From positions 62,001 through 126,000 of the forward strand of contig JAHDVK010000001.1 of NCBI GenBank assembly GCA_023384675.1: 64,000 nucleotides of DNA, read 5' to 3'. Below, piece after piece: positions 1-64,000 of the stretch. Positions within the stretch are counted from its first letter, which is position 1, and every line of letters begins with the position of its first letter. The notes beneath the pieces are model-generated. The model ran no database searches. It saw only the letters and a program-made list of their open reading frames with translations, and was not told the origin of the DNA. The stretch comes from Bryobacteraceae bacterium. GTDB taxonomy: Bacteria > Acidobacteriota > Terriglobia > Bryobacterales > Bryobacteraceae. Made by a program: the position numbers and the translations under genes.

Positions 1-477
1 ACCGGCCAGATCCTTCCGGAACGTGTCTGTCAAAACCGCGCAGGTATGCAGTGAGGTGAGCGAGTAAGGGAACCCATACTGGCGAAGGTTGTTGCAGACC
101 GAGACTTTGCCGCAGAAAGCGTCGCGGCGGCGTTCCACGTTGAGTTGCGTCAGATCGTCCGGGTACGCCTGGACGAGCACAGGCACATCGAGCGCGGAGA
201 GCTTCAATGTGTCCGCCACGGCCTTCTCGTCGCCGAAGTTCGGCAGAGAGACCAGCACGCCGTCAATCCGGCCGCGCTGAGCGCGGAACAGATCCGCGCA
301 GCGCTTCGCGTCGGCCCAGGTCTCCACCGAGCCGAGCTTCGAGTCGTTCTCGCCGAGCAGAACCGGTGTGATATCCATCTCGCCGAACAGAGTGAGCAGA
401 TCCTTCCGGGCCTCGATGACCAGACGGTCCGGAAAAAAATCGCGGTTACCGATGATGACGCCAAGGGTCATTGCCAT
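1..477 (-). CDS. FucI/AraA-like sugar isomerase family protein (partial, C-terminus off left edge)
   Basis: The N-terminal 159 residues are visible. They start with a short beta strand and glycine turn (LGVIIGNRDFFPD) and later carry the block RRDAFCGKVSVCNNL near residues 117-131, which resembles the L-fucose/L-arabinose isomerase-like family (COG2407 type). Members interconvert aldoses and ketoses or have unproven roles. The start is ATG at 477 with an AAGGAG ribosome site; an ATG at 484 is out of frame. It is the last visible gene of a minus-strand operon with a SorC-type regulator, FGGY kinase and split transketolase, so it probably feeds a ketose to the kinase. The substrate is not readable here, and the metal-binding residues lie outside the window. 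Confidence 0.75.
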   Translation of the reverse strand, partial: MAMTLGVIIGNRDFFPDRLVIEARKDLLTLFGEMDITPVLLGENDSKLGSVETWADAKRCADLFRAQRGRIDGVLVSLPNFGDEKAVADTLKLSALDVPVLVQAYPDDLTQLNVERRRDAFCGKVSVCNNLRQYGFPYSLTSLHTCAVLTDTFRKDLAG

Positions 478-510
478 GGTGCATTCTCCTTCTCGCGCAA
501 GTGCGCGGTG

Positions 511-1494
511 CTAATCACCCGAACCGGCTGCCCGCGCAGTGGGCTGTTCCTTGAGCAACCTTTGCGCCATGGCCCGATCCGTAATCAAGACATTGATCCA
601 GCCGCCGGCAAGCGCGCCGCACACCGCGTCCGTCTTGCGCGCGCCTCCGGCCACGCCGATCACCCGGGAAACCCGCCGCAATTGCGGAAGGTCCATACTA
701 ATCACACAGTCGTTCAGCAAGGTGATGACGGGTTGACCCCTGCGGTCGAAAAACCGCAGGCAAATATCGCCTACAGCGCCTTTTGCGCTGAGCTTTTTGA
801 GCTGTTTTGGCGGAAAGACGTTGCCGCTATCGGCCAGCATCTTTGAGGGTTCCACCGCCCCGATGCCCACTACCGCAACGTTCACTGTGGGGAACAAATG
901 CACCGCCTCTTGCACATACTGGTCCTTCATCAATATGTGCCGGGCCTCCGGCGAGCCCACAATGCCCGGCGCGGGCAGCATCGTGACCTCGGCGCCGAGC
1001 AACTGCGCGAGCCGCCGCGTGACATTCGTGGCGTGCATGGCCGCACCCGGACTGCCCACCCCGCCCAGGATCTGAACTACCCGCGATCCTGGGCAGCGGT
1101 GCGTGGGATGCATGGCCTCGACCATCGCCAGCAGTGCGGCGCTCCAGCAGGAGATGCCGATCACGTCCGCCGGCTTCAGCGTGTTTTCCAACGTGAAGGC
1201 CGCGGCGGCGCCGAGGTCGCGAACGATTTGTTCCTCGCCCTCGCCGCTATCTACCACCACTGCGTCCTCCAGTCCGTAGGCGGCCTCGAGCGCATCCTCC
1301 AACTCCGGGTGAGTGCCCGCGGGCGAGGTCACCACTATGCGCACGATGCCTTCTTTCCTGGCGCGCTGCAGCAGACGCGACACTGTGGATTGATGGACGT
1401 TCAGCCGCCGCATGATCGCGGTTTGGGTCAATCCCTGCTGGTGGTACATTCTGGCCACCTTGGTCATCAGCCGGAGTTCGTCGATTCGCGCCAT
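511..1494 (-). CDS. SorC/DeoR-type sugar-binding transcriptional regulator
   Basis: A 327-residue protein. Residues about 17-45 form a helix-turn-helix (GLTQTAIMRRLNVHQSTVSR), followed by the SorC-type effector domain, related to phosphosugar isomerase folds, which normally binds a phosphorylated sugar. The start chosen is ATG at 1494, 4 bases after the kinase stop; longer in-frame extensions would overlap the kinase and lack family similarity. No clear Shine-Dalgarno is seen, so translational coupling is likely. Sitting inside the sugar operon, it is the natural candidate to bind the inverted repeats found at 4769-4790 and 6344-6378. That assignment is inference. Confidence 0.88.
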   Translation of the reverse strand: MARIDELRLMTKVARMYHQQGLTQTAIMRRLNVHQSTVSRLLQRARKEGIVRIVVTSPAGTHPELEDALEAAYGLEDAVVVDSGEGEEQIVRDLGAAAAFTLENTLKPADVIGISCWSAALLAMVEAMHPTHRCPGSRVVQILGGVGSPGAAMHATNVTRRLAQLLGAEVTMLPAPGIVGSPEARHILMKDQYVQEAVHLFPTVNVAVVGIGAVEPSKMLADSGNVFPPKQLKKLSAKGAVGDICLRFFDRRGQPVITLLNDCVISMDLPQLRRVSRVIGVAGGARKTDAVCGALAGGWINVLITDRAMAQRLLKEQPTARAAGSGD

Positions 1495-1498
1495 GATT

Positions 1499-2983
1499 TC
1501 AAACCGCAGGCGTGGAACGCGCCTTCGCCACCGCTTCCAGCCAACCCGCATAACGCCGCTCCCGCGCGGATGCCTGCATCCGCGGGATGAAGAGATCCTG
1601 CTGGCGGGGCAAGCTGGCGAGCTGGTCCGTCGATTTCCAAATACCCAGAGCCAATCCCGCAAGCCAAGCCGCGCCAACGGCGGACAAGTCGCCCGAGAGA
1701 TTCCGGCGCACGGGGCGGTCGAGGATGTCAGCCTGGAACTGCATCAGGTCGTCGTTACGGCTTGCGCCGCCGTCGGCCAGCAATTCCGGAAGTTGTGAGG
1801 ATGCGTCGGCCTGCATTGCCTCGAAGACATCTCGCACCTGATAGGCAATTGATTCGAGCGACGCCCGCGCCAGCTGGGCGGCGTTGGCCCCGCGCGTCAG
1901 CCCGCAGATCACACCGCGCGCGCCGGCGTCCCAATACGGCGCGCCGAGGCCAGCGAACGCGGGCACTAGGTAGACACCGGCAGTGTCAGTCATTCCTCGC
2001 GCCAACGCGGCTGCTTCGGTGGCTGGGTCGGACAAACCCAGGAGCTCTCCCACCCACTGCACGGCGCCACCCGCCACGGTGACGTTGCCTTCGAGCGCGT
2101 ACCGCACCGTGTCCCGCCACCACGCGATGGTCGTGGAGAGGCCGCGAGAGGAGCCGACGGGTTCCTCAGTCAAGGTCATCAGCGAGGAGCCGGTGCCGTA
2201 CGTCGCCTTCACCGATCCGGGTTCGAACGCGGCGTGGCCGAACAGTGCCGCATGAGAATCGCCGATCAGGCTGCCAATCGGAACACCCGACGGAAGCCCG
2301 TCAGCGGAGGTTTCACCATACACAGCGCTGGATCTGCCCACCTCAGGAAGGATGGCGCGAGGCACATTGAACACGCCGAGTAACTCGCTGTCCCAGGTCA
2401 GGCGGCGCAGGTCAAAGAGTTGCGTGCGGGCAGCATTGCTGGCGTCGCAGGCGTGTACGGCGCCGCCCGACAGGTTCCACAACACCCAACTATCCACGGT
2501 CCCCGCGCACAGTTCGCCGGCCTCCGCCCGGCTTTGCCCGTCAGGGATAGAATCCAGCAGCCAGCGCAGTTTGCTGGCGGAGAATAACGGATCGATTCCC
2601 AGGCCTGTTCGCTGCTGCAGCAGGGGTTCCAGTCCGCGCTTTTTCAACTCCGCACAGAAACCGGCCGAGCGGCGGCACTGCCACACGACGCACGGTCCAG
2701 CGGGCGCGCCGGTGCGCCGGTCCCATACCACGATCGACTCGCGTTGATTCGTAATGCCCGCGCCCGCCAGCACAGGGTGGCCCGCCTTTTCCAGGCACTC
2801 GCTTGCCGCCTCCCTCACGCTTCGCCACAGCGCCTCCGCGTCCTGCTCGACCCATGCGGGTTGCGGGAAGCGGATATCGAGTGGACGCGAGGCCCGCGCG
2901 ACAATCGCGCCACCGGCATCCACCAGCAGCGCCTTCGTATTGGTGGTGCCCTGGTCGATCGCCAGAATGTGCCCTGCGCTCAT
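1499..2983 (-). CDS. FGGY-family carbohydrate kinase
   Basis: A 494-residue kinase with the FGGY N-terminal ATPase motif (LAIDQGTTNTKALLVD), the GITNQRES segment and the second-domain glycine motifs (GTGSSLMTL, LADGGASRNDDLMQFQAD). It phosphorylates a sugar or polyol with ATP. The opening resembles glycerol kinase, but the family is broad (xylulose, erythritol, apulose and others). The ATG at 2983 has a strong GGAGGAACGC ribosome site and overlaps the stop of the upstream transketolase subunit in an ATGA arrangement, so the two are translationally coupled. Partner genes suggest the phosphorylated product is a ketose phosphate used by the split transketolase. Confidence 0.92.
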   Translation of the reverse strand: MSAGHILAIDQGTTNTKALLVDAGGAIVARASRPLDIRFPQPAWVEQDAEALWRSVREAASECLEKAGHPVLAGAGITNQRESIVVWDRRTGAPAGPCVVWQCRRSAGFCAELKKRGLEPLLQQRTGLGIDPLFSASKLRWLLDSIPDGQSRAEAGELCAGTVDSWVLWNLSGGAVHACDASNAARTQLFDLRRLTWDSELLGVFNVPRAILPEVGRSSAVYGETSADGLPSGVPIGSLIGDSHAALFGHAAFEPGSVKATYGTGSSLMTLTEEPVGSSRGLSTTIAWWRDTVRYALEGNVTVAGGAVQWVGELLGLSDPATEAAALARGMTDTAGVYLVPAFAGLGAPYWDAGARGVICGLTRGANAAQLARASLESIAYQVRDVFEAMQADASSQLPELLADGGASRNDDLMQFQADILDRPVRRNLSGDLSAVGAAWLAGLALGIWKSTDQLASLPRQQDLFIPRMQASARERRYAGWLEAVAKARSTPAV

Positions 2984-3927
2984 GCGTTCCTCCTCCGGGC
3001 CACAAGCCCGGCCGCCGCTGCGCGGATCCCCTCGGCGGTGAGGCCGAAGTGCTCCAGGAGCCACGCGGGACTCCCCGTGGGTGCAAACACTCCGGGGATG
3101 CCGAGGATATGCACCGGCACGGGATGCGTGGCCGCTGTCGCTTCCGCGACCGCGCCGCCAAGACCCCCAATCGCAGAGTGTTCCTCTACCGTGACAATCG
3201 CTCCCGTCTCCTCCGCTGCGCGGACGATGGCGTCGCGGTCCAAGGGTTTGATGGTGGCCATGTTCAACACGCGCGCGGCAATGCCCTCAGCCGCCAACAG
3301 GTCCGACGCATCCAGGGCTCGAGAAACCATCGTGCCCACGGCGATGATTGTCACATCACTGCCTTCGCGGAGCAATGCAGCGCGGCCCGGCTCGAATTGA
3401 TAGTCGAGAGAGTGGACATCGGGCACCGGCATCCGGCTGATGCGAAGAAACACCGGGCCCTCGATACGCGCCGCCGCCTCGACGGCTTGTGCGGTTTCCG
3501 GGCCGTCGGCGGGTGCGATCAACACTAGGTTTGGGATGACTCGCGTCCAGGCAAGGTCCTCGGCAGAGTGGTGAGTCGGGCCGAGTGGACCATAGGCCAC
3601 GCCGCTGGACATGCCGCAGAGTTTGACGTTCGCCCGGCCGTAGCCCAAGTCGATCTTGATTTGCTCCAGCGCACGGCCAGTCAGAAAGCAGGCTGCTCCG
3701 CACACGAAAGGAAGCAGTCCGCTGTTCGCCAGACCTACGCCCGTTCCAATCAGGTTCTGCTCGGCGATACCGACGTTCACGAAGCGCTGTGGGAAGCGTT
3801 TTCGGAAGCTCGTCAAGTTCGATGATCCGACGGAGTCGTTGGTCACGGCTACGATGCGGGGGTTATCCTCGGCCAGGCGCTCGAGCGCCGCGCCGAAGGG
3901 CTGGCGGCAATCGGTCACCACGCTCAC
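2980..3927 (-). CDS. Transketolase C-terminal subunit (split transketolase)
   Basis: A 315-residue protein covering the pyrimidine-binding and C-terminal domains of transketolase: the FVNVGIAEQNLIGTGVGLA block (the Glu of IAEQN activates thiamine diphosphate) and a C-terminal TVEEHSAIGGLG block. It pairs with the N-terminal subunit encoded just upstream. The start is read as GTG at 3927, overlapping the TGA of the upstream gene and preceded by GGGGGAGG. Split transketolases are common in dedicated catabolic operons, where they act on unusual ketose phosphates rather than in the core pentose pathway. Its stop overlaps the kinase start. Confidence 0.93.
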   Translation of the reverse strand: MSVVTDCRQPFGAALERLAEDNPRIVAVTNDSVGSSNLTSFRKRFPQRFVNVGIAEQNLIGTGVGLANSGLLPFVCGAACFLTGRALEQIKIDLGYGRANVKLCGMSSGVAYGPLGPTHHSAEDLAWTRVIPNLVLIAPADGPETAQAVEAAARIEGPVFLRISRMPVPDVHSLDYQFEPGRAALLREGSDVTIIAVGTMVSRALDASDLLAAEGIAARVLNMATIKPLDRDAIVRAAEETGAIVTVEEHSAIGGLGGAVAEATAATHPVPVHILGIPGVFAPTGSPAWLLEHFGLTAEGIRAAAAGLVARRRNA

Positions 3928-4763
3928 GGCGAAGCCTCCCCCAGTTCCCGCAGCGCCGCTTCGAGTTGCTCGCTGGAGGGCACTTTGTGGTGCCACTCCA
4001 CCCGATCCTCCATGAAACCGACACCCTTGCCCTTCACCGTATGGGCGATGATGCAATTCGGTTTGCCTGCCTCAAGGGGCAGCGCCTGGAACTGCTGAAA
4101 CAGCGCGCCGTGATCGTGACCGTCCACCTCCGCCACGCTCCAGCCGAAGGCCCGCCATTTATCCGCGAGTGGCTCCAGACGCATGGCTGCCTCGGTTGCG
4201 TCGCCCTGCTGGAAACGGTTCCGGTCGATGACCAAGGTCAGGTTGTCGAGGCCATAATGCGCAGCGGACATGGCGGCTTCCCAATTGCTCCCTTCTTGCA
4301 ATTCGCCGTCGCCGGTGAGCACAAACGTCCGCCAACCAGCTCCTTGAATCCGTGCGCCCAGCGCCGCGCCTGCGGCAATCGGCAGCCCATGGCCCAAGGC
4401 GCCCGTGCAGGCCTCCACTCCCGGCACTTTGTTGCGGTCCGGGTGCCCGTTCAGCGGCGACAGCGGTGCCATATAGGACTCAAGCTGCTCCAGCGGGAAA
4501 AAGCCCGCCGCCGCGAGGACGGCGTACAGGGCCCCTGAGCAGTGCCCCTTGCTCATGATGAAACGGTCGCGATCCGGCGCAGCCGCACGCGCCGGGTCCA
4601 CGCGCAATACGCCGAAATACAGCACGCTCAAGATGTCGGCCGAAGAAAAATCGCCGCCCGGATGCCCCATCCTGGCGCGATGGACCATGCGCAGGCTTCG
4701 CCGGCGGATCAGGTTCGCCTGACGCCGGATCTCCTCAATCTGATCGGAAGCCAGAGTCTGCAT
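3924..4763 (-). CDS. Transketolase N-terminal subunit (split transketolase)
   Basis: A 279-residue thiamine-diphosphate-binding half of transketolase. The cofactor motif GDGELQEGSNWEA is present, followed after about 25 residues by the expected DRNRFQQ. The front has the HRARMGHPGGDFSSADIL block typical of the family. It is the first gene of the minus-strand operon; its ATG at 4763 lacks a good Shine-Dalgarno and lies only 6 bases from an inverted repeat (4769-4790), so the mRNA leader is short. With the downstream subunit it should form an active heterotetramer that transfers two-carbon ketol units. Confidence 0.93.
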   Translation of the reverse strand: MQTLASDQIEEIRRQANLIRRRSLRMVHRARMGHPGGDFSSADILSVLYFGVLRVDPARAAAPDRDRFIMSKGHCSGALYAVLAAAGFFPLEQLESYMAPLSPLNGHPDRNKVPGVEACTGALGHGLPIAAGAALGARIQGAGWRTFVLTGDGELQEGSNWEAAMSAAHYGLDNLTLVIDRNRFQQGDATEAAMRLEPLADKWRAFGWSVAEVDGHDHGALFQQFQALPLEAGKPNCIIAHTVKGKGVGFMEDRVEWHHKVPSSEQLEAALRELGEASP

Positions 4764-4768
4764 AACGA

Positions 4769-4790
4769 TGCATTACTGCTGTATAATGCA
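4769..4790 (-). promoter_or_regulatory. Candidate operator of the transketolase/kinase operon
   Basis: A perfect inverted repeat, TGCATTA, 8-nt gap, TAATGCA, lies between the predicted -10 element and the transketolase ATG. The geometry (7-base arms with TGCA at the outer ends, 8-base gap, 5-6 bases after the -10) matches the element at 6344-6365 before the sugar permease. Binding by the SorC-type regulator at 511-1494 is inferred from context. Confidence 0.6.
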
Positions 4791-4796
4791 AGCTAA

Positions 4797-4825
4797 ACCC
4801 TATCAACCACCGGTCCGGATGTCAA
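4797..4825 (-). promoter_or_regulatory. Sigma70-type promoter of the sugar operon
   Basis: Read on the minus strand there is TTGACA (4825-4820), a 17-base spacer and TAGGGT (4802-4797). The -35 is consensus; the -10 keeps only the TA start and the final T. Transcription would begin inside the inverted repeat at 4769-4790, which fits repression by a bound regulator. Confidence 0.5.
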
Positions 4826-4847
4826 CCCGAACCGCATGCGCCCGCTC

Positions 4848-6260
4848 TCAGGGATAGACCGTGACGATCACCCGCCGGTAGCGCGTGAGCGGCGGCGTGC
4901 CGTCGTCGGTCACCGCGAGAATGAAGTGCACCGTTTCGGGTTTGGCCACCTTGGGCGCGGTGATAGTGGCGTTCATGGTCTTGGCGTTCTCGACGTTGAG
5001 TGGCGCGCCGGTCCGTCCGGTGGCCAGCGTGAGCGTGCCAGCCTCCCCGTAATGAATCCACTCGTAGCTCAGCCCATGACCGTCGGCGTCGCTCGATCCC
5101 TTCGCGCTCAGAGTTACCCGCTCGCCGGAGCGGGCTTTGATCTCGCTGGGATGTCCAAGTTGTGCGACAGGCGGATGGTTTGCTTCCGCGTAAGGCTTGA
5201 TCGTCCAATCCATGCGGGCGGAGAAATCGTTCTGATAGGCCTGACGCCAGCGCCAGATCGTGGCCTTGTTGCTTTCGTGCCAGTTGCCGTCCACGCCCAT
5301 CACTTCGTCCATGGCATCGGTCCAGAAAGGCCGGATTTCAATCTCTGGGCTGTGTTTCCTGGGCCGCGGCGTATAAAATTCATAGCGCCCACCCCAGCCG
5401 CCCCAGTCAGGGCGCTCGGGAACGCTCAGGCCGTTATTAATTAGATTCAGGAAACTCGGGGTGTCTCCCTCCATCAAGTACTCTGTCTGTGGGTACTCGG
5501 CGCCCAGCGGGCCTTTGCCGCGAATGTGCTGGTCGAGCCACGGGTTGTCCACGATGGAGAAATTGGACCCGGAGAATCGCCCGTGAAACCTGTCGCCGCT
5601 GATGCCGCACCACGCCGAGTGGTGGTATGCGCCCAGCGAGCCGTAGCCGGGGCTGGCGATGTAAAAGAGCTTGGGAAACGTCCGCCGGAGCCAGGGTCCG
5701 CTGTCGTCCTGGTCCGAGATTGTGTACACGCGGAGTTTCGCTACGAAGCGCTCCAGGTCGGCGGGCGAACGCGTCGCGCGCACCTTCCAAAGCGCCTGCG
5801 CGAGGCAGTTTGGCCCGCCCCACACGGTCACCCAGACAGGGCGTGGGTCGTCACGGTCGACCACCTCGATGATGCGTTCCGAACCCGGTGAATCCATGCC
5901 CTCGCCGACAGCGCTCATGCCGTAGGCCGCACGACCCTCGGTGACCTTCGCCAATAGCTCCGCAACCTCCGGGTAGCCCGGTTCGTGTTGCGCCAGGTTT
6001 GCGCGAACCTCGCCATAGGCCTCCACAATGCGGCGGATCCGCCCGGGCGCAGTGCGGTTCCGCAAGTGGACCGAGGTGGTCGCGATCAGCGCCTCAACCT
6101 CAAAGTGGTTTGAATAGAGCAGGAAGCGCACCATCGATTGGGCGTCGTCCGGCTCATTCTCAATGTCGGTCAACACGATCACGCGCGGCTTGGTCTGCGT
6201 AGTGGCGCCGAGACACAGAATCCCGGCCGCCGCCAAGGTCGAAAACAGGTTCTTCAGCAT
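4848..6260 (-). CDS. Secreted DUF1593 (nucleoside-hydrolase-like) protein with Sde182-type C-terminal domain
   Basis: A 470-residue protein with an N-terminal signal peptide ([15 protein letters not shown]) and the DUF1593 opening [21 protein letters not shown], which resembles the calcium-binding Asp cluster of nucleoside hydrolases (DxxxEPDDA). Residues about 385-470 form a beta-rich domain like the C-terminus of the Sde182 cellulose-binding protein. It probably hydrolyses a glycosidic or nucleoside-like substrate outside the cytoplasm. The ATG at 6260 has an AAGGAG site. It lies between the sugar operon and the divergent permease, so it may release the sugar they use; this is inference. 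Confidence 0.85.
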
Positions 6261-6309
6261 GGCTCTCCTTCTGATCGTCGAGCCGGTGACAATTCCCAGC
6301 TCAGGGAGC

Positions 6310-6338
6310 TTGACACCTCCCGCCCGGAAGGATATAAC
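6310..6338 (+). promoter_or_regulatory. Strong sigma70 promoter of the sugar permease
   Basis: TTGACA at 6310-6315, a 17-base spacer, and TATAAC at 6333-6338. This is close to consensus and places the transcription start near 6345, at the edge of the inverted-repeat cluster 6344-6378. Confidence 0.75.
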
Positions 6339-6343
6339 CAATC

Positions 6344-6378
6344 TGCAGACATACGCAAGTCTGCATATCTATGCAGAC
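6344..6378 (+). promoter_or_regulatory. Triple half-site operator before the sugar permease
   Basis: Three alternating half-sites: TGCAGAC (6344-6350), 8-base gap, GTCTGCA (6359-6365), 6-base gap, TGCAGAC (6372-6378). The first pair has the same 7-8-7 layout as the repeat at 4769-4790. The cluster covers the predicted transcription start and runs up to the AAGGAG ribosome site, as expected for an operator, though an RNA hairpin role cannot be excluded. Confidence 0.65.
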
Positions 6379-6392
6379 AAGGAGTGGACCGA

Positions 6393-7409
6393 ATGGTGAC
6401 CGTGGATCAATACGGCTTGGCCGTCCTGTTTTGCATACTCACGATGACCTGTTGGGGCTCTTGGGCCAACACCCAGAAGCTCGCAGCGCGCACCTGGCGC
6501 TTTGAGCTCTTTTACTGGGATTTCATCGCGGGCCTGCTGCTCGCCGCGACCTTGGCGGCCTTCACGATCGGCTCGTGGGGTGATACCGGGCGTCCGTTCC
6601 TGGCCGATCTCCAGCAGGCCGGCGCCAGCAGCATCTTCTACGCCATGCTCGGCGGGACAGTCTGGAACCTCGGAAATCTGCTGCTTGTCGCGGCTATCGC
6701 CGTCGCGGGCATGGCTGTGGGTTTTCCGATCGGCGGCGGCATCGCGTGGGTTCTCGGCATCGTCGTGAATTTCCTTCTGGTGCTTCTCTCTCGCGGCGAA
6801 CCTCAGGGGAATCCCACGCTGCTGTTCACCGGTGTCGCCGTGATTGTCGCCGCCATCCTCCTCAGCATGAAAGCCTACGCCCGCCTCGCCAGCGCCCGCA
6901 AGAAGCCCAGCGCGGCAGGCATTCTGTTCAGTGTGGGCGCTGGTCTCCTGATCGCCTTTTTCTACGGTCTGGTCGTGAAATCGATGGATGGCAACTTCGT
7001 CGCCGGCGGCACCGGCAATCTGATGCCTCTGACGGGCGGCTTTTTCTTCTCGCTCGGCGCCTTCCTCACAACGTTCCTCTTCAACCCTGTCTTTATGAAA
7101 CGCCCCGTGGACGGTCCTCCTGTCGCCCTCAGCGAATACTGGAAAGGCAGCCTCGGCACGCATCTTACTGGCGTACTCGGCGGCGTGATCTGGAGCGCGG
7201 GCCTCACGATGAGCTTCATGGCCGTCGGCGCCGCCGGACCCGCCGTCTCCTACGCCCTCAGCAATGCCGCCCCCGTGGTCGCTATCCTTTGGGGCGTACT
7301 TGTTTGGAAGGAATTCGCCCAGGCGCCTCCGGGCACCAACCGCCTGCTGGTCTGGATGTTCGCCTGTTACCTCGTAGGCCTCGCGCTCATCACCTATTCA
7401 AACCGCTGA
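6393..7409 (+). CDS. RhaT/GRP-like sugar permease (DMT superfamily)
   Basis: A 338-residue integral membrane protein with about ten hydrophobic segments from residue 8 to the C-terminus. The opening (MTCWGSWANTQKLA, then RFELFYWDF) resembles the family of sugar transporters related to L-rhamnose-proton symporter and glucose/ribose uptake proteins. The ATG at 6393 has AAGGAG 8 bases upstream. It is transcribed divergently from the DUF1593 gene under a consensus promoter with an operator shared with the kinase/transketolase operon, so it likely imports the sugar that operon degrades. Confidence 0.85.
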   Translation: MVTVDQYGLAVLFCILTMTCWGSWANTQKLAARTWRFELFYWDFIAGLLLAATLAAFTIGSWGDTGRPFLADLQQAGASSIFYAMLGGTVWNLGNLLLVAAIAVAGMAVGFPIGGGIAWVLGIVVNFLLVLLSRGEPQGNPTLLFTGVAVIVAAILLSMKAYARLASARKKPSAAGILFSVGAGLLIAFFYGLVVKSMDGNFVAGGTGNLMPLTGGFFFSLGAFLTTFLFNPVFMKRPVDGPPVALSEYWKGSLGTHLTGVLGGVIWSAGLTMSFMAVGAAGPAVSYALSNAAPVVAILWGVLVWKEFAQAPPGTNRLLVWMFACYLVGLALITYSNR

Positions 7410-7416
7410 CCACGCC

Positions 7417-8574
7417 CTAATCCAGCCGCTTGCGGAACCGCAGTGCGCTGAACCACAAGATGAGCACACCGAACACGGCCATCATCAGAAGCTGCGGCCA
7501 CAGCACTTCCACGCCCACCCCCTTCAGGAACACGCCGCGCACAATGTCCATGAAATAGCGCATGGGATTAAGCAGCGTCATCCACTGCACCACCTCCGGC
7601 ATGTTCCGGATTGGAAACGTGAACCCCGACAGCATAAACGCGGGCTGGAAGAAGAAGAACGAGCTGATCATGGCCTGCTGCTGCGTGGATGAGATTGTCG
7701 ACAGAAACAGCCCCGCCCCCAGCGTCGTCAGCAGGAACAGCACCGTCGCTAAAAGCAGCACCAGCATGCTGCCCCGAAACGGAACCCGGAACAGGAGCAG
7801 CGCCACCGTGGTCACCAGCGCCATGTCCAGAAGCCCCACCAGCCCGAAAGGAATCGTCTTGCCCAACATCAATTCGATCGGCCGGATGGGCGTCACCATG
7901 ATCTGCTCCATCGTGCCGATCTCTTTCTCCCGGACGATCGAAAGCGCGGTCAGCATCAGCGTCACCAGCAGAATGATGTTGACAATCACCCCCGGCACGA
8001 AGAAATACCGGCTTTTTAACTCGGGATTGAACCAGATCCGCGTCTCCGCGCGCACGCCCGGCATCGCCATCCGCACCGGACCCGCGCGCGTCCGCCCCAC
8101 CAGCTTCCGCCACTGCTGCTCGCGCAGCAGTTCGCGGTTGTAGTCCGCAATCACCAGGCTCGCGTAGTTCGCGATGATGCCCGCGCTGTTGGAGTTCGCG
8201 CCGTCGAGCAGCACCTGCACGTCCTGCTGCTCGCCGCGCGCCACGCCCGCGCCAAACCCCGGCAGCACGCGCACCACGGCCTGCGCCTCGCCGCGGTCCA
8301 GCAGCCGCGCCGCCTCAGCCTCGCTCTCCGCCGCCGCGACCAGGTCGAAATAAGTGGAAGCCGTAAAGCGCGCCAGCAACTCGCGGCTCTGCGTGGACCG
8401 GTCCGGATCCATCCACGCCAATCGCACGCGCTCCACGTCCAGGTTCACCGCATAGCCGAAGATAATCATCTGCAGGACCGGCGGACCGATCAGAATTGCG
8501 CGCATGCGCCGTTCCCGCAGCGTCTGCCGGAACTCCTTAATCACGATCTGCCAGATTCGTTCCCACATCTCCAT
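7417..8574 (-). CDS. ABC-2 type efflux permease (second)
   Basis: A 385-residue permease with one N-terminal membrane helix (about 23-45), a large extracytoplasmic domain (about 50-175) and five C-terminal helices containing the REKEIGTMEQIMVTPI block diagnostic of ABC-2 exporters. It resembles YbhR/YhhJ. It is the last gene of the efflux operon and forms the transmembrane channel with the permease at 8581-9714. Confidence 0.92.
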   Translation of the reverse strand: MEMWERIWQIVIKEFRQTLRERRMRAILIGPPVLQMIIFGYAVNLDVERVRLAWMDPDRSTQSRELLARFTASTYFDLVAAAESEAEAARLLDRGEAQAVVRVLPGFGAGVARGEQQDVQVLLDGANSNSAGIIANYASLVIADYNRELLREQQWRKLVGRTRAGPVRMAMPGVRAETRIWFNPELKSRYFFVPGVIVNIILLVTLMLTALSIVREKEIGTMEQIMVTPIRPIELMLGKTIPFGLVGLLDMALVTTVALLLFRVPFRGSMLVLLLATVLFLLTTLGAGLFLSTISSTQQQAMISSFFFFQPAFMLSGFTFPIRNMPEVVQWMTLLNPMRYFMDIVRGVFLKGVGVEVLWPQLLMMAVFGVLILWFSALRFRKRLD

Positions 8575-8580
8575 GCCGCC

Positions 8581-9714
8581 TCAAGCCATCTTCTGCCGCA
8601 TCTTCCTCACCGCCAGCATGAACACCAGCGCAGCGTAAACGAAAAGGAACAGCGCCTCGATCCACAACACTTCCAGACCCACGCCCTTCAGGAAAATCCC
8701 TTGCAGCGCCGTCACGAAATACCGCGCCGGCACGATCCGCGTCACCTGCTGCACCACGAACGGCATGTTCTCGATGGCATACAGAAAACCCGAAAGCAGG
8801 AACGCCGGCAGAAAGCTCGACACCATGCTCGCTTGAAAGGCCAGCAACTGCGACCGGGTCACGGTGGACAAAAAGATGCCCCAGCACAGCGCCCCAAACA
8901 GAAACAGCGCCGAGAACCCGGTTAGCAGCCACACGCTCCCGTTCAGCGGCACACCAAATACGCCCACGCCCAGCACCAGCACCACCGCCATGTCCACCAT
9001 GCCGAGCACGAAATACGCCAGCAGCTTGCCCAGCAGCAGTTCCGCCGGCCGGACGGGGGTCGACAAGAGCTGTTCCATCGTGCCGGATTCCCACTCGCGC
9101 GCCACCGTCAACGACGTCAAAAGAGCCGAAATAATCATCAAAATCACTGCAATCAGGCCCGGAATGATGAAATTTTTCGACTTCAGTTCGTTGTTGTAGA
9201 GCACCCGGATCCGCGCATCGAGCGGCATCTTCAGCTCGCCCAAGCCCCGTGCCTTCAACGCGCGGTCGCGCAGGGCAGCGCCGTGGGTGAGCACCAAAGC
9301 CTCGGCGTAGCCCGCCGCGATCGCCGCCGTGTTTGAATCCGAGCCGTCCAGCAGCAGTTGGATTTGCGCTTCCTCGTGGCGCGCCAGCGCCCGCGCATAG
9401 CCGCGCGGAACCACCACTCCCAGCAGGATCCGGCTATGGTCCACTCCCCGCTCGATGCCCGCGTAGCCGCCCTCCTGCTCCACGATCGTGAAATAGCGCG
9501 AGCCGCGAAACCTCTCGATCAACGCGCGGCTCTCGGGCGTGCGGTCCAGGTCGTGAACCGCCGTCGGGATGCGGTCCACATCCAGCGTCAGGGCGTAGCC
9601 GAACAGCAACAGCATCGACACCGGCACCAGCAACGCGGCAATCAGGCTGCGAACGTCGCGCACAATGTGCAGCGCCTCCTTATGGAACACCGCTCGCAGC
9701 CTGCGCAGGTTCAT
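8581..9714 (-). CDS. ABC-2 type efflux permease (first)
   Basis: A 377-residue permease with the same plan as its downstream neighbour: an N-terminal helix, a soluble loop, then helices with the block REWESGTMEQLLSTPV. It resembles YbhS. Its ATG overlaps the stop of the ATPase gene by 4 bases (ATGA), and the next permease starts 6 bases after its stop, so both half-transporters are made together. Confidence 0.92.
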   Translation of the reverse strand: MNLRRLRAVFHKEALHIVRDVRSLIAALLVPVSMLLLFGYALTLDVDRIPTAVHDLDRTPESRALIERFRGSRYFTIVEQEGGYAGIERGVDHSRILLGVVVPRGYARALARHEEAQIQLLLDGSDSNTAAIAAGYAEALVLTHGAALRDRALKARGLGELKMPLDARIRVLYNNELKSKNFIIPGLIAVILMIISALLTSLTVAREWESGTMEQLLSTPVRPAELLLGKLLAYFVLGMVDMAVVLVLGVGVFGVPLNGSVWLLTGFSALFLFGALCWGIFLSTVTRSQLLAFQASMVSSFLPAFLLSGFLYAIENMPFVVQQVTRIVPARYFVTALQGIFLKGVGLEVLWIEALFLFVYAALVFMLAVRKMRQKMA

Positions 9715-10463
9715 CTCGCGCCCGCCTCCTCGCGTTCGATGGAAGTGATGAAGACGTCGTCCATCGTGGCGGCGGGCCCTTCGGCGGCGCGCAATTCGGC
9801 GGGCGCGCCAAGCGCGACCACCCGTCCGCGGTGCATCAGCGCCAGCCGGTGGCAGTACTCGGCCTCCTCCATGTAATGGGTGGACACAAACACAGTGGCG
9901 CCGCCCGCGGCCATGTCATAGATCAGATCCCAGAACCGCCGCCTCGCGATCGGATCCACGCCCGACGTCGGCTCGTCCAGAAACACGATCGGCGGCTCAT
10001 GCAGAATCGCGCAGCCCAGCGCCAGCCGCTGCTTCCAGCCGCCCGCCAGGGACCGCGTCATCGCGCGCCGCTGGTCCGCCAGACCCGCCATCCGCAGCGC
10101 GTATTCGGCGCGTTCGGCCCGCTTCTCCCGCGGCACCCCGTACACCCCACTGAAGAACTCGATGTTCTCCTCGACGGTCAAATCGTCGTACAGCGAGAAC
10201 TTCTGGCTCATGTAGCCGATCGACTGCTTAACCGCCTCGGGCCGCTCCGCCACATCGAATCCGTTGACCACCGCGCGCCCTTCCGTTGGCGACAAAAGGC
10301 CGCACAGGATCCGGATCGTTGTGGACTTGCCCGCGCCGTTCGGTCCCAGGAATCCGAAAATCTCGCCCCGTGGGACCACCAGCGACACATCGTCCACGGC
10401 GACGAAGTCGCCAAAGCGCTTCACCAGGTTTTCCGTCCGCACGGCGATCTCAGACGCGCGCAT
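9711..10463 (-). CDS. ABC transporter ATP-binding protein (second)
   Basis: A 250-residue ATPase with Walker A GPNGAGKST (about 40-48), the signature region SLAGGWKQRLALG, where the usual LSGG reads LAGG, and Walker B PIVFLDEPTSGVD. It hydrolyses ATP to drive the ABC-2 permeases. Its start overlaps the end of the preceding ATPase by 14 bases. Together the two ATPase genes match the two halves of the double ATPase YbhF of Escherichia coli, here separate. Confidence 0.93.
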   Translation of the reverse strand: MRASEIAVRTENLVKRFGDFVAVDDVSLVVPRGEIFGFLGPNGAGKSTTIRILCGLLSPTEGRAVVNGFDVAERPEAVKQSIGYMSQKFSLYDDLTVEENIEFFSGVYGVPREKRAERAEYALRMAGLADQRRAMTRSLAGGWKQRLALGCAILHEPPIVFLDEPTSGVDPIARRRFWDLIYDMAAGGATVFVSTHYMEEAEYCHRLALMHRGRVVALGAPAELRAAEGPAATMDDVFITSIEREEAGAR

Positions 10464-11379
10464 TGGCCGCCTCCTCGCGCCGCACCAGCGCGATGAAGAT
10501 GTCCTCGAGCCCCGGCTCGATCGGTGTCAGCCGCGCCGGACCCAGCCCCGCGCGCTGCAGCGAGTCCGCCAGCGCCGCCGCGTCGCCCTCCCCGGTGAGA
10601 TAGACATGCAGCGCCGCGCCCGCCGTCTCCGCACCCAGCACTCCCGCCTGTCCCCGCAAATGCCCGCGCGCCGCGCGCAAATCCGCCGCCTCCACCTCGA
10701 AACAATAGGGCCGTAGTTCGTTCTTGAGCGCCGCGGGCGTATCCAGCCGCACCAGCCGCCCTTCGTGCATCAACCCCACTCGGTGGCAGCGCTCCGCCTC
10801 ATCCAGGTAGGCCGTGCTCACCAGGATCGTGATCCCCTCCCGGGCAAGCTGGTACAAAATGGTCCAGAAGTCGCGGCGCGACAGCGGATCCACGCCGTTG
10901 GTCGGCTCGTCCAGCAGCAGCACCTCAGGCCGGTGGAGCAACGTACAGATCAGCGCCAGCTTCTGCTTCATCCCGCCGGAGAGCTTTGCCGCCGCGCGGT
11001 TGCGGAACTGCGCCATGCGCGTCATCTCGAGCAGTTCGCCGCTCAGCCGGCTGCGTTCCGCGCGCGAGACGCCGAACAGTTCGCCATAGAAGGCCAGGTT
11101 CTCCTCGACAGTCAGGTCGCCGTAGAGACCGAACCGCTGCGCCATGTATCCGATGTGGTCCTTCAGCGCATCGGGATCCTTCCGCACATCCACGCCCGCC
11201 ACTTCCAGCGCCCCCGCATCCGGATCGATCAGCCCGCACAGCATCCGCAGTGTCGTTGTCTTGCCGGCGCCATCCGGGCCCACCAGACCGAAGATCTCGC
11301 CCTTGGCCACTTCCAGCGAAAGCCCCCGAACGGCGGTCACACTGCCGAAACTGCGGGACACGTTTTCGATACGGATCAT
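10450..11379 (-). CDS. ABC transporter ATP-binding protein (first)
   Basis: A 309-residue ATPase: Walker A GPDGAGKTT, signature KLSGGMKQKLALI, Walker B VLLLDEPTNGVD, then a C-terminal extension of about 90 residues that is common in drug-export ATPases. The Asp in GPDGAGKTT is also seen in the first half of YbhF-like proteins. It follows the membrane-fusion gene by 8 bases. Confidence 0.93.
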   Translation of the reverse strand: MIRIENVSRSFGSVTAVRGLSLEVAKGEIFGLVGPDGAGKTTTLRMLCGLIDPDAGALEVAGVDVRKDPDALKDHIGYMAQRFGLYGDLTVEENLAFYGELFGVSRAERSRLSGELLEMTRMAQFRNRAAAKLSGGMKQKLALICTLLHRPEVLLLDEPTNGVDPLSRRDFWTILYQLAREGITILVSTAYLDEAERCHRVGLMHEGRLVRLDTPAALKNELRPYCFEVEAADLRAARGHLRGQAGVLGAETAGAALHVYLTGEGDAAALADSLQRAGLGPARLTPIEPGLEDIFIALVRREEAANARV

Positions 11380-11387
11380 GATGCGTC

Positions 11388-12554
11388 CTATTGCAGCCGG
11401 ATCTCCGCATCCACCGGCATGTTCGACTTCAACTCGCGGTTGGGATTCTCCATCTCCACCTTGATCCGGTACACCAGCTTGACGCGCTCTTCCTGTGTTT
11501 GAATCTGTTTGGGCGTGAACTCCGCCTCGTCGCTGATGAACGTCACGCGCCCCTGATAGCGCTTGCCCGGATAGCTATCCGTCATCACCGCCACGGGCAT
11601 GCCCAGCCGTACGCGCCCGAGGTCGCTCTGATTGATGTAGGCCCGCAGCCAGGGTTTGTCCACATCGCCGAGGGTGACGACCGCCGCGCCCGCCGCCAGC
11701 ACTTCGCCCGCCTCGGCTGCCTTGGTCAGCACCACTCCATCCACCGGGCTTTCGAGCACGCGGTCGCTCAACTGCGATGTCAGCACACCCTCTTGCGCCG
11801 ACGCCCGCTGCACGTCGGCCGCGCGCGCCGCCACTTCCTCCTGCCGGCGGCGCAGGTCGATCCGGCCCGCTTCCGCCAACCGGATCGCCGCCCGCGCGCG
11901 TTCCACCGCTGCCCGCTGCTGCTCGATCTGCTCCCGCCGGGGACCTTCCTGGACCAGCGCCCGCGTCTGTTCGGCGCGCTCGAGCGCGGCCCGCGTCGCG
12001 TCGAAGCGCGTCCGGAACTGATCGCGCTGCTGCGCGCTGATGTCGTCGTTCTTGAACAGCCGCTGCGCACGCTCCCAATCCGCGGCCGCCTGCTCGTGTT
12101 GCGTGCGCGCCTCGGCCGCCGCCGCTCGCGCCTGCTCCAACTCCTGTGGACGGCTCCCGGCCTCCAACTCGGTCAGCCTCGCCTCGGCCGCGCGCAGTTC
12201 CGCCCCCCGCAGCGCCAGTTCGCCATCCAGCGCCTCGCGCTGAAACTCGATCCCGGTGCGCACCTGCACCAGCATCGACTGCGCCAACCGCACGCCCGCC
12301 TGCTCGCGCTCCAGGCCCCGCTCCAACTCTTCCCGATCCAACCGCGCCAGCACTTGACCCGCGCGTACTTCGTCGCCTTCGTCCAAGGCCAGTTCCACCA
12401 GCCGCCCCGGCATCTTGAACGACAACGTGACTTCAGTCAGCTCGATGTTGCCGCTCAGCCGCAGCACGCCGTCCGCCTCGCTGCCCGAGAAATGCCTCCA
12501 CGCGAACACTCCTGCTACAGCCAACACCAGCACGATTGGGATGATTTTCTTCAC
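11388..12554 (-). CDS. HlyD/YbhG-type membrane-fusion protein
   Basis: A 388-residue periplasmic adaptor with one N-terminal membrane anchor (about 4-20), a lipoyl-type half-domain (EGDEVRAGQVLARLD), a long alpha-helical hairpin (about 75-230, rich in Ala, Glu, Arg and Gln) and a C-terminal beta-barrel. It joins the inner-membrane ABC complex to the TolC-like channel encoded just upstream. Confidence 0.93.
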   Translation of the reverse strand: MKKIIPIVLVLAVAGVFAWRHFSGSEADGVLRLSGNIELTEVTLSFKMPGRLVELALDEGDEVRAGQVLARLDREELERGLEREQAGVRLAQSMLVQVRTGIEFQREALDGELALRGAELRAAEARLTELEAGSRPQELEQARAAAAEARTQHEQAAADWERAQRLFKNDDISAQQRDQFRTRFDATRAALERAEQTRALVQEGPRREQIEQQRAAVERARAAIRLAEAGRIDLRRRQEEVAARAADVQRASAQEGVLTSQLSDRVLESPVDGVVLTKAAEAGEVLAAGAAVVTLGDVDKPWLRAYINQSDLGRVRLGMPVAVMTDSYPGKRYQGRVTFISDEAEFTPKQIQTQEERVKLVYRIKVEMENPNRELKSNMPVDAEIRLQ

Positions 12555-12566
12555 CGCCGTCTCTCC

Positions 12567-13892
12567 TTACCGCAGAATCTCTTCCAGCGCGCCCGTGGCC
12601 ACGCCCACTTCCACCCGCGCCGACCGGTGCCGGAATATAGCTGTCACTTTTTGTTCCCGTGCCCGCGCGACGCGCGTCTGCGCATCCGTCACCTCCAGCG
12701 CCGGCGCCACGCCCGCCTCGTAGCGGCGCTCGGCGTGCGCGAGTTCCTGTTCGGCGAGCGCCAGCGCCTCCAGCGCCGTCCGGACCTGCGCCTCGGCCGA
12801 CCGAATCGCCTCCGCCGCCAGGCGCACTTCCATCTCCACCTGCTGCTCCACGTCGCGCGTGCGCAGCTCTTCCTGCCGCGCCAGCGACGCTGTCTCCGCC
12901 CGCCGCGCATCCCGTCTGCCGCCGTCGAACACCGGCAGATTCACCCGCACACCCACCGACCGTGTCGGCAGCCCGCTTGAGAATGTCGTCCCGACGACGC
13001 CATAGTCGCCGAAGGCCTGCAAGGACGGAAGCCGCTCACGCCGCGCCGCCTCGAATGACAGCCCCGCCGCCCGCCGCCGCTCCCGCTGCGCCTGCAGCTC
13101 GGGCCGCCCGGCGCGCGCCGCCTCCAGCAACGCCTCCGCATCCGGCGTTTCCCGGGGCTCATACCGCAGTTCCTCCCGCGTTTCCACCCTCGTCATTAGC
13201 GGCAGGTTCATCGCCCGCAGTAACTGGAGCTCGGCCGCCGAGCGCTCTTCCTCGGCCGCCAGCAGGCGCGTCCTCTCGTTCGCCAGTTGCACGCCCGCCC
13301 GCGTGATTTCGATGCCCGTTCCCGCGCCCGCCGCTTTTCGCGACTCAGCCAGCCGCCGCAGCCGTTCGGCCAGCTCGACATTCGCCCGCGCCGTCTCGAT
13401 TTGTTGATGCGCGCGTTGCAGGTTCGTATACGCTCTCACCACCGCCGCCGCCGCCTGGTTTCGCGCCGCCTGCTGCTCGAGGCCCGCCGCCTTCAGACGC
13501 GACCCGGCCGCCTTGTAGCGCGTCCACGCGCTCAGATCCAGCACGTTCCACGTAAACTGCGCCCGCCAGTCCGAAGTCTCGATCGGACCCACGAAATTCG
13601 GCGGCCGGAACGGCAGGCCCGGGATCTCCAGCCGCACGCCGAACGCCTCCAGGTTATTCGTGAAACTGCGGAACGTGTACGCGCCATCCGCCCCCGGCAG
13701 CAGCGCCGCGCGCGCCTGTCCGCGCTGCGCCTCCGCCTGCCGGATCAACTCTCCGGCAAGTTGCAGCCGCAGCGCCCCATCCGGCGCCAGCCCCAGGTCC
13801 ACCGCCTGTTCCAGCGTCAGCGGCAGCACGCGCGCCTCCTGGGCGAAGGCCGGAATGAAGCAGAACCAGCCCAACAGTGTCCATCGTTTCAT
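12567..13892 (-). CDS. TolC-like outer-membrane efflux protein
   Basis: A 441-residue protein with a signal peptide (WTLLGWFCFIPAFAQ) and two repeated halves of long helices and short strands, as in the outer membrane efflux family (for example EQAVDLGLA near the start and RLRRLAESRKAAGAGTGIEITRA mid-protein, abbreviated). It provides the exit duct for the efflux system. Its ATG overlaps the stop of the TetR gene by 4 bases. Confidence 0.9.
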   Translation of the reverse strand: MKRWTLLGWFCFIPAFAQEARVLPLTLEQAVDLGLAPDGALRLQLAGELIRQAEAQRGQARAALLPGADGAYTFRSFTNNLEAFGVRLEIPGLPFRPPNFVGPIETSDWRAQFTWNVLDLSAWTRYKAAGSRLKAAGLEQQAARNQAAAAVVRAYTNLQRAHQQIETARANVELAERLRRLAESRKAAGAGTGIEITRAGVQLANERTRLLAAEEERSAAELQLLRAMNLPLMTRVETREELRYEPRETPDAEALLEAARAGRPELQAQRERRRAAGLSFEAARRERLPSLQAFGDYGVVGTTFSSGLPTRSVGVRVNLPVFDGGRRDARRAETASLARQEELRTRDVEQQVEMEVRLAAEAIRSAEAQVRTALEALALAEQELAHAERRYEAGVAPALEVTDAQTRVARAREQKVTAIFRHRSARVEVGVATGALEEILR

Positions 13893-14554
13893 GCGTGTTT
13901 CTCCCTCGCGCTGGCCATCGCTTCCAGTCCGGCCGCCGCGAACGCGACCAGCCTCTCATAGGCCTCCTCCGTATCGAGGGCGTCTACCTGGCCCCGCGAC
14001 ATAAATTTCAGAATTTCGCCCGCTGCCAGGTAATGCGCCATCGATCCGATCATGAAGTGCGCGCCCCAGGCCAGGTCCTTGCCCGTCAGTCCCGGCAACG
14101 CCCGCCGGAACGCCCGGCCAAAACGCTCAAGAACCACCCCAAACGCATCCCCGAGGACCCGAGCCACGCGCTCGCCGGGCTCCGAATAGAAGCGCCCCAG
14201 CAGCTTGGGGAAGTTCCCCAGTTCCACGCCAAGTAACTGCGCTTCGAACACGGGCCGGAAGAACACCCGAATCACCTGCTCCAGGCTGGGCACGACATCC
14301 GGCAACTGCGACTCAAGACCGTCCAGAAGCGCAAGCCTCCGCGCGTTGATCGGCTCGATCTTCCGCTTGATCACCGCCACAAACAGCTCCTCCTTGGACT
14401 GGAAGTGATAGTTGACCGCGGCCAGGTTCACGCCGGCATCCGCGGTGATCTGACGCAGCGAGGCGGCGGCGAAGCCGTGGCGGGCGAACAGCGATTCCGC
14501 GGCATCAAGGATGCGCTCCTTGGTATCGCGAACTGTATCAACTGTTTCAGTCAT
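13889..14554 (-). CDS. TetR-family repressor (CecR/YbiH-like) of the efflux operon
   Basis: A 221-residue protein. Residues about 10-57 form the TetR DNA-binding domain (RILDAAESLFARHGFAAAS, then NLAAVNYHFQSKEELF). The C-terminal ligand domain resembles the DUF1956-type domain of CecR. It is the first gene of the efflux operon and is coupled to the TolC-like gene. The ATG at 14554 lies inside an inverted repeat (14554-14576), so it probably represses its own operon until a toxic ligand binds. Confidence 0.92.
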   Translation of the reverse strand: MTETVDTVRDTKERILDAAESLFARHGFAAASLRQITADAGVNLAAVNYHFQSKEELFVAVIKRKIEPINARRLALLDGLESQLPDVVPSLEQVIRVFFRPVFEAQLLGVELGNFPKLLGRFYSEPGERVARVLGDAFGVVLERFGRAFRRALPGLTGKDLAWGAHFMIGSMAHYLAAGEILKFMSRGQVDALDTEEAYERLVAFAAAGLEAMASAREKHA

Positions 14555-14576
14555 ACGTATGTTTTAATCATACGTA
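14554..14576 (-). promoter_or_regulatory. TetR-type operator overlapping the repressor start
   Basis: A perfect inverted repeat: TACGTATG (14554-14561), 7-base gap, CATACGTA (14569-14576). Within it, CATACGTATG at 14552-14561 is itself a palindrome. Arm length and total span of 23 bases fit TetR dimers. It touches the start codon of the repressor gene, a usual place for autorepression. Confidence 0.7.
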
Positions 14577-14628
14577 CGCCTGTACCGAGTGTCAAGGAAA
14601 ATCCATCATGCATTCACTATGTCGTTGA

Positions 14629-14991
14629 TTAACCTAGGGAAATTGCCTGCCGCACCACCGCGCCCCGGAGCGTGTGCTGGAACTCCTCCCACCCGGTTTC
14701 GCCCCAGAAGACGTGTTCCCACCCCGTCACCGGGTTTGCGCACCACAGCACGACCACCGACACGCGCTCGCCGTTACGCCGGAACAGCCAGCGGTAGTCG
14801 CCGCCGCCTTCGGGCCAGTAGCATTCGCCGCAGCCGTCGCGCACTGTGTCCTCGAACGCCGCCGCCAGGTCGGCGATCGCTTCCGCCGCCGCCGAAGAGG
14901 TGACCGTCGCATGCGATTCTCCGCTGGTCAGGCTGGCGATGACGCGGCCCAAATCGTCAAATCGAAGTCCAAGTTCCAGCATGGAAGCCAT
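14629..14991 (-). CDS. Hypothetical protein, 120 aa
   Basis: No family is recognised. The sequence looks protein-like: an N-terminal helix (MLELGLRFDDLGRVIASL), then aromatic-rich strands (CYWPEGGGDYRWLF, VVVLWCANPVTGWEHVFW). There are three Cys residues, two of them close together in a CGEC pattern. No signal peptide or membrane segment is seen. The start may be 14991 or ATG 14982. It lies alone between purU and the efflux operon, on the same strand as both. Confidence 0.6.
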   Translation of the reverse strand: MASMLELGLRFDDLGRVIASLTSGESHATVTSSAAAEAIADLAAAFEDTVRDGCGECYWPEGGGDYRWLFRRNGERVSVVVLWCANPVTGWEHVFWGETGWEEFQHTLRGAVVRQAISLG

Positions 14992-15048
14992 GGCCCCATT
15001 TTACGACGTCCGCGCCCGAATATCCCGGTCTCTTCGCGCCGTACGCCG

Positions 15049-15897
15049 CTAGTCGAAGATCACGGTCTTATTGCCGTAGCACAGCATCCGGTGTTCCAAG
15101 TGCCAGCGCACGGCCCGCGAGAGCACCATCCTCTCCAGATCCCGCCCCTTGGCGACCAGATCCTCCACCTGGTCGCGATGCGAAATCCGTGCCACGTCCT
15201 GTTCGATGATGGGGCCGTCGTCCAGCGCATCGGTCACATAGTGGCTGGTCGCTCCGATCAACTTAACGCCGCGCGCATGCGCCGCATGATACGGCTTCGC
15301 CCCCACGAACGCCGGCAGAAACGAATGATGCACGTTGATGATCCGCTCGGGATAGGCCGCCACGAACTCCGGCGAGAGCACCTGCATGTACCGCGCGAGC
15401 ACCACCAGGTCCACCTGGGCTTGCTCAAGCAGGCGGCGATGCCGGACCTCCGCCTCTGCCTTCCCCGCGGCCGTTACCGGCACATAGTGAAACGGCGCCC
15501 CATGGAATTCGGCCAGACTCCGGGCCGTCTCGTGGTTGCTGATCACCAGCGCGATATCGCAAGCCAGTTCGCCGGCTTGATGACGGTGCAGCAAATCCGC
15601 CAGGCAGTGCAGATAGTGCGAGACGAACAACGCGATCCGCGGGCGCGCTTCGGAAAGCTCCAGCCGCCAGCGCATGCGCAGTTCCTGAGCCATGGCGGCG
15701 AACTCAGCCCGGAATGCCTCCACCGGAAACCCGTCGAGCGCCCATTCGACGCGCATGAAGAACAGGCCCGCGCGGTGGTCCTGGTGCTGATCGGCGTGCG
15801 TGATGTTCGCGCCGTGCTTGTACAGCAGGTTCGCCACGCCGGCCACAAGCCCCTTGCGGTCGGGGCAATCGATCAACAGAATCGCGGATGGGGACAT
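15049..15897 (-). CDS. purU: Formyltetrahydrofolate deformylase
   Basis: A 282-residue enzyme that releases formate and tetrahydrofolate from 10-formyl-THF. The N-terminal ACT domain (LLIDCPDRKGLVAGVANLL, about 6-85) is followed by the formyltransferase-like domain with the INVHHSFLPAFVGAKPYHAA motif and the catalytic Asp in ALDDGPIIEQD. ATG 15897 is required to keep the ACT domain; a longer frame would run through the tRNA gene. Only 7 bases separate the start codon from the encoded CCA of tRNA-Leu, and no Shine-Dalgarno is present, so the message may become leaderless after tRNA processing. Confidence 0.95.
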   Translation of the reverse strand: MSPSAILLIDCPDRKGLVAGVANLLYKHGANITHADQHQDHRAGLFFMRVEWALDGFPVEAFRAEFAAMAQELRMRWRLELSEARPRIALFVSHYLHCLADLLHRHQAGELACDIALVISNHETARSLAEFHGAPFHYVPVTAAGKAEAEVRHRRLLEQAQVDLVVLARYMQVLSPEFVAAYPERIINVHHSFLPAFVGAKPYHAAHARGVKLIGATSHYVTDALDDGPIIEQDVARISHRDQVEDLVAKGRDLERMVLSRAVRWHLEHRMLCYGNKTVIFD

Positions 15898-15904
15898 ACG
15901 AATT

Positions 15905-15993
15905 TGGTGCTGGAGGTGGGGGTCGAACCCACATGGCCAGTGAAGGCCGCCGGATTTTGAGTCCGGTGCGTCTGCCAGTTCCGCCACTCCAGC
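15905..15993 (-). tRNA. tRNA-Leu (anticodon CAA)
   Basis: A type II tRNA of 89 bases including an encoded 3' CCA. The acceptor arms GCTGGAG and CTCCAGC pair fully, the D-arm region carries TGGCGGAACTGGCAGACGCA, and the anticodon stem CCGGA/TCCGG encloses the loop CTCAAAA with CAA at 15959-15957. There is a long variable arm and the T-loop GGTTCGACCCC. It decodes UUG. It lies directly before purU on the same strand. Confidence 0.97.
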
Positions 15994-16093
15994 GCCGGGC
16001 CGGCGGGATCGGCGCCGAAACGCCTCAAGCATGATCCTAGCAGACTTTCGACCGCCAATTCGCATACAATGACAAACCATAGGAAAAACACCG

Positions 16094-16504
16094 ATGGCTG
16101 ATTCCGTTCAACTCGTCCCCTATTACTCGGTCACTTTGCCGAACAAGACAGGCCAGGGCATCGCCGTCCTCGCCACAATCCAGGCCGCGCATGTCAATCT
16201 GCTTGCCTTCTGGGGCTACCCCGTCAAGGGCCGGAAGGTACAGTTCGACATCGTTCCGGAGAAGCCTGCGGACCTCACGCGCGCCCTCAAGAAAGCCGCG
16301 CTCGAAGCCAGTCCCCGCAAGCAGGCGATCCTGCTTTCCGGCGTCGATCGCCCCGGCGCGCTCGCCGATTCCTTCGCCCGCCTCGCCGGAGCCGGCATCG
16401 GCGTCTATGCCGCGCAGGCTATCGCCGCCGGCGAAGGCCGCTATGCGTGCCTCCTCCAGCTCGACGAGGCGGACCTCAAGAAGGCTAAGAAGATCCTCTC
16501 CTGA
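16094..16504 (+). CDS. ACT-domain protein
   Basis: A 136-residue protein with two ACT-like units (about 8-65 and 75-133): YYSVTLPNKTGQGIAVLATI and ILLSGVDRPGALADSFARLA. Such stand-alone ACT proteins bind amino acids and are thought to act as sensors. ATG 16094 has AGGA upstream. It is divergent from tRNA-Leu/purU and 42 bases before the aldo/keto reductase. Confidence 0.8.
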   Translation: MADSVQLVPYYSVTLPNKTGQGIAVLATIQAAHVNLLAFWGYPVKGRKVQFDIVPEKPADLTRALKKAALEASPRKQAILLSGVDRPGALADSFARLAGAGIGVYAAQAIAAGEGRYACLLQLDEADLKKAKKILS

Positions 16505-16546
16505 TCCCGAACCGCGCCGCCGCTGCATGGTACAACGTGAAGAGCC

Positions 16547-17506
16547 ATGCAGACCAAACGACTCGGCAATAGCGATCTTGACCTCACGCCCCTCGGCATC
16601 GGCGCGTGGGCCATGGGCGGGGGCGGCTGGAAGTTCGCCTGGGGCCCGCAGGACGATTCGCAATCCATCGCCGCCATTCACAAAGCCCTCGACGCCGGCC
16701 TGAACTGGATCGACACCGCCGCCATCTACGGCCTCGGCCATTCCGAAGAGGTGGTTGCCCGCGCCCTCCAGGACCGGCCGCAAAAGCCCTACATTTTCAC
16801 GAAATGCGCCCGGAGTTGGACCGAAAACCGCGAGATCTTCCCCTGCCTGAAGCGCGAGGTAGTCCGCAAGGAGTGCGAAGATTCCTTGCGCCGCCTCAAC
16901 GTGGACGTCATCGATCTCTATCAGATGCACTGGCCCGAACCCGACGAGGACGTCGAAGAAGGCTGGGAGACGATGGCCCGCCTGCAGGAAGAAGGCAAGG
17001 TCCGCTGGATCGGCGTCTCGAACTTCTCCACCGAGCAGCTCAAACGTGCTCAAGCCATCGCGCCCATCACCTCGCTCCAGCCCCCCTACTCGATCCTCTC
17101 GCCCGAAATCGAGGGTGATCAGCTCGACTACTGCGCCGCGAACGGCATCGGCGTGCTGGTCTATTCGCCGATGAAATCGGGTCTGCTCACCGGCAAGATG
17201 ACCCGTGAGCGCATCGCCGCCATGCCCGAGGACGACTTCCGCCAGCGCACGCCCCACTTCCAGGAACCCAGGTTGACCCGCAATCTCGCGCTCGTCGAAA
17301 AACTGCGCGAGATCGGCGCCCGCCACGGCGGTACGCCCGGCGAAGTGGCCATCGCCTGGACTTTGCGCCGCCCCGAAGTCACAGCCGCGATCGTCGGATT
17401 GCGCGCGCCCGAACAACTCGACGGAGTCATCGGAGCGGCCGAATTCCGCCTGAGCGAGGGCGAAATCGGTGAGATTACCTCGTTTCTCGCCGCCAATCCC
17501 GCATAG
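16547..17506 (+). CDS. Aldo/keto reductase
   Basis: A 319-residue NADPH-dependent oxidoreductase. The catalytic tetrad is visible: Asp and Tyr in WIDTAAIYGLGHSEE, Lys in YIFTKC, His in LYQMHWPE. Further blocks are the VSNFS strand and the C-terminal cofactor loop (VGLRAPEQLDGVIGAAE). It is cytoplasmic; the substrate cannot be told from sequence. It follows the ACT gene and precedes the M23 peptidase on the same strand. Confidence 0.93.
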   Translation: MQTKRLGNSDLDLTPLGIGAWAMGGGGWKFAWGPQDDSQSIAAIHKALDAGLNWIDTAAIYGLGHSEEVVARALQDRPQKPYIFTKCARSWTENREIFPCLKREVVRKECEDSLRRLNVDVIDLYQMHWPEPDEDVEEGWETMARLQEEGKVRWIGVSNFSTEQLKRAQAIAPITSLQPPYSILSPEIEGDQLDYCAANGIGVLVYSPMKSGLLTGKMTRERIAAMPEDDFRQRTPHFQEPRLTRNLALVEKLREIGARHGGTPGEVAIAWTLRRPEVTAAIVGLRAPEQLDGVIGAAEFRLSEGEIGEITSFLAANPA

Positions 17507-17549
17507 GCCGGGTTGCGGACAACCGGGCCTTCGATAGTAGAGTTGAACA

Positions 17550-18836
17550 ATGAGCCGCCTGAAGCTGGGGCTGCTGGCCGTGCTACTGGTTTGCACGCTG
17601 GCCGCCGCGATCACCACAGTGACCCTGCATTCCGGCCGCGGTTCGGCGAGTGACGCGCCGGACCTGTCGTACATCGCGCCCGAGCCGCTCGCTCCGGCGC
17701 TCATCACCGAGGCGCTGCCCATCCGGAGCGGCGACACCCTCGAAGCGCTGCTTGAACGGGGCGAATTGGACCGCGACACTCGTGTTGAGCTGATCGCATC
17801 CATCCAGCCGGCGTTTGATGTCCGCAAATTCCGCGCGGGCACGGATCTGTTGCTCACGCGATACGAGGACGGCGCCTTGCAGCGGATGGAGTACGTTATC
17901 GATCCCGACCGGCGCCTTCAGGCGGTCCGGATGGGCGAGGGTTATCAGGCCGAAGTTGTCGAAGTCCCCGGCGTTCTGCGCGTCGTGCCCATCTGCGGCA
18001 CGTTGCAGGGTTCGCTGTTCGTCAGCATGGGCCGCGCCGGCGCGCCTTCGGAACTCGCGCTCGATTTCGCCCAGGTCTTCGCCTGGGACATCGATTTCTA
18101 CACCGATCCCCAACCCAATGACGAATTCTGCTTCCTGGTGGAGCGGAAGGAATACGAGAACGGCCAGCCACCTTCTTACAAGCGAATCCTCGCCGCCCAG
18201 TACCGCAACATGGGCACGCTTCATGAGGGCTTCGTCTTCCCCGACACGGATGGCAAGCCGCGCTTTTACGCCCGCGACGGCCGCTCGCTGCAGGCCGCGT
18301 TTCTGCGGTCGCCGCTGCGCTTTGAAGCTCGCGTCTCCTCCCGCTTCTCACGCAGCCGGTTTCATCCCGTACTGAAGATCCGGCGGCCCCATCTCGGCAC
18401 CGATTACGCCGCCCCCATCGGCTCCACGGTCCAATCCATCGCCCCCGGCCGCGTGGTGTTTTCGGGCTACTCCGGACAGGCGGGCAACCTGGTCACCATC
18501 AACCATCCCGGCGGCTACGAGAGCATGTACATGCATCTCTCGCGCAGGGCCGTGAAGGTGGGCGACCGTGTGGAGCAGGGCCAGGCCATCGGCGCTGTCG
18601 GCTCCACGGGCCTTTCCACCGGCCCGCACCTCGACTTCCGGCTGCGCCAGAAGGGCAAATATGTCGATTTCGAGCGCATCAGGCCGCCGCGCATGACACG
18701 CGTCACGAACGACAAGATGCCCGCCTTCAAGCAAGCCTGCGAGGACTTCACTACGCAATTGGACGAAGGCCGCCGCGCCGCCGCCACGCTGCTCGCCGCC
18801 GGCGAAGATACCAACGGCGCCCGGCAAGTGGACTGA
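17550..18836 (+). CDS. M23 (LytM-type) cell-wall endopeptidase
   Basis: A 428-residue protein with an N-terminal membrane anchor or signal (about 4-25), an OpgA-like beta region that starts with the segment RSGDTLEALLERGELD, and an M23 domain (about 270-385). Zinc ligands H281 and D285 lie in HLGTDYAAP; MYMHLS and GPHLDFRL follow. In the classical HxH motif the second His is a zinc ligand, and here it is Asp, a variant I recall from some M23 members. It probably trims peptidoglycan cross-links in the periplasm. Confidence 0.9.
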   Translation: MSRLKLGLLAVLLVCTLAAAITTVTLHSGRGSASDAPDLSYIAPEPLAPALITEALPIRSGDTLEALLERGELDRDTRVELIASIQPAFDVRKFRAGTDLLLTRYEDGALQRMEYVIDPDRRLQAVRMGEGYQAEVVEVPGVLRVVPICGTLQGSLFVSMGRAGAPSELALDFAQVFAWDIDFYTDPQPNDEFCFLVERKEYENGQPPSYKRILAAQYRNMGTLHEGFVFPDTDGKPRFYARDGRSLQAAFLRSPLRFEARVSSRFSRSRFHPVLKIRRPHLGTDYAAPIGSTVQSIAPGRVVFSGYSGQAGNLVTINHPGGYESMYMHLSRRAVKVGDRVEQGQAIGAVGSTGLSTGPHLDFRLRQKGKYVDFERIRPPRMTRVTNDKMPAFKQACEDFTTQLDEGRRAAATLLAAGEDTNGARQVD

Positions 18837-18848
18837 CGGAGCCTGCCC

Positions 18849-19223
18849 GTGCGCATCGACAAGTGGCTGTGGGCGGCGCGTTTCTTCAAGACGCGCTCGC
18901 TCGCCGCCCGCGCCTGCGATCTCGGGCGGATCCTTTCCGGCGGTCACGCCGCCAAGGCGTCGCGCGAAGTCCGCACGGGCGACCTGCTGCGCGTTACAAA
19001 CGACCGGGGCGATTTCGAGGTCGAAGTTCTCGCACTCAGTGAAATTCGGGGACCGGCGGCGGTTGCCCAGACCTTGTACAGCGAAACGGAAGCCAGCCGG
19101 CTGGCCCGCGCGCAACGAGCCGAAGAACGCAAGCTCCTCGGTCCCCTCGATTTCCTCAGCGAAACCCGCCCCTCGAAGAAGGACCGCCGCCAGATCAACC
19201 GCCTGCGGGGCCGCAGCGTGTAA
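18849..19223 (+). CDS. hslR: S4-domain RNA-binding protein, HSP15-like
   Basis: A 124-residue protein with an S4 domain over residues 1-60 (RIDKWLWAARFFKTRSLA, then the GRIL, DLLRV pattern) and a basic C-terminus (KKDRRQINRLRGR). HSP15 recycles 50S subunits carrying stalled peptidyl-tRNA. The start is GTG at 18849 with a GGAG site, 12 bases after the peptidase stop. Confidence 0.88.
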   Translation: MRIDKWLWAARFFKTRSLAARACDLGRILSGGHAAKASREVRTGDLLRVTNDRGDFEVEVLALSEIRGPAAVAQTLYSETEASRLARAQRAEERKLLGPLDFLSETRPSKKDRRQINRLRGRSV

Positions 19224-19305
19224 CAGCGGAACTCCACTGCGGAAGCTCTTGCCGGGCTGCTACCGGGCTGAAGGATTCGCGAAGGCGGTTCAAACCCTCT
19301 CGCCG

Positions 19306-22300
19306 CTACGTCCGGCGCAGTTTTCGCCAAGCCAGTTCGAGGAAGTTCAGCAGGAGGGCGAGGGCGATTAGGCCGGGCCAGAGGCGGAGTGAGGCTGGCA
19401 CCGTGCGTCCACCTGTGTTGAAGATGTCGCGTGGCTCTGGATTCACCTGCCCGCCTGTGTATGAAGCGATTTGAGCCAGCAGTTGAGGATGATTGCCAAA
19501 CGTGGAAAGCTCGGGTTCGGGCAAGTAAAGGCCGACCTCCGGGAAAGCATGAGACTCTTCGAGCGGCCTCACGCGGAACAGACCCTGCCGGGCCCCCACC
19601 GGCACGCGCGTCCGGAAATAGCCATCGCCGGCGCGCTCAAGGGCAAGCGTCCGCTGGAAACCATCCGGCCCCAGCGCGTAGAGCGCGGGCAACTTCTCGG
19701 GGGCTTCCACGTGCGCGGCCAGGCGGTACTCCGCAACGAGTTCTCCTTGTGCGGGATCGTGCGTCAGCGTAGCCTCGCCGGATTGGGCATTGGGCAGAAG
19801 ATCGCGCGCGACATTCGTCCAGAACTTGGGGTAACCGGGCCAGCCCACCCAGCGCTCGGCCCACCGCGACTTGGCGTCCGACGTAAACACCGCTGCGCGC
19901 CCCAGTCCGTACTGCCAGCGGGTGAACAGCGGATCCTCCTCGCCGGGACCCGAAGCCAGCGTCAGCAGCGTGTCGGCCTGTGGCTTTGCATCGAAGCGGA
20001 CATACCCTTTCAACTCGGGCGCTTGCTGGAGATCGAGATCCCTGAAGATTTCCGCCTGCCGCTTGACAACGGCCTGGATCGGTTTTTCCACGGTGGTGGA
20101 GCCCGTGTGCTCCATCACGTCGCGGATGAGGATCTGTGCCAATTCCTCGGGGTTGATCACGAAATATGCCTTGCCTTTGGCCAGGTCCGCAATGCGCTGC
20201 AGATAGGCCTTGTTCACATCCTGCCCGAGGCCAACCGTGGAGATCGTAATCTGGTTCTGCGCCGCCGCCGCCGCGATCTCCATCGAGTTGCCCTCTTCGG
20301 CAATCCCGTCGGTGAGCAGCACAATGTGCTTGTACGTGCCGGAAGCCCGCAGGATGCGGTTGTAGGATTCCGTAAGCGCGGGAGCGATCTGCGTGCCGCC
20401 ATCGGGCATGATGCCTGCGATGAGCCGCTTGATCAGCGCCTGATCCTCGGCGCGCCGCAAGGGTACGGCCCACTCGTGCGAATTGTCGAAGATCAGCACG
20501 CCGATGTAATCGATGGGACGAAGATTGTCGACTACGCCGATAGCCGCGATCCGCGCAAGCTCCATCTTGCGTCCCTCCATCGACGAACTCTTGTCGATGA
20601 TCAGAATGACGGAGGTGCCCTCGGGACTGCGCGGCGGCGCCACCACGGCGGGAAGGGTGCGCTCAAGCGCCGTGGGCGGCTGTCCCTTGCGCTCCACATA
20701 GATGTTCCGCTCGCCGCCGATCACCAGCAGCCCTCCGCCGCGCTGCACATAACGCTCCAGAGCGGTCTGGCCGGCGGGTGAGATCGTCTCGAAATCGTAG
20801 TTATTGAGCACCACAACCTGAAACCCGTCAATGCGCACCTGTTCGAAGCGGCGGCCGATGGTGATGTCGAACTGTGCGCCTGCCAGAGTCTGAATCAGAC
20901 TTGCTTCCATTCCGAGTTCTGGCGGATCCATGCTGAGGTAGAGCAGCCGGGGCGTCCGCAGCGACAATGCCTGCTCAAATCGCAACTCGCCAAGGTGGCC
21001 CGCGCGGAGCACGCCAAAAATATCGATTGCACCCGCCGAGGCGACCGCCGCGGTGACGCGAATCTGGTTGACCCCCGGCAGCAATGACACCGGATTTGTG
21101 CCGAGCACACGGCCTGCGGCGCTGATCTCGACCTGCGCCTCCACCGCCTCGGGGCTCTCCACGCTCAGTTCGACCGGGAAGCGTTCGCCGGCAAAGGCGA
21201 CTGAAGGCAGGCGCATCGACTCGAGGCGCAGCCTAGGCTCGGGCCGTCCACTCAACAAATACGTGTCCACGGGGATGCCCAACTGCCGCGCTTGATAGGC
21301 TGCGCGGGCAGCGGAGCCCATCGTTTCGCGGCCGTCTGAGATCAGCACCAGGCGCGGCACAAGCCCGCTGGGAAGCGTCGCGGCGCCTTCACGAATTGCT
21401 GCCTCCAAACTCGTTGCCCGTCCGCCTTCACCCGCGGTCCGGGCGAATCGCCATCCCGCTGCGCTCTCTCCGGGGGAGGGCGCGCGCAACGCCCGGCCAA
21501 ACGGAAACACCCGCACAATGTGCCTGCCGGATGCCCTTTCAATACCTGAGGCAAGCTCGGAAGCACGCGCCAGGTCTTGGTCCGTGACGCTGGCGGAAGT
21601 GTCCACCAATACGCCGACCGCCATCTTAGTTTCGTTCACGGGCATCGCCGGCTCGACGATCGACACCAGCGCCGCGGCAATCGCCACGCCCTTTACCGCG
21701 AATGCGGCGCGCCGCATCCACGGTTGCAGCGTGCGGACACGGCCGTAGAGCCACCACTCGATCAGGATCAGCGCGGCGCCCGCCGCCGCCAGCCATTGCC
21801 ACGTGTCCTTCGGCAGCGGCGTGGAGGGGCGCGGCGCGCCGGGTCCGGTTGCGGTGTCGTCCGGCGCCTTCCAGGTGGATTCGCCCAACGCGGGCAGGCT
21901 GAGCGAAAGCGTCCGCTCGGATCCGCCTGAAAGCACCCGCACGGCTCCCGGTTCGGGCGCGAAGAAACGCAGGGTGCGGCCGTCCACGGTGTATGGCAGC
22001 GGCGCGCCCTCCTCACCGAAAACCCGCAGCGCGCCGTCGCCGGGAACTTCGTCCAATTCGAGTGAAACCGCCCCTGGCGGGCCGGCAAGCAACTCGCGCC
22101 GCAGAAACGTTTCGGGCGCGAGCCAGTGGAGCATGTTGGCCATCAGCAGCGGCGTGGTCAGCTCGTAGCGGATGGCCGTCATGCCCGGATGGAAGCCGAG
22201 GACCACGGCACGCGGCTCAACGGCACGGGCCACCACCAGCGCGCCGCCGCCACCCTCGGCGATAACATGATCGTTTTCCCCCGGCGAAAGCAGCAAGGGC

Positions 22301-23583
22301 CGGCTGAGCCGAAGATCGCGCGTGCGGAGGCCGGACCCCACCGGATGCGCCGTGTTCCAGCGGGCAAGTTGAACATCAGCGCCACCCATCCGCGCCGGGA
22401 CGGGGCTTGCCCCGGCATCGGGCTGAATCCAGATCGCGGGAAGCCGGGGCGGGGTGCGTGGCTGGCAGCGGTCAAAAATCAGCAGGCCTGCGTCCTCCGG
22501 CGATTTGTCCGCCGCCGCGGAAGCGAAAAACGAAGCCTGCACCCGGGGATCGGCGGCCAACAGCGGGCGCAGCAATCCAGGCTCATCGGAGTAGACGGCT
22601 ACACGCAGCAGCGGTTGAGCGGGAATCTCGATTTGAACCTGGTTGTCGGCGGCAATCGCATCACGCAGGGTCAGCCGCGCCTCCACCCAGCCGGCGGCGC
22701 GCGTGCGGATGGCCACGGACTCCGTCGTCTCGCCTCCGGGCGGCAGCCTTACGGCCCGCGCGGCCACCACCGCACCCCCGAGCGCGACCGTCAGCGGCGT
22801 GGTTCGCGGCTGCGCACCGTAGTTCCTCACTGTGAAAAATGCTTGCCATGCATCCGGGGAGGAAGCGGCTCGGCGGATCCACACGCGCGTTAGTCCGACA
22901 TTACTCACCGCGTCGCCGCCGCGCACGGGCAATACTCGCAGGTTCGGAGGGGGATTCGGCTGGTTAGGATCGCTGCCCGCAAGACGCCCCGCACCGGCAT
23001 AGACAATTTCTCCCGGCTGGCGAGCCTCGAGGCGCTGCGCCTGAAGCGCGAGAGTGAAGGCCTGGTCAAGGTCAAGCGCGCCCGCCCCCGGCCGGGCGGC
23101 TCGGATCGCTTCCTCGATGCGGGAGAAGTCGCTTTCAAAGGCAGTGACGGGCGTAGCCAGCGCCCCGGCATGCACCACCATCACGCGGTCCTGCGCAGGC
23201 ACCGTCCGGAGCCACTCCAGCGCTTGTTTTGCCGAAATTTCGCTGAGCGCCGCCGCTGGAGGGGCCGCGGCCGACATCCATGCCGAGGTGTCGAGCAGCA
23301 GGACATGATCCCGGCCCGACCGGTCCGGCGAACCAAGACGCGGCTGGGCGAGCGCCAGCAGCAGCAAGGCAATCGCCAGCAGCTGCAGCAGCAGCGAAAG
23401 CGGCTGATCGATGCGCCGGCGCCGCTTCCTTTCCACCGCTTCCCCGGCGTCCTTCCAAAAGCGCAGTGTGGACACCTGAAAGCGCTTGCGGGCCCGGTTC
23501 AAAAGGTAGAGTGCGACAGTCGCCGCTCCCAACGCGGCGAAGAGCGAAAAAAACTCCAGGACTGTCAGGTTGGCGAAGAACAC
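19306..23583 (-). CDS. Giant BatA-like fusion protein with three VWA-like regions
   Basis: A 1425-residue membrane protein. Helices at about 8-29 and 62-80 and the block RFWKDAGE match the BatA-type N-terminus. A first VWA-like region starts at 94, with DTSAW in place of DxSxS. A membrane segment near 594-612 (ending WWLYGR) looks like an ordinary C-terminus; a second membrane segment and VWA region follow (DTSAS near 659). A glutamine-amidotransferase-like region (VVVLNNYDFETISPAG, near 919) precedes a third VWA domain with intact MIDAS DKSSSM (near 995), then a C-terminal helix (1400-1420). It is last in the MoxR-DUF58 operon, which suggests metal-dependent binding and chaperone-linked assembly at the envelope. 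Confidence 0.88.
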   Translation of the reverse strand: MFFANLTVLEFFSLFAALGAATVALYLLNRARKRFQVSTLRFWKDAGEAVERKRRRRIDQPLSLLLQLLAIALLLLALAQPRLGSPDRSGRDHVLLLDTSAWMSAAAPPAAALSEISAKQALEWLRTVPAQDRVMVVHAGALATPVTAFESDFSRIEEAIRAARPGAGALDLDQAFTLALQAQRLEARQPGEIVYAGAGRLAGSDPNQPNPPPNLRVLPVRGGDAVSNVGLTRVWIRRAASSPDAWQAFFTVRNYGAQPRTTPLTVALGGAVVAARAVRLPPGGETTESVAIRTRAAGWVEARLTLRDAIAADNQVQIEIPAQPLLRVAVYSDEPGLLRPLLAADPRVQASFFASAAADKSPEDAGLLIFDRCQPRTPPRLPAIWIQPDAGASPVPARMGGADVQLARWNTAHPVGSGLRTRDLRLSRPLLLSPGENDHVIAEGGGGALVVARAVEPRAVVLGFHPGMTAIRYELTTPLLMANMLHWLAPETFLRRELLAGPPGAVSLELDEVPGDGALRVFGEEGAPLPYTVDGRTLRFFAPEPGAVRVLSGGSERTLSLSLPALGESTWKAPDDTATGPGAPRPSTPLPKDTWQWLAAAGAALILIEWWLYGRVRTLQPWMRRAAFAVKGVAIAAALVSIVEPAMPVNETKMAVGVLVDTSASVTDQDLARASELASGIERASGRHIVRVFPFGRALRAPSPGESAAGWRFARTAGEGGRATSLEAAIREGAATLPSGLVPRLVLISDGRETMGSAARAAYQARQLGIPVDTYLLSGRPEPRLRLESMRLPSVAFAGERFPVELSVESPEAVEAQVEISAAGRVLGTNPVSLLPGVNQIRVTAAVASAGAIDIFGVLRAGHLGELRFEQALSLRTPRLLYLSMDPPELGMEASLIQTLAGAQFDITIGRRFEQVRIDGFQVVVLNNYDFETISPAGQTALERYVQRGGGLLVIGGERNIYVERKGQPPTALERTLPAVVAPPRSPEGTSVILIIDKSSSMEGRKMELARIAAIGVVDNLRPIDYIGVLIFDNSHEWAVPLRRAEDQALIKRLIAGIMPDGGTQIAPALTESYNRILRASGTYKHIVLLTDGIAEEGNSMEIAAAAAQNQITISTVGLGQDVNKAYLQRIADLAKGKAYFVINPEELAQILIRDVMEHTGSTTVEKPIQAVVKRQAEIFRDLDLQQAPELKGYVRFDAKPQADTLLTLASGPGEEDPLFTRWQYGLGRAAVFTSDAKSRWAERWVGWPGYPKFWTNVARDLLPNAQSGEATLTHDPAQGELVAEYRLAAHVEAPEKLPALYALGPDGFQRTLALERAGDGYFRTRVPVGARQGLFRVRPLEESHAFPEVGLYLPEPELSTFGNHPQLLAQIASYTGGQVNPEPRDIFNTGGRTVPASLRLWPGLIALALLLNFLELAWRKLRRT

Positions 23584-24498
23584 CTACACCGCCCTCCGCT
23601 TCTGGATCGACGTGCCCGCCCAATCCAACGAATGGAAGATCGCCTCTTCAAGCGGTAGCGACGTTGGGATGCCCGCGTACCGCCCTCGACTCCGGATCGC
23701 CAGCGACTCGATCGCCCCGCAGTGCCGGTCAAATGCCTCGGTATAAAGGCGGCGCGCTTCGGCGTTCAGCGTCAGGTTCAGCGTTGCGCCAGTCTCGGGA
23801 TCGTCGAGCGCGACATCCCCGTCGTACGCCGGATCCCGGTCAAAAGGCGTCCATAATTGCACCAGCAGCAGTTCATGCCCGAAATCAGCCAGATACTGCA
23901 GCGGCTTCAGCACATCGTCATCGTCCAGAAAGTCGGACAGGATGATGAGCAAGCCTTGCTTCGGCCAGGCATTCACGGCATGCCGCGCCAGCTGAAGGAA
24001 AGACGAACGTCCGCGCGGTTCAAGCGCGCTCAGATAATCGGCGACGGGACCAAACCGGTGCCGCCCGCCGCTTGCGAGAAAAGAATCGTCAAACGACTCA
24101 TGGAACGGCTGCACCATCATCGTATCGTGGCGCACCAGGCCCACATAGACCATCGCCGCCGCGAGCTTGCGCACATAATCGAACTTGCTCAATCCGCCGC
24201 CCGGTTCACCCGCCGCCATCGAACCCGAAGCGTCCAGCAACAACCGGACGGGCGTACGCGGTTCAATCTGGAACATCTTCAGAAAGAGCTTCTCCAGCCT
24301 CATGTAGGCGCGCCAGTTCACCGCGCGCAGGTCGTCGCCCTGATGGAAACTGCGGTGGTCGAGAAACTCCTGGCCCGGTCCGGAAAAGCGCGACACGTTG
24401 TGCCCGCCCACGACGCCGCGAAACGACTTCTGCCAGCGGATCGTAAGCCGTTCTAGCTTTTCCAGCATCTGCCGGTCGATGATGGGTTCGGCGGCCAT
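23584..24498 (-). CDS. DUF58 protein
   Basis: A 304-residue soluble protein with the DUF58 hallmark FSGPGQEFLDHRSFHQGDDLRAVNW (abbreviated: the RxYxxGDDxRxxNW pattern near residues 50-66), followed by a VWA-like fold with LLLDASGSMA near 104-113. DUF58 proteins accompany MoxR ATPases. Its stop abuts the start of the giant VWA gene, and it starts 15 bases after the MoxR gene. No membrane segments are seen, unlike many longer DUF58 proteins. Confidence 0.92.
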   Translation of the reverse strand: MAAEPIIDRQMLEKLERLTIRWQKSFRGVVGGHNVSRFSGPGQEFLDHRSFHQGDDLRAVNWRAYMRLEKLFLKMFQIEPRTPVRLLLDASGSMAAGEPGGGLSKFDYVRKLAAAMVYVGLVRHDTMMVQPFHESFDDSFLASGGRHRFGPVADYLSALEPRGRSSFLQLARHAVNAWPKQGLLIILSDFLDDDDVLKPLQYLADFGHELLLVQLWTPFDRDPAYDGDVALDDPETGATLNLTLNAEARRLYTEAFDRHCGAIESLAIRSRGRYAGIPTSLPLEEAIFHSLDWAGTSIQKRRAV

Positions 24499-24513
24499 CG
24501 GCGGATTCTGGCC

Positions 24514-25503
24514 TTACTTGGCCGCCGCCGCGAGCGCGCCAATAATGTCGCTCAGCAGGGATTCGGGTGTCTGGCCGTCGGCGTGGGCATCGAAATTGAG
24601 AATGATGCGGTGCCGGAGCACGGCAGGCGCCACCGCCACGACGTCATCAATCGACAGATGCGTGCGCCCGTGCATGAATGCCCTCACCCGCCCGCACTCC
24701 ACCAGCGCCTGCGCGCCGCGCGGCGAAGAGCCGTAGCGGATGTACTTCTCGGCGAGCGCATGCGCGCCCGGGGTGGTGGGCTGCGTGGCCATGATCAAAG
24801 CCACCGCAAAGTCCTGCACATGCGGCGCTACCAGCACCTCCCGGCAGAGGCTGCGAATCTCCAGAATCAGTTCGCGGTCAATCACCTGGCTCAGTTCCGG
24901 CTCCTCGCGCTGAATGGTCCGCTCCACGATGCGGTTCAATTCCTCGCGCGACGGGTAGTCCACCAGAATCTTCATCAGGAAACGGTCGAGTTGAGCCTCC
25001 GGCAAGGGATAAGTGCCTTCCATCTCGATCGGATTCTGCGTGGCCATCACCAGAAATGGCCGCTCGAGTTCATGCGTAGTAGTGCCGGAAGTGACCGTGC
25101 GCTCCTGCATCGCCTCCAGCAGCGCGGATTGCGTCTTGGGTGTGGCCCGGTTGATCTCGTCAGCCAGGACCAGATGAGCGAAGATGGGGCCGGGCTGGAA
25201 TCGAAGCGACTTGTGCCCGTCGTCGCCCGTCTCCATGATCATCGAACCGACAATATCCGCCGGCATCAGGTCAGGCGTGAACTGGATGCGTGAGTAGCGC
25301 AGATGCAGCACGCGCGACAGCGTCCGCAGAAGCGTCGTCTTGCCGAGGCCCGGAACGCCCTCCAGCAGCACATGCCCTCCGGCGAGCAAGCAGATCAATA
25401 CACCATCGATGACATCCTGCTGGCCGACAATGATCTTTCCAATTTCCTGCCGGACGCCGTTGAGTTGGCGAACGGCCTCGGTGGGCGAGAGTTGAATGGG
25501 CAC
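24514..25503 (-). CDS. MoxR-family AAA+ ATPase
   Basis: A 329-residue ATPase: Walker A GVPGLGKTT (about 50-58), the SRIQFTPDLMPADI block, Walker B HLVLADEINR, and the arginine-finger and sensor region LPEAQLDRFLMKI. MoxR proteins act as chaperones that help fold or load cofactors into VWA-containing partners, matching the DUF58 and VWA genes behind it. The start is GTG at 25503; no ribosome site is obvious. A short palindrome lies 10 bases upstream. Confidence 0.95.
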   Translation of the reverse strand: MPIQLSPTEAVRQLNGVRQEIGKIIVGQQDVIDGVLICLLAGGHVLLEGVPGLGKTTLLRTLSRVLHLRYSRIQFTPDLMPADIVGSMIMETGDDGHKSLRFQPGPIFAHLVLADEINRATPKTQSALLEAMQERTVTSGTTTHELERPFLVMATQNPIEMEGTYPLPEAQLDRFLMKILVDYPSREELNRIVERTIQREEPELSQVIDRELILEIRSLCREVLVAPHVQDFAVALIMATQPTTPGAHALAEKYIRYGSSPRGAQALVECGRVRAFMHGRTHLSIDDVVAVAPAVLRHRIILNFDAHADGQTPESLLSDIIGALAAAAK

Positions 25504-25513
25504 GGTTTTCTAT

Positions 25514-25524
25514 CTACATTGTAG
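25514..25524 (-). promoter_or_regulatory. Possible BlaI/CopY-like palindrome before moxR
   Basis: CTACATTGTAG is an 11-base palindrome with a single central base; on the coding strand it follows TTGAC directly. BlaI/MecI operators have TACA and TGTA arms but normally a 2-base centre, so this is a weak match. Confidence 0.25.
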
Positions 25525-25529
25525 GTCAA

Positions 25530-25559
25530 CGAAAAAGGCGGCCCGTCCTGGGCCGCCTT
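25530..25559 (-). terminator. Rho-independent terminator
   Basis: A perfect 10-base stem (AAGGCGGCCC with GGGCCGCCTT), loop of 5 bases, at 25535-25559, followed on the minus strand by TTTTTC. It ends the transcript of the small membrane protein at 25589-26035 and insulates the moxR operon. Confidence 0.85.
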
Positions 25560-25588
25560 GCTGCAAGAGTAAGCAGGTTGAAGGAGGT

Positions 25589-26035
25589 CTATCCCCGCAG
25601 GCCGCCCGCGCAGCCGGCGGCATTGGCGAAATGGGACACGATCGCGCACTGCTCCAGAAGGGCCTCGCGGGCCTGTGCGGGATTGGTCCGCGCCGTCAGG
25701 CTGGCATACATGCCCATGATCCGGTAGTCGAGCTTCAGCAGAAGCTGTTCCGCGCCTGAAAGATGCTCCTCAACACCAGGGACCCGCGCGAGCAACTGAT
25801 TGACTCTCGCGAAATCCGCCTCCATCGCGCGCAGGGCGGCGCCGAAATTCTGCGCCTGCCCAGCTTCTAGCTGGGCTTGCACGTCAAGAACGGAAAGCCC
25901 GGATGCCTTGGCGACGACTGCCGTGTAGTCCTGGCTGGTCTGGGTGCTCAAAATCAGCAGGCAGCTATAGCGAAACCAGTATGCAAACAAGGCTAGCGAC
26001 GCTGCAATAATGATTGAGCTGATTACGATCTGCAT
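25589..26035 (-). CDS. Small single-pass membrane protein, unknown function
   Basis: A 148-residue protein with one N-terminal membrane helix (about 4-31, with Cys 25) and a helical soluble tail. The tail includes TSQDYTAVVAKASGLSV and YRIMGMYASLTARTNPAQAR and ends in a Gly-rich patch. The ATG has a strong GGAGG site and the gene has its own terminator, so it is expressed alone. I do not recognise a family. Confidence 0.75.
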   Translation of the reverse strand: MQIVISSIIIAASLALFAYWFRYSCLLILSTQTSQDYTAVVAKASGLSVLDVQAQLEAGQAQNFGAALRAMEADFARVNQLLARVPGVEEHLSGAEQLLLKLDYRIMGMYASLTARTNPAQAREALLEQCAIVSHFANAAGCAGGLRG

Positions 26036-26174
26036 GATGTTCCTCCGATAGAACGCCAGTCGTATTACAAACTACTTCAATCTTCTCTCAGTTCAACTGT
26101 AACACCGGTAAAACGCCGCAACAATAACAAATCACGGCACTAAGGCAATTTTCCCGAGGGATAGGAAAGATCAC

Positions 26175-26762
26175 TTAGTCCCTCGTCTCCTCGCCCTTCT
26201 CGAACGTCATGTGCCCCGCAGCACACCCTCGCCGTTTACAATCATCGAAATACAGCGTTGCGTAACTGCCGGTGATGTACTCATCGGCCGCGTAGCCCAT
26301 CCTTAGAGCATTTTCGTCGATCCACGGCGCGGAACCCTCTAACTCGATGAAGCACCCGATGGGCGTTTCGTCGATCACGGCCTCTCCTCCCCCTGAAGCC
26401 TCATGAAATGTCGTCCGGTACTTTTCGTACCGGAACACCGCCTGGTAGCCCAGCCGCTCCCACAGCCGCCGGACGGCCGCCGCGTCGCCCGCCGTGGTCT
26501 CCACTTCCTCCCGGCTCTTGTGCGGGCCTTCCGCCGGTGGCCCCTTCCACGTCATCGTCACCATGCCCCCGCACTCCCGCAGCCGCAACAGCTCCCGCGC
26601 CTGGCGCAGACGCAGATCGGGCGTGTCAAACACGGTATTGGCCTCGAACACACGCGCGCCGGTCTCCACGAATCCCGCCGATTCCAGCCGCGCCCGGGCC
26701 TCGGCGGCCGAGGGCGCGGCCAGCTTGACCTCAACTTCCCGCTCCGCCTTACCGCCGGACAG
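26175..26762 (-). CDS. CYTH-domain (class IV adenylate cyclase-like) protein, probable CTG start
   Basis: The protein has the CYTH fold: an ExExK-type opening EREVEVKL, the basic strand LRLRECGG, VTMTWKGPP, then FRYEKYRTTF and CFIELEG. CYTH proteins bind triphosphate-containing substrates in a tunnel (adenylate cyclase, thiamine triphosphatase, tripolyphosphatase). The conserved opening lies upstream of the first usable ATG/GTG/TTG in frame (GTG at 26669). The best fit is CTG at 26762, 8 bases after AAGGAAGGGAG, giving 195 residues and overlapping the SPFH stop by 14 bases. A start at 26669 would remove the first strand. Confidence 0.78.
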   Translation of the reverse strand: MSGGKAEREVEVKLAAPSAAEARARLESAGFVETGARVFEANTVFDTPDLRLRQARELLRLRECGGMVTMTWKGPPAEGPHKSREEVETTAGDAAAVRRLWERLGYQAVFRYEKYRTTFHEASGGGEAVIDETPIGCFIELEGSAPWIDENALRMGYAADEYITGSYATLYFDDCKRRGCAAGHMTFEKGEETRD

Positions 26763-27693
26763 CGCCCTCGCTCCCTTCCTTGCGGATCACGTTCATCGCC
26801 ACCGTCAGGAACGATGCCACATCGGCCAGGTTGGACGGCACTACAATCGTGCTCGACTGTTTCGCGATCTTGCCGAATTCGGTGACATACTGCTCGGCCA
26901 CGCGCAACTGCACGGCCTCGTAGCCGCCCGGACTGTTGATCGCCGCCGCCACGCTGCGGATACCTTCCGCCGTCGCCGTCGCCACCGCCATGATCGCCGA
27001 AGCCTCGCCTTCCGCTTCATTGATCTGCTGCTGCTTGTTCGCCTCGGACTCCTTGATCGTCTTTTGCTTTTCGCCTTCGGCCATGTTGATCGCCGACTCG
27101 CGCACCGCTTCGGAGTTCAGAATCGTCGCGCGCTTCTCGCGCTCGGCGCGCATCTGCTTCTCCATGGCGTTCAGGATATCCGAGGGCGGGTTGATCGACT
27201 TGATCTCGTACCGCAGCACCTTCACGCCCCACGGCTCGGTTGCCTTGTCGAGTTCGTTCACCACGCTTGAATTGATATTGGCCCGCTCCTCGAACGTCTT
27301 GTCCAGGTCGATCCGGCCCACTTCACTACGCAGCGTCGTCTGCGCCAGCTGCCGGATCGCGAACCCGTAGTCCGAAATCCCGTAGCTCGCCCGTTCCGGA
27401 TTGAGCACCTTCAGGTACAAAATGCCGTCCACGCCCACCTGCACGTTGTCGCGGGTAATGCAGATTTGCTCCGGGATATCGAGCGCCTGCTCCTTGAGCG
27501 ACAACCTATATCGGATCACATCGACAAACGGCGTCAGAATATGGAAGCCGGCCTGCAGCGTCCCGGCGTAACGGCCGAGGCGCTCCACCACGTAAGCCGA
27601 TTGCTGCGGCACCACCACGGCCGTCTTGGCCAGGATGATCAACACCAGCAAAACAAGCAAAAAGACAACGATCAGCGATCCTTGCAGTTCCAT
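26749..27693 (-). CDS. SPFH/band-7 (stomatin/paraslipin-like) protein
   Basis: A 314-residue protein with an N-terminal membrane helix (about 6-28), the SPFH domain (VPQQSAYVVERLGRYAGTL through VKVLRYEIKSINPP) and a long coiled coil rich in Ala, Glu, Lys and Gln (about 185-250). Such proteins oligomerise into membrane scaffolds. It pairs with the NfeD gene 36 bases upstream, a well-known association. Its 3' end carries the ribosome site of the CYTH gene. Confidence 0.93.
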   Translation of the reverse strand: MELQGSLIVVFLLVLLVLIILAKTAVVVPQQSAYVVERLGRYAGTLQAGFHILTPFVDVIRYRLSLKEQALDIPEQICITRDNVQVGVDGILYLKVLNPERASYGISDYGFAIRQLAQTTLRSEVGRIDLDKTFEERANINSSVVNELDKATEPWGVKVLRYEIKSINPPSDILNAMEKQMRAEREKRATILNSEAVRESAINMAEGEKQKTIKESEANKQQQINEAEGEASAIMAVATATAEGIRSVAAAINSPGGYEAVQLRVAEQYVTEFGKIAKQSSTIVVPSNLADVASFLTVAMNVIRKEGSEGAVRR

Positions 27694-27729
27694 TCGTTCA
27701 ACTCCTCCTCAGATTTCATACTCGCGCGA

Positions 27730-28206
27730 TTACGCGATCCGTTCCGGTTCAGGCGCGGCGGCGGTCGCGCGCACGTACAGCGTCAATCCATCCACCCGCT
27801 CCACCCGGCACCGCTGTGCGACAGCCAGCGGCTCCGGCCCCACGTTTTGCGCATTCCACGTGGTGCCGCGCAACTCCACCTTGCCGATCGCGCCCGCGGC
27901 CAGCGGCTCCAGCGCCTTCGCCGTCTCCCCCGCCAGCGAATCCACGGGAATCTGCGGCGTCAGCGGTTGAAAGCGCTGCTGCAGGGGTTTGCGGAAAAAC
28001 GCCAGCCCCGCCACCGAGACAACCAGAAAGATCAGACCGTCCACGGGCAGCGTAGTCGCCAGCCCTGCCCACTTCAGCAACCCCACCACCACGGCGCCCG
28101 CGCCAAAGAAGAGGATAAAGAAGCCGCCCGGCGTCATAATCTCACCCGCCATCAGGACCAAGCCCAGAATCACCCACATCCACCACGTCATCGCCAGCGT
28201 TTCCAT
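27730..28206 (-). CDS. NfeD-like membrane protein (short form)
   Basis: A 158-residue protein with about four hydrophobic segments (residues about 5-75) and a C-terminal OB-fold (VDSLAGETAKALEPLAAGAIGKVELRG, abbreviated; typical of NfeD). The serine protease domain of long NfeD is absent, as in the short form. ATG 28206 is preferred (GGAGAGG upstream); GTG 28227 is also in frame. It partners the SPFH protein next to it in membrane quality control. Confidence 0.88.
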   Translation of the reverse strand: METLAMTWWMWVILGLVLMAGEIMTPGGFFILFFGAGAVVVGLLKWAGLATTLPVDGLIFLVVSVAGLAFFRKPLQQRFQPLTPQIPVDSLAGETAKALEPLAAGAIGKVELRGTTWNAQNVGPEPLAVAQRCRVERVDGLTLYVRATAAAPEPERIA

Positions 28207-28332
28207 GCGTTGGGGCCTCTCCCCCACTGCGGATCATACTCCAAACGCGTAAGCCCTGTATATCTTTGACCGCGGCTCCGGATCAGGGTATGCTAAAAGC
28301 GTTGATTCTCCACCCGAGGTGTATCTTTACTC

Positions 28333-29670
28333 ATGTCTGCTAACCAGTCGAACCGCAGAGACTTCGTGGCTTCCGCCGCCGCCCTTGGCCTGGCGGGTTC
28401 CGCGATGGCCAAATCATCTTCTTCCAAATCCGCGCAGGGCCGCGTCATCGGCGCCAACGACCGGATCAACGTCGCCGTGATCGGCACGGGCGGCCGCGGT
28501 TTCTATGTCGGCGACAAGTTCGACAAATACAACGAAATCAAAGCTAATTCCTGCCAGATCGTTGGCGTATGCGACGTCTACCAGAAGCGCGTCACCCGCG
28601 GCAAGGAACGCTTCAAGTGCGACGGCACCCTGGACTACCGCGAAATCCTCAACCGTTCCGATGTCGACGCTGTCATCGTCGCCACCCCCGACCACTGGCA
28701 CGCCAAAATCGCACTCGAAGCGATGGATAAGGGCAAGGACGTTTACCTCGAAAAGCCCATGTGCCACACCATCGCCGAGGTGAAGCAACTCATCGACACC
28801 GTTCGCGAAACCAAGCGCATCGTCCAGGTCGGCTCCCAGACCACCTCCGGCGACCAGTGGTGGAAGGCCCGCAAAGCCATCGCCGACGGCATGCTCGGCG
28901 ACATGATCATGAGCCAGGGCAGCTACCACCGGAACTCCACCGACGGCGAGTGGAACTGGAAGATCGACCCCGACGCCAGCCCCACCAAGTCCGGCGATGA
29001 CTACATCGACTGGAAGATGTTCACCGCCGCCGCTGCCAATTCCAAGATCCCCTACGACGCTGACCGCTTCTTCCGCTACCGCAAGTATTGGGACTACTCC
29101 GGCGGCGTCGCCACCGACCTCTACTTCCACGTCATGGCGCCCATGAACGTCTGCTGGGGCGACGCCCAGTACCCCGAACGCGTCATCGGCTCCGGCGGCA
29201 TCTACAAGTTCAAGGACGAGCGCGAAGTGCCCGACACCTTCCACCTCGTTGCCGAATACAAGAAGGGCTTCTCGGTGGTGCTCTCGTCTTCGATGGCCAA
29301 CTCCGAGCATATCCCCGGCCTGATCCGCGGCTACCAAGGTTCGCTGATCATGGTGGAGCACGGCCGCTTCGAAGGCTTCGCCCCCCATATCACCGTGAAG
29401 CCCGAAAAGCGCGTCATCAACGCCGAATACAAGGCCAAGTGGGGCGAAGAACCCATCAAGATCGAAGTCGAGAACAAGGACACGATGTTTACCCACATCG
29501 GCAACTTCCTCGACTGCATCCGCTCGCGCCAGAAGCCCACGCTCGACGTGGAAACCGCCGCCCGCGCCCAGGTCGCCATCACCATGTCGGTGCAGAGCTA
29601 CCGCCAGGGCAAGGTGCTGTACTTCGACGAGCGCACCTTCAAGGTCACCGACAAGCCGGTGCGCGCGTAA
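28333..29670 (+). CDS. Tat-exported Gfo/Idh/MocA family oxidoreductase
   Basis: A 445-residue protein with a twin-arginine signal ([16 protein letters not shown]) and an NAD(P)-binding Rossmann domain ([30 protein letters not shown]; the EKP motif in [11 protein letters not shown]). The C-terminal Gfo domain follows. These enzymes oxidise or reduce sugar carbons; exported members are typical of Acidobacteriota and Planctomycetota. ATG 28333 is chosen because the signal starts there. A terminator follows. Confidence 0.9.
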
Positions 29671-29688
29671 CTCCTTTCAAACGTGAAA

Positions 29689-29733
29689 CAAACGGGCCGG
29701 AACCCCAACCCTGGGGCTCCGGCCCGTTTGTTG
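29689..29733 (+). terminator. Rho-independent terminator
   Basis: A long hairpin 29689-29730 (CAAACGGGCCGGA pairs with TCCGGCCCGTTTG, one mismatch, then CCCC with GGGG, 6-base loop) followed by TTG. It closes the Gfo/Idh/MocA transcript. Confidence 0.8.
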
Positions 29734-29767
29734 TCCCCGGGCGGATGTCAGTGCTACACTCTCCCCA

Positions 29768-30565
29768 ATGAAAATGATCCTAAGTGTCCTGTTTTGCACC
29801 GGACTCGTCTTCGCCCAGGGGCCGGCGATTGATGATGACGCGCTCTGGGCGCATTTCGAGCGGTGGACCGCCGAACTGAAGGCCCTGCCACCCGGTGAGA
29901 GGGCGTCCATGCGCGACCGCTACGTCAAGGGACTCACCGAAGCCGGCGTTGCTGCGGATGAGGCGCAGACGCGCCATGAACGCATCGAAAAATTGCGGCG
30001 CGCCTCCACACATCGCGAGCGGGTTTACTGGGATGCCGCGTTCAAGTCCGGCGCCGGGCCGGACGCCCCCCTCGAACTTCTGCGGGACACTGTGGCCTGG
30101 CTGAAGCCCGGCCGTGCCCTCGACGCCGGCATGGGCCGCGGCCGGAACGCCCTCTATCTTGCGTCCCTGGGCTGGGACGTCACTGGCTACGATATTTCCA
30201 CCGACGCGCTCAAGGCCGCGCAGGCGCACGCCGCGCAGGCAGGCCTGAAGATCAACGCCGTGGAAGCCCGGCACGACACTTTCGAGTTCGGCGAATCAAA
30301 ATGGGATCTGATCATCTGCGCCTACTGCTATATGCGGCTCGGCGAGGAGCAATGGCCTGCCCTGTTGCACAAAGCGCTCAAGCCGGGTGGAATCGTCGTG
30401 TTCCAAACCTCAACCGCCACCCGTTTCTCCGTGACTGACCTGGCCGCCCTCTGGAAGGGCTTCCGCCTGCTGCGGGCTGAAGACCTGGATGCCGGCATGG
30501 TGGTGAACGACTGGAGCCCCTCGCGCGTCCATCCGACGGGCAAGATCGTGGCCCGCAGGCAGTAA
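29768..30565 (+). CDS. SAM-dependent methyltransferase with an N-terminal signal peptide
   Basis: A 265-residue protein. Residues 1-17 (MILSVLFCTGLVFAQG) look like a cleavable Sec signal; a helical region (about 25-90) precedes a class I methyltransferase domain: ALDAGMGRGRNALYLASLGW (motif I), DVTGYDISTDAL, and WDLIICAYCYM. The core resembles TehB-like enzymes. A SAM-dependent enzyme outside the cytoplasm would have no known methyl donor, so either the signal is an anchor or misread, or the protein acts unusually. The gene stands alone between two terminators. Confidence 0.8.
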   Translation: MKMILSVLFCTGLVFAQGPAIDDDALWAHFERWTAELKALPPGERASMRDRYVKGLTEAGVAADEAQTRHERIEKLRRASTHRERVYWDAAFKSGAGPDAPLELLRDTVAWLKPGRALDAGMGRGRNALYLASLGWDVTGYDISTDALKAAQAHAAQAGLKINAVEARHDTFEFGESKWDLIICAYCYMRLGEEQWPALLHKALKPGGIVVFQTSTATRFSVTDLAALWKGFRLLRAEDLDAGMVVNDWSPSRVHPTGKIVARRQ

Positions 30566-30585
30566 TAAGGACACAAAAGGGGCTC

Positions 30586-30610
30586 AAAACGTGTCACTGA
30601 ACACCGTTTT
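30586..30610. terminator. Bidirectional terminator between convergent genes
   Basis: AAAACG (30586-30591) pairs with CGTTTT (30605-30610), with TGT/ACA extending the stem around a bulged C. Runs of A and T flank it, so it can act on both strands, serving the methyltransferase (+) and the S1-type gene (-). A second perfect 10-base hairpin (30622-30631 with 30638-30647) overlaps the S1 stop codon. Confidence 0.6.
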
Positions 30611-30645
30611 ACGCGTTCTGGAGGGCAAAAAACTGCGTTTTTGCC

Positions 30646-32349
30646 CTATTCCGCGAGTTCCAACTCGACGCGGCGGCTGGCGGCGTCGAGCGAGGTTATC
30701 TTGAACTTGCGGATCTGGCCCGGTTTCAGGCCCTTGTCGCTTTCGCTGCCGCCGGCGCCGCTCTTCCATTTGGAAGCGAGCATCGCGGCCAGGTCGTCGA
30801 CGTTGGCCGAGGCGGCCGAAGCGCCTCCTGCAGAGCCGCCAGACTCTTCCTTCGTCTTGCAGCGGGCCGTAACTCCTTCAGCCACTTCGATTTTGGCCCA
30901 GCTTGCGTGGGCTTCCACGACACGGCCCATCAGCGTCTCGCCCTCGGCGTGTTCGGTGATGAACAGGTCGGCCGAGGTCGGCTCCAACTGTTTCATCGAC
31001 AAGCGAATCCGCTTCCGGCTCTTGTCCACCTCGAGGACCGCCGCCTTCACCGCCTGGCCTTCCTTCAGTACCTCGTTTGGATGCTGTACACGCTTTTCCC
31101 GAGTGATGTCAGCGACATGGATCATTCCTTCGATACCGTCGCCCAGATCCACGAAAGCGCCAAACTGAGCCAGACTCGTGATTGGCCCTTCCACCACCGT
31201 GCCGGGGGTGTACTTCTCCACCGCGAGATCCCAGGGGTTGCCCATGATCTGTTTGAGGCCGAGCGAAATCCGCTTCGAATCGGTCTTGATTTCCAGGACC
31301 TGCGCTTCCACTTCCTCGCCCACGCTCAATACGTCGGCAGCCGTGCGGACGCGCTTCGTCCACGACATTTCGGATAGGTGAATCAGCCCGTCCACGCCCG
31401 GCAACAGCTCCACAAAAGCCCCGAATTCGGCAAGCCGGACTACCTTGCCCGTCACGCGGTCGCCGGGCTTAAATCGCTCGATCGCCTGCGCCCAGGGATC
31501 AGGTTGAAGCTGCTTCAAGCCCAGCGCGATCTTCTTCGCCTGCCGGTTGATCTTCAGGATCTTCACCTGCAGCGTCTGCCCTACGCTGAGCAGCGAAGCG
31601 GGCTTCTCCACGCGGCTCCAGCTCATGTCGGTGACATGCAGCAGCCCGTCGACACCGGGCAGAATCTCCAGGAAAGCGCCGAAATCGGTCAGTGAGCGGA
31701 CGCGCGCCTCTACTATCTGGCCCTCCTGCAGTCCTTCCAGCGCCTGCTTGCGAGCCGCGGCCGCCTGCTCTTCGAGTACCTGGCGGCGATCCACCACGAC
31801 GTCCGGCCGGTCGGGGTTGGAGACGTCGAGCTTGGTGATCCGGCACTCGATGGTCTGTCCCACCAGGGTAGGCAACTCGTTCATCTCGCGGATGCCGCTG
31901 CGTGAAGCGGGCAGAAACGCCGGCGCACCCACGTCCACCCGCAGCCCGCCCTTCACCAATTCAGTGACGCGGCCCGCCACAACCAGCTTTTCGTCGAACG
32001 CGGCCTGAAGCGCGGTGAAGTCTTTCGGCTGCTCCACCCGGATAGTGGACAGAGTGTAGTACGATCCGTCGTCCGTCCGGCCGCTGATGTTCACCTTCAA
32101 TAAAGAACCCGGCCCAAGATCCGGCGGCAATCCCGCGGCGTCGCGCCGCAGCAAACCCTCCATCTTGCGGCCGATATCGACGACGAAGGCGTCCTCTATC
32201 ACGGAGACGATTGTGCCGTCCAGGGCTGCGTTCTGGCCTTCTGCGCTGGCCTGTTCAGCCTCAAACTCCCGCAGGACATCGCCGAAATCGGCTTCCTCAT
32301 GCGACATAGCGGGGGTCTCCACATTCTGGGGGGACTCAGGGGAACTCAT
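30646..32349 (-). CDS. Ribosomal protein S1-type multi-S1-domain RNA-binding protein
   Basis: A 567-residue protein with six S1-like units: about 43-105, 118-190, 206-275, 290-360, 377-447 and a last one from about 463 to the C-terminus. Typical blocks are VEARVRSLTDFGAFLEILPG and VTGKVVRLAEFGAFVELLPG. The first two are divergent, as in S1 where they bind the ribosome and mRNA. The last unit is interrupted by a Gly/Ser/Ala-rich insert (about 495-535). Length is close to S1 of Escherichia coli. It may be rpsA, but I cannot exclude a paralogue. Confidence 0.88.
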   Translation of the reverse strand: MSSPESPQNVETPAMSHEEADFGDVLREFEAEQASAEGQNAALDGTIVSVIEDAFVVDIGRKMEGLLRRDAAGLPPDLGPGSLLKVNISGRTDDGSYYTLSTIRVEQPKDFTALQAAFDEKLVVAGRVTELVKGGLRVDVGAPAFLPASRSGIREMNELPTLVGQTIECRITKLDVSNPDRPDVVVDRRQVLEEQAAAARKQALEGLQEGQIVEARVRSLTDFGAFLEILPGVDGLLHVTDMSWSRVEKPASLLSVGQTLQVKILKINRQAKKIALGLKQLQPDPWAQAIERFKPGDRVTGKVVRLAEFGAFVELLPGVDGLIHLSEMSWTKRVRTAADVLSVGEEVEAQVLEIKTDSKRISLGLKQIMGNPWDLAVEKYTPGTVVEGPITSLAQFGAFVDLGDGIEGMIHVADITREKRVQHPNEVLKEGQAVKAAVLEVDKSRKRIRLSMKQLEPTSADLFITEHAEGETLMGRVVEAHASWAKIEVAEGVTARCKTKEESGGSAGGASAASANVDDLAAMLASKWKSGAGGSESDKGLKPGQIRKFKITSLDAASRRVELELAE

Positions 32350-32416
32350 GGATTAACTCGCGAGACGCCTCTTATTGTGCCACACTCAACCTCCGCAATG
32401 GCGCTACGATGGCAAC

Positions 32417-33712
32417 GTGACCGCGTCCGGCCCAGAAACTACACAAACGTCTTCCGTCCACAAGCCGGCGCCCTGGATGCGTGCCCAGGACGTCGTCTGG
32501 CTGCTGCTGTTCTCCGCGCTTGCCCTGGTCTCGCCGCGCCGCACTTCCGCCGAACTGGAAATGCTCGCGGCCCTGGCGATTGTCCAACTCGCGGCGCCGC
32601 GAATCAGCGCTCTCGCCACGGACCGCGGCCGGGCGATGGTCGTCGCCGTGAAGCTGCTGCTCGGTTTCCTGCTCATCGGCGTCACCGGCGGCATCCTTTC
32701 GTCGTATTACCTGATCCTCCTCCTGCCCGTGCTCTCGGCCGCCACTACCGTAGGCCCCGCGGGCACTGCCCTGACCACCGCCCTGGCCTGTCTCGCCTAT
32801 CTCGCATTCCTGCCGCTGGCCTTTTCTTTTGGGTTTCTGATCGACATGGAACTCCTGCGCGACGTTTCGTTGCGTGTGCTGTTCCTCCCCGTGGTGGCCT
32901 ACCTCACCTACCAACTGGCTCGCGAGAACCGCGAACAGGCCGCGCGCGCCCGGGAGACGGCTGCGGAACTCGCCGAAACCAACCGCCGCCTGCTGGAGGC
33001 CGAGGCTTCGGCCCGCCGTGCCGAACGCCTGGCGGCCCTCGGCCAACTCACAGCCGGGTTGGCTCACGAACTCCGTAATCCTCTGGGCACGATCAAAGCT
33101 TCCTCGGAGATGCTTCTCGACCGCCTTGATGCACCCAGGCACGAAGAGGACGGAGGCTTACCGCAGGAGCTGGCAGGCTACATTTCTTCGGAGGTGGACC
33201 GGGCAAATCACCTTGTCTCCCGATTCCTCGAATTTGCGCGTCCTCTCAAGCTCCGGTTGGCGCCGACAGATTTGAACGCGCTGGCGGACCAAGCCATCAG
33301 CCACCTTGAGCGCGAGCGCCCCGAGGCCGCGGCGCAATTCCACAAGAATTACGATCCCGCTGTCCCGCAGTTGCAGGCCGATGCGGAACTTCTTGAAAGG
33401 GTTGTGTTTAACCTGCTCCGCAACGCGATCGAGGCCTCGCCGCCTGGCAGCGTCGTGACTGTCCGAACGCGCTACGCCCAAGGCGTGGCGGAACTTGCTG
33501 TCCTCGATCGCGGCCAGGGTATCCCCGCCGAATCGAGGGAGCAGATCTTCAACCCGTTTTTCACTACAAAACCCACCGGTATTGGCCTCGGCCTGGCCAT
33601 CAGTTCGAAGATTGTGGACGAACATGGAGGGTTGATCCAGGTAGAGTCAGAGCCGGGGCGCGGATCTGCTTTCCTCGTGCAATTGCCGGTCGAACGGCCT
33701 CAATCTTTGTAA
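32417..33712 (+). CDS. Membrane sensor histidine kinase
   Basis: About 431 residues. Five or so membrane helices (about 20-165), a coiled-coil linker (about 165-205), then the phosphoacceptor block LAHELRNPLG with H217, N box NLLRNAIEA, G1 DRGQGIP, and G2 GIGLGLAI. It autophosphorylates and would pass phosphate to a receiver. No PAS or HAMP domain is evident. GTG 32417 is my choice; TTG 32375 or ATG 32474/32494-region starts are possible and no ribosome site decides. The next gene encodes a winged helix with no receiver. Confidence 0.85.
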   Translation: MTASGPETTQTSSVHKPAPWMRAQDVVWLLLFSALALVSPRRTSAELEMLAALAIVQLAAPRISALATDRGRAMVVAVKLLLGFLLIGVTGGILSSYYLILLLPVLSAATTVGPAGTALTTALACLAYLAFLPLAFSFGFLIDMELLRDVSLRVLFLPVVAYLTYQLARENREQAARARETAAELAETNRRLLEAEASARRAERLAALGQLTAGLAHELRNPLGTIKASSEMLLDRLDAPRHEEDGGLPQELAGYISSEVDRANHLVSRFLEFARPLKLRLAPTDLNALADQAISHLERERPEAAAQFHKNYDPAVPQLQADAELLERVVFNLLRNAIEASPPGSVVTVRTRYAQGVAELAVLDRGQGIPAESREQIFNPFFTTKPTGIGLGLAISSKIVDEHGGLIQVESEPGRGSAFLVQLPVERPQSL

Positions 33713-33881
33713 ACTTGGCGGCGTGAACCGGGAAATAAGCGATTTTTCGTAACTTCCCGCGAACGGAAATCGACGCGGTTCGTCTATCCCTAGGACGACA
33801 ATTTGAGCAGCCGCCGAAGCCGGCTGCCAGGATCGGCTGGTGTCGATCCCCCCAAGAAAACCCTGGACGAGGAGCCTAGAG

Positions 33882-34208
33882 ATGATGAACTTCTTCGCCA
33901 ATGCTGGGAGCGGCGCCGCCACGACCGCCTCGGTTACCCCTGCGCCGGTCCAAGCCCGTCTGACTCGGAAAGAAAGGGAACTGCTCACGATTCTGATGCA
34001 GAACCCCGGCCGCTGCATCAGCCGCGATACCCTGCTAAGAACCGTCTGGAACTATGCCGAAGGGGCGAGAACGCGCACCGTGGACGTCCATATCCAACGC
34101 CTGCGGCGCAAACTCGGGCGCGATGCCGCCTCCATCAAGACGATCGTCCGTCTGGGCTACTGCTGGTTCCCCGACCAGGATATGGCTGGTCACCCGGCGG
34201 TCTGCTGA
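33882..34208 (+). CDS. Stand-alone OmpR-type winged-helix protein (no receiver domain)
   Basis: A 108-residue protein. Residues about 24-100 form the OmpR/PhoB C-terminal winged helix: LTRKERELLTILMQNPGRC, then SRDTLLRTVW, TRTVDVHIQRLRRKLG and IKTIVRLGYCW. No Asp-receiver precedes it; the 170 bases between the kinase and this gene hold no coding sign. ATG 33882 has GAGGAG upstream; an in-frame GTG at 33840 has none. It may bind DNA constitutively or be controlled by an unlinked partner. Confidence 0.8.
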   Translation: MMNFFANAGSGAATTASVTPAPVQARLTRKERELLTILMQNPGRCISRDTLLRTVWNYAEGARTRTVDVHIQRLRRKLGRDAASIKTIVRLGYCWFPDQDMAGHPAVC

Positions 34209-34271
34209 GCCACCCTCAATTAGGCATCGAGGGCTGGCCATCGCCTTAAGGATTTCTTTTCAGAGGGTTAC

Positions 34272-34297
34272 GAGCCTCCCTCTTGAGGGGGAGGCTC
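34272..34297. terminator. GC-rich hairpin, possible terminator
   Basis: GAGCCTCCC (34272-34280) pairs with GGGAGGCTC (34289-34297), 8-base loop. It lies between convergent genes but no U tract follows on either strand, so a termination role is uncertain. Confidence 0.35.
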
Positions 34298-34358
34298 GCG
34301 GCCCTTGGGGGCTGTGATTTTAATGAAATCGGCCGGTGAGCGGGCTCACCGAGACATC

Positions 34359-35723
34359 TCAGGACCACAGTTCCGAAACGGGCCTATAGTCAATCCCCTG
34401 ATTCAGCGGGACCAGCGAAAAGCCGCGGCCGAGCGGATCGTCGTAATAAGTCTTAGTCCAATCGATGCCCAGAGCGGCATAGATCGTGGCCTCGATGTCC
34501 TCTGTCCGGATCTCACGGTCCGCCGCCCAGCCGGGTTCGACCACGTTGCGGCCCACGTCATCGGTGACGCCAATGGCTCGGCCGCCGCGGATACCCGCGC
34601 CCGCCATCATGACCGACTGGGTGAGGAAGTGATCCCTCCCCCCCTGGCCATTCAGGGGGCCGACAGTTCGCCCGAATTCACCCATCACCACGACGAGCGT
34701 TTCATTGAGCAGGCCGTCCCGCTTCAAATCCGTGAGCAGGGCGCTGAGCCCCGCATCCAACTGCCGCGACTGTGAATTGGCGTTCGCAGCGTTCAATGCG
34801 GTGTTGTAGATGTTCGCGTGGTTGTCCCATCCGCCCATGGTGATCTGAATGAAGCGCGTACCAAGATTCGACTTCAACAGGTTCCGCGCCGTCAGGCAGG
34901 CCCGGGCGAAGCCGTTCGCTCCGCCATACGTGGTGGTTTCCTCGGCCGAAAAACGGAATGCCGAGTCAACGGTATCGTTGTACATCATCTTTCGCGCTGC
35001 GGTATTGAAGAGTGCAAGCTCCGCAGCCGCCGGGCCGATTTCCTCCGCCGCTCCGCCTTCCAACGCCATCAACAGGCCATGCCGGCGTTCGAAGGCAGCA
35101 GGGCCCGCGGGGTTGGTGGTGTTGCCGAGGCCATTGCCTGCCGGCGTAACGTAAAACGGCGCGTGCAGAGGCTCGAAATAGCCCTGCGCCGGTCCACTGG
35201 ATGCATTCAGGGAGACGAACGCCGGCAAGGTGCGGTCTTCCGGACCGCCACCCGATTCGCGCGAGACCACGCTGCCGATGTGCGGCGCAATCTTCGAAAG
35301 ACCCGAAAGCGGGTTCCGTCCAATCTGGACCCAAGTCTGGGCCAGTCCGTGAACCAAAGCCCATGCGCGGACAGACCGCACCAGGGCGATGTCAGGCAAC
35401 TGCTCAGCCAGGCGCGGCATCAACCCGCGCGGCCAGCGGATCTCCCCATAGCTTTCCGGCTCGAAGGCGGCTGGCGTCCAAGCCCCTTCCTTCAGGTCGA
35501 ACGTGTCCGAATGACTGATGCCGCCGGCCAGCAGGACGAAAACCACATTCCGGGCGTGCCCGTTCCCCACCGTCGCCGCTCTGGTGAGGGATCGAGGCAG
35601 AAAGAATGAACCTGCCAGCGCGGCACCGGCGTGCCGGAAAAACACCCGCCGGTCCAGGCCCGGCCGGCTCCAGAACTGTGAGCCTTGCGCCTTGCTCCAA
35701 TCCACTCCGAAGCGGTTCTTCAT
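34359..35723 (-). CDS. DUF1501 family protein, Tat-exported
   Basis: A 454-residue protein. The twin-arginine signal is DRRVFFRHAGAALAGSFF (about 25-42), then the DUF1501 core with VVFVLLAGGISHSDTFDLK, which resembles sulfatase/alkaline-phosphatase-like folds. Late blocks include VVVMGEFGRT and GRDHF (about 340-365). DUF1501 genes nearly always accompany DUF1549/DUF1553 genes, as here (15 bases downstream of one). The biochemical role is not established. Confidence 0.92.
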   Translation of the reverse strand: MKNRFGVDWSKAQGSQFWSRPGLDRRVFFRHAGAALAGSFFLPRSLTRAATVGNGHARNVVFVLLAGGISHSDTFDLKEGAWTPAAFEPESYGEIRWPRGLMPRLAEQLPDIALVRSVRAWALVHGLAQTWVQIGRNPLSGLSKIAPHIGSVVSRESGGGPEDRTLPAFVSLNASSGPAQGYFEPLHAPFYVTPAGNGLGNTTNPAGPAAFERRHGLLMALEGGAAEEIGPAAAELALFNTAARKMMYNDTVDSAFRFSAEETTTYGGANGFARACLTARNLLKSNLGTRFIQITMGGWDNHANIYNTALNAANANSQSRQLDAGLSALLTDLKRDGLLNETLVVVMGEFGRTVGPLNGQGGRDHFLTQSVMMAGAGIRGGRAIGVTDDVGRNVVEPGWAADREIRTEDIEATIYAALGIDWTKTYYDDPLGRGFSLVPLNQGIDYRPVSELWS

Positions 35724-35738
35724 GTCATTTCCTCCTGG

Positions 35739-37625
35739 CTAGTAGCTGAATAGAAAGTCGACCCGGTTGATCAGCGCCCAGGCCAGATCCTCCACGGCGG
35801 CCGCGCGGCTCGTGGCGTTCTCAAACGACCGCAAAGCAATGGCGCGCTCCTGCGCGCTGGGATGGCGCGCGAGAAACGCAAGAAACATCTCATCAACCAC
35901 CGCAGCCGGGTTCGCCGCGTCGCGCATGGATCGCAGAAACGGCGAGGCGGCAAGGCGGACCCTGTCGTTGACAAGGGGACTGTTCATGAGCTGAAGCATC
36001 ATCAGGATCGAGCCCGACTGCTCGCGCTGCACGGTGTCGCGGTTACCGCGCTGAAAACTGTTCAGAAAGGCGTTTACCGCTCCCACACCACGGGGTTCGA
36101 GCGGATCGGGCAGCAGCATGGCACGGGGCACGCGATCCTCCCAACCGGGGACCACGTATCCGCCGCCGGGCACGCTTGTAGCGGTGGCGCGCAGGATAGC
36201 ATCATGCACTTCCTCGCCTTCCAGCCGCCGGGGTATGCGGCGGGCAAAGAGTTCCGCCTTCGTGATGTCCCATTCGCCCTCGTACCGCGAACTCAACTGA
36301 TAGGCGGTTGAATTGGCGATAATCCGCAGTGTTTCGCGGAGATTGAAGTCGTTTTCCCGAACTGTCCGTGTCAGCTCCTCAAGCAGCGCCGGATGCGAAG
36401 CCTGGAAGTCCCAGCCCGGGGGGGGCGGAGTGGCTGGGTCAAGCCGGTCCGGGTCCAGCGCGTCCACGGGTTCGGCCAGAGCCAGGTTGAACATGGCCTT
36501 CCACAGCCGATTGGCGAAATTCCGGGCAAACATCGGATCCTCGATCATGAACCGCGCGAACTCTTCGCGCCATGTGCCGCCGGAAGGCGCGCGGCCGTCA
36601 CGGTAAACCGGCGTGTAGCTGGCCGGGCCGTTCGGCAGGATGCGCGACGGGCGATTACCGAAGTTCACGTTGAGGTTGTACTGGCCGTTCGGCCGGTCCG
36701 TGATCGTGTAGCTGCCCGCGTAGGGGTCCGATTGATCGGCCGAACGGTACGGCGTCATCTGCGTCCGCGAGAAGAATGCGGCCATCCTCTGGGCTTCTGC
36801 GCGAGTGGCATACGCGCCCCATGCGCTGACGCTGTCCAGGTGGCGGCGGCCGTCGTGGCACAGCAGGCAGTCGTAATGGCCCAACCCGAGGAAGACGCGC
36901 GCCGTGCGCTCCAGCATCATGTCGTAGGTATCCTGGGCCGGCCCCATCGGCGCGAAGCTGCGCACAACAAAATTCACGCCCGGCGCGGCTGCGTCGTAAT
37001 TGTTGCCGGTGGTCGCCACCGTCTCCCAGGCGATGTCGCGGAAGCTTTTGCCTCCGGCGATGGAGGCCCGAATCCACTCGTGCATCGCGTTGCGGCCTTG
37101 AATCTGCTGGCTGCGGTTGGCGGCGAAGCGCGCGTTCTGCAGCAGGTCGCCCAGCCATATGGTCCATTTTTCGACAAACGCTTCGCTATCAAGCAGTTCG
37201 CCGATCACGCGCGAACGCTTCTCCGGCGAGCCGTCGGCCAGGAAAGCGCGGATCTGGCTGGGCGAGGGTGTTTGCCCAGTGAGATCCAGTGTCACCCGCC
37301 GAAGGAACTCCTCGTCTCCCGCCAACCGAGCCGGCGCGACGCCCTCAGTCTCCAGACGGCCGAAGATGTGCTCGTCGATGAAGTTGTTGCGGGGCAGCGT
37401 CTGCGAGCCGCCGGCCTCGGCCAAGCCCAGCGCGCGGGACACCCGTAATGCCCGTTCGTATGCCCCGCGACGCGTCCTGGCGGCGAGCAGATCGGCCGTT
37501 GTAGGATCGTTCCGGAAGGTGCAGTTCTCGCTGGACACGTCCTGCGCCCATGCCGGTAGCGGGGCCGCCATCCCGGAGAGCAGAACCGCCGACAATGCAA
37601 TCACGAGCGAATTCTGATAGAACAT
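35739..37625 (-). CDS. DUF1549/DUF1553 family secreted protein with one CxxCH motif
   Basis: A 628-residue protein with a Sec signal peptide (ALSAVLLSGMAAPLPAWAQ). An N-terminal DUF1549-like part (FIDEHIFGRLE, VTLDLTGQTPSPSQIRAFL, WTIWLGDLLQ) contains CLLCH near residue 240, a motif able to bind c-type haem covalently. The C-terminal DUF1553-like part has FANRLWKAMF and LLEELTRTVRENDFNLRETLR. ATG 37625 matches the signal peptide; the frame extends further but without support. Paired with DUF1501; in related bacteria such pairs occur near polysaccharide genes. Confidence 0.9.
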   Translation of the reverse strand: MFYQNSLVIALSAVLLSGMAAPLPAWAQDVSSENCTFRNDPTTADLLAARTRRGAYERALRVSRALGLAEAGGSQTLPRNNFIDEHIFGRLETEGVAPARLAGDEEFLRRVTLDLTGQTPSPSQIRAFLADGSPEKRSRVIGELLDSEAFVEKWTIWLGDLLQNARFAANRSQQIQGRNAMHEWIRASIAGGKSFRDIAWETVATTGNNYDAAAPGVNFVVRSFAPMGPAQDTYDMMLERTARVFLGLGHYDCLLCHDGRRHLDSVSAWGAYATRAEAQRMAAFFSRTQMTPYRSADQSDPYAGSYTITDRPNGQYNLNVNFGNRPSRILPNGPASYTPVYRDGRAPSGGTWREEFARFMIEDPMFARNFANRLWKAMFNLALAEPVDALDPDRLDPATPPPPGWDFQASHPALLEELTRTVRENDFNLRETLRIIANSTAYQLSSRYEGEWDITKAELFARRIPRRLEGEEVHDAILRATATSVPGGGYVVPGWEDRVPRAMLLPDPLEPRGVGAVNAFLNSFQRGNRDTVQREQSGSILMMLQLMNSPLVNDRVRLAASPFLRSMRDAANPAAVVDEMFLAFLARHPSAQERAIALRSFENATSRAAAVEDLAWALINRVDFLFSY

Positions 37626-37701
37626 AGAAATCCCAGTTCGTTGAATTATATCAAGTTGCCGAAACGCGGCACTCCCGGCCCTCGTCCTGAGAATCGTAAC
37701 C

Positions 37702-38334
37702 ATGCGCCTGACCCTCCTGATGATTCTGCTCACCGCCGCCACGATTCAACCCTCCGTGGCCCAATCGTTCCAAAAGCATCACATCACCGCCGGGCTTGGC
37801 GCCGCCCTGCCTGGCAATGAGCTGAGCAATGTCTACAATAACGCGGTTTCCTGGACTTTCGGTTACGGATACCGGCCGATTCGTTACCTGCAGGGGGATT
37901 TCGGCTTCGACACGGTCTATAACGCCGCCCGGGTCAACGAATTTATCAACAATCCCCAGTTTGGTTTCGTGCGGATTCGCGATTTTGAGTACATGATCCC
38001 AATGGGCGGGCGTGTGGTGTTGCCGATGGCCGACGGGAAGTTTCAACTTTACAGCGGTGGCGGCGCTGCCTACCTTCGATATACGGAGCGGCTGCGACAA
38101 CCGAGCCAATTCTTCAACATCGCGTGTCCCATCTGCCAGGCTCGTAGCGGCTGGGGCCACTATTTCCTGGTTGGGGGCGATGCGGCGCTGACTAGCGGCG
38201 GGGCTTTGCGTGTGGGAGTCACCTCCCGGATCTACCAGGGCACAACCGACGGCCCCAGCGTGGGCGAAATTCCCGCCGTCAAGACCCGCGACCGCTGGAT
38301 CAATACCTATATCCACTTGTCGCTCAGTTTCTGA
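37702..38334 (+). CDS. Putative outer-membrane beta-barrel protein
   Basis: A 210-residue protein with a signal peptide (LLMILLTAATIQPSVAQ) and alternating hydrophobic/aromatic strands (WTFGYGYRPIRYLQGDFGFD, FQLYSGGGAAYLRYTERL), ending in LSLSF with a C-terminal Phe, as outer-membrane barrels do. Two Cys sit in a CPIC pattern near residues 142-145. It resembles OmpA/OmpW-type porin-like barrels only in plan. It diverges from the DUF1549 gene. Confidence 0.75.
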   Translation: MRLTLLMILLTAATIQPSVAQSFQKHHITAGLGAALPGNELSNVYNNAVSWTFGYGYRPIRYLQGDFGFDTVYNAARVNEFINNPQFGFVRIRDFEYMIPMGGRVVLPMADGKFQLYSGGGAAYLRYTERLRQPSQFFNIACPICQARSGWGHYFLVGGDAALTSGGALRVGVTSRIYQGTTDGPSVGEIPAVKTRDRWINTYIHLSLSF

Positions 38335-38403
38335 GCGGCGGGGGATCGGGAATGCGGGTTCCGCTAGGCTCCGAAGCCCAATCCAGCGGCACGGCTGGCT
38401 CGC

Positions 38404-39627
38404 TCAGGGCAGCACGCGGTGGGTGATGTACTCAGTGCGGATGGGTACCTGTTCCTTGAAGCGGGACAGGAGTACGACCTGGTATCGGTCGGGGAGCGCG
38501 CCTCCATTCTTCACCTTGGCGAGCATTTCACGGAGCGTGGCGCTCTGGGTGACATATTCGGTGGCGCCCCAGGTGCCCTCGGTGGTGGTTGAGGCGAGCA
38601 CAAGCACTTCGCCCCATCCCTCGATACCTCGCAGGCGGGTGACGAGAGCGTATTCGGCGGGGATATCCTCGATTTCAGCATCGCGGTCGGTACGGTATGC
38701 GGCAAGTTCGCCGGGTTTGGGATTCAGGTTCGTGATGGCCGTGTCCGCAAACAAGAAGTTCTGCTCCACGGGCAGGGCGAGCAGTTGTTGATTGAATTTT
38801 GGAGGTCCCAGGAAGACGAGACTGTTTGACTTGACATCCTCCCAGGCCAGGGTGGTGCTGCGCTTCAGCCCTGTGTCTGGGCGGGCTGGACCCAACACCA
38901 TCGCAAGCCGGAAGGCGGCCATGGCCTCTCCCAGGGGCGTCCAGCGGCGGGTCTCGGCTGGAGCGGTAGGGGCGCCCAGGGTCCGTCGCAGGTCCTCAAG
39001 CGGGACGATGCGCTCAACATCCGGCCAAGTATTGGCCTGGGGGTGCCGGAAATACTGATTGTGGAACCTGATAAACAGCGGGCTTCCCAGAACCACGAGC
39101 AACTGTTGGCGGCTGTCGACAAAAGGGCCCCAGAACTCCTTCATTTCCGGCGAGAGAGACTCTGCCGCCGCTTCGGGTGCGCCGACACGCCGCCAGCCAG
39201 CCGCTCCCCAGATCAGCGCCGCAATCAGACCCGCCGCCAAGCCTACGGCGAGCCACGACCGGCGCGGCAGGGGAAGGGGGGGCGGGACCCGCGACTCGAA
39301 TCCCAGTTCGAAGTGGCCCTTGGGCAGCGTGATGCGCACGTCGGAGGCGCCATCCTCCTCGCGGTAGTATTGGTCAAGCCGTTGCCGCAATTTGCCGATC
39401 TGAACGCGGACGGAGGCATCCACACGGGGGTCGTAGTCCTCGGGCTTGGACATTACATCGCGACCGATGGAATATTCCTTCAACTGGCGGGAGGTGCCCG
39501 CGAGATAAGCTTCTCCCAGGTAGGACAACAGCCGCCTGAGGGAATCTGACCCGCGAAACGTTTCGCTCGCAACGACGCGGTTCAGCTCATCCCGGAATTT
39601 CTCAGAACTCGGCTTCACTTCCGCCAC
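38404..39627 (-). CDS. Membrane-anchored winged-helix-like regulator
   Basis: A 407-residue protein. Residues about 5-110 match an acidobacterial cytoplasmic domain (FRDELNRVVASETFRGSDSL, LKEYSIGRDVMSKPEDYDPR, ASVRVQIGKLRQRL) thought to be winged-helix DNA-binding. One membrane helix (about 124-146) follows, then a roughly 250-residue periplasmic domain of unknown fold. The plan resembles CadC/ToxR. It diverges from the TonB-dependent receptor at 39793 and may control it. Confidence 0.78.
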   Translation of the reverse strand: MAEVKPSSEKFRDELNRVVASETFRGSDSLRRLLSYLGEAYLAGTSRQLKEYSIGRDVMSKPEDYDPRVDASVRVQIGKLRQRLDQYYREEDGASDVRITLPKGHFELGFESRVPPPLPLPRRSWLAVGLAAGLIAALIWGAAGWRRVGAPEAAAESLSPEMKEFWGPFVDSRQQLLVVLGSPLFIRFHNQYFRHPQANTWPDVERIVPLEDLRRTLGAPTAPAETRRWTPLGEAMAAFRLAMVLGPARPDTGLKRSTTLAWEDVKSNSLVFLGPPKFNQQLLALPVEQNFLFADTAITNLNPKPGELAAYRTDRDAEIEDIPAEYALVTRLRGIEGWGEVLVLASTTTEGTWGATEYVTQSATLREMLAKVKNGGALPDRYQVVLLSRFKEQVPIRTEYITHRVLP

Positions 39628-39659
39628 GTCAATAGTTTACGTTCGTTTGTTCGTTTTGG

Positions 39660-39669
39660 TTACCGGTAA
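39660..39669. promoter_or_regulatory. Palindrome between the regulator and the TonB receptor
   Basis: TTACCGGTAA is a perfect 10-base palindrome 33 bases upstream of the regulator start and 124 bases before the receptor start. It is flanked by a wider GTTAC/GTAAC pairing. It could be an operator in the shared control region; this is inference from place and symmetry. Confidence 0.35.
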
Positions 39670-39792
39670 GTAACAGGTTTCCATCTGTTGCCTACTTCCC
39701 TAAGCATACGAAATCAGATACTGTCCTCTTGATCATTCGCTCCCCGCCGCATGGGGGGGTATTGTCTCGTGTTGTCTCGAAAGGAGTTGTCT

Positions 39793-42700
39793 ATGTCCGA
39801 CACAAGCAGGTGCGTCTTTGCCGTGCTTCTGCTGGCCGCCATGGCCGTTGTACCCGCAGCCGCTCAGGAGGCCCGCGGCAATATCGTCGGCCGGGTGACC
39901 GACGCCACCGGCGCCGTGATTCCCGGCGCGAACGTTGAAGTGATCAGCAAGGCGATGGGCACGACCATCCGCCTCAGCACGAACGAAGCTGGAGCCTACC
40001 AGGCCGCATTCCTCATCCCCGGACTCTACCGCATCGAAGCCTCGGCTCCCGGGTTCAAAAGGTATCTCCGCGACAACATCGAGGTGCGCGTCAACGACCG
40101 CATCGATGTCGAAGTTCAACTGGAAGTGGGCACTGCCGAACAGAGCATTACCGTCACTGACGAAGCCCCCATGCTTCACACCGCGACGTCCTCGCTTGGC
40201 AACGTGATCGATGCCCGCCGTGTCCAGGACCTGCCCGTCGCCCACGGCAACCCCTTCCTGCTGATGGGGCTTGCGTCCGGCGTGAGCTTCACGCGCAGCG
40301 TCCGACTTGACCGACCCTTTGAACCCACCCATATCGTCGGCTATTCCGTGGACGGCACGCGCGCCAACCGTTCTGATGTAACCATCGACGGCGCCCCTGC
40401 CACCGCCCGCGCCAACCCCGGCGAAGTCACCTCCTCCTACGTACCCCCACCTGATATCGTCGGCGAGTTCAAAGTTCAGACCGCCACCTTCGATGCCAGC
40501 TTTGGCCAGACCGAAGGCGGCGTCACCAATATCTCCATCAAATCGGGCACGAACGAGTTTCACGGCACGGCCTATTTCAGCAAAATGGCGCCAGAACTCT
40601 TTGCCAACGACTTTTTCGCCAACGCGAACAATATCGCGCGCCCCGATTTCAGCTACAACCGCTGGGGCGGCACCCTCGGCGGCCCCGTCCGCATCCCCAA
40701 GCTCTATGACGGCCGTAACAAGACCTTTTTCATGTACGGCTACGAAGGGATCAAGGAATCCCGGCCCCGTAACAACGGGACGCCGACTGTGGCGACGCCG
40801 CAGATGAAGGCGGGCGATTTCTCCAGCCTGCTCGCCTACAACAGCGCTTTCCAGATCTATAACCCTCTCACCCGGCGCGCCGTGGCCGCCGGCCGTTTCC
40901 AGCAGGATCCGTTCCCCGGCAACATCGTCCCCGCCTCGATGATCAACCCGGTGTCCAGTAATATCCAGAAGTTCTTCGCCGACCCCCTGTCTGCCGGCAA
41001 CCCCGACGGTTCGAACAACTTCCAGAACCCCGCCCTGCTTGAGAGCATCAATTACGGCACGCACACCATCCGCGTCGATCAGAATGTCGGCCAGAATCAG
41101 CGCCTGTTCGCCCGTATCTCCTGGTATGACCGGGATAGTGACTACAACAACTACTTCGGCAACCTTTCCACCGGGGACTGGTTCCAGTTCATCTCCCGCG
41201 CCGCCGTCCTCGATGATGTGATCACGCTCACGCCCACCACCGTCCTCAATTTCCGCTACGGCTACAACCGCTTCGTGCGCGTCACCCGCGGCAACCCCGA
41301 GGCGGATGGCTTCGACCTGACCTCGCTTGGGTTCCCCGCATCTTACAACAACGCTGTCCCAGTCGAAATCCGCCGTTTTCCGCGCATCGACATCGCCGGC
41401 TACCAGGGCACGGCCGGCGGCGGCGAATGGCGCCCTAATGACCTTCACTCTTTCAACGTTTCGCTGCAGCACACGCGCGGCGCCCACTTCCTGAAGGGCG
41501 GCATGGAGTTCCGCTCCTACCGCGGAAACCGCCGCCTGTTCGCCAACGACCAGACCGGCCGATTCAATTTCGACACTACCTGGACTCGCGGCCCGCTCGA
41601 CAACTCGCCTGGCGCGCCCGGCAACTTCGGCCAGTCCTACGCCGCCTTCCTCCTCGGTCTCCCCTCGGAGTCCAACAGCTATCTCTCGCGCCAGCCGGAT
41701 TATGCCGAGCAGTCCCTGTCCTGGGGCTTCTTCGTCCACGACGACTGGAAAGTGAATTCGCGGCTCACGCTCAACCTTGGGCTCCGCTACGAGTTCGAGG
41801 GTCCGCTCACCGAGCGCTTCGACCGCAGCGTCCGCGGCTTCGACACCGGCTACACGCCGCCGTTCGAATCCACCGTGCGCGCCAACTATACCAACAACCC
41901 GACTCCCGAGGTGGACCCGTCGCAGTTCAATACTCGCGGCGGTCTGAACTTCGCCAACGTCGGCGGGAATCCCCGCGGCGTCTATAACACCCCGAAGGAC
42001 AACATCATGCCCCGCATCGGCTTCGCGTACCGGGCCGGCGCGAAAACTGTCGTCCGCGGCGGCTACGGTATGTTCTTCGGCTTCCTTGGCCAGCGGCGTG
42101 GCGACGTCATCCAGACCGGCTGGCAGGCCAACACGCCCTTCATCCCCAGCCGCGATAACGGGTTGACGTTCGTCGGAACGCTCTCGAATCCCTTCCCCGA
42201 CGGCATCGTCGAACCCGTCGGCAATGCCAACGGCCCACTGACCTTCGTGGGGCAGAACGTCAGCTTCTTCCAGGAGAATCCGCTGAACTCGTATATGCAA
42301 AGGTGGCAGCTCAGCATTCAGCGCGAAATCGGACGCAGTTTCGTGCTCGAGACCTCCTATGTCGCCAACCGCGGCACGCATATCGAACTGGGCCAGAACC
42401 TGAATGTCGTTCCGCAGCACTACCTCAGCACCAGCCCCTTCCGTGACGACCCGCGGAACAACTATCTGACCGCGAACCTACCCAACCCGTTCCGCAATCT
42501 GCTGCCTCCCGGCGCGAGCGCCGCTTTCAATGCCGCCAACGCGGCTCGCGAACGGCTGCTCCGCCCCTACCCCCATTTCGAAGGTGTCAATACGACCCGC
42601 TTCGATGGCTATTCCTGGTATCACTCCCTTCAGCTCAACCTCGAGAAGCGGTTTTCCCAGGGCTACACTCTTCTGGGCAACTACACCTTCTCGAAGTTCA

Positions 42701-43305
42701 TGCAGGCCAGCGAAGTGCTCAACCAGGATGACGGCCGGCCCTATGAAGTGATCTCCGATGCCGACCGGCCTCACCGGTTAACCATGAGCGGTATCTGGGA
42801 ACTCCCCTTCGGCCGCGGCCAGAAGATAGGCGGCAATGTGAATCGCGTGGGCAACGCCGTCATCGGCGGCTGGCAGTTGAACGGGATTTACACTCTGCAA
42901 TCCGGGTTCCCGCTGGGCTTCGGCAACATCATCTTCAATGGCGACATCAACAACATCGCCAAACCGCGCAGCCAGCAGACAGTGGAACAGTGGTTCAACA
43001 CCGATGCGGGCTTCAACCGCGTGGCCGCTCAGCAATTGATCCGCAATGTTCGGACCTTCCCGCTGCGCTTCGGCTTCATTCGCTCCCACCACGTCAGCAA
43101 CTATGACCTCTCGATGATCAAGAACAACAAGATCGCCGAGAGGTACAACTTCCAGTTGCGATTCGAGTTCCTGAATGCGTTCAACCGGCCGCAATTCCCA
43201 GGGCCCAACACGAACCCGACCGTGGCGGCCTTCGGGCGCATCCAGGCGTCAACGCAGGACAACTACGCCCGGCGCATCCAGCTTGGCGCGCGGCTCGTGT
43301 TTTAA
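39793..43305 (+). CDS. Oar-like TonB-dependent receptor
   Basis: A 1170-residue outer-membrane protein: signal peptide (FAVLLLAAMAVVPAAAQ), a carboxypeptidase-regulatory-like beta domain (about 32-110: IVGRVTDATGAVIPGANVEV), a plug region (TEGGVTNISIKSGTNEFHG near 240) and a large barrel ending LGARLVF with terminal Phe. Acidobacteria carry many of these; they probably import oligosaccharides or similar nutrients, but the ligand cannot be read. ATG 39793 has AAGGAG 6 bases upstream. TTGTCTCG repeats lie in the leader. Confidence 0.92.
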   Translation: MSDTSRCVFAVLLLAAMAVVPAAAQEARGNIVGRVTDATGAVIPGANVEVISKAMGTTIRLSTNEAGAYQAAFLIPGLYRIEASAPGFKRYLRDNIEVRVNDRIDVEVQLEVGTAEQSITVTDEAPMLHTATSSLGNVIDARRVQDLPVAHGNPFLLMGLASGVSFTRSVRLDRPFEPTHIVGYSVDGTRANRSDVTIDGAPATARANPGEVTSSYVPPPDIVGEFKVQTATFDASFGQTEGGVTNISIKSGTNEFHGTAYFSKMAPELFANDFFANANNIARPDFSYNRWGGTLGGPVRIPKLYDGRNKTFFMYGYEGIKESRPRNNGTPTVATPQMKAGDFSSLLAYNSAFQIYNPLTRRAVAAGRFQQDPFPGNIVPASMINPVSSNIQKFFADPLSAGNPDGSNNFQNPALLESINYGTHTIRVDQNVGQNQRLFARISWYDRDSDYNNYFGNLSTGDWFQFISRAAVLDDVITLTPTTVLNFRYGYNRFVRVTRGNPEADGFDLTSLGFPASYNNAVPVEIRRFPRIDIAGYQGTAGGGEWRPNDLHSFNVSLQHTRGAHFLKGGMEFRSYRGNRRLFANDQTGRFNFDTTWTRGPLDNSPGAPGNFGQSYAAFLLGLPSESNSYLSRQPDYAEQSLSWGFFVHDDWKVNSRLTLNLGLRYEFEGPLTERFDRSVRGFDTGYTPPFESTVRANYTNNPTPEVDPSQFNTRGGLNFANVGGNPRGVYNTPKDNIMPRIGFAYRAGAKTVVRGGYGMFFGFLGQRRGDVIQTGWQANTPFIPSRDNGLTFVGTLSNPFPDGIVEPVGNANGPLTFVGQNVSFFQENPLNSYMQRWQLSIQREIGRSFVLETSYVANRGTHIELGQNLNVVPQHYLSTSPFRDDPRNNYLTANLPNPFRNLLPPGASAAFNAANAARERLLRPYPHFEGVNTTRFDGYSWYHSLQLNLEKRFSQGYTLLGNYTFSKFMQASEVLNQDDGRPYEVISDADRPHRLTMSGIWELPFGRGQKIGGNVNRVGNAVIGGWQLNGIYTLQSGFPLGFGNIIFNGDINNIAKPRSQQTVEQWFNTDAGFNRVAAQQLIRNVRTFPLRFGFIRSHHVSNYDLSMIKNNKIAERYNFQLRFEFLNAFNRPQFPGPNTNPTVAAFGRIQASTQDNYARRIQLGARLVF

Positions 43306-43313
43306 GAGAAACC

Positions 43314-43355
43314 AAAGCCCCCGGAGCGTTCCGGCTCCGGGGGCCTTTCTCTTTT
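43314..43355 (+). terminator. Rho-independent terminator after the TonB receptor
   Basis: A perfect 11-base stem GCCCCCGGAGC/GCTCCGGGGGC (43317-43327 and 43334-43344), 6-base loop, followed by CTTTCTCTTTT. Confidence 0.85.
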
Positions 43356-43367
43356 CCGAACCTTCCC

Positions 43368-44606
43368 TTATGCCGCCGGCAACTCGTAGGCTTTGCGGCG
43401 CGGCCGCCAGACATGCAGGTTCGCTTCCGCGTCGTTGATGAACTGCTCTTTCACGGGATCCCACTGCAGCCGCCGCCCCAAGTCCCGGCAGATGTTGACA
43501 AGGCAGCACACGGTGGTCGACCGGTGGCCGACCTCGGCGTCGGCGTTGGTGCGCTTGCGGGTACGGACCGAGTCCAGGAAGTTCTGGATGTGCCAGGCGT
43601 TCTCGCCCGGACCTTCAATGGTGTCGGGCGGCGCGCCTTTGCGCACTTCGGGATCGCCAACCAGGAGGCCGCGCTTGATTTCGAGCGTGCCGTTCTCGCC
43701 GATGAAAATGGCGCCGAGGTCGGAGTGGTCCTCAGGCCGCTTCTTGCCGACGAGGCGAAGCAGCGTGCCGTCGGCGTAGCGCATCGTGACGCGGCCCTCC
43801 TGGCCGGGTTCTTCGGGCCAGATCTCGACGGGGCCGGTATCGTCCTTCCCCAGCGCGCAGTGAACCTGATCGAGCGAATGGGTGCCCCATCCGGTGACGC
43901 CCCAGCTCTGGCCGCCGCCGTCGTAATCGCGCCACCACGCCCAGCGTCTCTGGAGATCCTGGTGATACGGACGCAACTCCGTCTGGTTGCACCACACGTC
44001 CCAGTCGAGGCCTTCGGGGATGGGCTGGGCGGGTTGCGGCTGCCAGATCTTGGGCGCTTCGAAATTGCAGACCACCACCGTATGGACGCGGCCCAGCAGG
44101 CCCTCGCGGATGCGCTGGCTGGCCCAGGCATTGATCGGGATCGACCGCTGCTGTGTGCCGACCTGCACCACGCGCTTCAGCTTTCGCGCCATATCGCTCA
44201 TGGCGCGGCCCTCGGCGATGGTGAGCGACATGGGCTTTTCGGCGTAGACGTCGACGCCCATCTTCAGGGCGTGCATGGCGACCCAGACACGCGCGTGAGT
44301 GGTGGTTTGGACAAAGACAGCGTCGGGCTTCTCGCGCTCGATCATGTTGCGGAAGTCCGCGTAGGTCTTGGCCTTTTCGAGGCTGGGCTTGATCTGCCGC
44401 GCCTCGTCCATGCGGGTGACGGCGCAGTCGGAAAAGGCGACGAAATCGGCCTGGGGAAACTCCTCGTTCTTCAACAGCCACTTGGCGCGGCCGCCGAGGC
44501 CGACGACGGCGAGTTTCAGACGGTCATTGGCGCCGAAGACGCGGCGGGGCAGGATCAGGGGCGCGGCGGAGAAGAGAAAATGACGGCGTTGCATGGTTGC
44601 GCTCAT
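43368..44606 (-). CDS. Tat-exported Gfo/Idh/MocA family oxidoreductase
   Basis: A 412-residue protein with a twin-arginine signal (QRRHFLFSAAPLILPRR), Rossmann motif VVGLGGRA, the AEKPMSLTIAEG block carrying the family EKP motif, and a C-terminal domain with a conserved WYDDRWW-like stretch (WRDYDGGGQSWGVTGWGTH). ATG 44606 follows GGAGGGG. It converges with the TonB receptor. The likely role is oxidation or reduction of a sugar derivative outside the cytoplasm. Confidence 0.9.
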   Translation of the reverse strand: MSATMQRRHFLFSAAPLILPRRVFGANDRLKLAVVGLGGRAKWLLKNEEFPQADFVAFSDCAVTRMDEARQIKPSLEKAKTYADFRNMIEREKPDAVFVQTTTHARVWVAMHALKMGVDVYAEKPMSLTIAEGRAMSDMARKLKRVVQVGTQQRSIPINAWASQRIREGLLGRVHTVVVCNFEAPKIWQPQPAQPIPEGLDWDVWCNQTELRPYHQDLQRRWAWWRDYDGGGQSWGVTGWGTHSLDQVHCALGKDDTGPVEIWPEEPGQEGRVTMRYADGTLLRLVGKKRPEDHSDLGAIFIGENGTLEIKRGLLVGDPEVRKGAPPDTIEGPGENAWHIQNFLDSVRTRKRTNADAEVGHRSTTVCCLVNICRDLGRRLQWDPVKEQFINDAEANLHVWRPRRKAYELPAA

Positions 44607-44681
44607 TGTATCCCCTCCCGAGGCAGAATGATGCGAACTTTTTGCTCCTGTCATCCGTAATCCGGTACAGGAGCGTGGATC

Positions 44682-44873
44682 ATGGCAGCCTTCTTCCTCT
44701 TCGTGATTCTGTGCGTGCTCTGCTGGCCGCTGGCCCTGCTGGCACTGATCCTTTATCCGCTGATCTGGCTGGTCCTTCTGCCATTCCGTCTGCTCGGAAT
44801 CGTCGTGACAGGCGCGTTCGACCTGATCGCGGCGCTGTTTGCGCTGCCTGGCCGGCTTGTGCGCTCGTTGTAA
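44682..44873 (+). CDS. Small hydrophobic membrane protein, 63 aa
   Basis: A 63-residue protein that is almost wholly hydrophobic: two helices (about 3-36 and 38-58) with a Pro in each and a basic end (RLVRSL). The ATG has AGGAG upstream. No family is recognised. Its stop codon ends one base before the stop codon of the convergent gene at 44874. Confidence 0.65.
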   Translation: MAAFFLFVILCVLCWPLALLALILYPLIWLVLLPFRLLGIVVTGAFDLIAALFALPGRLVRSL

Positions 44874-45257
44874 TCAGGCTGTGAAGCCGGACTGCTTGCT
44901 CGCGAATCCGGCTATTCCCGGAACGGCAAGATTCTCGCCGTTGTACGCCTTGTACATCAGGAAGAGCCAGCCAACGAATGAGCAGATGCCGAGAATCGGC
45001 CACATCATCGCCAGGAGCGCGCCAAGTCCTACGAACGCAAGCATCACACCGGAGATCCCCACAACCCAGAAAAGCACGATCACGGCAAGGTGCGTCAGGA
45101 TGGATTGCCACGCGTGGAACTTCACGCGGGGGTTCTGGTTATAGGGCGTCAGGATCAGAAAGACCACGCCGGTGACGAGGCCCAGCAGATAGCACAGCGC
45201 GCAAGCCATGTTCTCGGTCAGCCCCGAATCGGCGGGCGGTTGCGGATTGGTTCCCAT
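44874..45257 (-). CDS. DUF4870/Tic20-like membrane protein
   Basis: A 127-residue protein with three to four membrane helices. The block ALCYLLGLVTGVVFLILTPY followed by VKFHAWQSI is characteristic of DUF4870-type proteins. ATG 45257 has GGAGG; the upstream in-frame extension has no coding character. Function unknown. Confidence 0.85.
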   Translation of the reverse strand: MGTNPQPPADSGLTENMACALCYLLGLVTGVVFLILTPYNQNPRVKFHAWQSILTHLAVIVLFWVVGISGVMLAFVGLGALLAMMWPILGICSFVGWLFLMYKAYNGENLAVPGIAGFASKQSGFTA

Positions 45258-45341
45258 TGAAAGTCCTCCAGTGGCCCGCGCGGCATCTGGTGCGGCGGGG
45301 CGTCTCCATAGTCTATTCCATTTGCTTAGAATGGTGGCCAG

Positions 45342-46700
45342 ATGATTCGACTGAGTGTGTTTCTGGCGCTTTTCTGCGCGCTGGCGCCGGCGCAGATCCT
45401 GAGGGTTTCGCCGGGCGGACGGCACTTGCAGCACTCCGACGGGCGGCCGTTCCTCTATCTCGGCGACACAGCGTGGGAGTTATTCCACCGGTTGAACCGC
45501 GAAGAGGCGGACCTGTATCTGCGCAACCGGGCGGCGAAAGGCTTCACCGTGATTCAGGCCGTTGCTCTGGCCGAGCGCGACGGACTCACCGTTCCGAATC
45601 CCTACGGGCATCTGCCGCTCGTGGACCGCGATCCGGCGCGGCCCGTGGAGGGCTACTTCGAGCACGTGGACTACATTGTGAATCGCGCCGCGGAATTGGG
45701 GCTCACTGTGGGCATGCTGCCCACATGGGGTTCGTACTGGACAACCGGGAACAAGAACGCGGTATTCACCGCTGAGAATGCGCGGTTCTTCGGCCGATTC
45801 CTGGGTGCGCGGTACAAGGAGAAGCCCATCATCTGGATTCTGGGCGGCGATCAGAACATCCGCACGCCCGCCGAGCGCGCGATCATCGATGCGATGGCCG
45901 AAGGGCTGGCCGAGGGCGATGGGGGGCGTCATCTGAAGACCTTTCATCCGCGCGGGCCGGGCATGTCGTCACTGCAATTACGCGACGCGAAGTGGCTCGA
46001 CTTCCATATGTCCCAAACCTCGCATGGCGCCCGCGATCACGACACGGGCCTTTACATCGAGCACGACCGCGCGCTGAACCCACCCAAGCCCACACTGGAC
46101 GGCGAACCGCGTTACGAGATGATTCCAGTGGGTTTCTACTTCGCCAACTACAGCCGATTGGAGCGCATGGACGACTTCGACGCGCGCACCGCGGCCTACT
46201 GGGCGATGCTCGCCGGGGCGGCGGGGCACACCTACGGGCATAATTCGGTGTGGCAGATGTGGAAACCGGGGCTGCCTTCGGCAATCAACGCCGATATTCC
46301 GTGGATGCAAGCGATTGACCATCCGGGAGCGTTTCAGATGGGGCACTTGCGAAGGCTCCTCGAATCGCGGCCCTGGCAGACGCTGATTCCGGACCAGTCG
46401 ATTATCCGCAGCGGCCCGGCGACGGGTCCGGCAACAGTCCGCGCGGCCCGCGCCGCGGACGGGAGGTTCGCGTTCATTTATACGCCGCGCGGGGAGCAGT
46501 TCACGCTGGATAGGGGCATCATCAAGGCTGAACGTGTGAAGGAGATCTGGTGGGACCCGCGCTATGGCGTGGCGCATCACATCCACACAGGTGACAACCA
46601 GGCCTTTCAAACCTATACACCGCCGACTTCGGGCAGGGGCCAGGACTGGCTGCTGATCCTCGAGGATGAGGCGGCGAAGTTTCCGCTGCCGGTGCCATGA
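45342..46700 (+). CDS. DUF4038 glycoside hydrolase (GH140/apiosidase-like)
   Basis: A 452-residue protein with a short signal peptide (MIRLSVFLALFCALAPAQ), then the DUF4038 TIM-barrel: FLYLGDTAWELFHRLNREEA, GFTVIQAVALA, IIWILGGDQN (Asp/Glu-region for catalysis), and MLAGAAGHTYGHNSVWQMW. A C-terminal beta-sandwich follows (about 365-450). The characterised reference for the family is an apiosidase; other members act on different glycosides. Probably secreted. Confidence 0.85.
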   Translation: MIRLSVFLALFCALAPAQILRVSPGGRHLQHSDGRPFLYLGDTAWELFHRLNREEADLYLRNRAAKGFTVIQAVALAERDGLTVPNPYGHLPLVDRDPARPVEGYFEHVDYIVNRAAELGLTVGMLPTWGSYWTTGNKNAVFTAENARFFGRFLGARYKEKPIIWILGGDQNIRTPAERAIIDAMAEGLAEGDGGRHLKTFHPRGPGMSSLQLRDAKWLDFHMSQTSHGARDHDTGLYIEHDRALNPPKPTLDGEPRYEMIPVGFYFANYSRLERMDDFDARTAAYWAMLAGAAGHTYGHNSVWQMWKPGLPSAINADIPWMQAIDHPGAFQMGHLRRLLESRPWQTLIPDQSIIRSGPATGPATVRAARAADGRFAFIYTPRGEQFTLDRGIIKAERVKEIWWDPRYGVAHHIHTGDNQAFQTYTPPTSGRGQDWLLILEDEAAKFPLPVP

Positions 46701-46763
46701 ACCCTGGCGCGCTCTTGCCGCCGGCTGGGGCGCTGCTGTGCTGTAATTGAATTGTCACAATTC

Positions 46764-47423
46764 ATGCGCGGCCTTTTCTGTCTGCTTCTGCCAGTGCTGG
46801 CGTTCGCCAATCCCCCGTTAACCGATGATGCCGAGTCGCTTCACATCGTCAATCTGAACCTGGACTTTAAGCCGGGCTGGACGCTGCAACTGCACTCCCG
46901 CGTGCGGACGTTCGAGAACATGAGTTCGTTCAACCAGTTCCGGGCAGGTCCGATTCTGATGGTGCAGCTCAAGCCGAAACTGTTGGGTCTGGCGGGGTAT
47001 TACTTCATTGACCAGAACCGGCGCGTCGTCTACCAGGATTTTCATGTGCATCGGGTGTGGATGGGCGCGCAGGTGCGCGCCGTGTCGCGGCCGATGTGGA
47101 CCATGGACGCGCGGTCTATCACCGAGCGGTTCATTTCAAGCGAATTTGCCGACTACTTCCGATTCCGAAACCGGCTGATGGTGAACGGAAATGGGAATGG
47201 GAACGGAAAGAAGTGGCTGCCCTTTATCAGCGCCGAAGTGTTGCGGCAGCAGACCATCTGGTACGGGCGCTTCACGGTTGGAATGCAATACCGTCCCCGT
47301 CGCGGGGTGCTAACCAGCCTGGGCTATGAGTACCGTCCTTCGCCCATCGGTTCACCGTCGCACATCCTGGCGACCATGATTCAGTTCGAACGGCTGCGGC
47401 GAATTCCGCCGCATATCGATTAA
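46764..47423 (+). CDS. DUF2490 outer-membrane-type protein
   Basis: A 219-residue protein with a signal peptide (GLFCLLLPVLAFA) and beta strands alternating with turns (QLHSRVRTFENM, FNQFRAGPILMVQL, WTMDARSITERF), as in DUF2490. A loop contains a GNGNGNGK repeat coded by tandem AATGGG/AACGG-like units. ATG 46764 is preferred over TTG 46752. It follows the DUF4038 gene. Confidence 0.75.
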   Translation: MRGLFCLLLPVLAFANPPLTDDAESLHIVNLNLDFKPGWTLQLHSRVRTFENMSSFNQFRAGPILMVQLKPKLLGLAGYYFIDQNRRVVYQDFHVHRVWMGAQVRAVSRPMWTMDARSITERFISSEFADYFRFRNRLMVNGNGNGNGKKWLPFISAEVLRQQTIWYGRFTVGMQYRPRRGVLTSLGYEYRPSPIGSPSHILATMIQFERLRRIPPHID

Positions 47424-47433
47424 CCCTGAGCGC

Positions 47434-48249
47434 CTACTCGTCGTACTTCCCAATGCGGCGCACCCAGATATTGCGGAAGCTGGTGGGTTCGTTGTGGTTC
47501 TGGAGCATGATGGGCGCTTCGGGGCCGTGGGGCTCGAACGCCTTGTGGATGCGGTGGGCCATCTGGCCGATGAAGGCTTGCGCGTGGTGCACAAGCACGC
47601 CGTTATGGACCACGGTCACCACCGGCGGGCTCACCAGCTTGCCATCCTCGAACTTCGGCGCCTTGAAGAAGATGTCGTAGCTGTTCCACTCGTTCGCGGG
47701 GCTGGTGGCGTTCTTGAGCGGCGGGAACTGCCCGTAGATGGAAGCCGCCTGGCCGTCGGCGTAGGTCTCGTTGTCGTAGCTTTCCAGCACCTGAATCTCA
47801 TAACGGCCCATCAGAATCACGCCGGAATTACCGCGATTCTGACCGCATTTCACCAGGCCGGGTTTCCATTCGAGGTGAAGCTGAAGGTCGCCGAACTGGT
47901 CCTTCGTCACCAGGTCGCCGCGGCCGGCGACCGTCATGATGCCGCCCTCCACCTTCCACTGCGGATCGAGCTGCTGGCCGCGCCGGTAGGAGTTCCACTT
48001 GTCCAGATTCTTGCCGTCGAACAGCACGATGGCGTCCGAAGGCGGCGGCGTGGCCACCACGCTGCCCGTGACGCGCGCGGGCCGCGGCCGGTCAATGTCA
48101 TGCACCTTCCAGGACTGCCCCGGCAGTTGCGGCGTGTCGCGGTAGCCGGGCGGGTCCGGGCACGGCACCGGCTTGGGCGCGGGCGCCTGCGCGCAGGCGG
48201 CCAGCGCGGCCACCGCGAATAGGAAAGCGAGGGAGGCGGTTTGTTTCAT
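47434..48249 (-). CDS. DUF1080 (3-keto-glycoside hydrolase-like) lipoprotein
   Basis: A 271-residue protein. The N-terminus ends in a lipobox LAAC (Cys 19). The DUF1080 beta-sandwich follows: IVLFDGKNLDKWNSYRRG, WKVEGGIMTVAGRGDLVTKDQFGDLQLHLEW (abbreviated), GNSGVILMGRYEIQVLESY. DUF1080 proteins are linked to hydrolysis of 3-keto sugars made by Gfo/Idh/MocA enzymes, and such an enzyme sits 16 bases upstream on the same strand. Confidence 0.9.
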   Translation of the reverse strand: MKQTASLAFLFAVAALAACAQAPAPKPVPCPDPPGYRDTPQLPGQSWKVHDIDRPRPARVTGSVVATPPPSDAIVLFDGKNLDKWNSYRRGQQLDPQWKVEGGIMTVAGRGDLVTKDQFGDLQLHLEWKPGLVKCGQNRGNSGVILMGRYEIQVLESYDNETYADGQAASIYGQFPPLKNATSPANEWNSYDIFFKAPKFEDGKLVSPPVVTVVHNGVLVHHAQAFIGQMAHRIHKAFEPHGPEAPIMLQNHNEPTSFRNIWVRRIGKYDE

Positions 48250-48265
48250 GACGATAATTTCTAAT

Positions 48266-49468
48266 TTACCAGCGCAGCTTGAGGTCGGCGGTCCAGCGCT
48301 CGCCGGAGGCCATCATCTCGTCCCACGTCACAGTGCCGTGTTTGTAAGCGGCCATGCGGCCGAGAATGGCGGTGAGGTTCGACTCCACGGCGGTTTCGGC
48401 GTTGTTGACGGGCTTGTTTTCGCGGATCGCCGCGATGAAAGCCTTCACGTTGTTGATGGCGCCTTCGCGGAAGGTGGGGTCCTTCTCGGCGCCCATCCAG
48501 GCGTTGGGGCCTGCGATTCGGACGAGGCCGCCGTAATGGGTGTCGGCCATCCCGTTGAGGCCGAACACGCGCACGCACAGGTCGCCGAAGGCATTCGTCA
48601 ACTGATGGGACGAGAAGTCGGCGTGGACGTTATTGGGATAGTCGTAGTGGACGAGGAAATGGTCCCAGGCGTCGGAGCCTTCGTAGCCGGTGCCGGTCCA
48701 ATCGGTGCGCCCGCCGGTGCCGGTGGCCTTGGTGGGGTGGCCGCGCAGGAACCAATTGGCGACGTCGATCACATGGATGTTCTGCTCGACGATGATGTCG
48801 CCGCCCAGCACTTTGTCCATGTAGAAATTCATGATGCGGCGCTGTCCGGGGTCCATGCCGGGCGTGCCCTTATCCTTCGAGGGACGGCCGGCATAGTAAT
48901 AGACCTGCGCGAAGACGGGCGCGCCGAGGTCGCCGCGATGAATCCGCTGCGCCGTTTCCTGGTACACCGGCTGCGCGCGGGTTTGAAAATCCACCAGGTA
49001 GCTGAGGTTCTTTGCACGCGCGGCGGCGGCTGATTTCAGCACGTCGTTGCAGCCCCACACATCCACCGCGGCGGGCTTCGCCATGAAGACGTGCTTGCCG
49101 GCGTTGACGGCGGCCCACGCTTGCTCGGGGTGGAAGTAGGTCGGGGTTTCGATGATGACCGCATCCAGCCTGGAGTTGGCCAGCTCGCGGAAGGCCTCCG
49201 GCCCGTGATAGGCGCGCGAGTCGCCGACGTTGAACTTTTCGCGCGTCTTGTCCAGGTTCGCCTTGATGACGTCGGCGAGGGCGACAATGCGCGCACCGGT
49301 GAACTCGGGGAAGAATGGGCCGATCCAATTGCCGCGCCCGCCGCAGCCGACTATCCCGATTTCGACGGTGGAATTGGCCTGGCTGCCGAATGCGGTCTCC
49401 GGCTTCACCAGCAGCAGTCCGCCCGCGCCCGCGGCGCGCAGAAAATCGCGGCGATCTTTTTCAGCCAT
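48266..49468 (-). CDS. Tat-exported Gfo/Idh/MocA family oxidoreductase
   Basis: A 400-residue protein with twin-arginine signal DRRDFLRAAGAGGLLL, Rossmann motif IGIVGCGGRG, block VIIETPTYFHPEQAWAAVNA, and MAKPAAVDVWG where the EKP motif reads AKP. The C-terminal domain has QNIHVIDVANWFL with a likely catalytic His. The AKP change may alter cofactor handling. It forms a two-gene unit with the DUF1080 lipoprotein. Confidence 0.9.
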   Translation of the reverse strand: MAEKDRRDFLRAAGAGGLLLVKPETAFGSQANSTVEIGIVGCGGRGNWIGPFFPEFTGARIVALADVIKANLDKTREKFNVGDSRAYHGPEAFRELANSRLDAVIIETPTYFHPEQAWAAVNAGKHVFMAKPAAVDVWGCNDVLKSAAAARAKNLSYLVDFQTRAQPVYQETAQRIHRGDLGAPVFAQVYYYAGRPSKDKGTPGMDPGQRRIMNFYMDKVLGGDIIVEQNIHVIDVANWFLRGHPTKATGTGGRTDWTGTGYEGSDAWDHFLVHYDYPNNVHADFSSHQLTNAFGDLCVRVFGLNGMADTHYGGLVRIAGPNAWMGAEKDPTFREGAINNVKAFIAAIRENKPVNNAETAVESNLTAILGRMAAYKHGTVTWDEMMASGERWTADLKLRW

Positions 49469-49507
49469 GAATGCCTCCCTGCAGGGAGGACTTTATCACA
49501 ACAACGG

Positions 49508-50821
49508 TCAGCCGGGCAGCAGCTTCGTGATGTCGTTATAGATGACGAAAACGACGATCATCATCAGGAACACAAAGCCGAGCTTGAAGATGTTTTCCTT
49601 CAGTTGCAGGCTGAGGTCGCGGCGGATGAAGATCTCGATCAGCAGCAGCAGAATCACGCCGCCATCGAGAATGGGGATCGGCAGCAGATTGAAGATCGCC
49701 AGGTTCAGGCTGACCGTGGCCATCAGGCCTATGAACGTGTAGGCGCCCTCGCGCGCGGCCTGGCCCGAGAGTTGCGCGATGCCGATCGGCCCTTCCAGCG
49801 ATTTGGCCGAGCTGCGCCGCTCAATGATCGACTGCAGGAAACGGAAGATCAACGTCGCGCCCTTCAGATTCTGGTTGACGGACTCGCGCACCGCCTCGCC
49901 TAGGCCAAGCTGCGTGTAGATCACGCGCGGCGCCAGCTTGATGCCGATCAGCCAGCGCTTTTCGCCGTTCGCTTCCTCGCTCTGGGCGGGATTGATGGAC
50001 ACGGACCGCTCCTCGCCGTCGCGGCGGTACACCACGTCGACGGGGCTGCCCTCAGACGCGGCCAGCGCTTCGTGGATCGTGTAGACGGTGCGGATCGGCT
50101 CGCCGTTGATCGAGATCAGCACGTCGCCCGTCTTGAGGCCCTTCTTTTCGGCGTCCATGCCCGGCAGCAGGCCGCCGACTTCGATGTCGGTCTGCTCGGC
50201 CCAGCCCGCGGAGCCAACCCCCGTGCGCTCGTCGAGCACAGGCGTGACGACAAGGCGTACCTCCTCGCCATTGCGCTTCACCAGCATCGGCATGGGCTTG
50301 CCCGCGCTCACCACCTCGCGCAGCATGATGTCTTCCCACGCAGGCCCCTGCTGATTTTCGACCTGGATGATGACATCGCCCAACCGCGCGCCGGCCTTCG
50401 CGGCGGGGCCATCCGGTTTGATGTAGCCCACCGTGGCGGGCGCGCCCGCGTTGGCGAGCTGTGGATACCGCACCATGAAGAGCCCGGCGAGCAGCGCCAC
50501 CGCGAGCACAATGTTCATGGCGGGTCCGGCGAAGACGACAATCAACCTCTGCCATCGGGGTTTGGCTTGAAAGCCGCGGGGATCCTGTTCATCGCCCGGT
50601 TGTTCGCCGGCCATGCGGACATAGCCGCCAAAGGGGATGAGCGAGATGCGGAAGTCGGTTTCACCGCGGCGGAAGCCGAAGATGCGGGGGCCGAAGCCGA
50701 TGCTGAAGGCGTCCACGCGGACGTCGAACCAGCGCGCCGCCCAGTAGTGGCCGAGCTCGTGGATCACGATCATGATCCCGATTAAAACCAGCAGCCACCA
50801 GAGATTCTCGAAAAATGCCAT
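49508..50821 (-). CDS. rseP: RseP-type site-2 zinc metalloprotease
   Basis: A 437-residue membrane protease. Zinc motif HELGH near residue 22, PDZ domains in the middle (VGYIKPDGPAAKAGARLGDVII; VGGLLPGMDAEKKGLKTGDVL, abbreviated), and NLLPIPILDGG near the end supplying the third ligand. RseP cleaves anti-sigma factors and signal peptides inside the membrane. ATG 50821 fits the family. It follows dxr by 7 bases, an order widely conserved. Confidence 0.95.
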   Translation of the reverse strand: MAFFENLWWLLVLIGIMIVIHELGHYWAARWFDVRVDAFSIGFGPRIFGFRRGETDFRISLIPFGGYVRMAGEQPGDEQDPRGFQAKPRWQRLIVVFAGPAMNIVLAVALLAGLFMVRYPQLANAGAPATVGYIKPDGPAAKAGARLGDVIIQVENQQGPAWEDIMLREVVSAGKPMPMLVKRNGEEVRLVVTPVLDERTGVGSAGWAEQTDIEVGGLLPGMDAEKKGLKTGDVLISINGEPIRTVYTIHEALAASEGSPVDVVYRRDGEERSVSINPAQSEEANGEKRWLIGIKLAPRVIYTQLGLGEAVRESVNQNLKGATLIFRFLQSIIERRSSAKSLEGPIGIAQLSGQAAREGAYTFIGLMATVSLNLAIFNLLPIPILDGGVILLLLIEIFIRRDLSLQLKENIFKLGFVFLMMIVVFVIYNDITKLLPG

Positions 50822-50828
50822 CGTTCTC

Positions 50829-52046
50829 TTATCCTTCCCGGGCTGTACGCACAGGGACGGCCACCGGAGCGGCGGCGCGTTCCTCAATCATATCGCTTGC
50901 GATGCGGCGGGCTTCGCGGTCCAGTTCCAGTACGTCGTCAATCGATGCGGCCGCGCGCGCGCCGGCGCGGGCCAGCGTCTCTTCCACCACTTCGGCGATG
51001 CCGGTGAACGGCAGCCGCCCGGCGAGAAAGGCCTCGACGGCAATCTCGTCCGCCGCGTTCAGCACGCAGGCCGCCGAACCGCCGGTGCGCTGGGCTTCGT
51101 AGGCCAGCCGCAGCAGAGGGAACTTCTCGAGGTCGGGCGGGGCGAAGTCCCAGGTGCGGGCCTCGCGCCAGTCCAGTCGCGGGACCGGCGCCTCCAGCCG
51201 TTCCGGCCACGTCAGCGCGTATTGAATGGGCATCCGCATATCCGTCGCGCACACCTGCGCAATCACGCTGCCGTCGTTGTATTCCACCATGGCGTGCACT
51301 GTGGACTGCGGATGGATCACCACCTCCACTTCGTCCGGCGGAAAACCGAACAACCAGCAGGCTTCGATCACCTCGAAACCTTTGTTCATCAGCGTGGCGG
51401 AATCGATGGTGATGCGGGGGCCCATCTTCCAAGTTGGATGATTCAGGGCCTGCGCCGGTGACATATCCTTCAACTGTTCGCGCGGGGTATTGCGGAAGGG
51501 GCCGCCGGAAGCGGTCAAAATCAATTTGGTGACTTCGCCGCGGCGGCCGGCGCGCAGGCATTGGTGCGCGCCGTTGTGTTCGCTGTCCACGGGAATGAGT
51601 TCGGCGCCGTGCCCGGCAACCGCCCGCATCACCAGGTCCCCGGCCGCCACCAGGGTTTCCTTGTTGGCGAGACCGATGCGCTTGCCCGCGCATGCGGCCG
51701 CGTACGTGGCTTCGAGTCCCGCCACGCCGACAATGGCGGAAATCAGACAATCGGCTTCCGGAGCAACAGCGGCGGCGCGGTAAGCGGCCGCGCCGGCGGC
51801 TAATTCGGGATGGTCGCGGCGGGCCAGGCCCAGCGCCTCGAGCGCGGCCTGAAGCCGCGGCAGATGCGCCGCATCGGCTGTCACGGCGACTTCAGGGCGA
51901 AATTCTGCGATCTGGCGCGCAAGTTCGTCGATGTTCCGGCCCGCGATCAGGGCATGGACGCCAAAACGGTCCCGGCGCTGCCGCACGACATCCAGGGTGC
52001 TTTGGCCGATGCTACCCGTGGAACCGAGGATCGTCAGTCGCTGCAT
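50829..52046 (-). CDS. dxr: 1-deoxy-D-xylulose 5-phosphate reductoisomerase
   Basis: A 405-residue enzyme of the methylerythritol phosphate pathway of isoprenoid synthesis. The NADPH motif GSTGSIGQSTLDVV opens the protein; the metal and substrate blocks IPVDSEHNGAHQCL, LTASGGPFRN, HPTWKMGPRITIDSATLMNK and FEVIEA are present. The usual SEHSA reads SEHNG here. It leads a dxr-rseP unit. A region of interlocked inverted repeats lies 110-190 bases upstream. Confidence 0.96.
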   Translation of the reverse strand: MQRLTILGSTGSIGQSTLDVVRQRRDRFGVHALIAGRNIDELARQIAEFRPEVAVTADAAHLPRLQAALEALGLARRDHPELAAGAAAYRAAAVAPEADCLISAIVGVAGLEATYAAACAGKRIGLANKETLVAAGDLVMRAVAGHGAELIPVDSEHNGAHQCLRAGRRGEVTKLILTASGGPFRNTPREQLKDMSPAQALNHPTWKMGPRITIDSATLMNKGFEVIEACWLFGFPPDEVEVVIHPQSTVHAMVEYNDGSVIAQVCATDMRMPIQYALTWPERLEAPVPRLDWREARTWDFAPPDLEKFPLLRLAYEAQRTGGSAACVLNAADEIAVEAFLAGRLPFTGIAEVVEETLARAGARAAASIDDVLELDREARRIASDMIEERAAAPVAVPVRTAREG

Positions 52047-52154
52047 GCCGAAACCACCGCCATCATATCATCCATGATTCACCCGTATGGCGAACAGATG
52101 GAACAGATGACGTAACGAACAACCGGCTCAACCTTTTTATTGTTTTGTGGAAGC

Positions 52155-52239
52155 AAGACCCAGAGGGCGCCAGGGAGGTGAATGCTTCAGGGGTCTTTTT
52201 TGAGGTTAGTCTCGCTTTGGTGGGAGTTGCCTCCCTGGC
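52155..52239. other. Interlocked inverted repeats in the dxr upstream region
   Basis: Two perfect inverted repeats are threaded through one another: AAGACCC (52155-52161) with GGGTCTT (52191-52197), and GCCAGGGAGG (52169-52178) with CCTCCCTGGC (52230-52239). The order A-B-A'-B' is that of a pseudoknot. On the plus strand A' runs into T6, resembling a terminator; on the minus strand the region would be a leader of dxr. The 254 bases between dxr and the next gene hold no coding sequence. Confidence 0.45.
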
Positions 52240-52300
52240 TTGATTTCAGTCTCTCATAGAATTTTTGGGATTGCAAGCACTTTCTACAAAAAATTGTAGA

Positions 52301-53203
52301 TCACTCGGCAACTTTCTTGACCTCGACCCCCGCCATCCTCTCTAACACCTTGATTGTAGAGCAGATATCTTCTTCGGCGTGGCCTTCCGCGATTGCCATC
52401 TGGAAAAGTTGATGGGTGAGGCCGGTCAAGGGGAGGGGGACATCAAGTTCGGAGGCCGATTCCAGCATGAGGCCGATGTCCTTGTGCATCCATCTGACTG
52501 AAAAATTAGTACTAAAGTCCCGACGGAAGACGTAAGGGGCCTTAAAGGACACCAATCCGCTGCGCGCGGCCGAGTTGTTGAGGATCTCGAGCATCAGTTC
52601 GGGGTCGACGCCCGCGCGGGTGGAGAGCACCATCCCTTCGTTGAAGGCTTGTAACAGATTGGAAAGAATCAGGTTCTGGGTCAGTTTGGCGTGCAGGCCC
52701 TTCGCAGTGCCGCCGCAGTAATAAAGCTGTTTCCCCATCGGCTCCAGGTAGATTTTCACTTTTTCATAGATTACCGGGTCGCCGCCGATCATGAAAGTGA
52801 GCGTACCGCCCTCGGCGCCGGGTCTGGAGCCAGTACAGGGCGCGTCGAGGAAGTGGGCCTGTTTGGCGGCCAGGGCGGCGGCGGCGCGGTGGGCGTAGGC
52901 CACCGAGACGGTGGAGCAGTCCACCACGACGGCGCCGGGACGGATTGTGGAGAGCAGGCCGGCGTCGCCGAGGGTGACGGTCTCCGACATGGCGGTGTCG
53001 CCGACGCACAGGAAAATGATGTCCGCGGCGGAGGCCACATCGGCGGGCGTTGCGCAGGCGGTGGCGAGGTCCGGGTGCGCGGCGGCGAGTTGCGCGCTCT
53101 TTGAGGCGGTGTGCGACCAGAGGGCTACGCGATGGCCGGCCGCCAGAAGGTTGCGGGCCATCGGGTAGCCCATGATGCCGAGTCCAAGGAATCCGAGTGT
53201 CAT
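52301..53203 (-). CDS. 3-hydroxyisobutyrate dehydrogenase-like NAD(P)-dependent oxidoreductase
   Basis: A 300-residue beta-hydroxyacid dehydrogenase: Rossmann motif GFLGLGIMGYPMARNL, substrate block FLDAPCTGSRPGAEGGTL, and the catalytic Lys in GLHAKLTQNLI. It oxidises a hydroxy acid or reduces a semialdehyde (tartronate semialdehyde or similar). ATG 53203 begins at the Rossmann strand. It is divergent from the hydroxypyruvate reductase-like gene, 52 bases apart, which would suit a glyoxylate/glycerate role. Confidence 0.92.
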   Translation of the reverse strand: MTLGFLGLGIMGYPMARNLLAAGHRVALWSHTASKSAQLAAAHPDLATACATPADVASAADIIFLCVGDTAMSETVTLGDAGLLSTIRPGAVVVDCSTVSVAYAHRAAAALAAKQAHFLDAPCTGSRPGAEGGTLTFMIGGDPVIYEKVKIYLEPMGKQLYYCGGTAKGLHAKLTQNLILSNLLQAFNEGMVLSTRAGVDPELMLEILNNSAARSGLVSFKAPYVFRRDFSTNFSVRWMHKDIGLMLESASELDVPLPLTGLTHQLFQMAIAEGHAEEDICSTIKVLERMAGVEVKKVAE

Positions 53204-53255
53204 TGTCCGGCATTGTAGAACGCCGGGCGCCGATGCGACAATCAGGGCAAGTTCC

Positions 53256-54230
53256 ATGCCGAAACCGAAAGTCCTCATCACGAAACGCATTTATCCCGAA
53301 CCCATCGAATTGCTCCGCCCGCATTGCGAGGTGGACTACGTGAATTCCGACGACGGCCTGCCGCCCGAAGAACTGGTGGAACGCGCGCGCGGCTGCACCG
53401 CGGTGGTGAGCCAGTTGACTGACCGGCTGCGGGCCGATGTCATCGAACGGCTCGATGGCGTGCGCGTGATCGCCAATGTCGCCGTGGGCTACGACAATAT
53501 CGACGTACCTGCGGCCACCGCGCGCGGCATCCTGGTGACCAATACGCCGGACGTGCTGACCGAAACCACCGCCGACTTCGCCTTCGCGCTGCTGATGGCC
53601 TCGGCGCGGCGCGTGGTGGAGGCGCACGCTTTTGTTCATTCCGGCCAGTGGAGCCGCTGGCTGATCGACCTGCTGGTGGGCCAGGATATTCACCACCGGA
53701 CGCTCGGCGTGTTCGGCATGGGCCGCATCGGGCAGGCGTTCGCGCGGCGCGCGCGGGGCTTCGCGATGAAGGTGCTCTATGCCGACAGCGTGGCGCTGGC
53801 GCCGGAAGTCGAGTCGGAGTTGGCGGCGCGCCGGGTGTCGAAGGAGGAATTGCTGCGCGAATCCGATTTTGTCAGCCTGCACGTGCCGCTCATGCCGGAG
53901 ACGAAGCATTTCATCGGCGCTGCCGAACTGGCGTTGATGAAGCCCACGGCGATCTTGCTTAACACCGCGCGCGGGCCCGTGGTGGACGAAGCCGCGCTCG
54001 TTGAGGCGCTGCGGGAGAAACGGATCGCAGGGGCGGGCCTGGACGTATTCGAGGAAGAGCCCAAGGTGCACCCGGGCTTGCTCGAGTTGACCAACGTCAC
54101 GCTCGCGCCGCATATCGCCAGCGCCTCGGTGGCTACGCGGCGGCGGATGTCGGAAATGGCGGTGGAGAACGCGCTGGCGGTGGTGCAGGGGCAGCGGCCC
54201 CCGAACCTGCTGAATCCAGAGGCGCTGTAG
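53256..54230 (+). CDS. D-isomer 2-hydroxyacid dehydrogenase (glyoxylate/hydroxypyruvate reductase-like)
   Basis: A 324-residue enzyme with NAD(P) motif GVFGMGRIGQAFARRA, the catalytic Arg in NTARGPVVDE, Glu in EEPKVHP and His in APHIASAS. It reduces glyoxylate or hydroxypyruvate with NAD(P)H. It diverges from a 3-hydroxyisobutyrate-type dehydrogenase, so both may act on three-carbon intermediates. Confidence 0.93.
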   Translation: MPKPKVLITKRIYPEPIELLRPHCEVDYVNSDDGLPPEELVERARGCTAVVSQLTDRLRADVIERLDGVRVIANVAVGYDNIDVPAATARGILVTNTPDVLTETTADFAFALLMASARRVVEAHAFVHSGQWSRWLIDLLVGQDIHHRTLGVFGMGRIGQAFARRARGFAMKVLYADSVALAPEVESELAARRVSKEELLRESDFVSLHVPLMPETKHFIGAAELALMKPTAILLNTARGPVVDEAALVEALREKRIAGAGLDVFEEEPKVHPGLLELTNVTLAPHIASASVATRRRMSEMAVENALAVVQGQRPPNLLNPEAL

Positions 54231-54240
54231 CGGGGGCGGT

Positions 54241-54480
54241 TCAGGCCGCGGCGGCTTTTTGGCCGGTGACAATCAGGCGCAGCAGCAGCACATCGGCGGG
54301 CTGATAGCAGGTGATGGGCAGGTTCGCCTGGTGTTCGTCGGAGTCGAGGATGTGCTTGCGGACCAACGCACGCAGTTCATCCAAGCTAACTTCAAGAATT
54401 CGGGCGACTTCGGCCTCGGTATAGTGCCCTCTAGGGGGTCGGGTCAAGTTCATGATCAGCGCCTGAGCTGGTGGCTTCAT
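54241..54480 (-). CDS. Small helix-turn-helix protein
   Basis: About 79 residues. A MerR/excisionase-like HTH is visible: YTEAEVARILEVSLDELRAL, followed by a short wing and YQPADVLLLRLI. Starts at 54480, 54453 or a TTG further up are possible. No effector domain. It is convergent with the hydroxyacid dehydrogenase gene. Confidence 0.65.
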   Translation of the reverse strand: MKPPAQALIMNLTRPPRGHYTEAEVARILEVSLDELRALVRKHILDSDEHQANLPITCYQPADVLLLRLIVTGQKAAAA

Positions 54481-54663
54481 TCGTAGTGTAGGACGAGGCT
54501 CCGGTTTCCCCAATCGGGAGGAGTCCTTAGTTAGCGGGCGATCAATCCTACGGCTTTGCCAGACTCGCCTGTGACGGGTACTAAGGTGGGTTTCGGGGAT
54601 GTCCGCGTCCGCGGATCACGATAGAATCCGAGTGTACGATCAGCCCCACGCCCAGGAGGTGTC

Positions 54664-55947
54664 ATGTCCGACAAACCCGCTCAAGCCCCACCGTCGCGGC
54701 GCGCCGCCGGAGACCATCCTTCGACCGCCGTACTCACGCGCGGCTTCGATCCGCACCTGTCGGTTGGCAGCGCGCGGCCGGCCGTCTTCCGCAGTTCCAC
54801 GTACGTGTTCTCCAGCCCCGAAAGCGCCGAGCGCGCCTTCGCTATCGTCACCGGACGCGAAGAACCCGCGCCCGGCGAAACCCCCGAGCTCATTTATTCC
54901 CGCTTCAACCACCCCAACGCGGAGATCCTCGAGGACCAGATCGTGCCGCTCGAAGAAGGCTCCGAATGGGCTGTGGTCTTCAACTCCGGCATGGCCGCCA
55001 TCATGACGGCGCTCATGAGCCGTCTTGCGCCTGGCGACGCCATTGTCCACACCGTGCCGCTCTACGGCGGCACGCAACACCTGATGCACAAACTGCTCGA
55101 GCCCTGGGGCGTGGTTTGCCGGCCGGTGGTCTCGGGGCGCGGCCAGGAACTCGATGAAGCCATCCGCACCACGCCGCGGCTGAAATTCGTCCTGATTGAA
55201 ACCCCCGCCAACCCCACCATGGCCATGACCGACATCAAGCGCGCCACGCTCACCGCCGCGCAGGTGGATCCGCGCCCCATCGTGATGGTGGACAACACCT
55301 TTCTCGGACCCGCCTTCCAGCATCCCATGACCCTTGGCGCCGATCTGATCGTTTATTCCGCCACCAAGTACCTGGGCGGCTTCAGCGACCTGCTGGCCGG
55401 CGTCGTGCTCGGCGCGGACCCTGAACTCGAACGCCCCATCCGCGCGCTCCGCGGCCTGTTCGGCAACATCCTGCAGCCCGATGAATGCTGGATTCTGGAC
55501 GGACGCCTGCCCACCGTCTCGCTCCGCATGAACCGCCAGAGCAAGAACGCGCAGCGCATTGCCGAGGCGCTGGTGCGGCGGCCGGAGATCCGAAAGGTCT
55601 ACTACCCGACTTTGTTCGACGATCCCGAGCAGATCCGCATCCGGCTCGCGCAAACCGATTACCCGGGCGCGATGATCGCCTTTGACCTGCATGGCGGCAA
55701 GCCCGCGGCGTTCGAGTTTCTACGCGCGCTTAAACTAGCGCACAACGCCGTGTCGCTCGGCGGCATGGAGACGCTGGTCTGTCATCCGAAATCGACCACC
55801 CATTCCGGCAACACACCGGAGGAACACGCCATCGCGGGCATCACCGATGGGCTCGTGCGGATCTCCGTCGGCGTCGAGGATTGGCGCGACCTGCTCCGCG
55901 ATTTCGAACAGGCTCTGGACACCGTGCAGGCGTTCGTCACGGCTTAG
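54664..55947 (+). CDS. PLP-dependent Cys/Met metabolism enzyme (methionine gamma-lyase/cystathionine gamma-synthase family)
   Basis: A 427-residue enzyme. The PLP lysine K235 lies in SATKYLGG; FNSGMAAIMTAL and VDNTFLGPAFQHP are further family blocks, and C-terminal SLGGMETLVCHPKSTTHS is close to methionine gamma-lyase. It cleaves or forms C-S bonds in sulfur amino acids. ATG 54664 follows AGGAGGTGTC. Its last 11 bases overlap the end of the convergent VWA gene. Confidence 0.92.
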   Translation: MSDKPAQAPPSRRAAGDHPSTAVLTRGFDPHLSVGSARPAVFRSSTYVFSSPESAERAFAIVTGREEPAPGETPELIYSRFNHPNAEILEDQIVPLEEGSEWAVVFNSGMAAIMTALMSRLAPGDAIVHTVPLYGGTQHLMHKLLEPWGVVCRPVVSGRGQELDEAIRTTPRLKFVLIETPANPTMAMTDIKRATLTAAQVDPRPIVMVDNTFLGPAFQHPMTLGADLIVYSATKYLGGFSDLLAGVVLGADPELERPIRALRGLFGNILQPDECWILDGRLPTVSLRMNRQSKNAQRIAEALVRRPEIRKVYYPTLFDDPEQIRIRLAQTDYPGAMIAFDLHGGKPAAFEFLRALKLAHNAVSLGGMETLVCHPKSTTHSGNTPEEHAIAGITDGLVRISVGVEDWRDLLRDFEQALDTVQAFVTA

Positions 55948-57064
55948 GCGGAAGCTGGCAGGGGATACACACCAGTTCCTCTTCCTCTTCCTCCTCGCCG
56001 AGGATGAGGATGGACTCGAAGTCATCGTCATCGTCGTCGTCGTCCGCGTCGGAGGAGTCTTCGCCGTCGAAGTCGTGCTCATCGACGACAACTCCGCGCA
56101 GCGGGCGGGCCGCGATTTCGGCGTTGCGCGCAGGGATGTGATAGCCGCGCCGGGCGTAAATGCGAGCCTTCGGGAATTGCTTGCGCATGTGCGGCGCGAG
56201 TTCGACTTTGATCTGCCGGTATTTGCCCTCGGGGCCGGGCGGCATCGCGTAATACAGGGCGGGGCGCGCCCGGATGCGGCGCACGAGTTGGGGAAACGCT
56301 TCCGCGGCGTTGCGGGCGGCGATCATCACACCGCCGGTCTTCGAGACCGCGCCGCCCACGCCCTCGCTGACGAAGAACTCGGCGTACGGGGCGGCAATGC
56401 GGAAATACCACTTCCAGGCGGTTTGCGCGCGTGAAGTCATCACGAGCGCGTGGAGCGTGGCGTCGGCTTCCCAAAGGTGGCCGACGACGATGGCCTCCTT
56501 GCGGCTGCGCTGGCCTTCGTTGTCGGTGATGACGATGATGGCACGGCGGTTCGGGCCGCGCGACGTGCTGAGCAGGTAGCGGGCGGCGTCATCCACGCCG
56601 GCCAGCAGCGCGGTGCCGCCGTCGAAATCGCCGCCGAGCACGCGATCGCGGACGGTGCGGACCACGCGGTCGAGATCGGATGTAAGGCGCAGCAGGAGCC
56701 GGGTGTTCTCATTGAAGGCCATGACCGCCACGCGGTCGCCTTCGCGTAGTTCTTGCATGGCGAGTTCGGCGGTGGCGGCGACCTGGGCGACGAAGGAATC
56801 CATGCTGCCGCTGATGTCGAACAGCAGAACGAGGTCGAGCGGCAGTTGCCCCTCGGAGATGGCGCGAATCGGTTGGGGCGCGCCGTCGTCGCGCACAATC
56901 AGATCGGCTGCCGAGAAAGGCCCGGCGGGGGCATTGTTGTGCAGGACCTCGAAATCGACGCGGACGAGATTGGCTTCAACCGTGAAGGTGGGCGCCGGCG
57001 GCTCCGAGCACACCGCCGCCAAGGTCAGGGATACAGCCAGCAGGCCCAGTCTGCCGCGCCACAT
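55937..57064 (-). CDS. VWA-domain protein with acidic C-terminal tail
   Basis: A 375-residue exported protein: N-terminal signal (GLLAVSLTLAAVCS), a beta strand region (VEANLVRVDFEVLHNN), then a VWA domain with MIDAS LLFDISGSMDS and the matching GGTALLAGV and ITDNEGQRS. The plan is that of acidobacterial VWFA-related proteins. Residues about 325-360 are a run of Asp and Glu, followed by a final CIPC. The acidic stretch could bind calcium or basic partners. It leads no evident operon. Confidence 0.88.
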   Translation of the reverse strand: MWRGRLGLLAVSLTLAAVCSEPPAPTFTVEANLVRVDFEVLHNNAPAGPFSAADLIVRDDGAPQPIRAISEGQLPLDLVLLFDISGSMDSFVAQVAATAELAMQELREGDRVAVMAFNENTRLLLRLTSDLDRVVRTVRDRVLGGDFDGGTALLAGVDDAARYLLSTSRGPNRRAIIVITDNEGQRSRKEAIVVGHLWEADATLHALVMTSRAQTAWKWYFRIAAPYAEFFVSEGVGGAVSKTGGVMIAARNAAEAFPQLVRRIRARPALYYAMPPGPEGKYRQIKVELAPHMRKQFPKARIYARRGYHIPARNAEIAARPLRGVVVDEHDFDGEDSSDADDDDDDDDFESILILGEEEEEEELVCIPCQLPPKP

Positions 57065-57169
57065 GCCTCTATTTTACGGGCAAAATGCGCCGTTTCAGCC
57101 GCATTCTGTGCGGATTTGTGCGATTTTCGGACGTGGTGTCAAATGAAGCGCTACAGGCCGGGGTGTTGC

Positions 57170-57856
57170 CTACGCGGGCGCCTGCCGGAGACGCAGGGCG
57201 ACTTCGGCGACACGGCGTCCGAGACCGCGCGCCGTAGTCAATCCGAGTTCGTCTTTGCTGATGTCGTCGCCGCCACTGACAAGGATGCCGCCGAGACGGG
57301 CCGTGGGACGGCCATCGCTGACGATAATCATGTCCTGGCAAAGCATGGCGGCGTGTATAGTCTGGAGGGTGACTTCCTGGCCGCCATTCCGCGCGGCGCC
57401 GACAGCGATGGCCCCGCCAACCTTGTCCCGGAGGCCGAAATCCTTGCGGAAAACCATCCAACGGTCGAGAAACTCCTTGGCAAGCCCGCTCATATTGGTG
57501 AAGTACACGGGGGTGCCAATGATAATGCCCGCGACCTCGGGCAGACGTATGCGGGCCTCGATGGCGGGGAAGTCATCGCGCTCGCCTTCGCCCAGCGGAA
57601 TTCCAGCCGCCAGCGCGCCCTGCATTTTGAGGCCACCGAGATCGATGAATTCTGTTTCAATCCCCGCGCCAGCTTTTTTCGCGGCTTCTAGCGCCACTTG
57701 GACAGCGGTCGCCGTTGTGCGCCCTTTGCGCGGACTGCACGACACACCAATGATGCGAATGGTGTTGGCGGGACGAGTGGGTTGGGCTGCCTGGGCAGCG
57801 CCGGCCGCGCTGATGCCTAGGAATAATCTCCGGGTAGTCGACGAATTGGCAAGCAT
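57170..57856 (-). CDS. Flavodoxin-like FMN reductase, Tat-exported
   Basis: A 228-residue protein. The N-terminus is a Tat-like signal (TRRLFLGISAAGAAQAA). The flavodoxin-type core has an FMN phosphate loop (GVSCSPRKGRTTATA), VAGIIIGTPVYFTNMSG and the Gly-rich VGAARNGGQE. Most NADPH-dependent FMN reductases of this kind are cytoplasmic; export with a folded cofactor would need Tat. ATG 57856 has GGAAGGG upstream. About 235 bases upstream are without a gene. Confidence 0.85.
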   Translation of the reverse strand: MLANSSTTRRLFLGISAAGAAQAAQPTRPANTIRIIGVSCSPRKGRTTATAVQVALEAAKKAGAGIETEFIDLGGLKMQGALAAGIPLGEGERDDFPAIEARIRLPEVAGIIIGTPVYFTNMSGLAKEFLDRWMVFRKDFGLRDKVGGAIAVGAARNGGQEVTLQTIHAAMLCQDMIIVSDGRPTARLGGILVSGGDDISKDELGLTTARGLGRRVAEVALRLRQAPA

Positions 57857-58091
57857 AAGTTCCCTTCCATTCGCCCGTGAGCATAGCGTATTCGGATATG
57901 GGTGTCCAGATATGACAGTAGGCAGACAGAGCAGGTGGCGGCCGTGAAAGCGGCATTCAACGGCAGGATGCGGCCACGCCAGGACGAATGCGCCGGCAAT
58001 CCGGTTCCCAGCAGGTAAGGGGGCGCCGGTTCGAGCGGTTCCCGAGGTCTCCCGCTCCAACCAGAGAAGCGGTGCGTGACCAGGATCGGCG

Positions 58092-59075
58092 TTAGCGCGC
58101 CTGCTCCCACCTTTCGGCGTACTCGCCCAGGACTCCGGCGATCTCCTCCGCGGCGAAAACGATCGGGACGCGGGGCATACTGCGGCTCTGCATGCGCTGC
58201 GCGGTCAACTTCTTCTGAAGGTCTTGAGCGTCAGGCTTGGCCGCTCCAGGCGGCTTCATCGGTCCACGCTGCTGCTTCCGTTTTTCGATCTCCTTCGGTG
58301 CATCCGTCATCCGCTTCATGACCTTGGAGATCTCGTTGATTTCCTCGCGGACTTCGCGTACCAGCTTTTCATGGAAAGGCCGGGACTCGGCGATCTGCTG
58401 CAGGCCCGCCTGCATCTTGTCGAGTTTGGGCGCTGGCCGCTTGCCTTGCGCGTCGCCGCCGACGAGGTTATCGGCGTTGGTGGAGACCGCAAGCAACTTT
58501 GCGTGCATCGCAGACTCCCACTCACCGAGCACAGATATGACCATGTTCGCGCCAAGGCCCACGCTTGAGAATCCTGGACCCTTCGTGCCCAATGGCACGG
58601 CCGAGTCGCCCAGACCGAGGACGGCGGAGCCTTCAGCCAACAGCCTGAGCGCGGGTTTGGAGAGCAATGTGGACACGCTGGGGTAGCGCAGGGCGCGAAG
58701 GCTGCTGCGCATCATCCGGTCCATTTCGCTCGTGACGTAGTGAGCCGCCCCGAAGGCGGCCTCGACGCGGTTCAGGTTACGTCCGCGCTTGCGGTCCAAT
58801 TCGTCGAGATAGGACTTAACGGACTTCGGTACGTTCGGGCCGGTCAGCCGTTGCTTCCAGATGCGCAGGAACCCGCGGGTGTAAGTTTCGTGCAGCGCGC
58901 GCAGCGCGGCCCCGGAAGACTGATCGATCTCCATCCCGGTGATCCAGACGATCCACTTCCGCGGCTCGAGGCCCACCGCTTCGGCCAGGGACTTGGCCAT
59001 CGCGCAGGAGGAGAAAAAGCGGAGGACTGTTTCAGCTTCCAGCACGGTAACGGGCACATGCGGCTTCTCGTCCAT
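58092..59075 (-). CDS. Hypothetical protein, 327 aa
   Basis: No family is recognised. The protein is largely helical: an N-terminal part with VLRFFSSCAMAKSLAEAVGL, a middle Gly/Leu-rich segment (LRLLAEGSAVLGLGDSAV), then a charged coiled-coil-like region (about 225-275) and a C-terminus with IVFAAEEIAGVLGEY. No signal or membrane helix. A strong GGAGG ribosome site precedes ATG 59075, which supports a real gene. Confidence 0.7.
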   Translation of the reverse strand: MDEKPHVPVTVLEAETVLRFFSSCAMAKSLAEAVGLEPRKWIVWITGMEIDQSSGAALRALHETYTRGFLRIWKQRLTGPNVPKSVKSYLDELDRKRGRNLNRVEAAFGAAHYVTSEMDRMMRSSLRALRYPSVSTLLSKPALRLLAEGSAVLGLGDSAVPLGTKGPGFSSVGLGANMVISVLGEWESAMHAKLLAVSTNADNLVGGDAQGKRPAPKLDKMQAGLQQIAESRPFHEKLVREVREEINEISKVMKRMTDAPKEIEKRKQQRGPMKPPGAAKPDAQDLQKKLTAQRMQSRSMPRVPIVFAAEEIAGVLGEYAERWEQAR

Positions 59076-59172
59076 GGGTTTCCTCCGGAGATTATCTCAA
59101 CATTCCCATATCCCGGCCGCTCCGGCAAGCGCCTTGAGGCGCGGGGGCGCGGGCTGATAAAAGGGAGGCATC

Positions 59173-60012
59173 ATGATTTCACGCCGGATGCTGCTCGCTT
59201 CGTTGGCTGCCGCTTCGTGCGCTCCACGCGCCGGAGCCGTCATGGACACCCACACCCATTTTTACGATCCCACGCGCCCCCAAGGCGTACCCTGGCCGCC
59301 CGCCAAGGACGAATTACTGTACCGCACCGTGCTGCCGGAGGAGTTTGTCACTCTCACGCGTCCGCTAGGCGTGGAGGGCACGGTGGTTGTGGAAGCCAGC
59401 GCGTGGGTGGAGGATAACGCCTGGGTGCTCGAACTGGCGCGCCGCCACCCCGTGATCCGCGGCCTGGTGGGCCGCCTGGAGCCAGGCACTTCAGCCTTCG
59501 CCGCGCAACTCGAACGTTTCCGCAAGGATCCGTTGTTCCTTGGCATTCGTGTGGGTTGGGGCCAACTCCAGGAGAGTCTTGAGAGGCCGCCATTCCTTGA
59601 AGATATGAAGCGGCTCGCGGATGCAGGGCTGAGCCTCGACACAGCGGGCGGCGGCTTTATCGTCGAGGCCGCGGCCCGGCTGACGGATGCGGTGCCCACC
59701 TTGCGGGTTGTGCTCGATCATCTTCCCTTCGAGAAGGAAGTGCCGCTCTCACCGGTCAAGGGACGGCCGGGCGTCTACGCGAAGGTCTCGAACTTCTGGA
59801 ACGAACCCGGCTGGGCGGATGCGGCGGCGCGCGTATTGGAAGTCTTCGGAGAGGATCGCGTCATCTTCGGCAGTAACTGGCCGGTGAGCCTGCGGCAGGG
59901 CGCGTACGCTGAGTTGCTCCAGCGCGCTCGTGGGTTTATCGCGCAGGCGGAGGCGGGCGCCGGCCCGAAGTACTTCCGGGAGAATGGACAGCGGGCCTAC
60001 GGCTGGAAGTGA
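59173..60012 (+). CDS. Exported amidohydrolase-2 family hydrolase (lactonase-like)
   Basis: A 279-residue TIM-barrel metal hydrolase. The N-terminus is a Tat-like signal (SRRMLLASLAAASC), followed by the metal motif MDTHTHFYDP. Later blocks are IRGLVGRLEPG, LRVVLDHLPFEKE and VIFGSNWPVS, as in 2-pyrone-4,6-dicarboxylate lactonase and L-fuconolactonase relatives. It probably opens a sugar lactone. It lies 46 bases before the sulfatase gene on the same strand. Confidence 0.88.
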   Translation: MISRRMLLASLAAASCAPRAGAVMDTHTHFYDPTRPQGVPWPPAKDELLYRTVLPEEFVTLTRPLGVEGTVVVEASAWVEDNAWVLELARRHPVIRGLVGRLEPGTSAFAAQLERFRKDPLFLGIRVGWGQLQESLERPPFLEDMKRLADAGLSLDTAGGGFIVEAAARLTDAVPTLRVVLDHLPFEKEVPLSPVKGRPGVYAKVSNFWNEPGWADAAARVLEVFGEDRVIFGSNWPVSLRQGAYAELLQRARGFIAQAEAGAGPKYFRENGQRAYGWK

Positions 60013-60058
60013 ACTAGGTGGACCCGCCGGAAGAAACCCGATAGAATCGCGGGCAACC

Positions 60059-61504
60059 ATGCCCAGCCAATGGACCCGCCGTTCTTTTTTCGCCGCCGCC
60101 GGACTGCCGGCGTTCGCCGCCGCCTGGCAGCGCGAGTCGCGCCGGAATGTCCTGTTTATCTCCTCCGACGACCTCAATAACCGGTTCAGCACGTATGGTC
60201 TCGATACCGTGCGCACGCCGAACCTGGACGAACTCGCGCGCCGGGGCGTCCGCTTCGACCGCGCCTATTGCCAGTACCCGTTGTGCGCGCCTTCCCGGGC
60301 TTCGCTGATGACCGGGACGGGGCCCGAATCCACCGGCGTGATGGATTTGCAGACCCATCTCCGCAAACGTATGCCCAACGCCGTCACCATGGGCCAGGCT
60401 TTCCAGAAAGACGACTACTTCGTCGCCCGCGTAGGCAAGATCTATCACTACGGCAACCCCGGCCAGATCGGTACCAACGGCGAGGACGACGAGCCCACCT
60501 GGATGCGCCGCGTCAACCCGGCCGGCGTCGACAAGTTGAAGGAAGAGCCGAGCATCATCAACTACACCCCCAAGCGCGGTCTTGGCAGTTCGGCTTCCTT
60601 CTATGCCTCGCCCGCGCCGGACGAGGAGCACACCGACGGACTTGTCGCGCTGGAAACGATCAAGATGATCGAGGAGCAACGTCGCGATCCTTGGTTCCTG
60701 GGCGCGGGCTTCTACCGCCCGCATTGCCCCTATGTCGCCCCCACGAAGTATTTCGATATGGTCCCGATCGAGAAGGTGAAACTCGTTCCGTTCGAGGAGT
60801 GGGAACTCACCATCGCGCCGAAATGGGCCTACTGGACGAACCCGCCCAACTTCGGCCTGAGCGAAAAACAGCGCCTTGAAGTGATGCAGGCCTATTATGC
60901 CTCTGTGCTATTCCTGGATGCCAATGTGGGGCGGCTGCTCAAAGCCCTTGACGCCACCGGCCAGACGGAACGCACTTCCATCTGCTTCTGGAGCGACCAC
61001 GGCTACGGGCTGGGTGAGCATGGCCAATGGAAAAAGCAGACCGTCTTCGAGCACTCGGCGAGACACCCGCTGATTTTCGCGGGAGCGGGCGTGCGCTCCC
61101 GGGGCCGCGGCTGCGGCCGCACAGTGGAGGCACTGGACGTTTATCCGACGCTCGCCGGTCTGGCCGGACTCCGGCACACGCCCGGCTACCTTCACGGCAA
61201 GAACCTGCAGCCGCTCCTCGACAATCCAAGCGCGCGCTGGGACCGCCCCGCCGTGACGCAGGTGCGGCGCCGCGATGGCGAGCGCTGGGTGATGGGCAGC
61301 TCCGTCCGAAGCGAACGATACCGCTACACCATGTGGGACGGGGCTCGCGAGGGCGATGAACTGTACGACTACGTCAAGGATCCGAGGGAACTCAAGAACC
61401 TCGCGAAGGAAAACAGCGCCGCCAAGGTGAAGAACGATCTGTACCGCCGCCTGGAGACTATCTTGCGATCCCGCAACGAGGCGGCAAGCGAAGTGGTAGG
61501 ATAA
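60059..61504 (+). CDS. Tat-exported type I sulfatase (iduronate-2-sulfatase-like)
   Basis: A 481-residue enzyme. The signal is TRRSFFAAAGLPAFAAA. Metal-binding LFISSDDLN opens the domain, and the active-site motif CAPSRAS has C76, the Cys that becomes formylglycine. FWSDHGYGLGEHG supplies further metal ligands. The overall plan resembles iduronate-2-sulfatase and choline-sulfatase relatives. It would strip sulfate from sulfated sugars. No sulfatase-maturing enzyme can be identified for certain in the window. Confidence 0.93.
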   Translation: MPSQWTRRSFFAAAGLPAFAAAWQRESRRNVLFISSDDLNNRFSTYGLDTVRTPNLDELARRGVRFDRAYCQYPLCAPSRASLMTGTGPESTGVMDLQTHLRKRMPNAVTMGQAFQKDDYFVARVGKIYHYGNPGQIGTNGEDDEPTWMRRVNPAGVDKLKEEPSIINYTPKRGLGSSASFYASPAPDEEHTDGLVALETIKMIEEQRRDPWFLGAGFYRPHCPYVAPTKYFDMVPIEKVKLVPFEEWELTIAPKWAYWTNPPNFGLSEKQRLEVMQAYYASVLFLDANVGRLLKALDATGQTERTSICFWSDHGYGLGEHGQWKKQTVFEHSARHPLIFAGAGVRSRGRGCGRTVEALDVYPTLAGLAGLRHTPGYLHGKNLQPLLDNPSARWDRPAVTQVRRRDGERWVMGSSVRSERYRYTMWDGAREGDELYDYVKDPRELKNLAKENSAAKVKNDLYRRLETILRSRNEAASEVVG

Positions 61505-61589
61505 GACGATAATCTGCCCGGTGCGATCCCTATCAAGTTCCGCCGGTGTAGCACTTTAGTTGCCAGCTGATAAACTTCAAAGGGAGCGC

Positions 61590-63140
61590 ATGGGCAAATT
61601 TCAGGTTCACCTTACCAACCCGAGTGATGCGGCATTTGGGACCGCCGTGATTACGCCGCGCTGGCTGTATGTATTGGCGGCGGCGACTCCCTCCGAGTTT
61701 GGCGATCCCCGGATCTGGGACGAGACTCTCGAGCACATGGATCTCGATGCGGTAAAGCCGGGCGACGTGGTGGGCATCGGCATTCACACGGGCAATGCCC
61801 TGCGCGGATACAAACTCGGCCGCGAGATTCGCGCCCGGGGCGGCGTCGTGATCTTCGGCGGCATTCACCCGACGCTCTATCCGGATGAGTGCTTTGATCT
61901 CGGCGGCGCGCATGCGGCGGTGAAGGGCGATGGCGACATCGCCTGGGGCCAGGCGTTGCGCGATCATGCCGCGGGGAACTTGCAGCGGGTTTACGATGGC
62001 GGGCGAGTGCCCGGCGACGAGTTCAAGCCTGCCCGTTGGGATCTGCTTCCGGCTGAAGGCTACATGTGGGCTTCGGTGCAGACGGTGCGCGGCTGCCCGA
62101 AGCATTGCTCGTTCTGCTCGGTTTGGCGGACCGATGGCCAGAAACCGCGGCAGCGCGGCACCGATGCGGTGATTGACGAGATCGTCGAACTCCGCCGCCG
62201 CGGTTTTCGCTTCATCGCACTGGCGGATGACAATTTCTATCCGGTGTCGCTCACCGATATCGCCCTCGCCGAGCGCCAGGGCAACGCCGAGCGCGTGGAG
62301 CAGCTCAAAGCAATGCGCCGTGAACGTTTCGAGTTCATGGAGCGGCTGAAGGATCTGCCCCGCGACATGACCTTCTTCACCCAGATCACCATGGAGGCCG
62401 CCGAGGACCCCGATTTCCTCGACGCCATGCGCGAAGCGCACATCCGCGGCGCGCTGGTGGGCGTGGAGGCCGTGACCGCCGAGGGGCTGAAAGAGGTGTT
62501 CAAGGACTTCAACATGTCCGGCGACAACCTCGTGAAGCAGTTGCGCAAGTTCCGCGAGCACGGCGTGCATGTGCTGGGCTCGTTCATTTTCGGGTTGCCG
62601 AGCGACCGGGCGGACACCTTCGACGCGACGCAGGATCTCGCGCAGAAGGCGGATCTGACCTTCGCCCAGTTTGTGATGCTGACGCCGTTTCCGGGCACGG
62701 TGGACTTCGACCGTTGGGAGAAGAACGATCCGCGCGCGAAGGAAGTGGTGGACGGCGTGCCCCTGTCGCGGTACTGGCTGATCCCGCCCGAGCGGCGGCC
62801 CAAAATGTTCTTACCACACCCCACGATGGAATCCGCGGAAATGCGGGCCCGGACCCAGAAAGTTTGGGACGATTTCTACAGCCTGAAAGCGGTGTGGAGA
62901 CGTTCGAAGTGCACGCCGCACCTGCGGGCGCGGCTGGCTTTCGTGTTCATCTCGAAGCTGTACCGGCAGATGTACGCCTCGACGGGCATTTCCACCGACA
63001 GTGCGCGCCGAGAACGGGCCACGAAGATGGCTCGAATGCTGGCCAAACCTTGCCGGAAGCTGTTCGCCGGCAAGCCGATGCCGGAGTTGAGCCTCAAACC
63101 CCGGCTCCAGACCTCAGAACTCCTGCAAATCGCCCAGTAA
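61590..63140 (+). CDS. B12-binding-domain radical SAM protein
   Basis: A 516-residue protein. Residues about 45-140 form a cobalamin-binding-like Rossmann domain (IGIHTGNALRGYKLGREI, VIFGGIHPTLYPDE). The radical SAM cluster motif is CPKHCSFC (C169, C173, C176). Later blocks include LVGVEAVTAEGL and FIFGLPSDRADTF. Such proteins methylate or rearrange unreactive carbons. The substrate is unknown. ATG 61590 has AAGGGAG upstream. Confidence 0.9.
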   Translation: MGKFQVHLTNPSDAAFGTAVITPRWLYVLAAATPSEFGDPRIWDETLEHMDLDAVKPGDVVGIGIHTGNALRGYKLGREIRARGGVVIFGGIHPTLYPDECFDLGGAHAAVKGDGDIAWGQALRDHAAGNLQRVYDGGRVPGDEFKPARWDLLPAEGYMWASVQTVRGCPKHCSFCSVWRTDGQKPRQRGTDAVIDEIVELRRRGFRFIALADDNFYPVSLTDIALAERQGNAERVEQLKAMRRERFEFMERLKDLPRDMTFFTQITMEAAEDPDFLDAMREAHIRGALVGVEAVTAEGLKEVFKDFNMSGDNLVKQLRKFREHGVHVLGSFIFGLPSDRADTFDATQDLAQKADLTFAQFVMLTPFPGTVDFDRWEKNDPRAKEVVDGVPLSRYWLIPPERRPKMFLPHPTMESAEMRARTQKVWDDFYSLKAVWRRSKCTPHLRARLAFVFISKLYRQMYASTGISTDSARRERATKMARMLAKPCRKLFAGKPMPELSLKPRLQTSELLQIAQ

Positions 63141-63158
63141 ACAGGGCCGGCGGACGCG

Positions 63159-63581
63159 CTACGGGCGGTGGTGGCCGGAGTGTTTGGCGGTCTCCAGACG
63201 TGCCTGGGCGCGACGCATCTTGTTGAGGGCCTTCACCGTGTCCAGATCTTCCTTTGCGCTGGAAAGGTTCATTTCCGCGCGTTTTAGCGCTTCTTCGGCC
63301 CGTTTTACGTCGATTTCGTCGCCAAATTCGGCTCCGGTGGCGATGACGCGGACGTGGTCCGGCAGCACCTCCGCCCAGCCGCCCCGGATCGCGATAAACT
63401 TGCGCTGGCCGCCTTCGGGCACATAGGCGAGTTCGCCGGGGCCAAGTTCCGTCAGCAGCGGCGCGTGCTCGGGCAGGATGCCGAGCGCACCACTGGCGCC
63501 CGGCAGCACCACCTCGCTCACCTGCTCGCGGAGGAGCAGGCGCTCGGGAGTGGCGATTTCGAGAGTAAGGGCTCCCGCCAT
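63159..63581 (-). CDS. atpC: ATP synthase F1 epsilon subunit
   Basis: A 140-residue subunit of the F1 rotor. The N-terminal beta-sandwich has LTLEIATPERLLL, LGILPEHAPLLTELGPGEL and the C-terminal helices (KRAEEALKRAEMNL, KALNKMRRAQARLETAK). It ends with a His-rich GHHRP tail. It starts 2 bases after atpD and closes the atp gene set, converging on the radical SAM gene. Confidence 0.96.
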   Translation of the reverse strand: MAGALTLEIATPERLLLREQVSEVVLPGASGALGILPEHAPLLTELGPGELAYVPEGGQRKFIAIRGGWAEVLPDHVRVIATGAEFGDEIDVKRAEEALKRAEMNLSSAKEDLDTVKALNKMRRAQARLETAKHSGHHRP

Positions 63582-63583
63582 GA

Positions 63584-64000
<417 letters not shown>

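What the first reader, a model, noticed from the sequence alone, without database searches (positions are those of the whole stretch)
4769..6378. Two promoters of a sugar locus share one operator design
Both TTGACA promoters (4825-4797 on minus, 6310-6338 on plus) have a 17-base spacer. 5-6 bases after the -10 both carry an inverted repeat with 7-base arms and an 8-base gap whose outer ends are TGCA: TGCATTA/TAATGCA and TGCAGAC/GTCTGCA, the latter with a third half-site. This ties the operon and the permease into one regulon, probably controlled by the SorC-type protein at 511-1494. The inner three bases differ between the sites, so the contacted sequence may be TGCA plus spacing.
Basis: partly seen in the sequence, partly recalled or inferred. 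Interest (0 to 1): 0.6.

Follow-up and report, generated by a model that had tools for sequence, protein, structure and literature searches.

The report
Shared four-part switch for sugar genes
Two start sites near a soil bacterium's sugar-use genes carry the same 32-base landing pad, built of two tandem mirror-image boxes, probably for a neighbouring SorC-type repressor; similar pads sit before matching gene clusters, probably for the plant sugar apiose, in many distant bacteria.

Summary
Both leaders align without gaps as two tandem 14-bp dyads, TGMAT-N4-ATKCA, 18 bp apart; the operon leader also has the third and fourth half-sites, overlapping the tktN start codon. TGCA-N7-GCA-N4-TGCA-N6-TGCA occurs in the held 5.73-Mb genome only at these two places. 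In 91 SorC loci, sites scoring at least 17/20 number 52 at 18-bp spacing, against a mean of 1.7 (maximum 7) at 28 other spacings; 34 loci have no site at 16 or more. The permease and its two closest homologues carry the operator at -49; in ten acidobacterial loci a permease homologue lies between kinase and isomerase. One regulon under the SorC protein is well supported by comparison; binding is untested. The genes resemble the E. coli D-apiose cluster, which has the same operator at 19/20; the kinase alone does not decide the sugar. The plan is that of DeoR and CggR repressors, with another spacing (22 and 20 bp there, by my count).

The parts
4820..4825 (-). -35 hexamer TTGACA of the operon promoter
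   Evidence: sequence; TTGAC upstream of the operator in 23 of 31 non-redundant regions with an operator
4797..4802 (-). -10 hexamer TAGGGT of the operon promoter, 17-nt spacer
   Evidence: sequence; weak; TAGCAT is the best -10 in 9 of the 23 regions with TTGAC, best of three spacers
4759..4790 (-). operon operator, 32 bp: two tandem dyads 18 bp apart (TGCATTATACAGCA - GTAA - TGCATCGTTATGCA)
   Evidence: one of only two exact genome matches to the composite pattern; pair score 18/20
4777..4790 (-). first (promoter-side, weaker) dyad of the operon operator
4759..4772 (-). second dyad of the operon operator, overlapping the tktN start codon (4763-4761)
6310..6315 (+). -35 hexamer TTGACA of the permease promoter
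   Evidence: conserved in both close homologues L140 and L141
6333..6338 (+). -10 hexamer TATAAC of the permease promoter, 17-nt spacer
   Evidence: TATAAG in L140 and L141
6344..6375 (+). permease operator, 32 bp: TGCAGACATACGCA - AGTC - TGCATATCTATGCA, starting 49 bp before the ATG
   Evidence: 18/20, same place (-49) in L140 and L141 at 16/20
6344..6357 (+). first (weaker) dyad of the permease operator
6362..6375 (+). second (strong) dyad of the permease operator; part of the 9-nt-arm inverted repeat 6359-6378
511..1494 (-). SorC-family regulator (sugar-bind domain plus N-terminal HTH), proposed repressor
   Evidence: PF04198 E 8e-64; near full-length match to DeoR 8r7y and SorC 2w48
1499..2983 (-). 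FGGY kinase, glycerol-kinase-like; 46.0% to E. coli AplK, 46.4% to GlpK
2980..3924 (-). transketolase C-terminal subunit (AptB-like, 43%)
3924..4763 (-). transketolase N-terminal subunit (AptA-like, 49%), first gene of the operon
1..477 (-). start of a protein with a fucose-isomerase C-terminal domain (471 aa; continues before the window), candidate D-apiose isomerase
   Evidence: PF02952; 55% to the isomerase inside a Rahnella cluster
4848..6260 (-). Sde182-type nucleoside-hydrolase-like protein; co-located, membership in the regulon not shown
   Evidence: PF07632 E 1.4e-111
6393..7409 (+). RhaT/ureide-permease-like transporter, second target
   Evidence: homologues between kinase and isomerase in ten acidobacterial loci

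Best explanation
Both sites are operators of the adjacent SorC-family protein. Each is 32 bp: two 14-bp dyads (TGMAT-N4-ATKCA) in tandem, centre to centre 18 bp, just downstream of a TTGACA-17-TANNNN promoter. A SorC dimer is proposed to sit on each dyad and two dimers to join through their sugar-binding domains as a tetramer, repressing transcription; a phosphorylated pathway intermediate would release it. This would co-regulate the tktN-tktC-kinase-sorC-isomerase genes and the permease 1.6 kb away. The pathway is probably D-apiose (isomerase, then kinase, then split transketolase). Shown by sequence comparison: the operator anatomy, its recurrence in distant bacteria, its placement before genes of this cluster. 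Inferred: binding by SorC, tetramer, repression, effector. The sugar is inferred from cluster similarity (my estimate about 0.7; the confidence below is for the regulation, not the sugar).
For: Composite pattern: exactly two places in 5.73 Mb, both here. The three other exact single dyads of the genome have no second dyad at 18 bp (5/10 or less). Distance scan of 46 non-redundant tktN upstream regions: 18 bp scores 15.00 against 11.87 in shuffles (z 19.3); next best spacing (24) 13.78. In 91 loci (1.51 Mb, not made non-redundant), pairs of at least 17/20: 52 sites in 40 loci at 18 bp; at the 28 other spacings mean 1.7, maximum 7. Regions not used to find the spacing: 11 of 11 intergenic regions in 8 loci score 16-19 at 18 bp, mean 18.09 against at most 15.09 at other spacings; Streptomyces L193 scores 18. 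In 82 of the loci, 34 sites of at least 17: 0 inside a query gene, 33 from 40 bp inside to 320 bp upstream of the start of one. Permease: own and the two closest homologues (78%, 76%) have the operator at -49 (18, 16, 16); the 27 other rows (45% identity or less; 36-53%) score 14 or less. Permease homologues of 72-75% lie between kinase and isomerase in ten acidobacterial loci. DeoR and CggR bind two half-operators as tetramers (PMC11229326: abstract, passages, section 22 and part 1 of section 24 read); AT-rich half-operator centres and halves of unequal strength recur here.
Against: No binding or expression data. 15 of 62 tktN upstream regions scored under 14; one of them, L065, does carry an 18/20 site that my start estimate cut off. 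34 of 91 loci have no site at 16 or more; some are short contigs or hold another tkt paralogue, others are unexplained. In one search (15 genomes, up to 3 mismatches) the stricter pattern hit 5 of the 10 genomes with an orthologous SorC and 0 of 5 without, but one of its 6 places (G011 contig 127) is not on the contig that bears the cluster. In 3 of the 11 test regions another spacing also reaches 18. The first dyad is weak in most relatives. The operon -10 is weak. Residue 34 of the recognition helix (His/Ser) goes with TGCAT/TGAAT half-sites, but the tree needs only 3 and 2 changes, so this is not independent evidence. The search began from SorC loci, so the link to SorC is partly built in.
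Confidence: 0.86

Rival explanations
1. One reading: the operator is a single inverted repeat of 7-nt arms with TGCA ends and an 8-nt gap, bound by one dimer, with an accessory third half-site at the permease only.
For: The two repeats are perfect and the only TGCA-ended ones in the window. In relatives the outer four arm pairs match as well as the weak first dyad does.
Against: The operon has the third and fourth half-sites too. In 31 non-redundant regions the inner arm pairs are at chance (0.35, 0.29, 0.23), and two dyads at 18 bp stand out from all other spacings.
Confidence: 0.04
2. The tandem dyads are bound by another regulator (LacI, DeoR or GntR type) encoded elsewhere.
For: No binding data exist; the search started from SorC loci, so the association with SorC is partly built in.
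Against: SorC is kept beside these operators in distant bacteria, also in clusters of different gene order; in L074, L083 and L117 the site lies before sorC and no other query gene; the dyad TTGAA-N6-TTCAA of many non-acidobacterial sites equals the left half-operator printed for B. subtilis DeoR, a SorC-family protein.
Confidence: 0.06
3. SorC binds the sites but activates rather than represses.
For: Nothing here measures expression.
Against: In both leaders the site lies downstream of the -10, and in all 23 regions with a TTGAC call it follows or overlaps the assigned -10, the placement of repressors; CggR and DeoR repress (PMC11229326).
Confidence: 0.04
4. The repeats act as RNA hairpins in the leader (attenuator or riboswitch).
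For: The operator lies in the predicted 5' leader; the minus strand of the permease repeat passes the terminator-like scan.
Against: No significant Rfam match in 4600-6500 (best E 0.64, far below its gathering score); in several relatives the first half-site overlaps the assigned -10 and so would not be transcribed.
Confidence: 0.01
5. The operon handles another sugar than D-apiose, the regulation being as described.
For: The kinase is as close to E. coli GlpK (46.4%) as to AplK (46.0%); the isomerase has no match among solved structures at E 0.001.
Against: SorC, both transketolase subunits and kinase match the E. coli SE15 apiose cluster (42-49%); a 55% identical isomerase sits in that cluster type in Rahnella and Sodalis; the E. 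coli cluster carries the same operator.
Confidence: 0.3

Closest known systems
B. subtilis DeoR on the dra-nupC-pdp operator (SorC family, DeoR subfamily; PMC11229326, passages and part 1 of section 24 read)
   Same: Relative over residues 7-314; operator of two half-operators, the left one TTGAA-N6-TTCAA, the geometry of the TGAAT dyads here; tetramer proposed on DNA; operator overlaps the promoter.
   Different: Direct-repeat offset 22 bp (my count on the printed operator) against 18 here; right half-operator degenerate; effector deoxyribose-5-phosphate.
B. subtilis CggR on the gapA operator (SorC family, CggR subfamily; PMC11229326, section 22 and part 1 of section 24 read)
   Same: Two tandem palindromic half-operators, one of higher affinity, AT-rich centres, site downstream of the promoter.
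   Different: Winged HTH DNA-binding domain, GC-rich half-sites, repeat offset 20 bp (my count).
E. coli SE15 D-apiose cluster (ECSF_RS02670-RS02715; PMC13001218, passages and section 19 read; region)
   Same: SorC (42%), FGGY kinase (46%), split transketolase (49 and 43%); the sorC-aptA region holds an 18-bp tandem operator at 19/20; its ABC transporter is 40-56% identical to the one in the relative L064.
   Different: Two short-chain dehydrogenases and no isomerase; half-sites TGAAT rather than TGCAT; ABC transporter instead of a RhaT-like permease.

Membership tests
SorC family regulator (DeoR subfamily) | C-terminal phosphosugar-binding domain PF04198 | tested here: met
   E 8e-64
SorC family regulator (DeoR subfamily) | short N-terminal HTH as in DeoR, not a winged HTH of about 100 residues as in CggR | tested here: met
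   HTH at residues 13-50; residues 7-314 align with DeoR 8r7y and 3-314 with SorC 2w48
SorC family regulator (DeoR subfamily) | operator of two tandem half-operators | tested here: met
   (sequence only)
SorC family regulator (DeoR subfamily) | half-operator spacing as in the two solved members (20 or 22 bp) | tested here: not met
   18 bp: at 17/20 or better 52 sites at 18 bp against 1 at 20 and 3 at 22. A difference of geometry between members, not a feature that defines the family
SorC family regulator (DeoR subfamily) | tetramer on DNA, released by a phosphosugar | not testable with these tools
   needs purified protein
D-apiose catabolic cluster | AptA/AptB-like split transketolase with FGGY kinase and SorC regulator | tested here: met
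   49, 43, 46 and 42% to E. coli SE15
D-apiose catabolic cluster | kinase specifically of the AplK type | tested here: inconclusive
   46.0% to AplK, 46.4% to GlpK
D-apiose catabolic cluster | D-apiose isomerase (apsI) | tested here: inconclusive
   55% to an isomerase inside the Rahnella cluster; the apsI sequence of Pectobacterium was not at hand
D-apiose catabolic cluster | growth on D-apiose | not testable with these tools
   -

The most novel reading that the evidence does not exclude
A single SorC operator type, two TGMAT-N4-ATKCA dyads locked at 18 bp, has regulated the same (apiose-type) catabolic module across Acidobacteriota, Chloroflexota, Pseudomonadota, Deinococcota and Actinomycetota, and its shorter spacing means that this SorC tetramer holds DNA in a geometry (about 1.7 turns between dimers) unlike DeoR and CggR.
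Probability: 0.55. Interest if true: 0.5.

Novelty: new variant of a known kind. Interest (0 to 1): 0.45.

Why it matters
It gives a testable operator code for a widespread group of SorC regulators, in the annotated records that I fetched mostly labelled only as sugar-binding regulators, that of the E. coli D-apiose cluster among them. No title or abstract listed describes such an operator, and SorC is not mentioned in the main text of the E. coli apiose paper; those are listings of an open-access library, so it may be in print elsewhere. It also predicts that a RhaT-like transporter carries the same sugar, and a SorC-DNA geometry (18 bp) different from the two solved ones.

Tried and rejected
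RNA element: nothing significant in Rfam. Recognition-helix covariation (His34 in 26 of 29 regulators with mainly TGC half-sites and 0 of 17 with mainly TGA; 6 undecided rows left out): kept only as a lead, since the tree needs 3 and 2 changes and the independent-pairs test found at most 2 pairs. Kinase as evidence for apiose: inconclusive. Literature: the listings show no paper on the operator of an apiose regulator or on an 18-bp SorC operator by title or abstract; those papers were not read, except PMC11229326 (abstract, passages, section 22, part 1 of section 24), PMC13001218 (passages, section 19) and PMC8579813 (passages). The apiose paper of Carter et al. is known to me from recall and as a citation inside PMC13001218.

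Rows dropped: one search aligned 8 of 10 SorC orthologues (L006 and L012 have a stop in frame). One search kept the best 80 of 168 confirmed loci. One search used 46 of 62 upstream regions (others have a SorC at least 85% identical to one kept). One search used the 31 of these 46 that score at least 15. One search scanned 8 of the 9 cluster records fetched (L184, L186-L193); the ninth, an unannotated Streptomyces, was scanned. Of 100 plasmid records matched I fetched 5 (H23, H26, H29, H30, H36), of 90 three (H54-H56). Loci that repeat loci were not counted again.

Full report
What was checked. The window lies in a 5.73-Mb genome of 60 contigs, 97.4% complete (contig 41, 62001-126000). Contigs of its relatives have the lengths of named Bryobacteraceae/Bryobacterales contigs, so the host is most likely a bryobacterial acidobacterium (inference). 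The genes are: a protein with a fucose-isomerase domain, a SorC regulator, an FGGY kinase and two transketolase halves on the minus strand; a Sde182-type protein, also minus; and a RhaT/ureide-permease-like transporter on the plus strand.

The window has exactly two TGCA-N14-TGCA pairs and exactly two perfect 7/8/7 inverted repeats beginning with TGCA, both here.

The anatomy is larger than described. Read away from each promoter, the two leaders align without a gap: TGCA at offsets 0, 18 and 28 and xGCA at offset 10 in both. That is two tandem dyads of 14 bp with a 4-bp linker, 18 bp from centre to centre. The composite TGCA-N7-GCA-N4-TGCA-N6-TGCA occurs in the held genome only at these two places, with none or one mismatch. 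Five exact TGCAT-N4-ATGCA dyads exist in it; two are here and the other three have no second dyad 18 bp away.

Relatives. SorC matches at E 1e-60 or better occur in 23 of 257 genomes of the order (own included; two of them are distant, about 40% identity). 80 named loci, the best of 168, were fetched: Acidobacteria, Chloroflexi, Inquilinus and other Alphaproteobacteria, Trueperaceae, Balneolaceae, Solirubrobacter and others. Transketolase, kinase and often isomerase genes recur beside sorC. Ahead of tktN the tandem dyads recur: 47 of 62 regions score at least 14/20, 15 do not (one of the 15, L065, carries an 18/20 site that my start estimate cut off). Over 46 non-redundant regions the 18-bp spacing stands out from all others between 12 and 40. 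Over 91 loci, 52 sites in 40 loci reach 17/20 at 18 bp; the other 28 spacings give 48 sites together (mean 1.7, maximum 7); 34 of the 91 loci have no site at 16 or more. In 82 of these loci (own and the test records left out) there are 34 such sites; none lies inside a query gene, and 33 lie between 40 bp inside and 320 bp upstream of the start of one, some ahead of sorC itself.

Test regions. In records not used to find the spacing, 11 of 11 intergenic regions (E. coli SE15 apiose cluster, Rahnella, Sodalis, Erwinia, Rhizobium, Deinococcus, Shinella, Agrobacterium) reach 16-19 at 18 bp, mean 18.09, against a mean of at most 15.09 at any other spacing; in three of them another single spacing also reaches 18. 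A Streptomyces plasmid reaches 18, Solirubrobacter loci 16, Kribbella only 14. With a stricter pattern (up to 3 mismatches), 5 of 10 genomes with an orthologous SorC and 0 of 5 without it have hits; one of the 6 places, in G011, is away from the cluster and unexplained.

The permease. One search gave 30 homologues from 20 of 30 genomes. Own and the two closest (78%, 76%) have TTGACA-17-TATAAN and the operator at exactly -49 from the start codon (18, 16, 16 of 20); the 27 others score 14 or less. In ten acidobacterial loci a permease of 72-75% identity lies between kinase and isomerase (L091, L094, L097, L101, L108, L109, L112, L115, L118, L124), and in an eleventh (L078) a partial one follows the kinase at the contig end. 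In two loci without it that I looked into, a sugar ABC transporter lies between sorC and isomerase (L064) or between kinase and isomerase (L105; read from the ORFs). The permease is therefore a plausible replacement transporter for the same sugar. In one relative a 16/20 site lies at or just before the start of an outer-membrane receptor gene beside the permease (L020, about 1690-1721).

How it likely works. SorC-family DeoR and CggR bind two half-operators as a dimer of dimers joined by their effector domains (PMC11229326: abstract, passages, section 22 and part 1 of section 24 read). The operator here has the same plan: two dyads, the promoter-distal one better conserved in the non-redundant set, AT-rich centres in that dyad (positions 23-26, not part of the search consensus, hold 0.43-0.99 bit), a poorly conserved linker (0.26 bit or less). 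The TGAAT form of the dyad, TTGAA-N6-TTCAA, equals the left half-operator printed for DeoR. The spacing differs: 18 bp, against 22 (DeoR) and 20 (CggR) by my counting of the printed operators. The site follows or overlaps the assigned -10, so repression is likely. Binding, oligomer and effector are not shown.

The sugar. SorC, kinase and both transketolase halves are 42-49% identical to those of the E. coli SE15 D-apiose cluster; the strains with such a cluster that were tested grew on D-apiose, while K-12 did not (PMC13001218, section 19). E. coli lacks the isomerase, but Rahnella and Sodalis carry a 55% identical isomerase inside the same cluster. The kinase alone does not decide (46.0% to AplK, 46.4% to GlpK). 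D-apiose is the best guess, at about 0.7.

Covariation. Recognition-helix residue 34 is His in 27 and Ser in 25 of 52 regulators; His goes with TGC and Ser mostly with TGA half-sites. The tree needs only 3 and 2 changes, so shared descent explains it as well.

Verdict. Observation confirmed; one regulon under SorC well supported by comparison, binding untested; the operator model corrected. A new variant of a known kind of switch, of moderate interest.

Noticed in passing
L002:7501-9051 (about 2.5-0.95 kb before the window start): A GH28 (polygalacturonase-type) gene converges on the isomerase gene; it would fit a pectin-derived, apiose-containing substrate.
   Followed up: partly
L020:1690-1721: A 16/20 tandem site lies at or just before the start of an outer-membrane beta-barrel receptor gene beside the permease in a relative, a possible third regulon member.
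   Followed up: partly
window 4848-6260: A Sde182-type nucleoside-hydrolase-like protein sits between the two operators; matches to it occur in 20 of the 80 loci, some at only 27-31% identity. Role unknown.
   Followed up: partly
window 4756-4772: The tktN start codon lies inside the last operator half-site and I see no Shine-Dalgarno sequence before it; translation may start on a very short leader, or at another codon.
   Followed up: no
L184:16189-16220 and L184:14678-14709: The E. coli apiose cluster has two further 17/20 tandem sites besides the 19/20 one; the tkt-sorC regions of Rahnella, Sodalis and Erwinia also hold a 19 and a 17.
   Followed up: partly
L034 (G011 contig 127:20748-20779): A tandem-dyad match with 3 mismatches on a contig other than the cluster's in a relative of the same genus; a chance hit or another target.
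   Followed up: no
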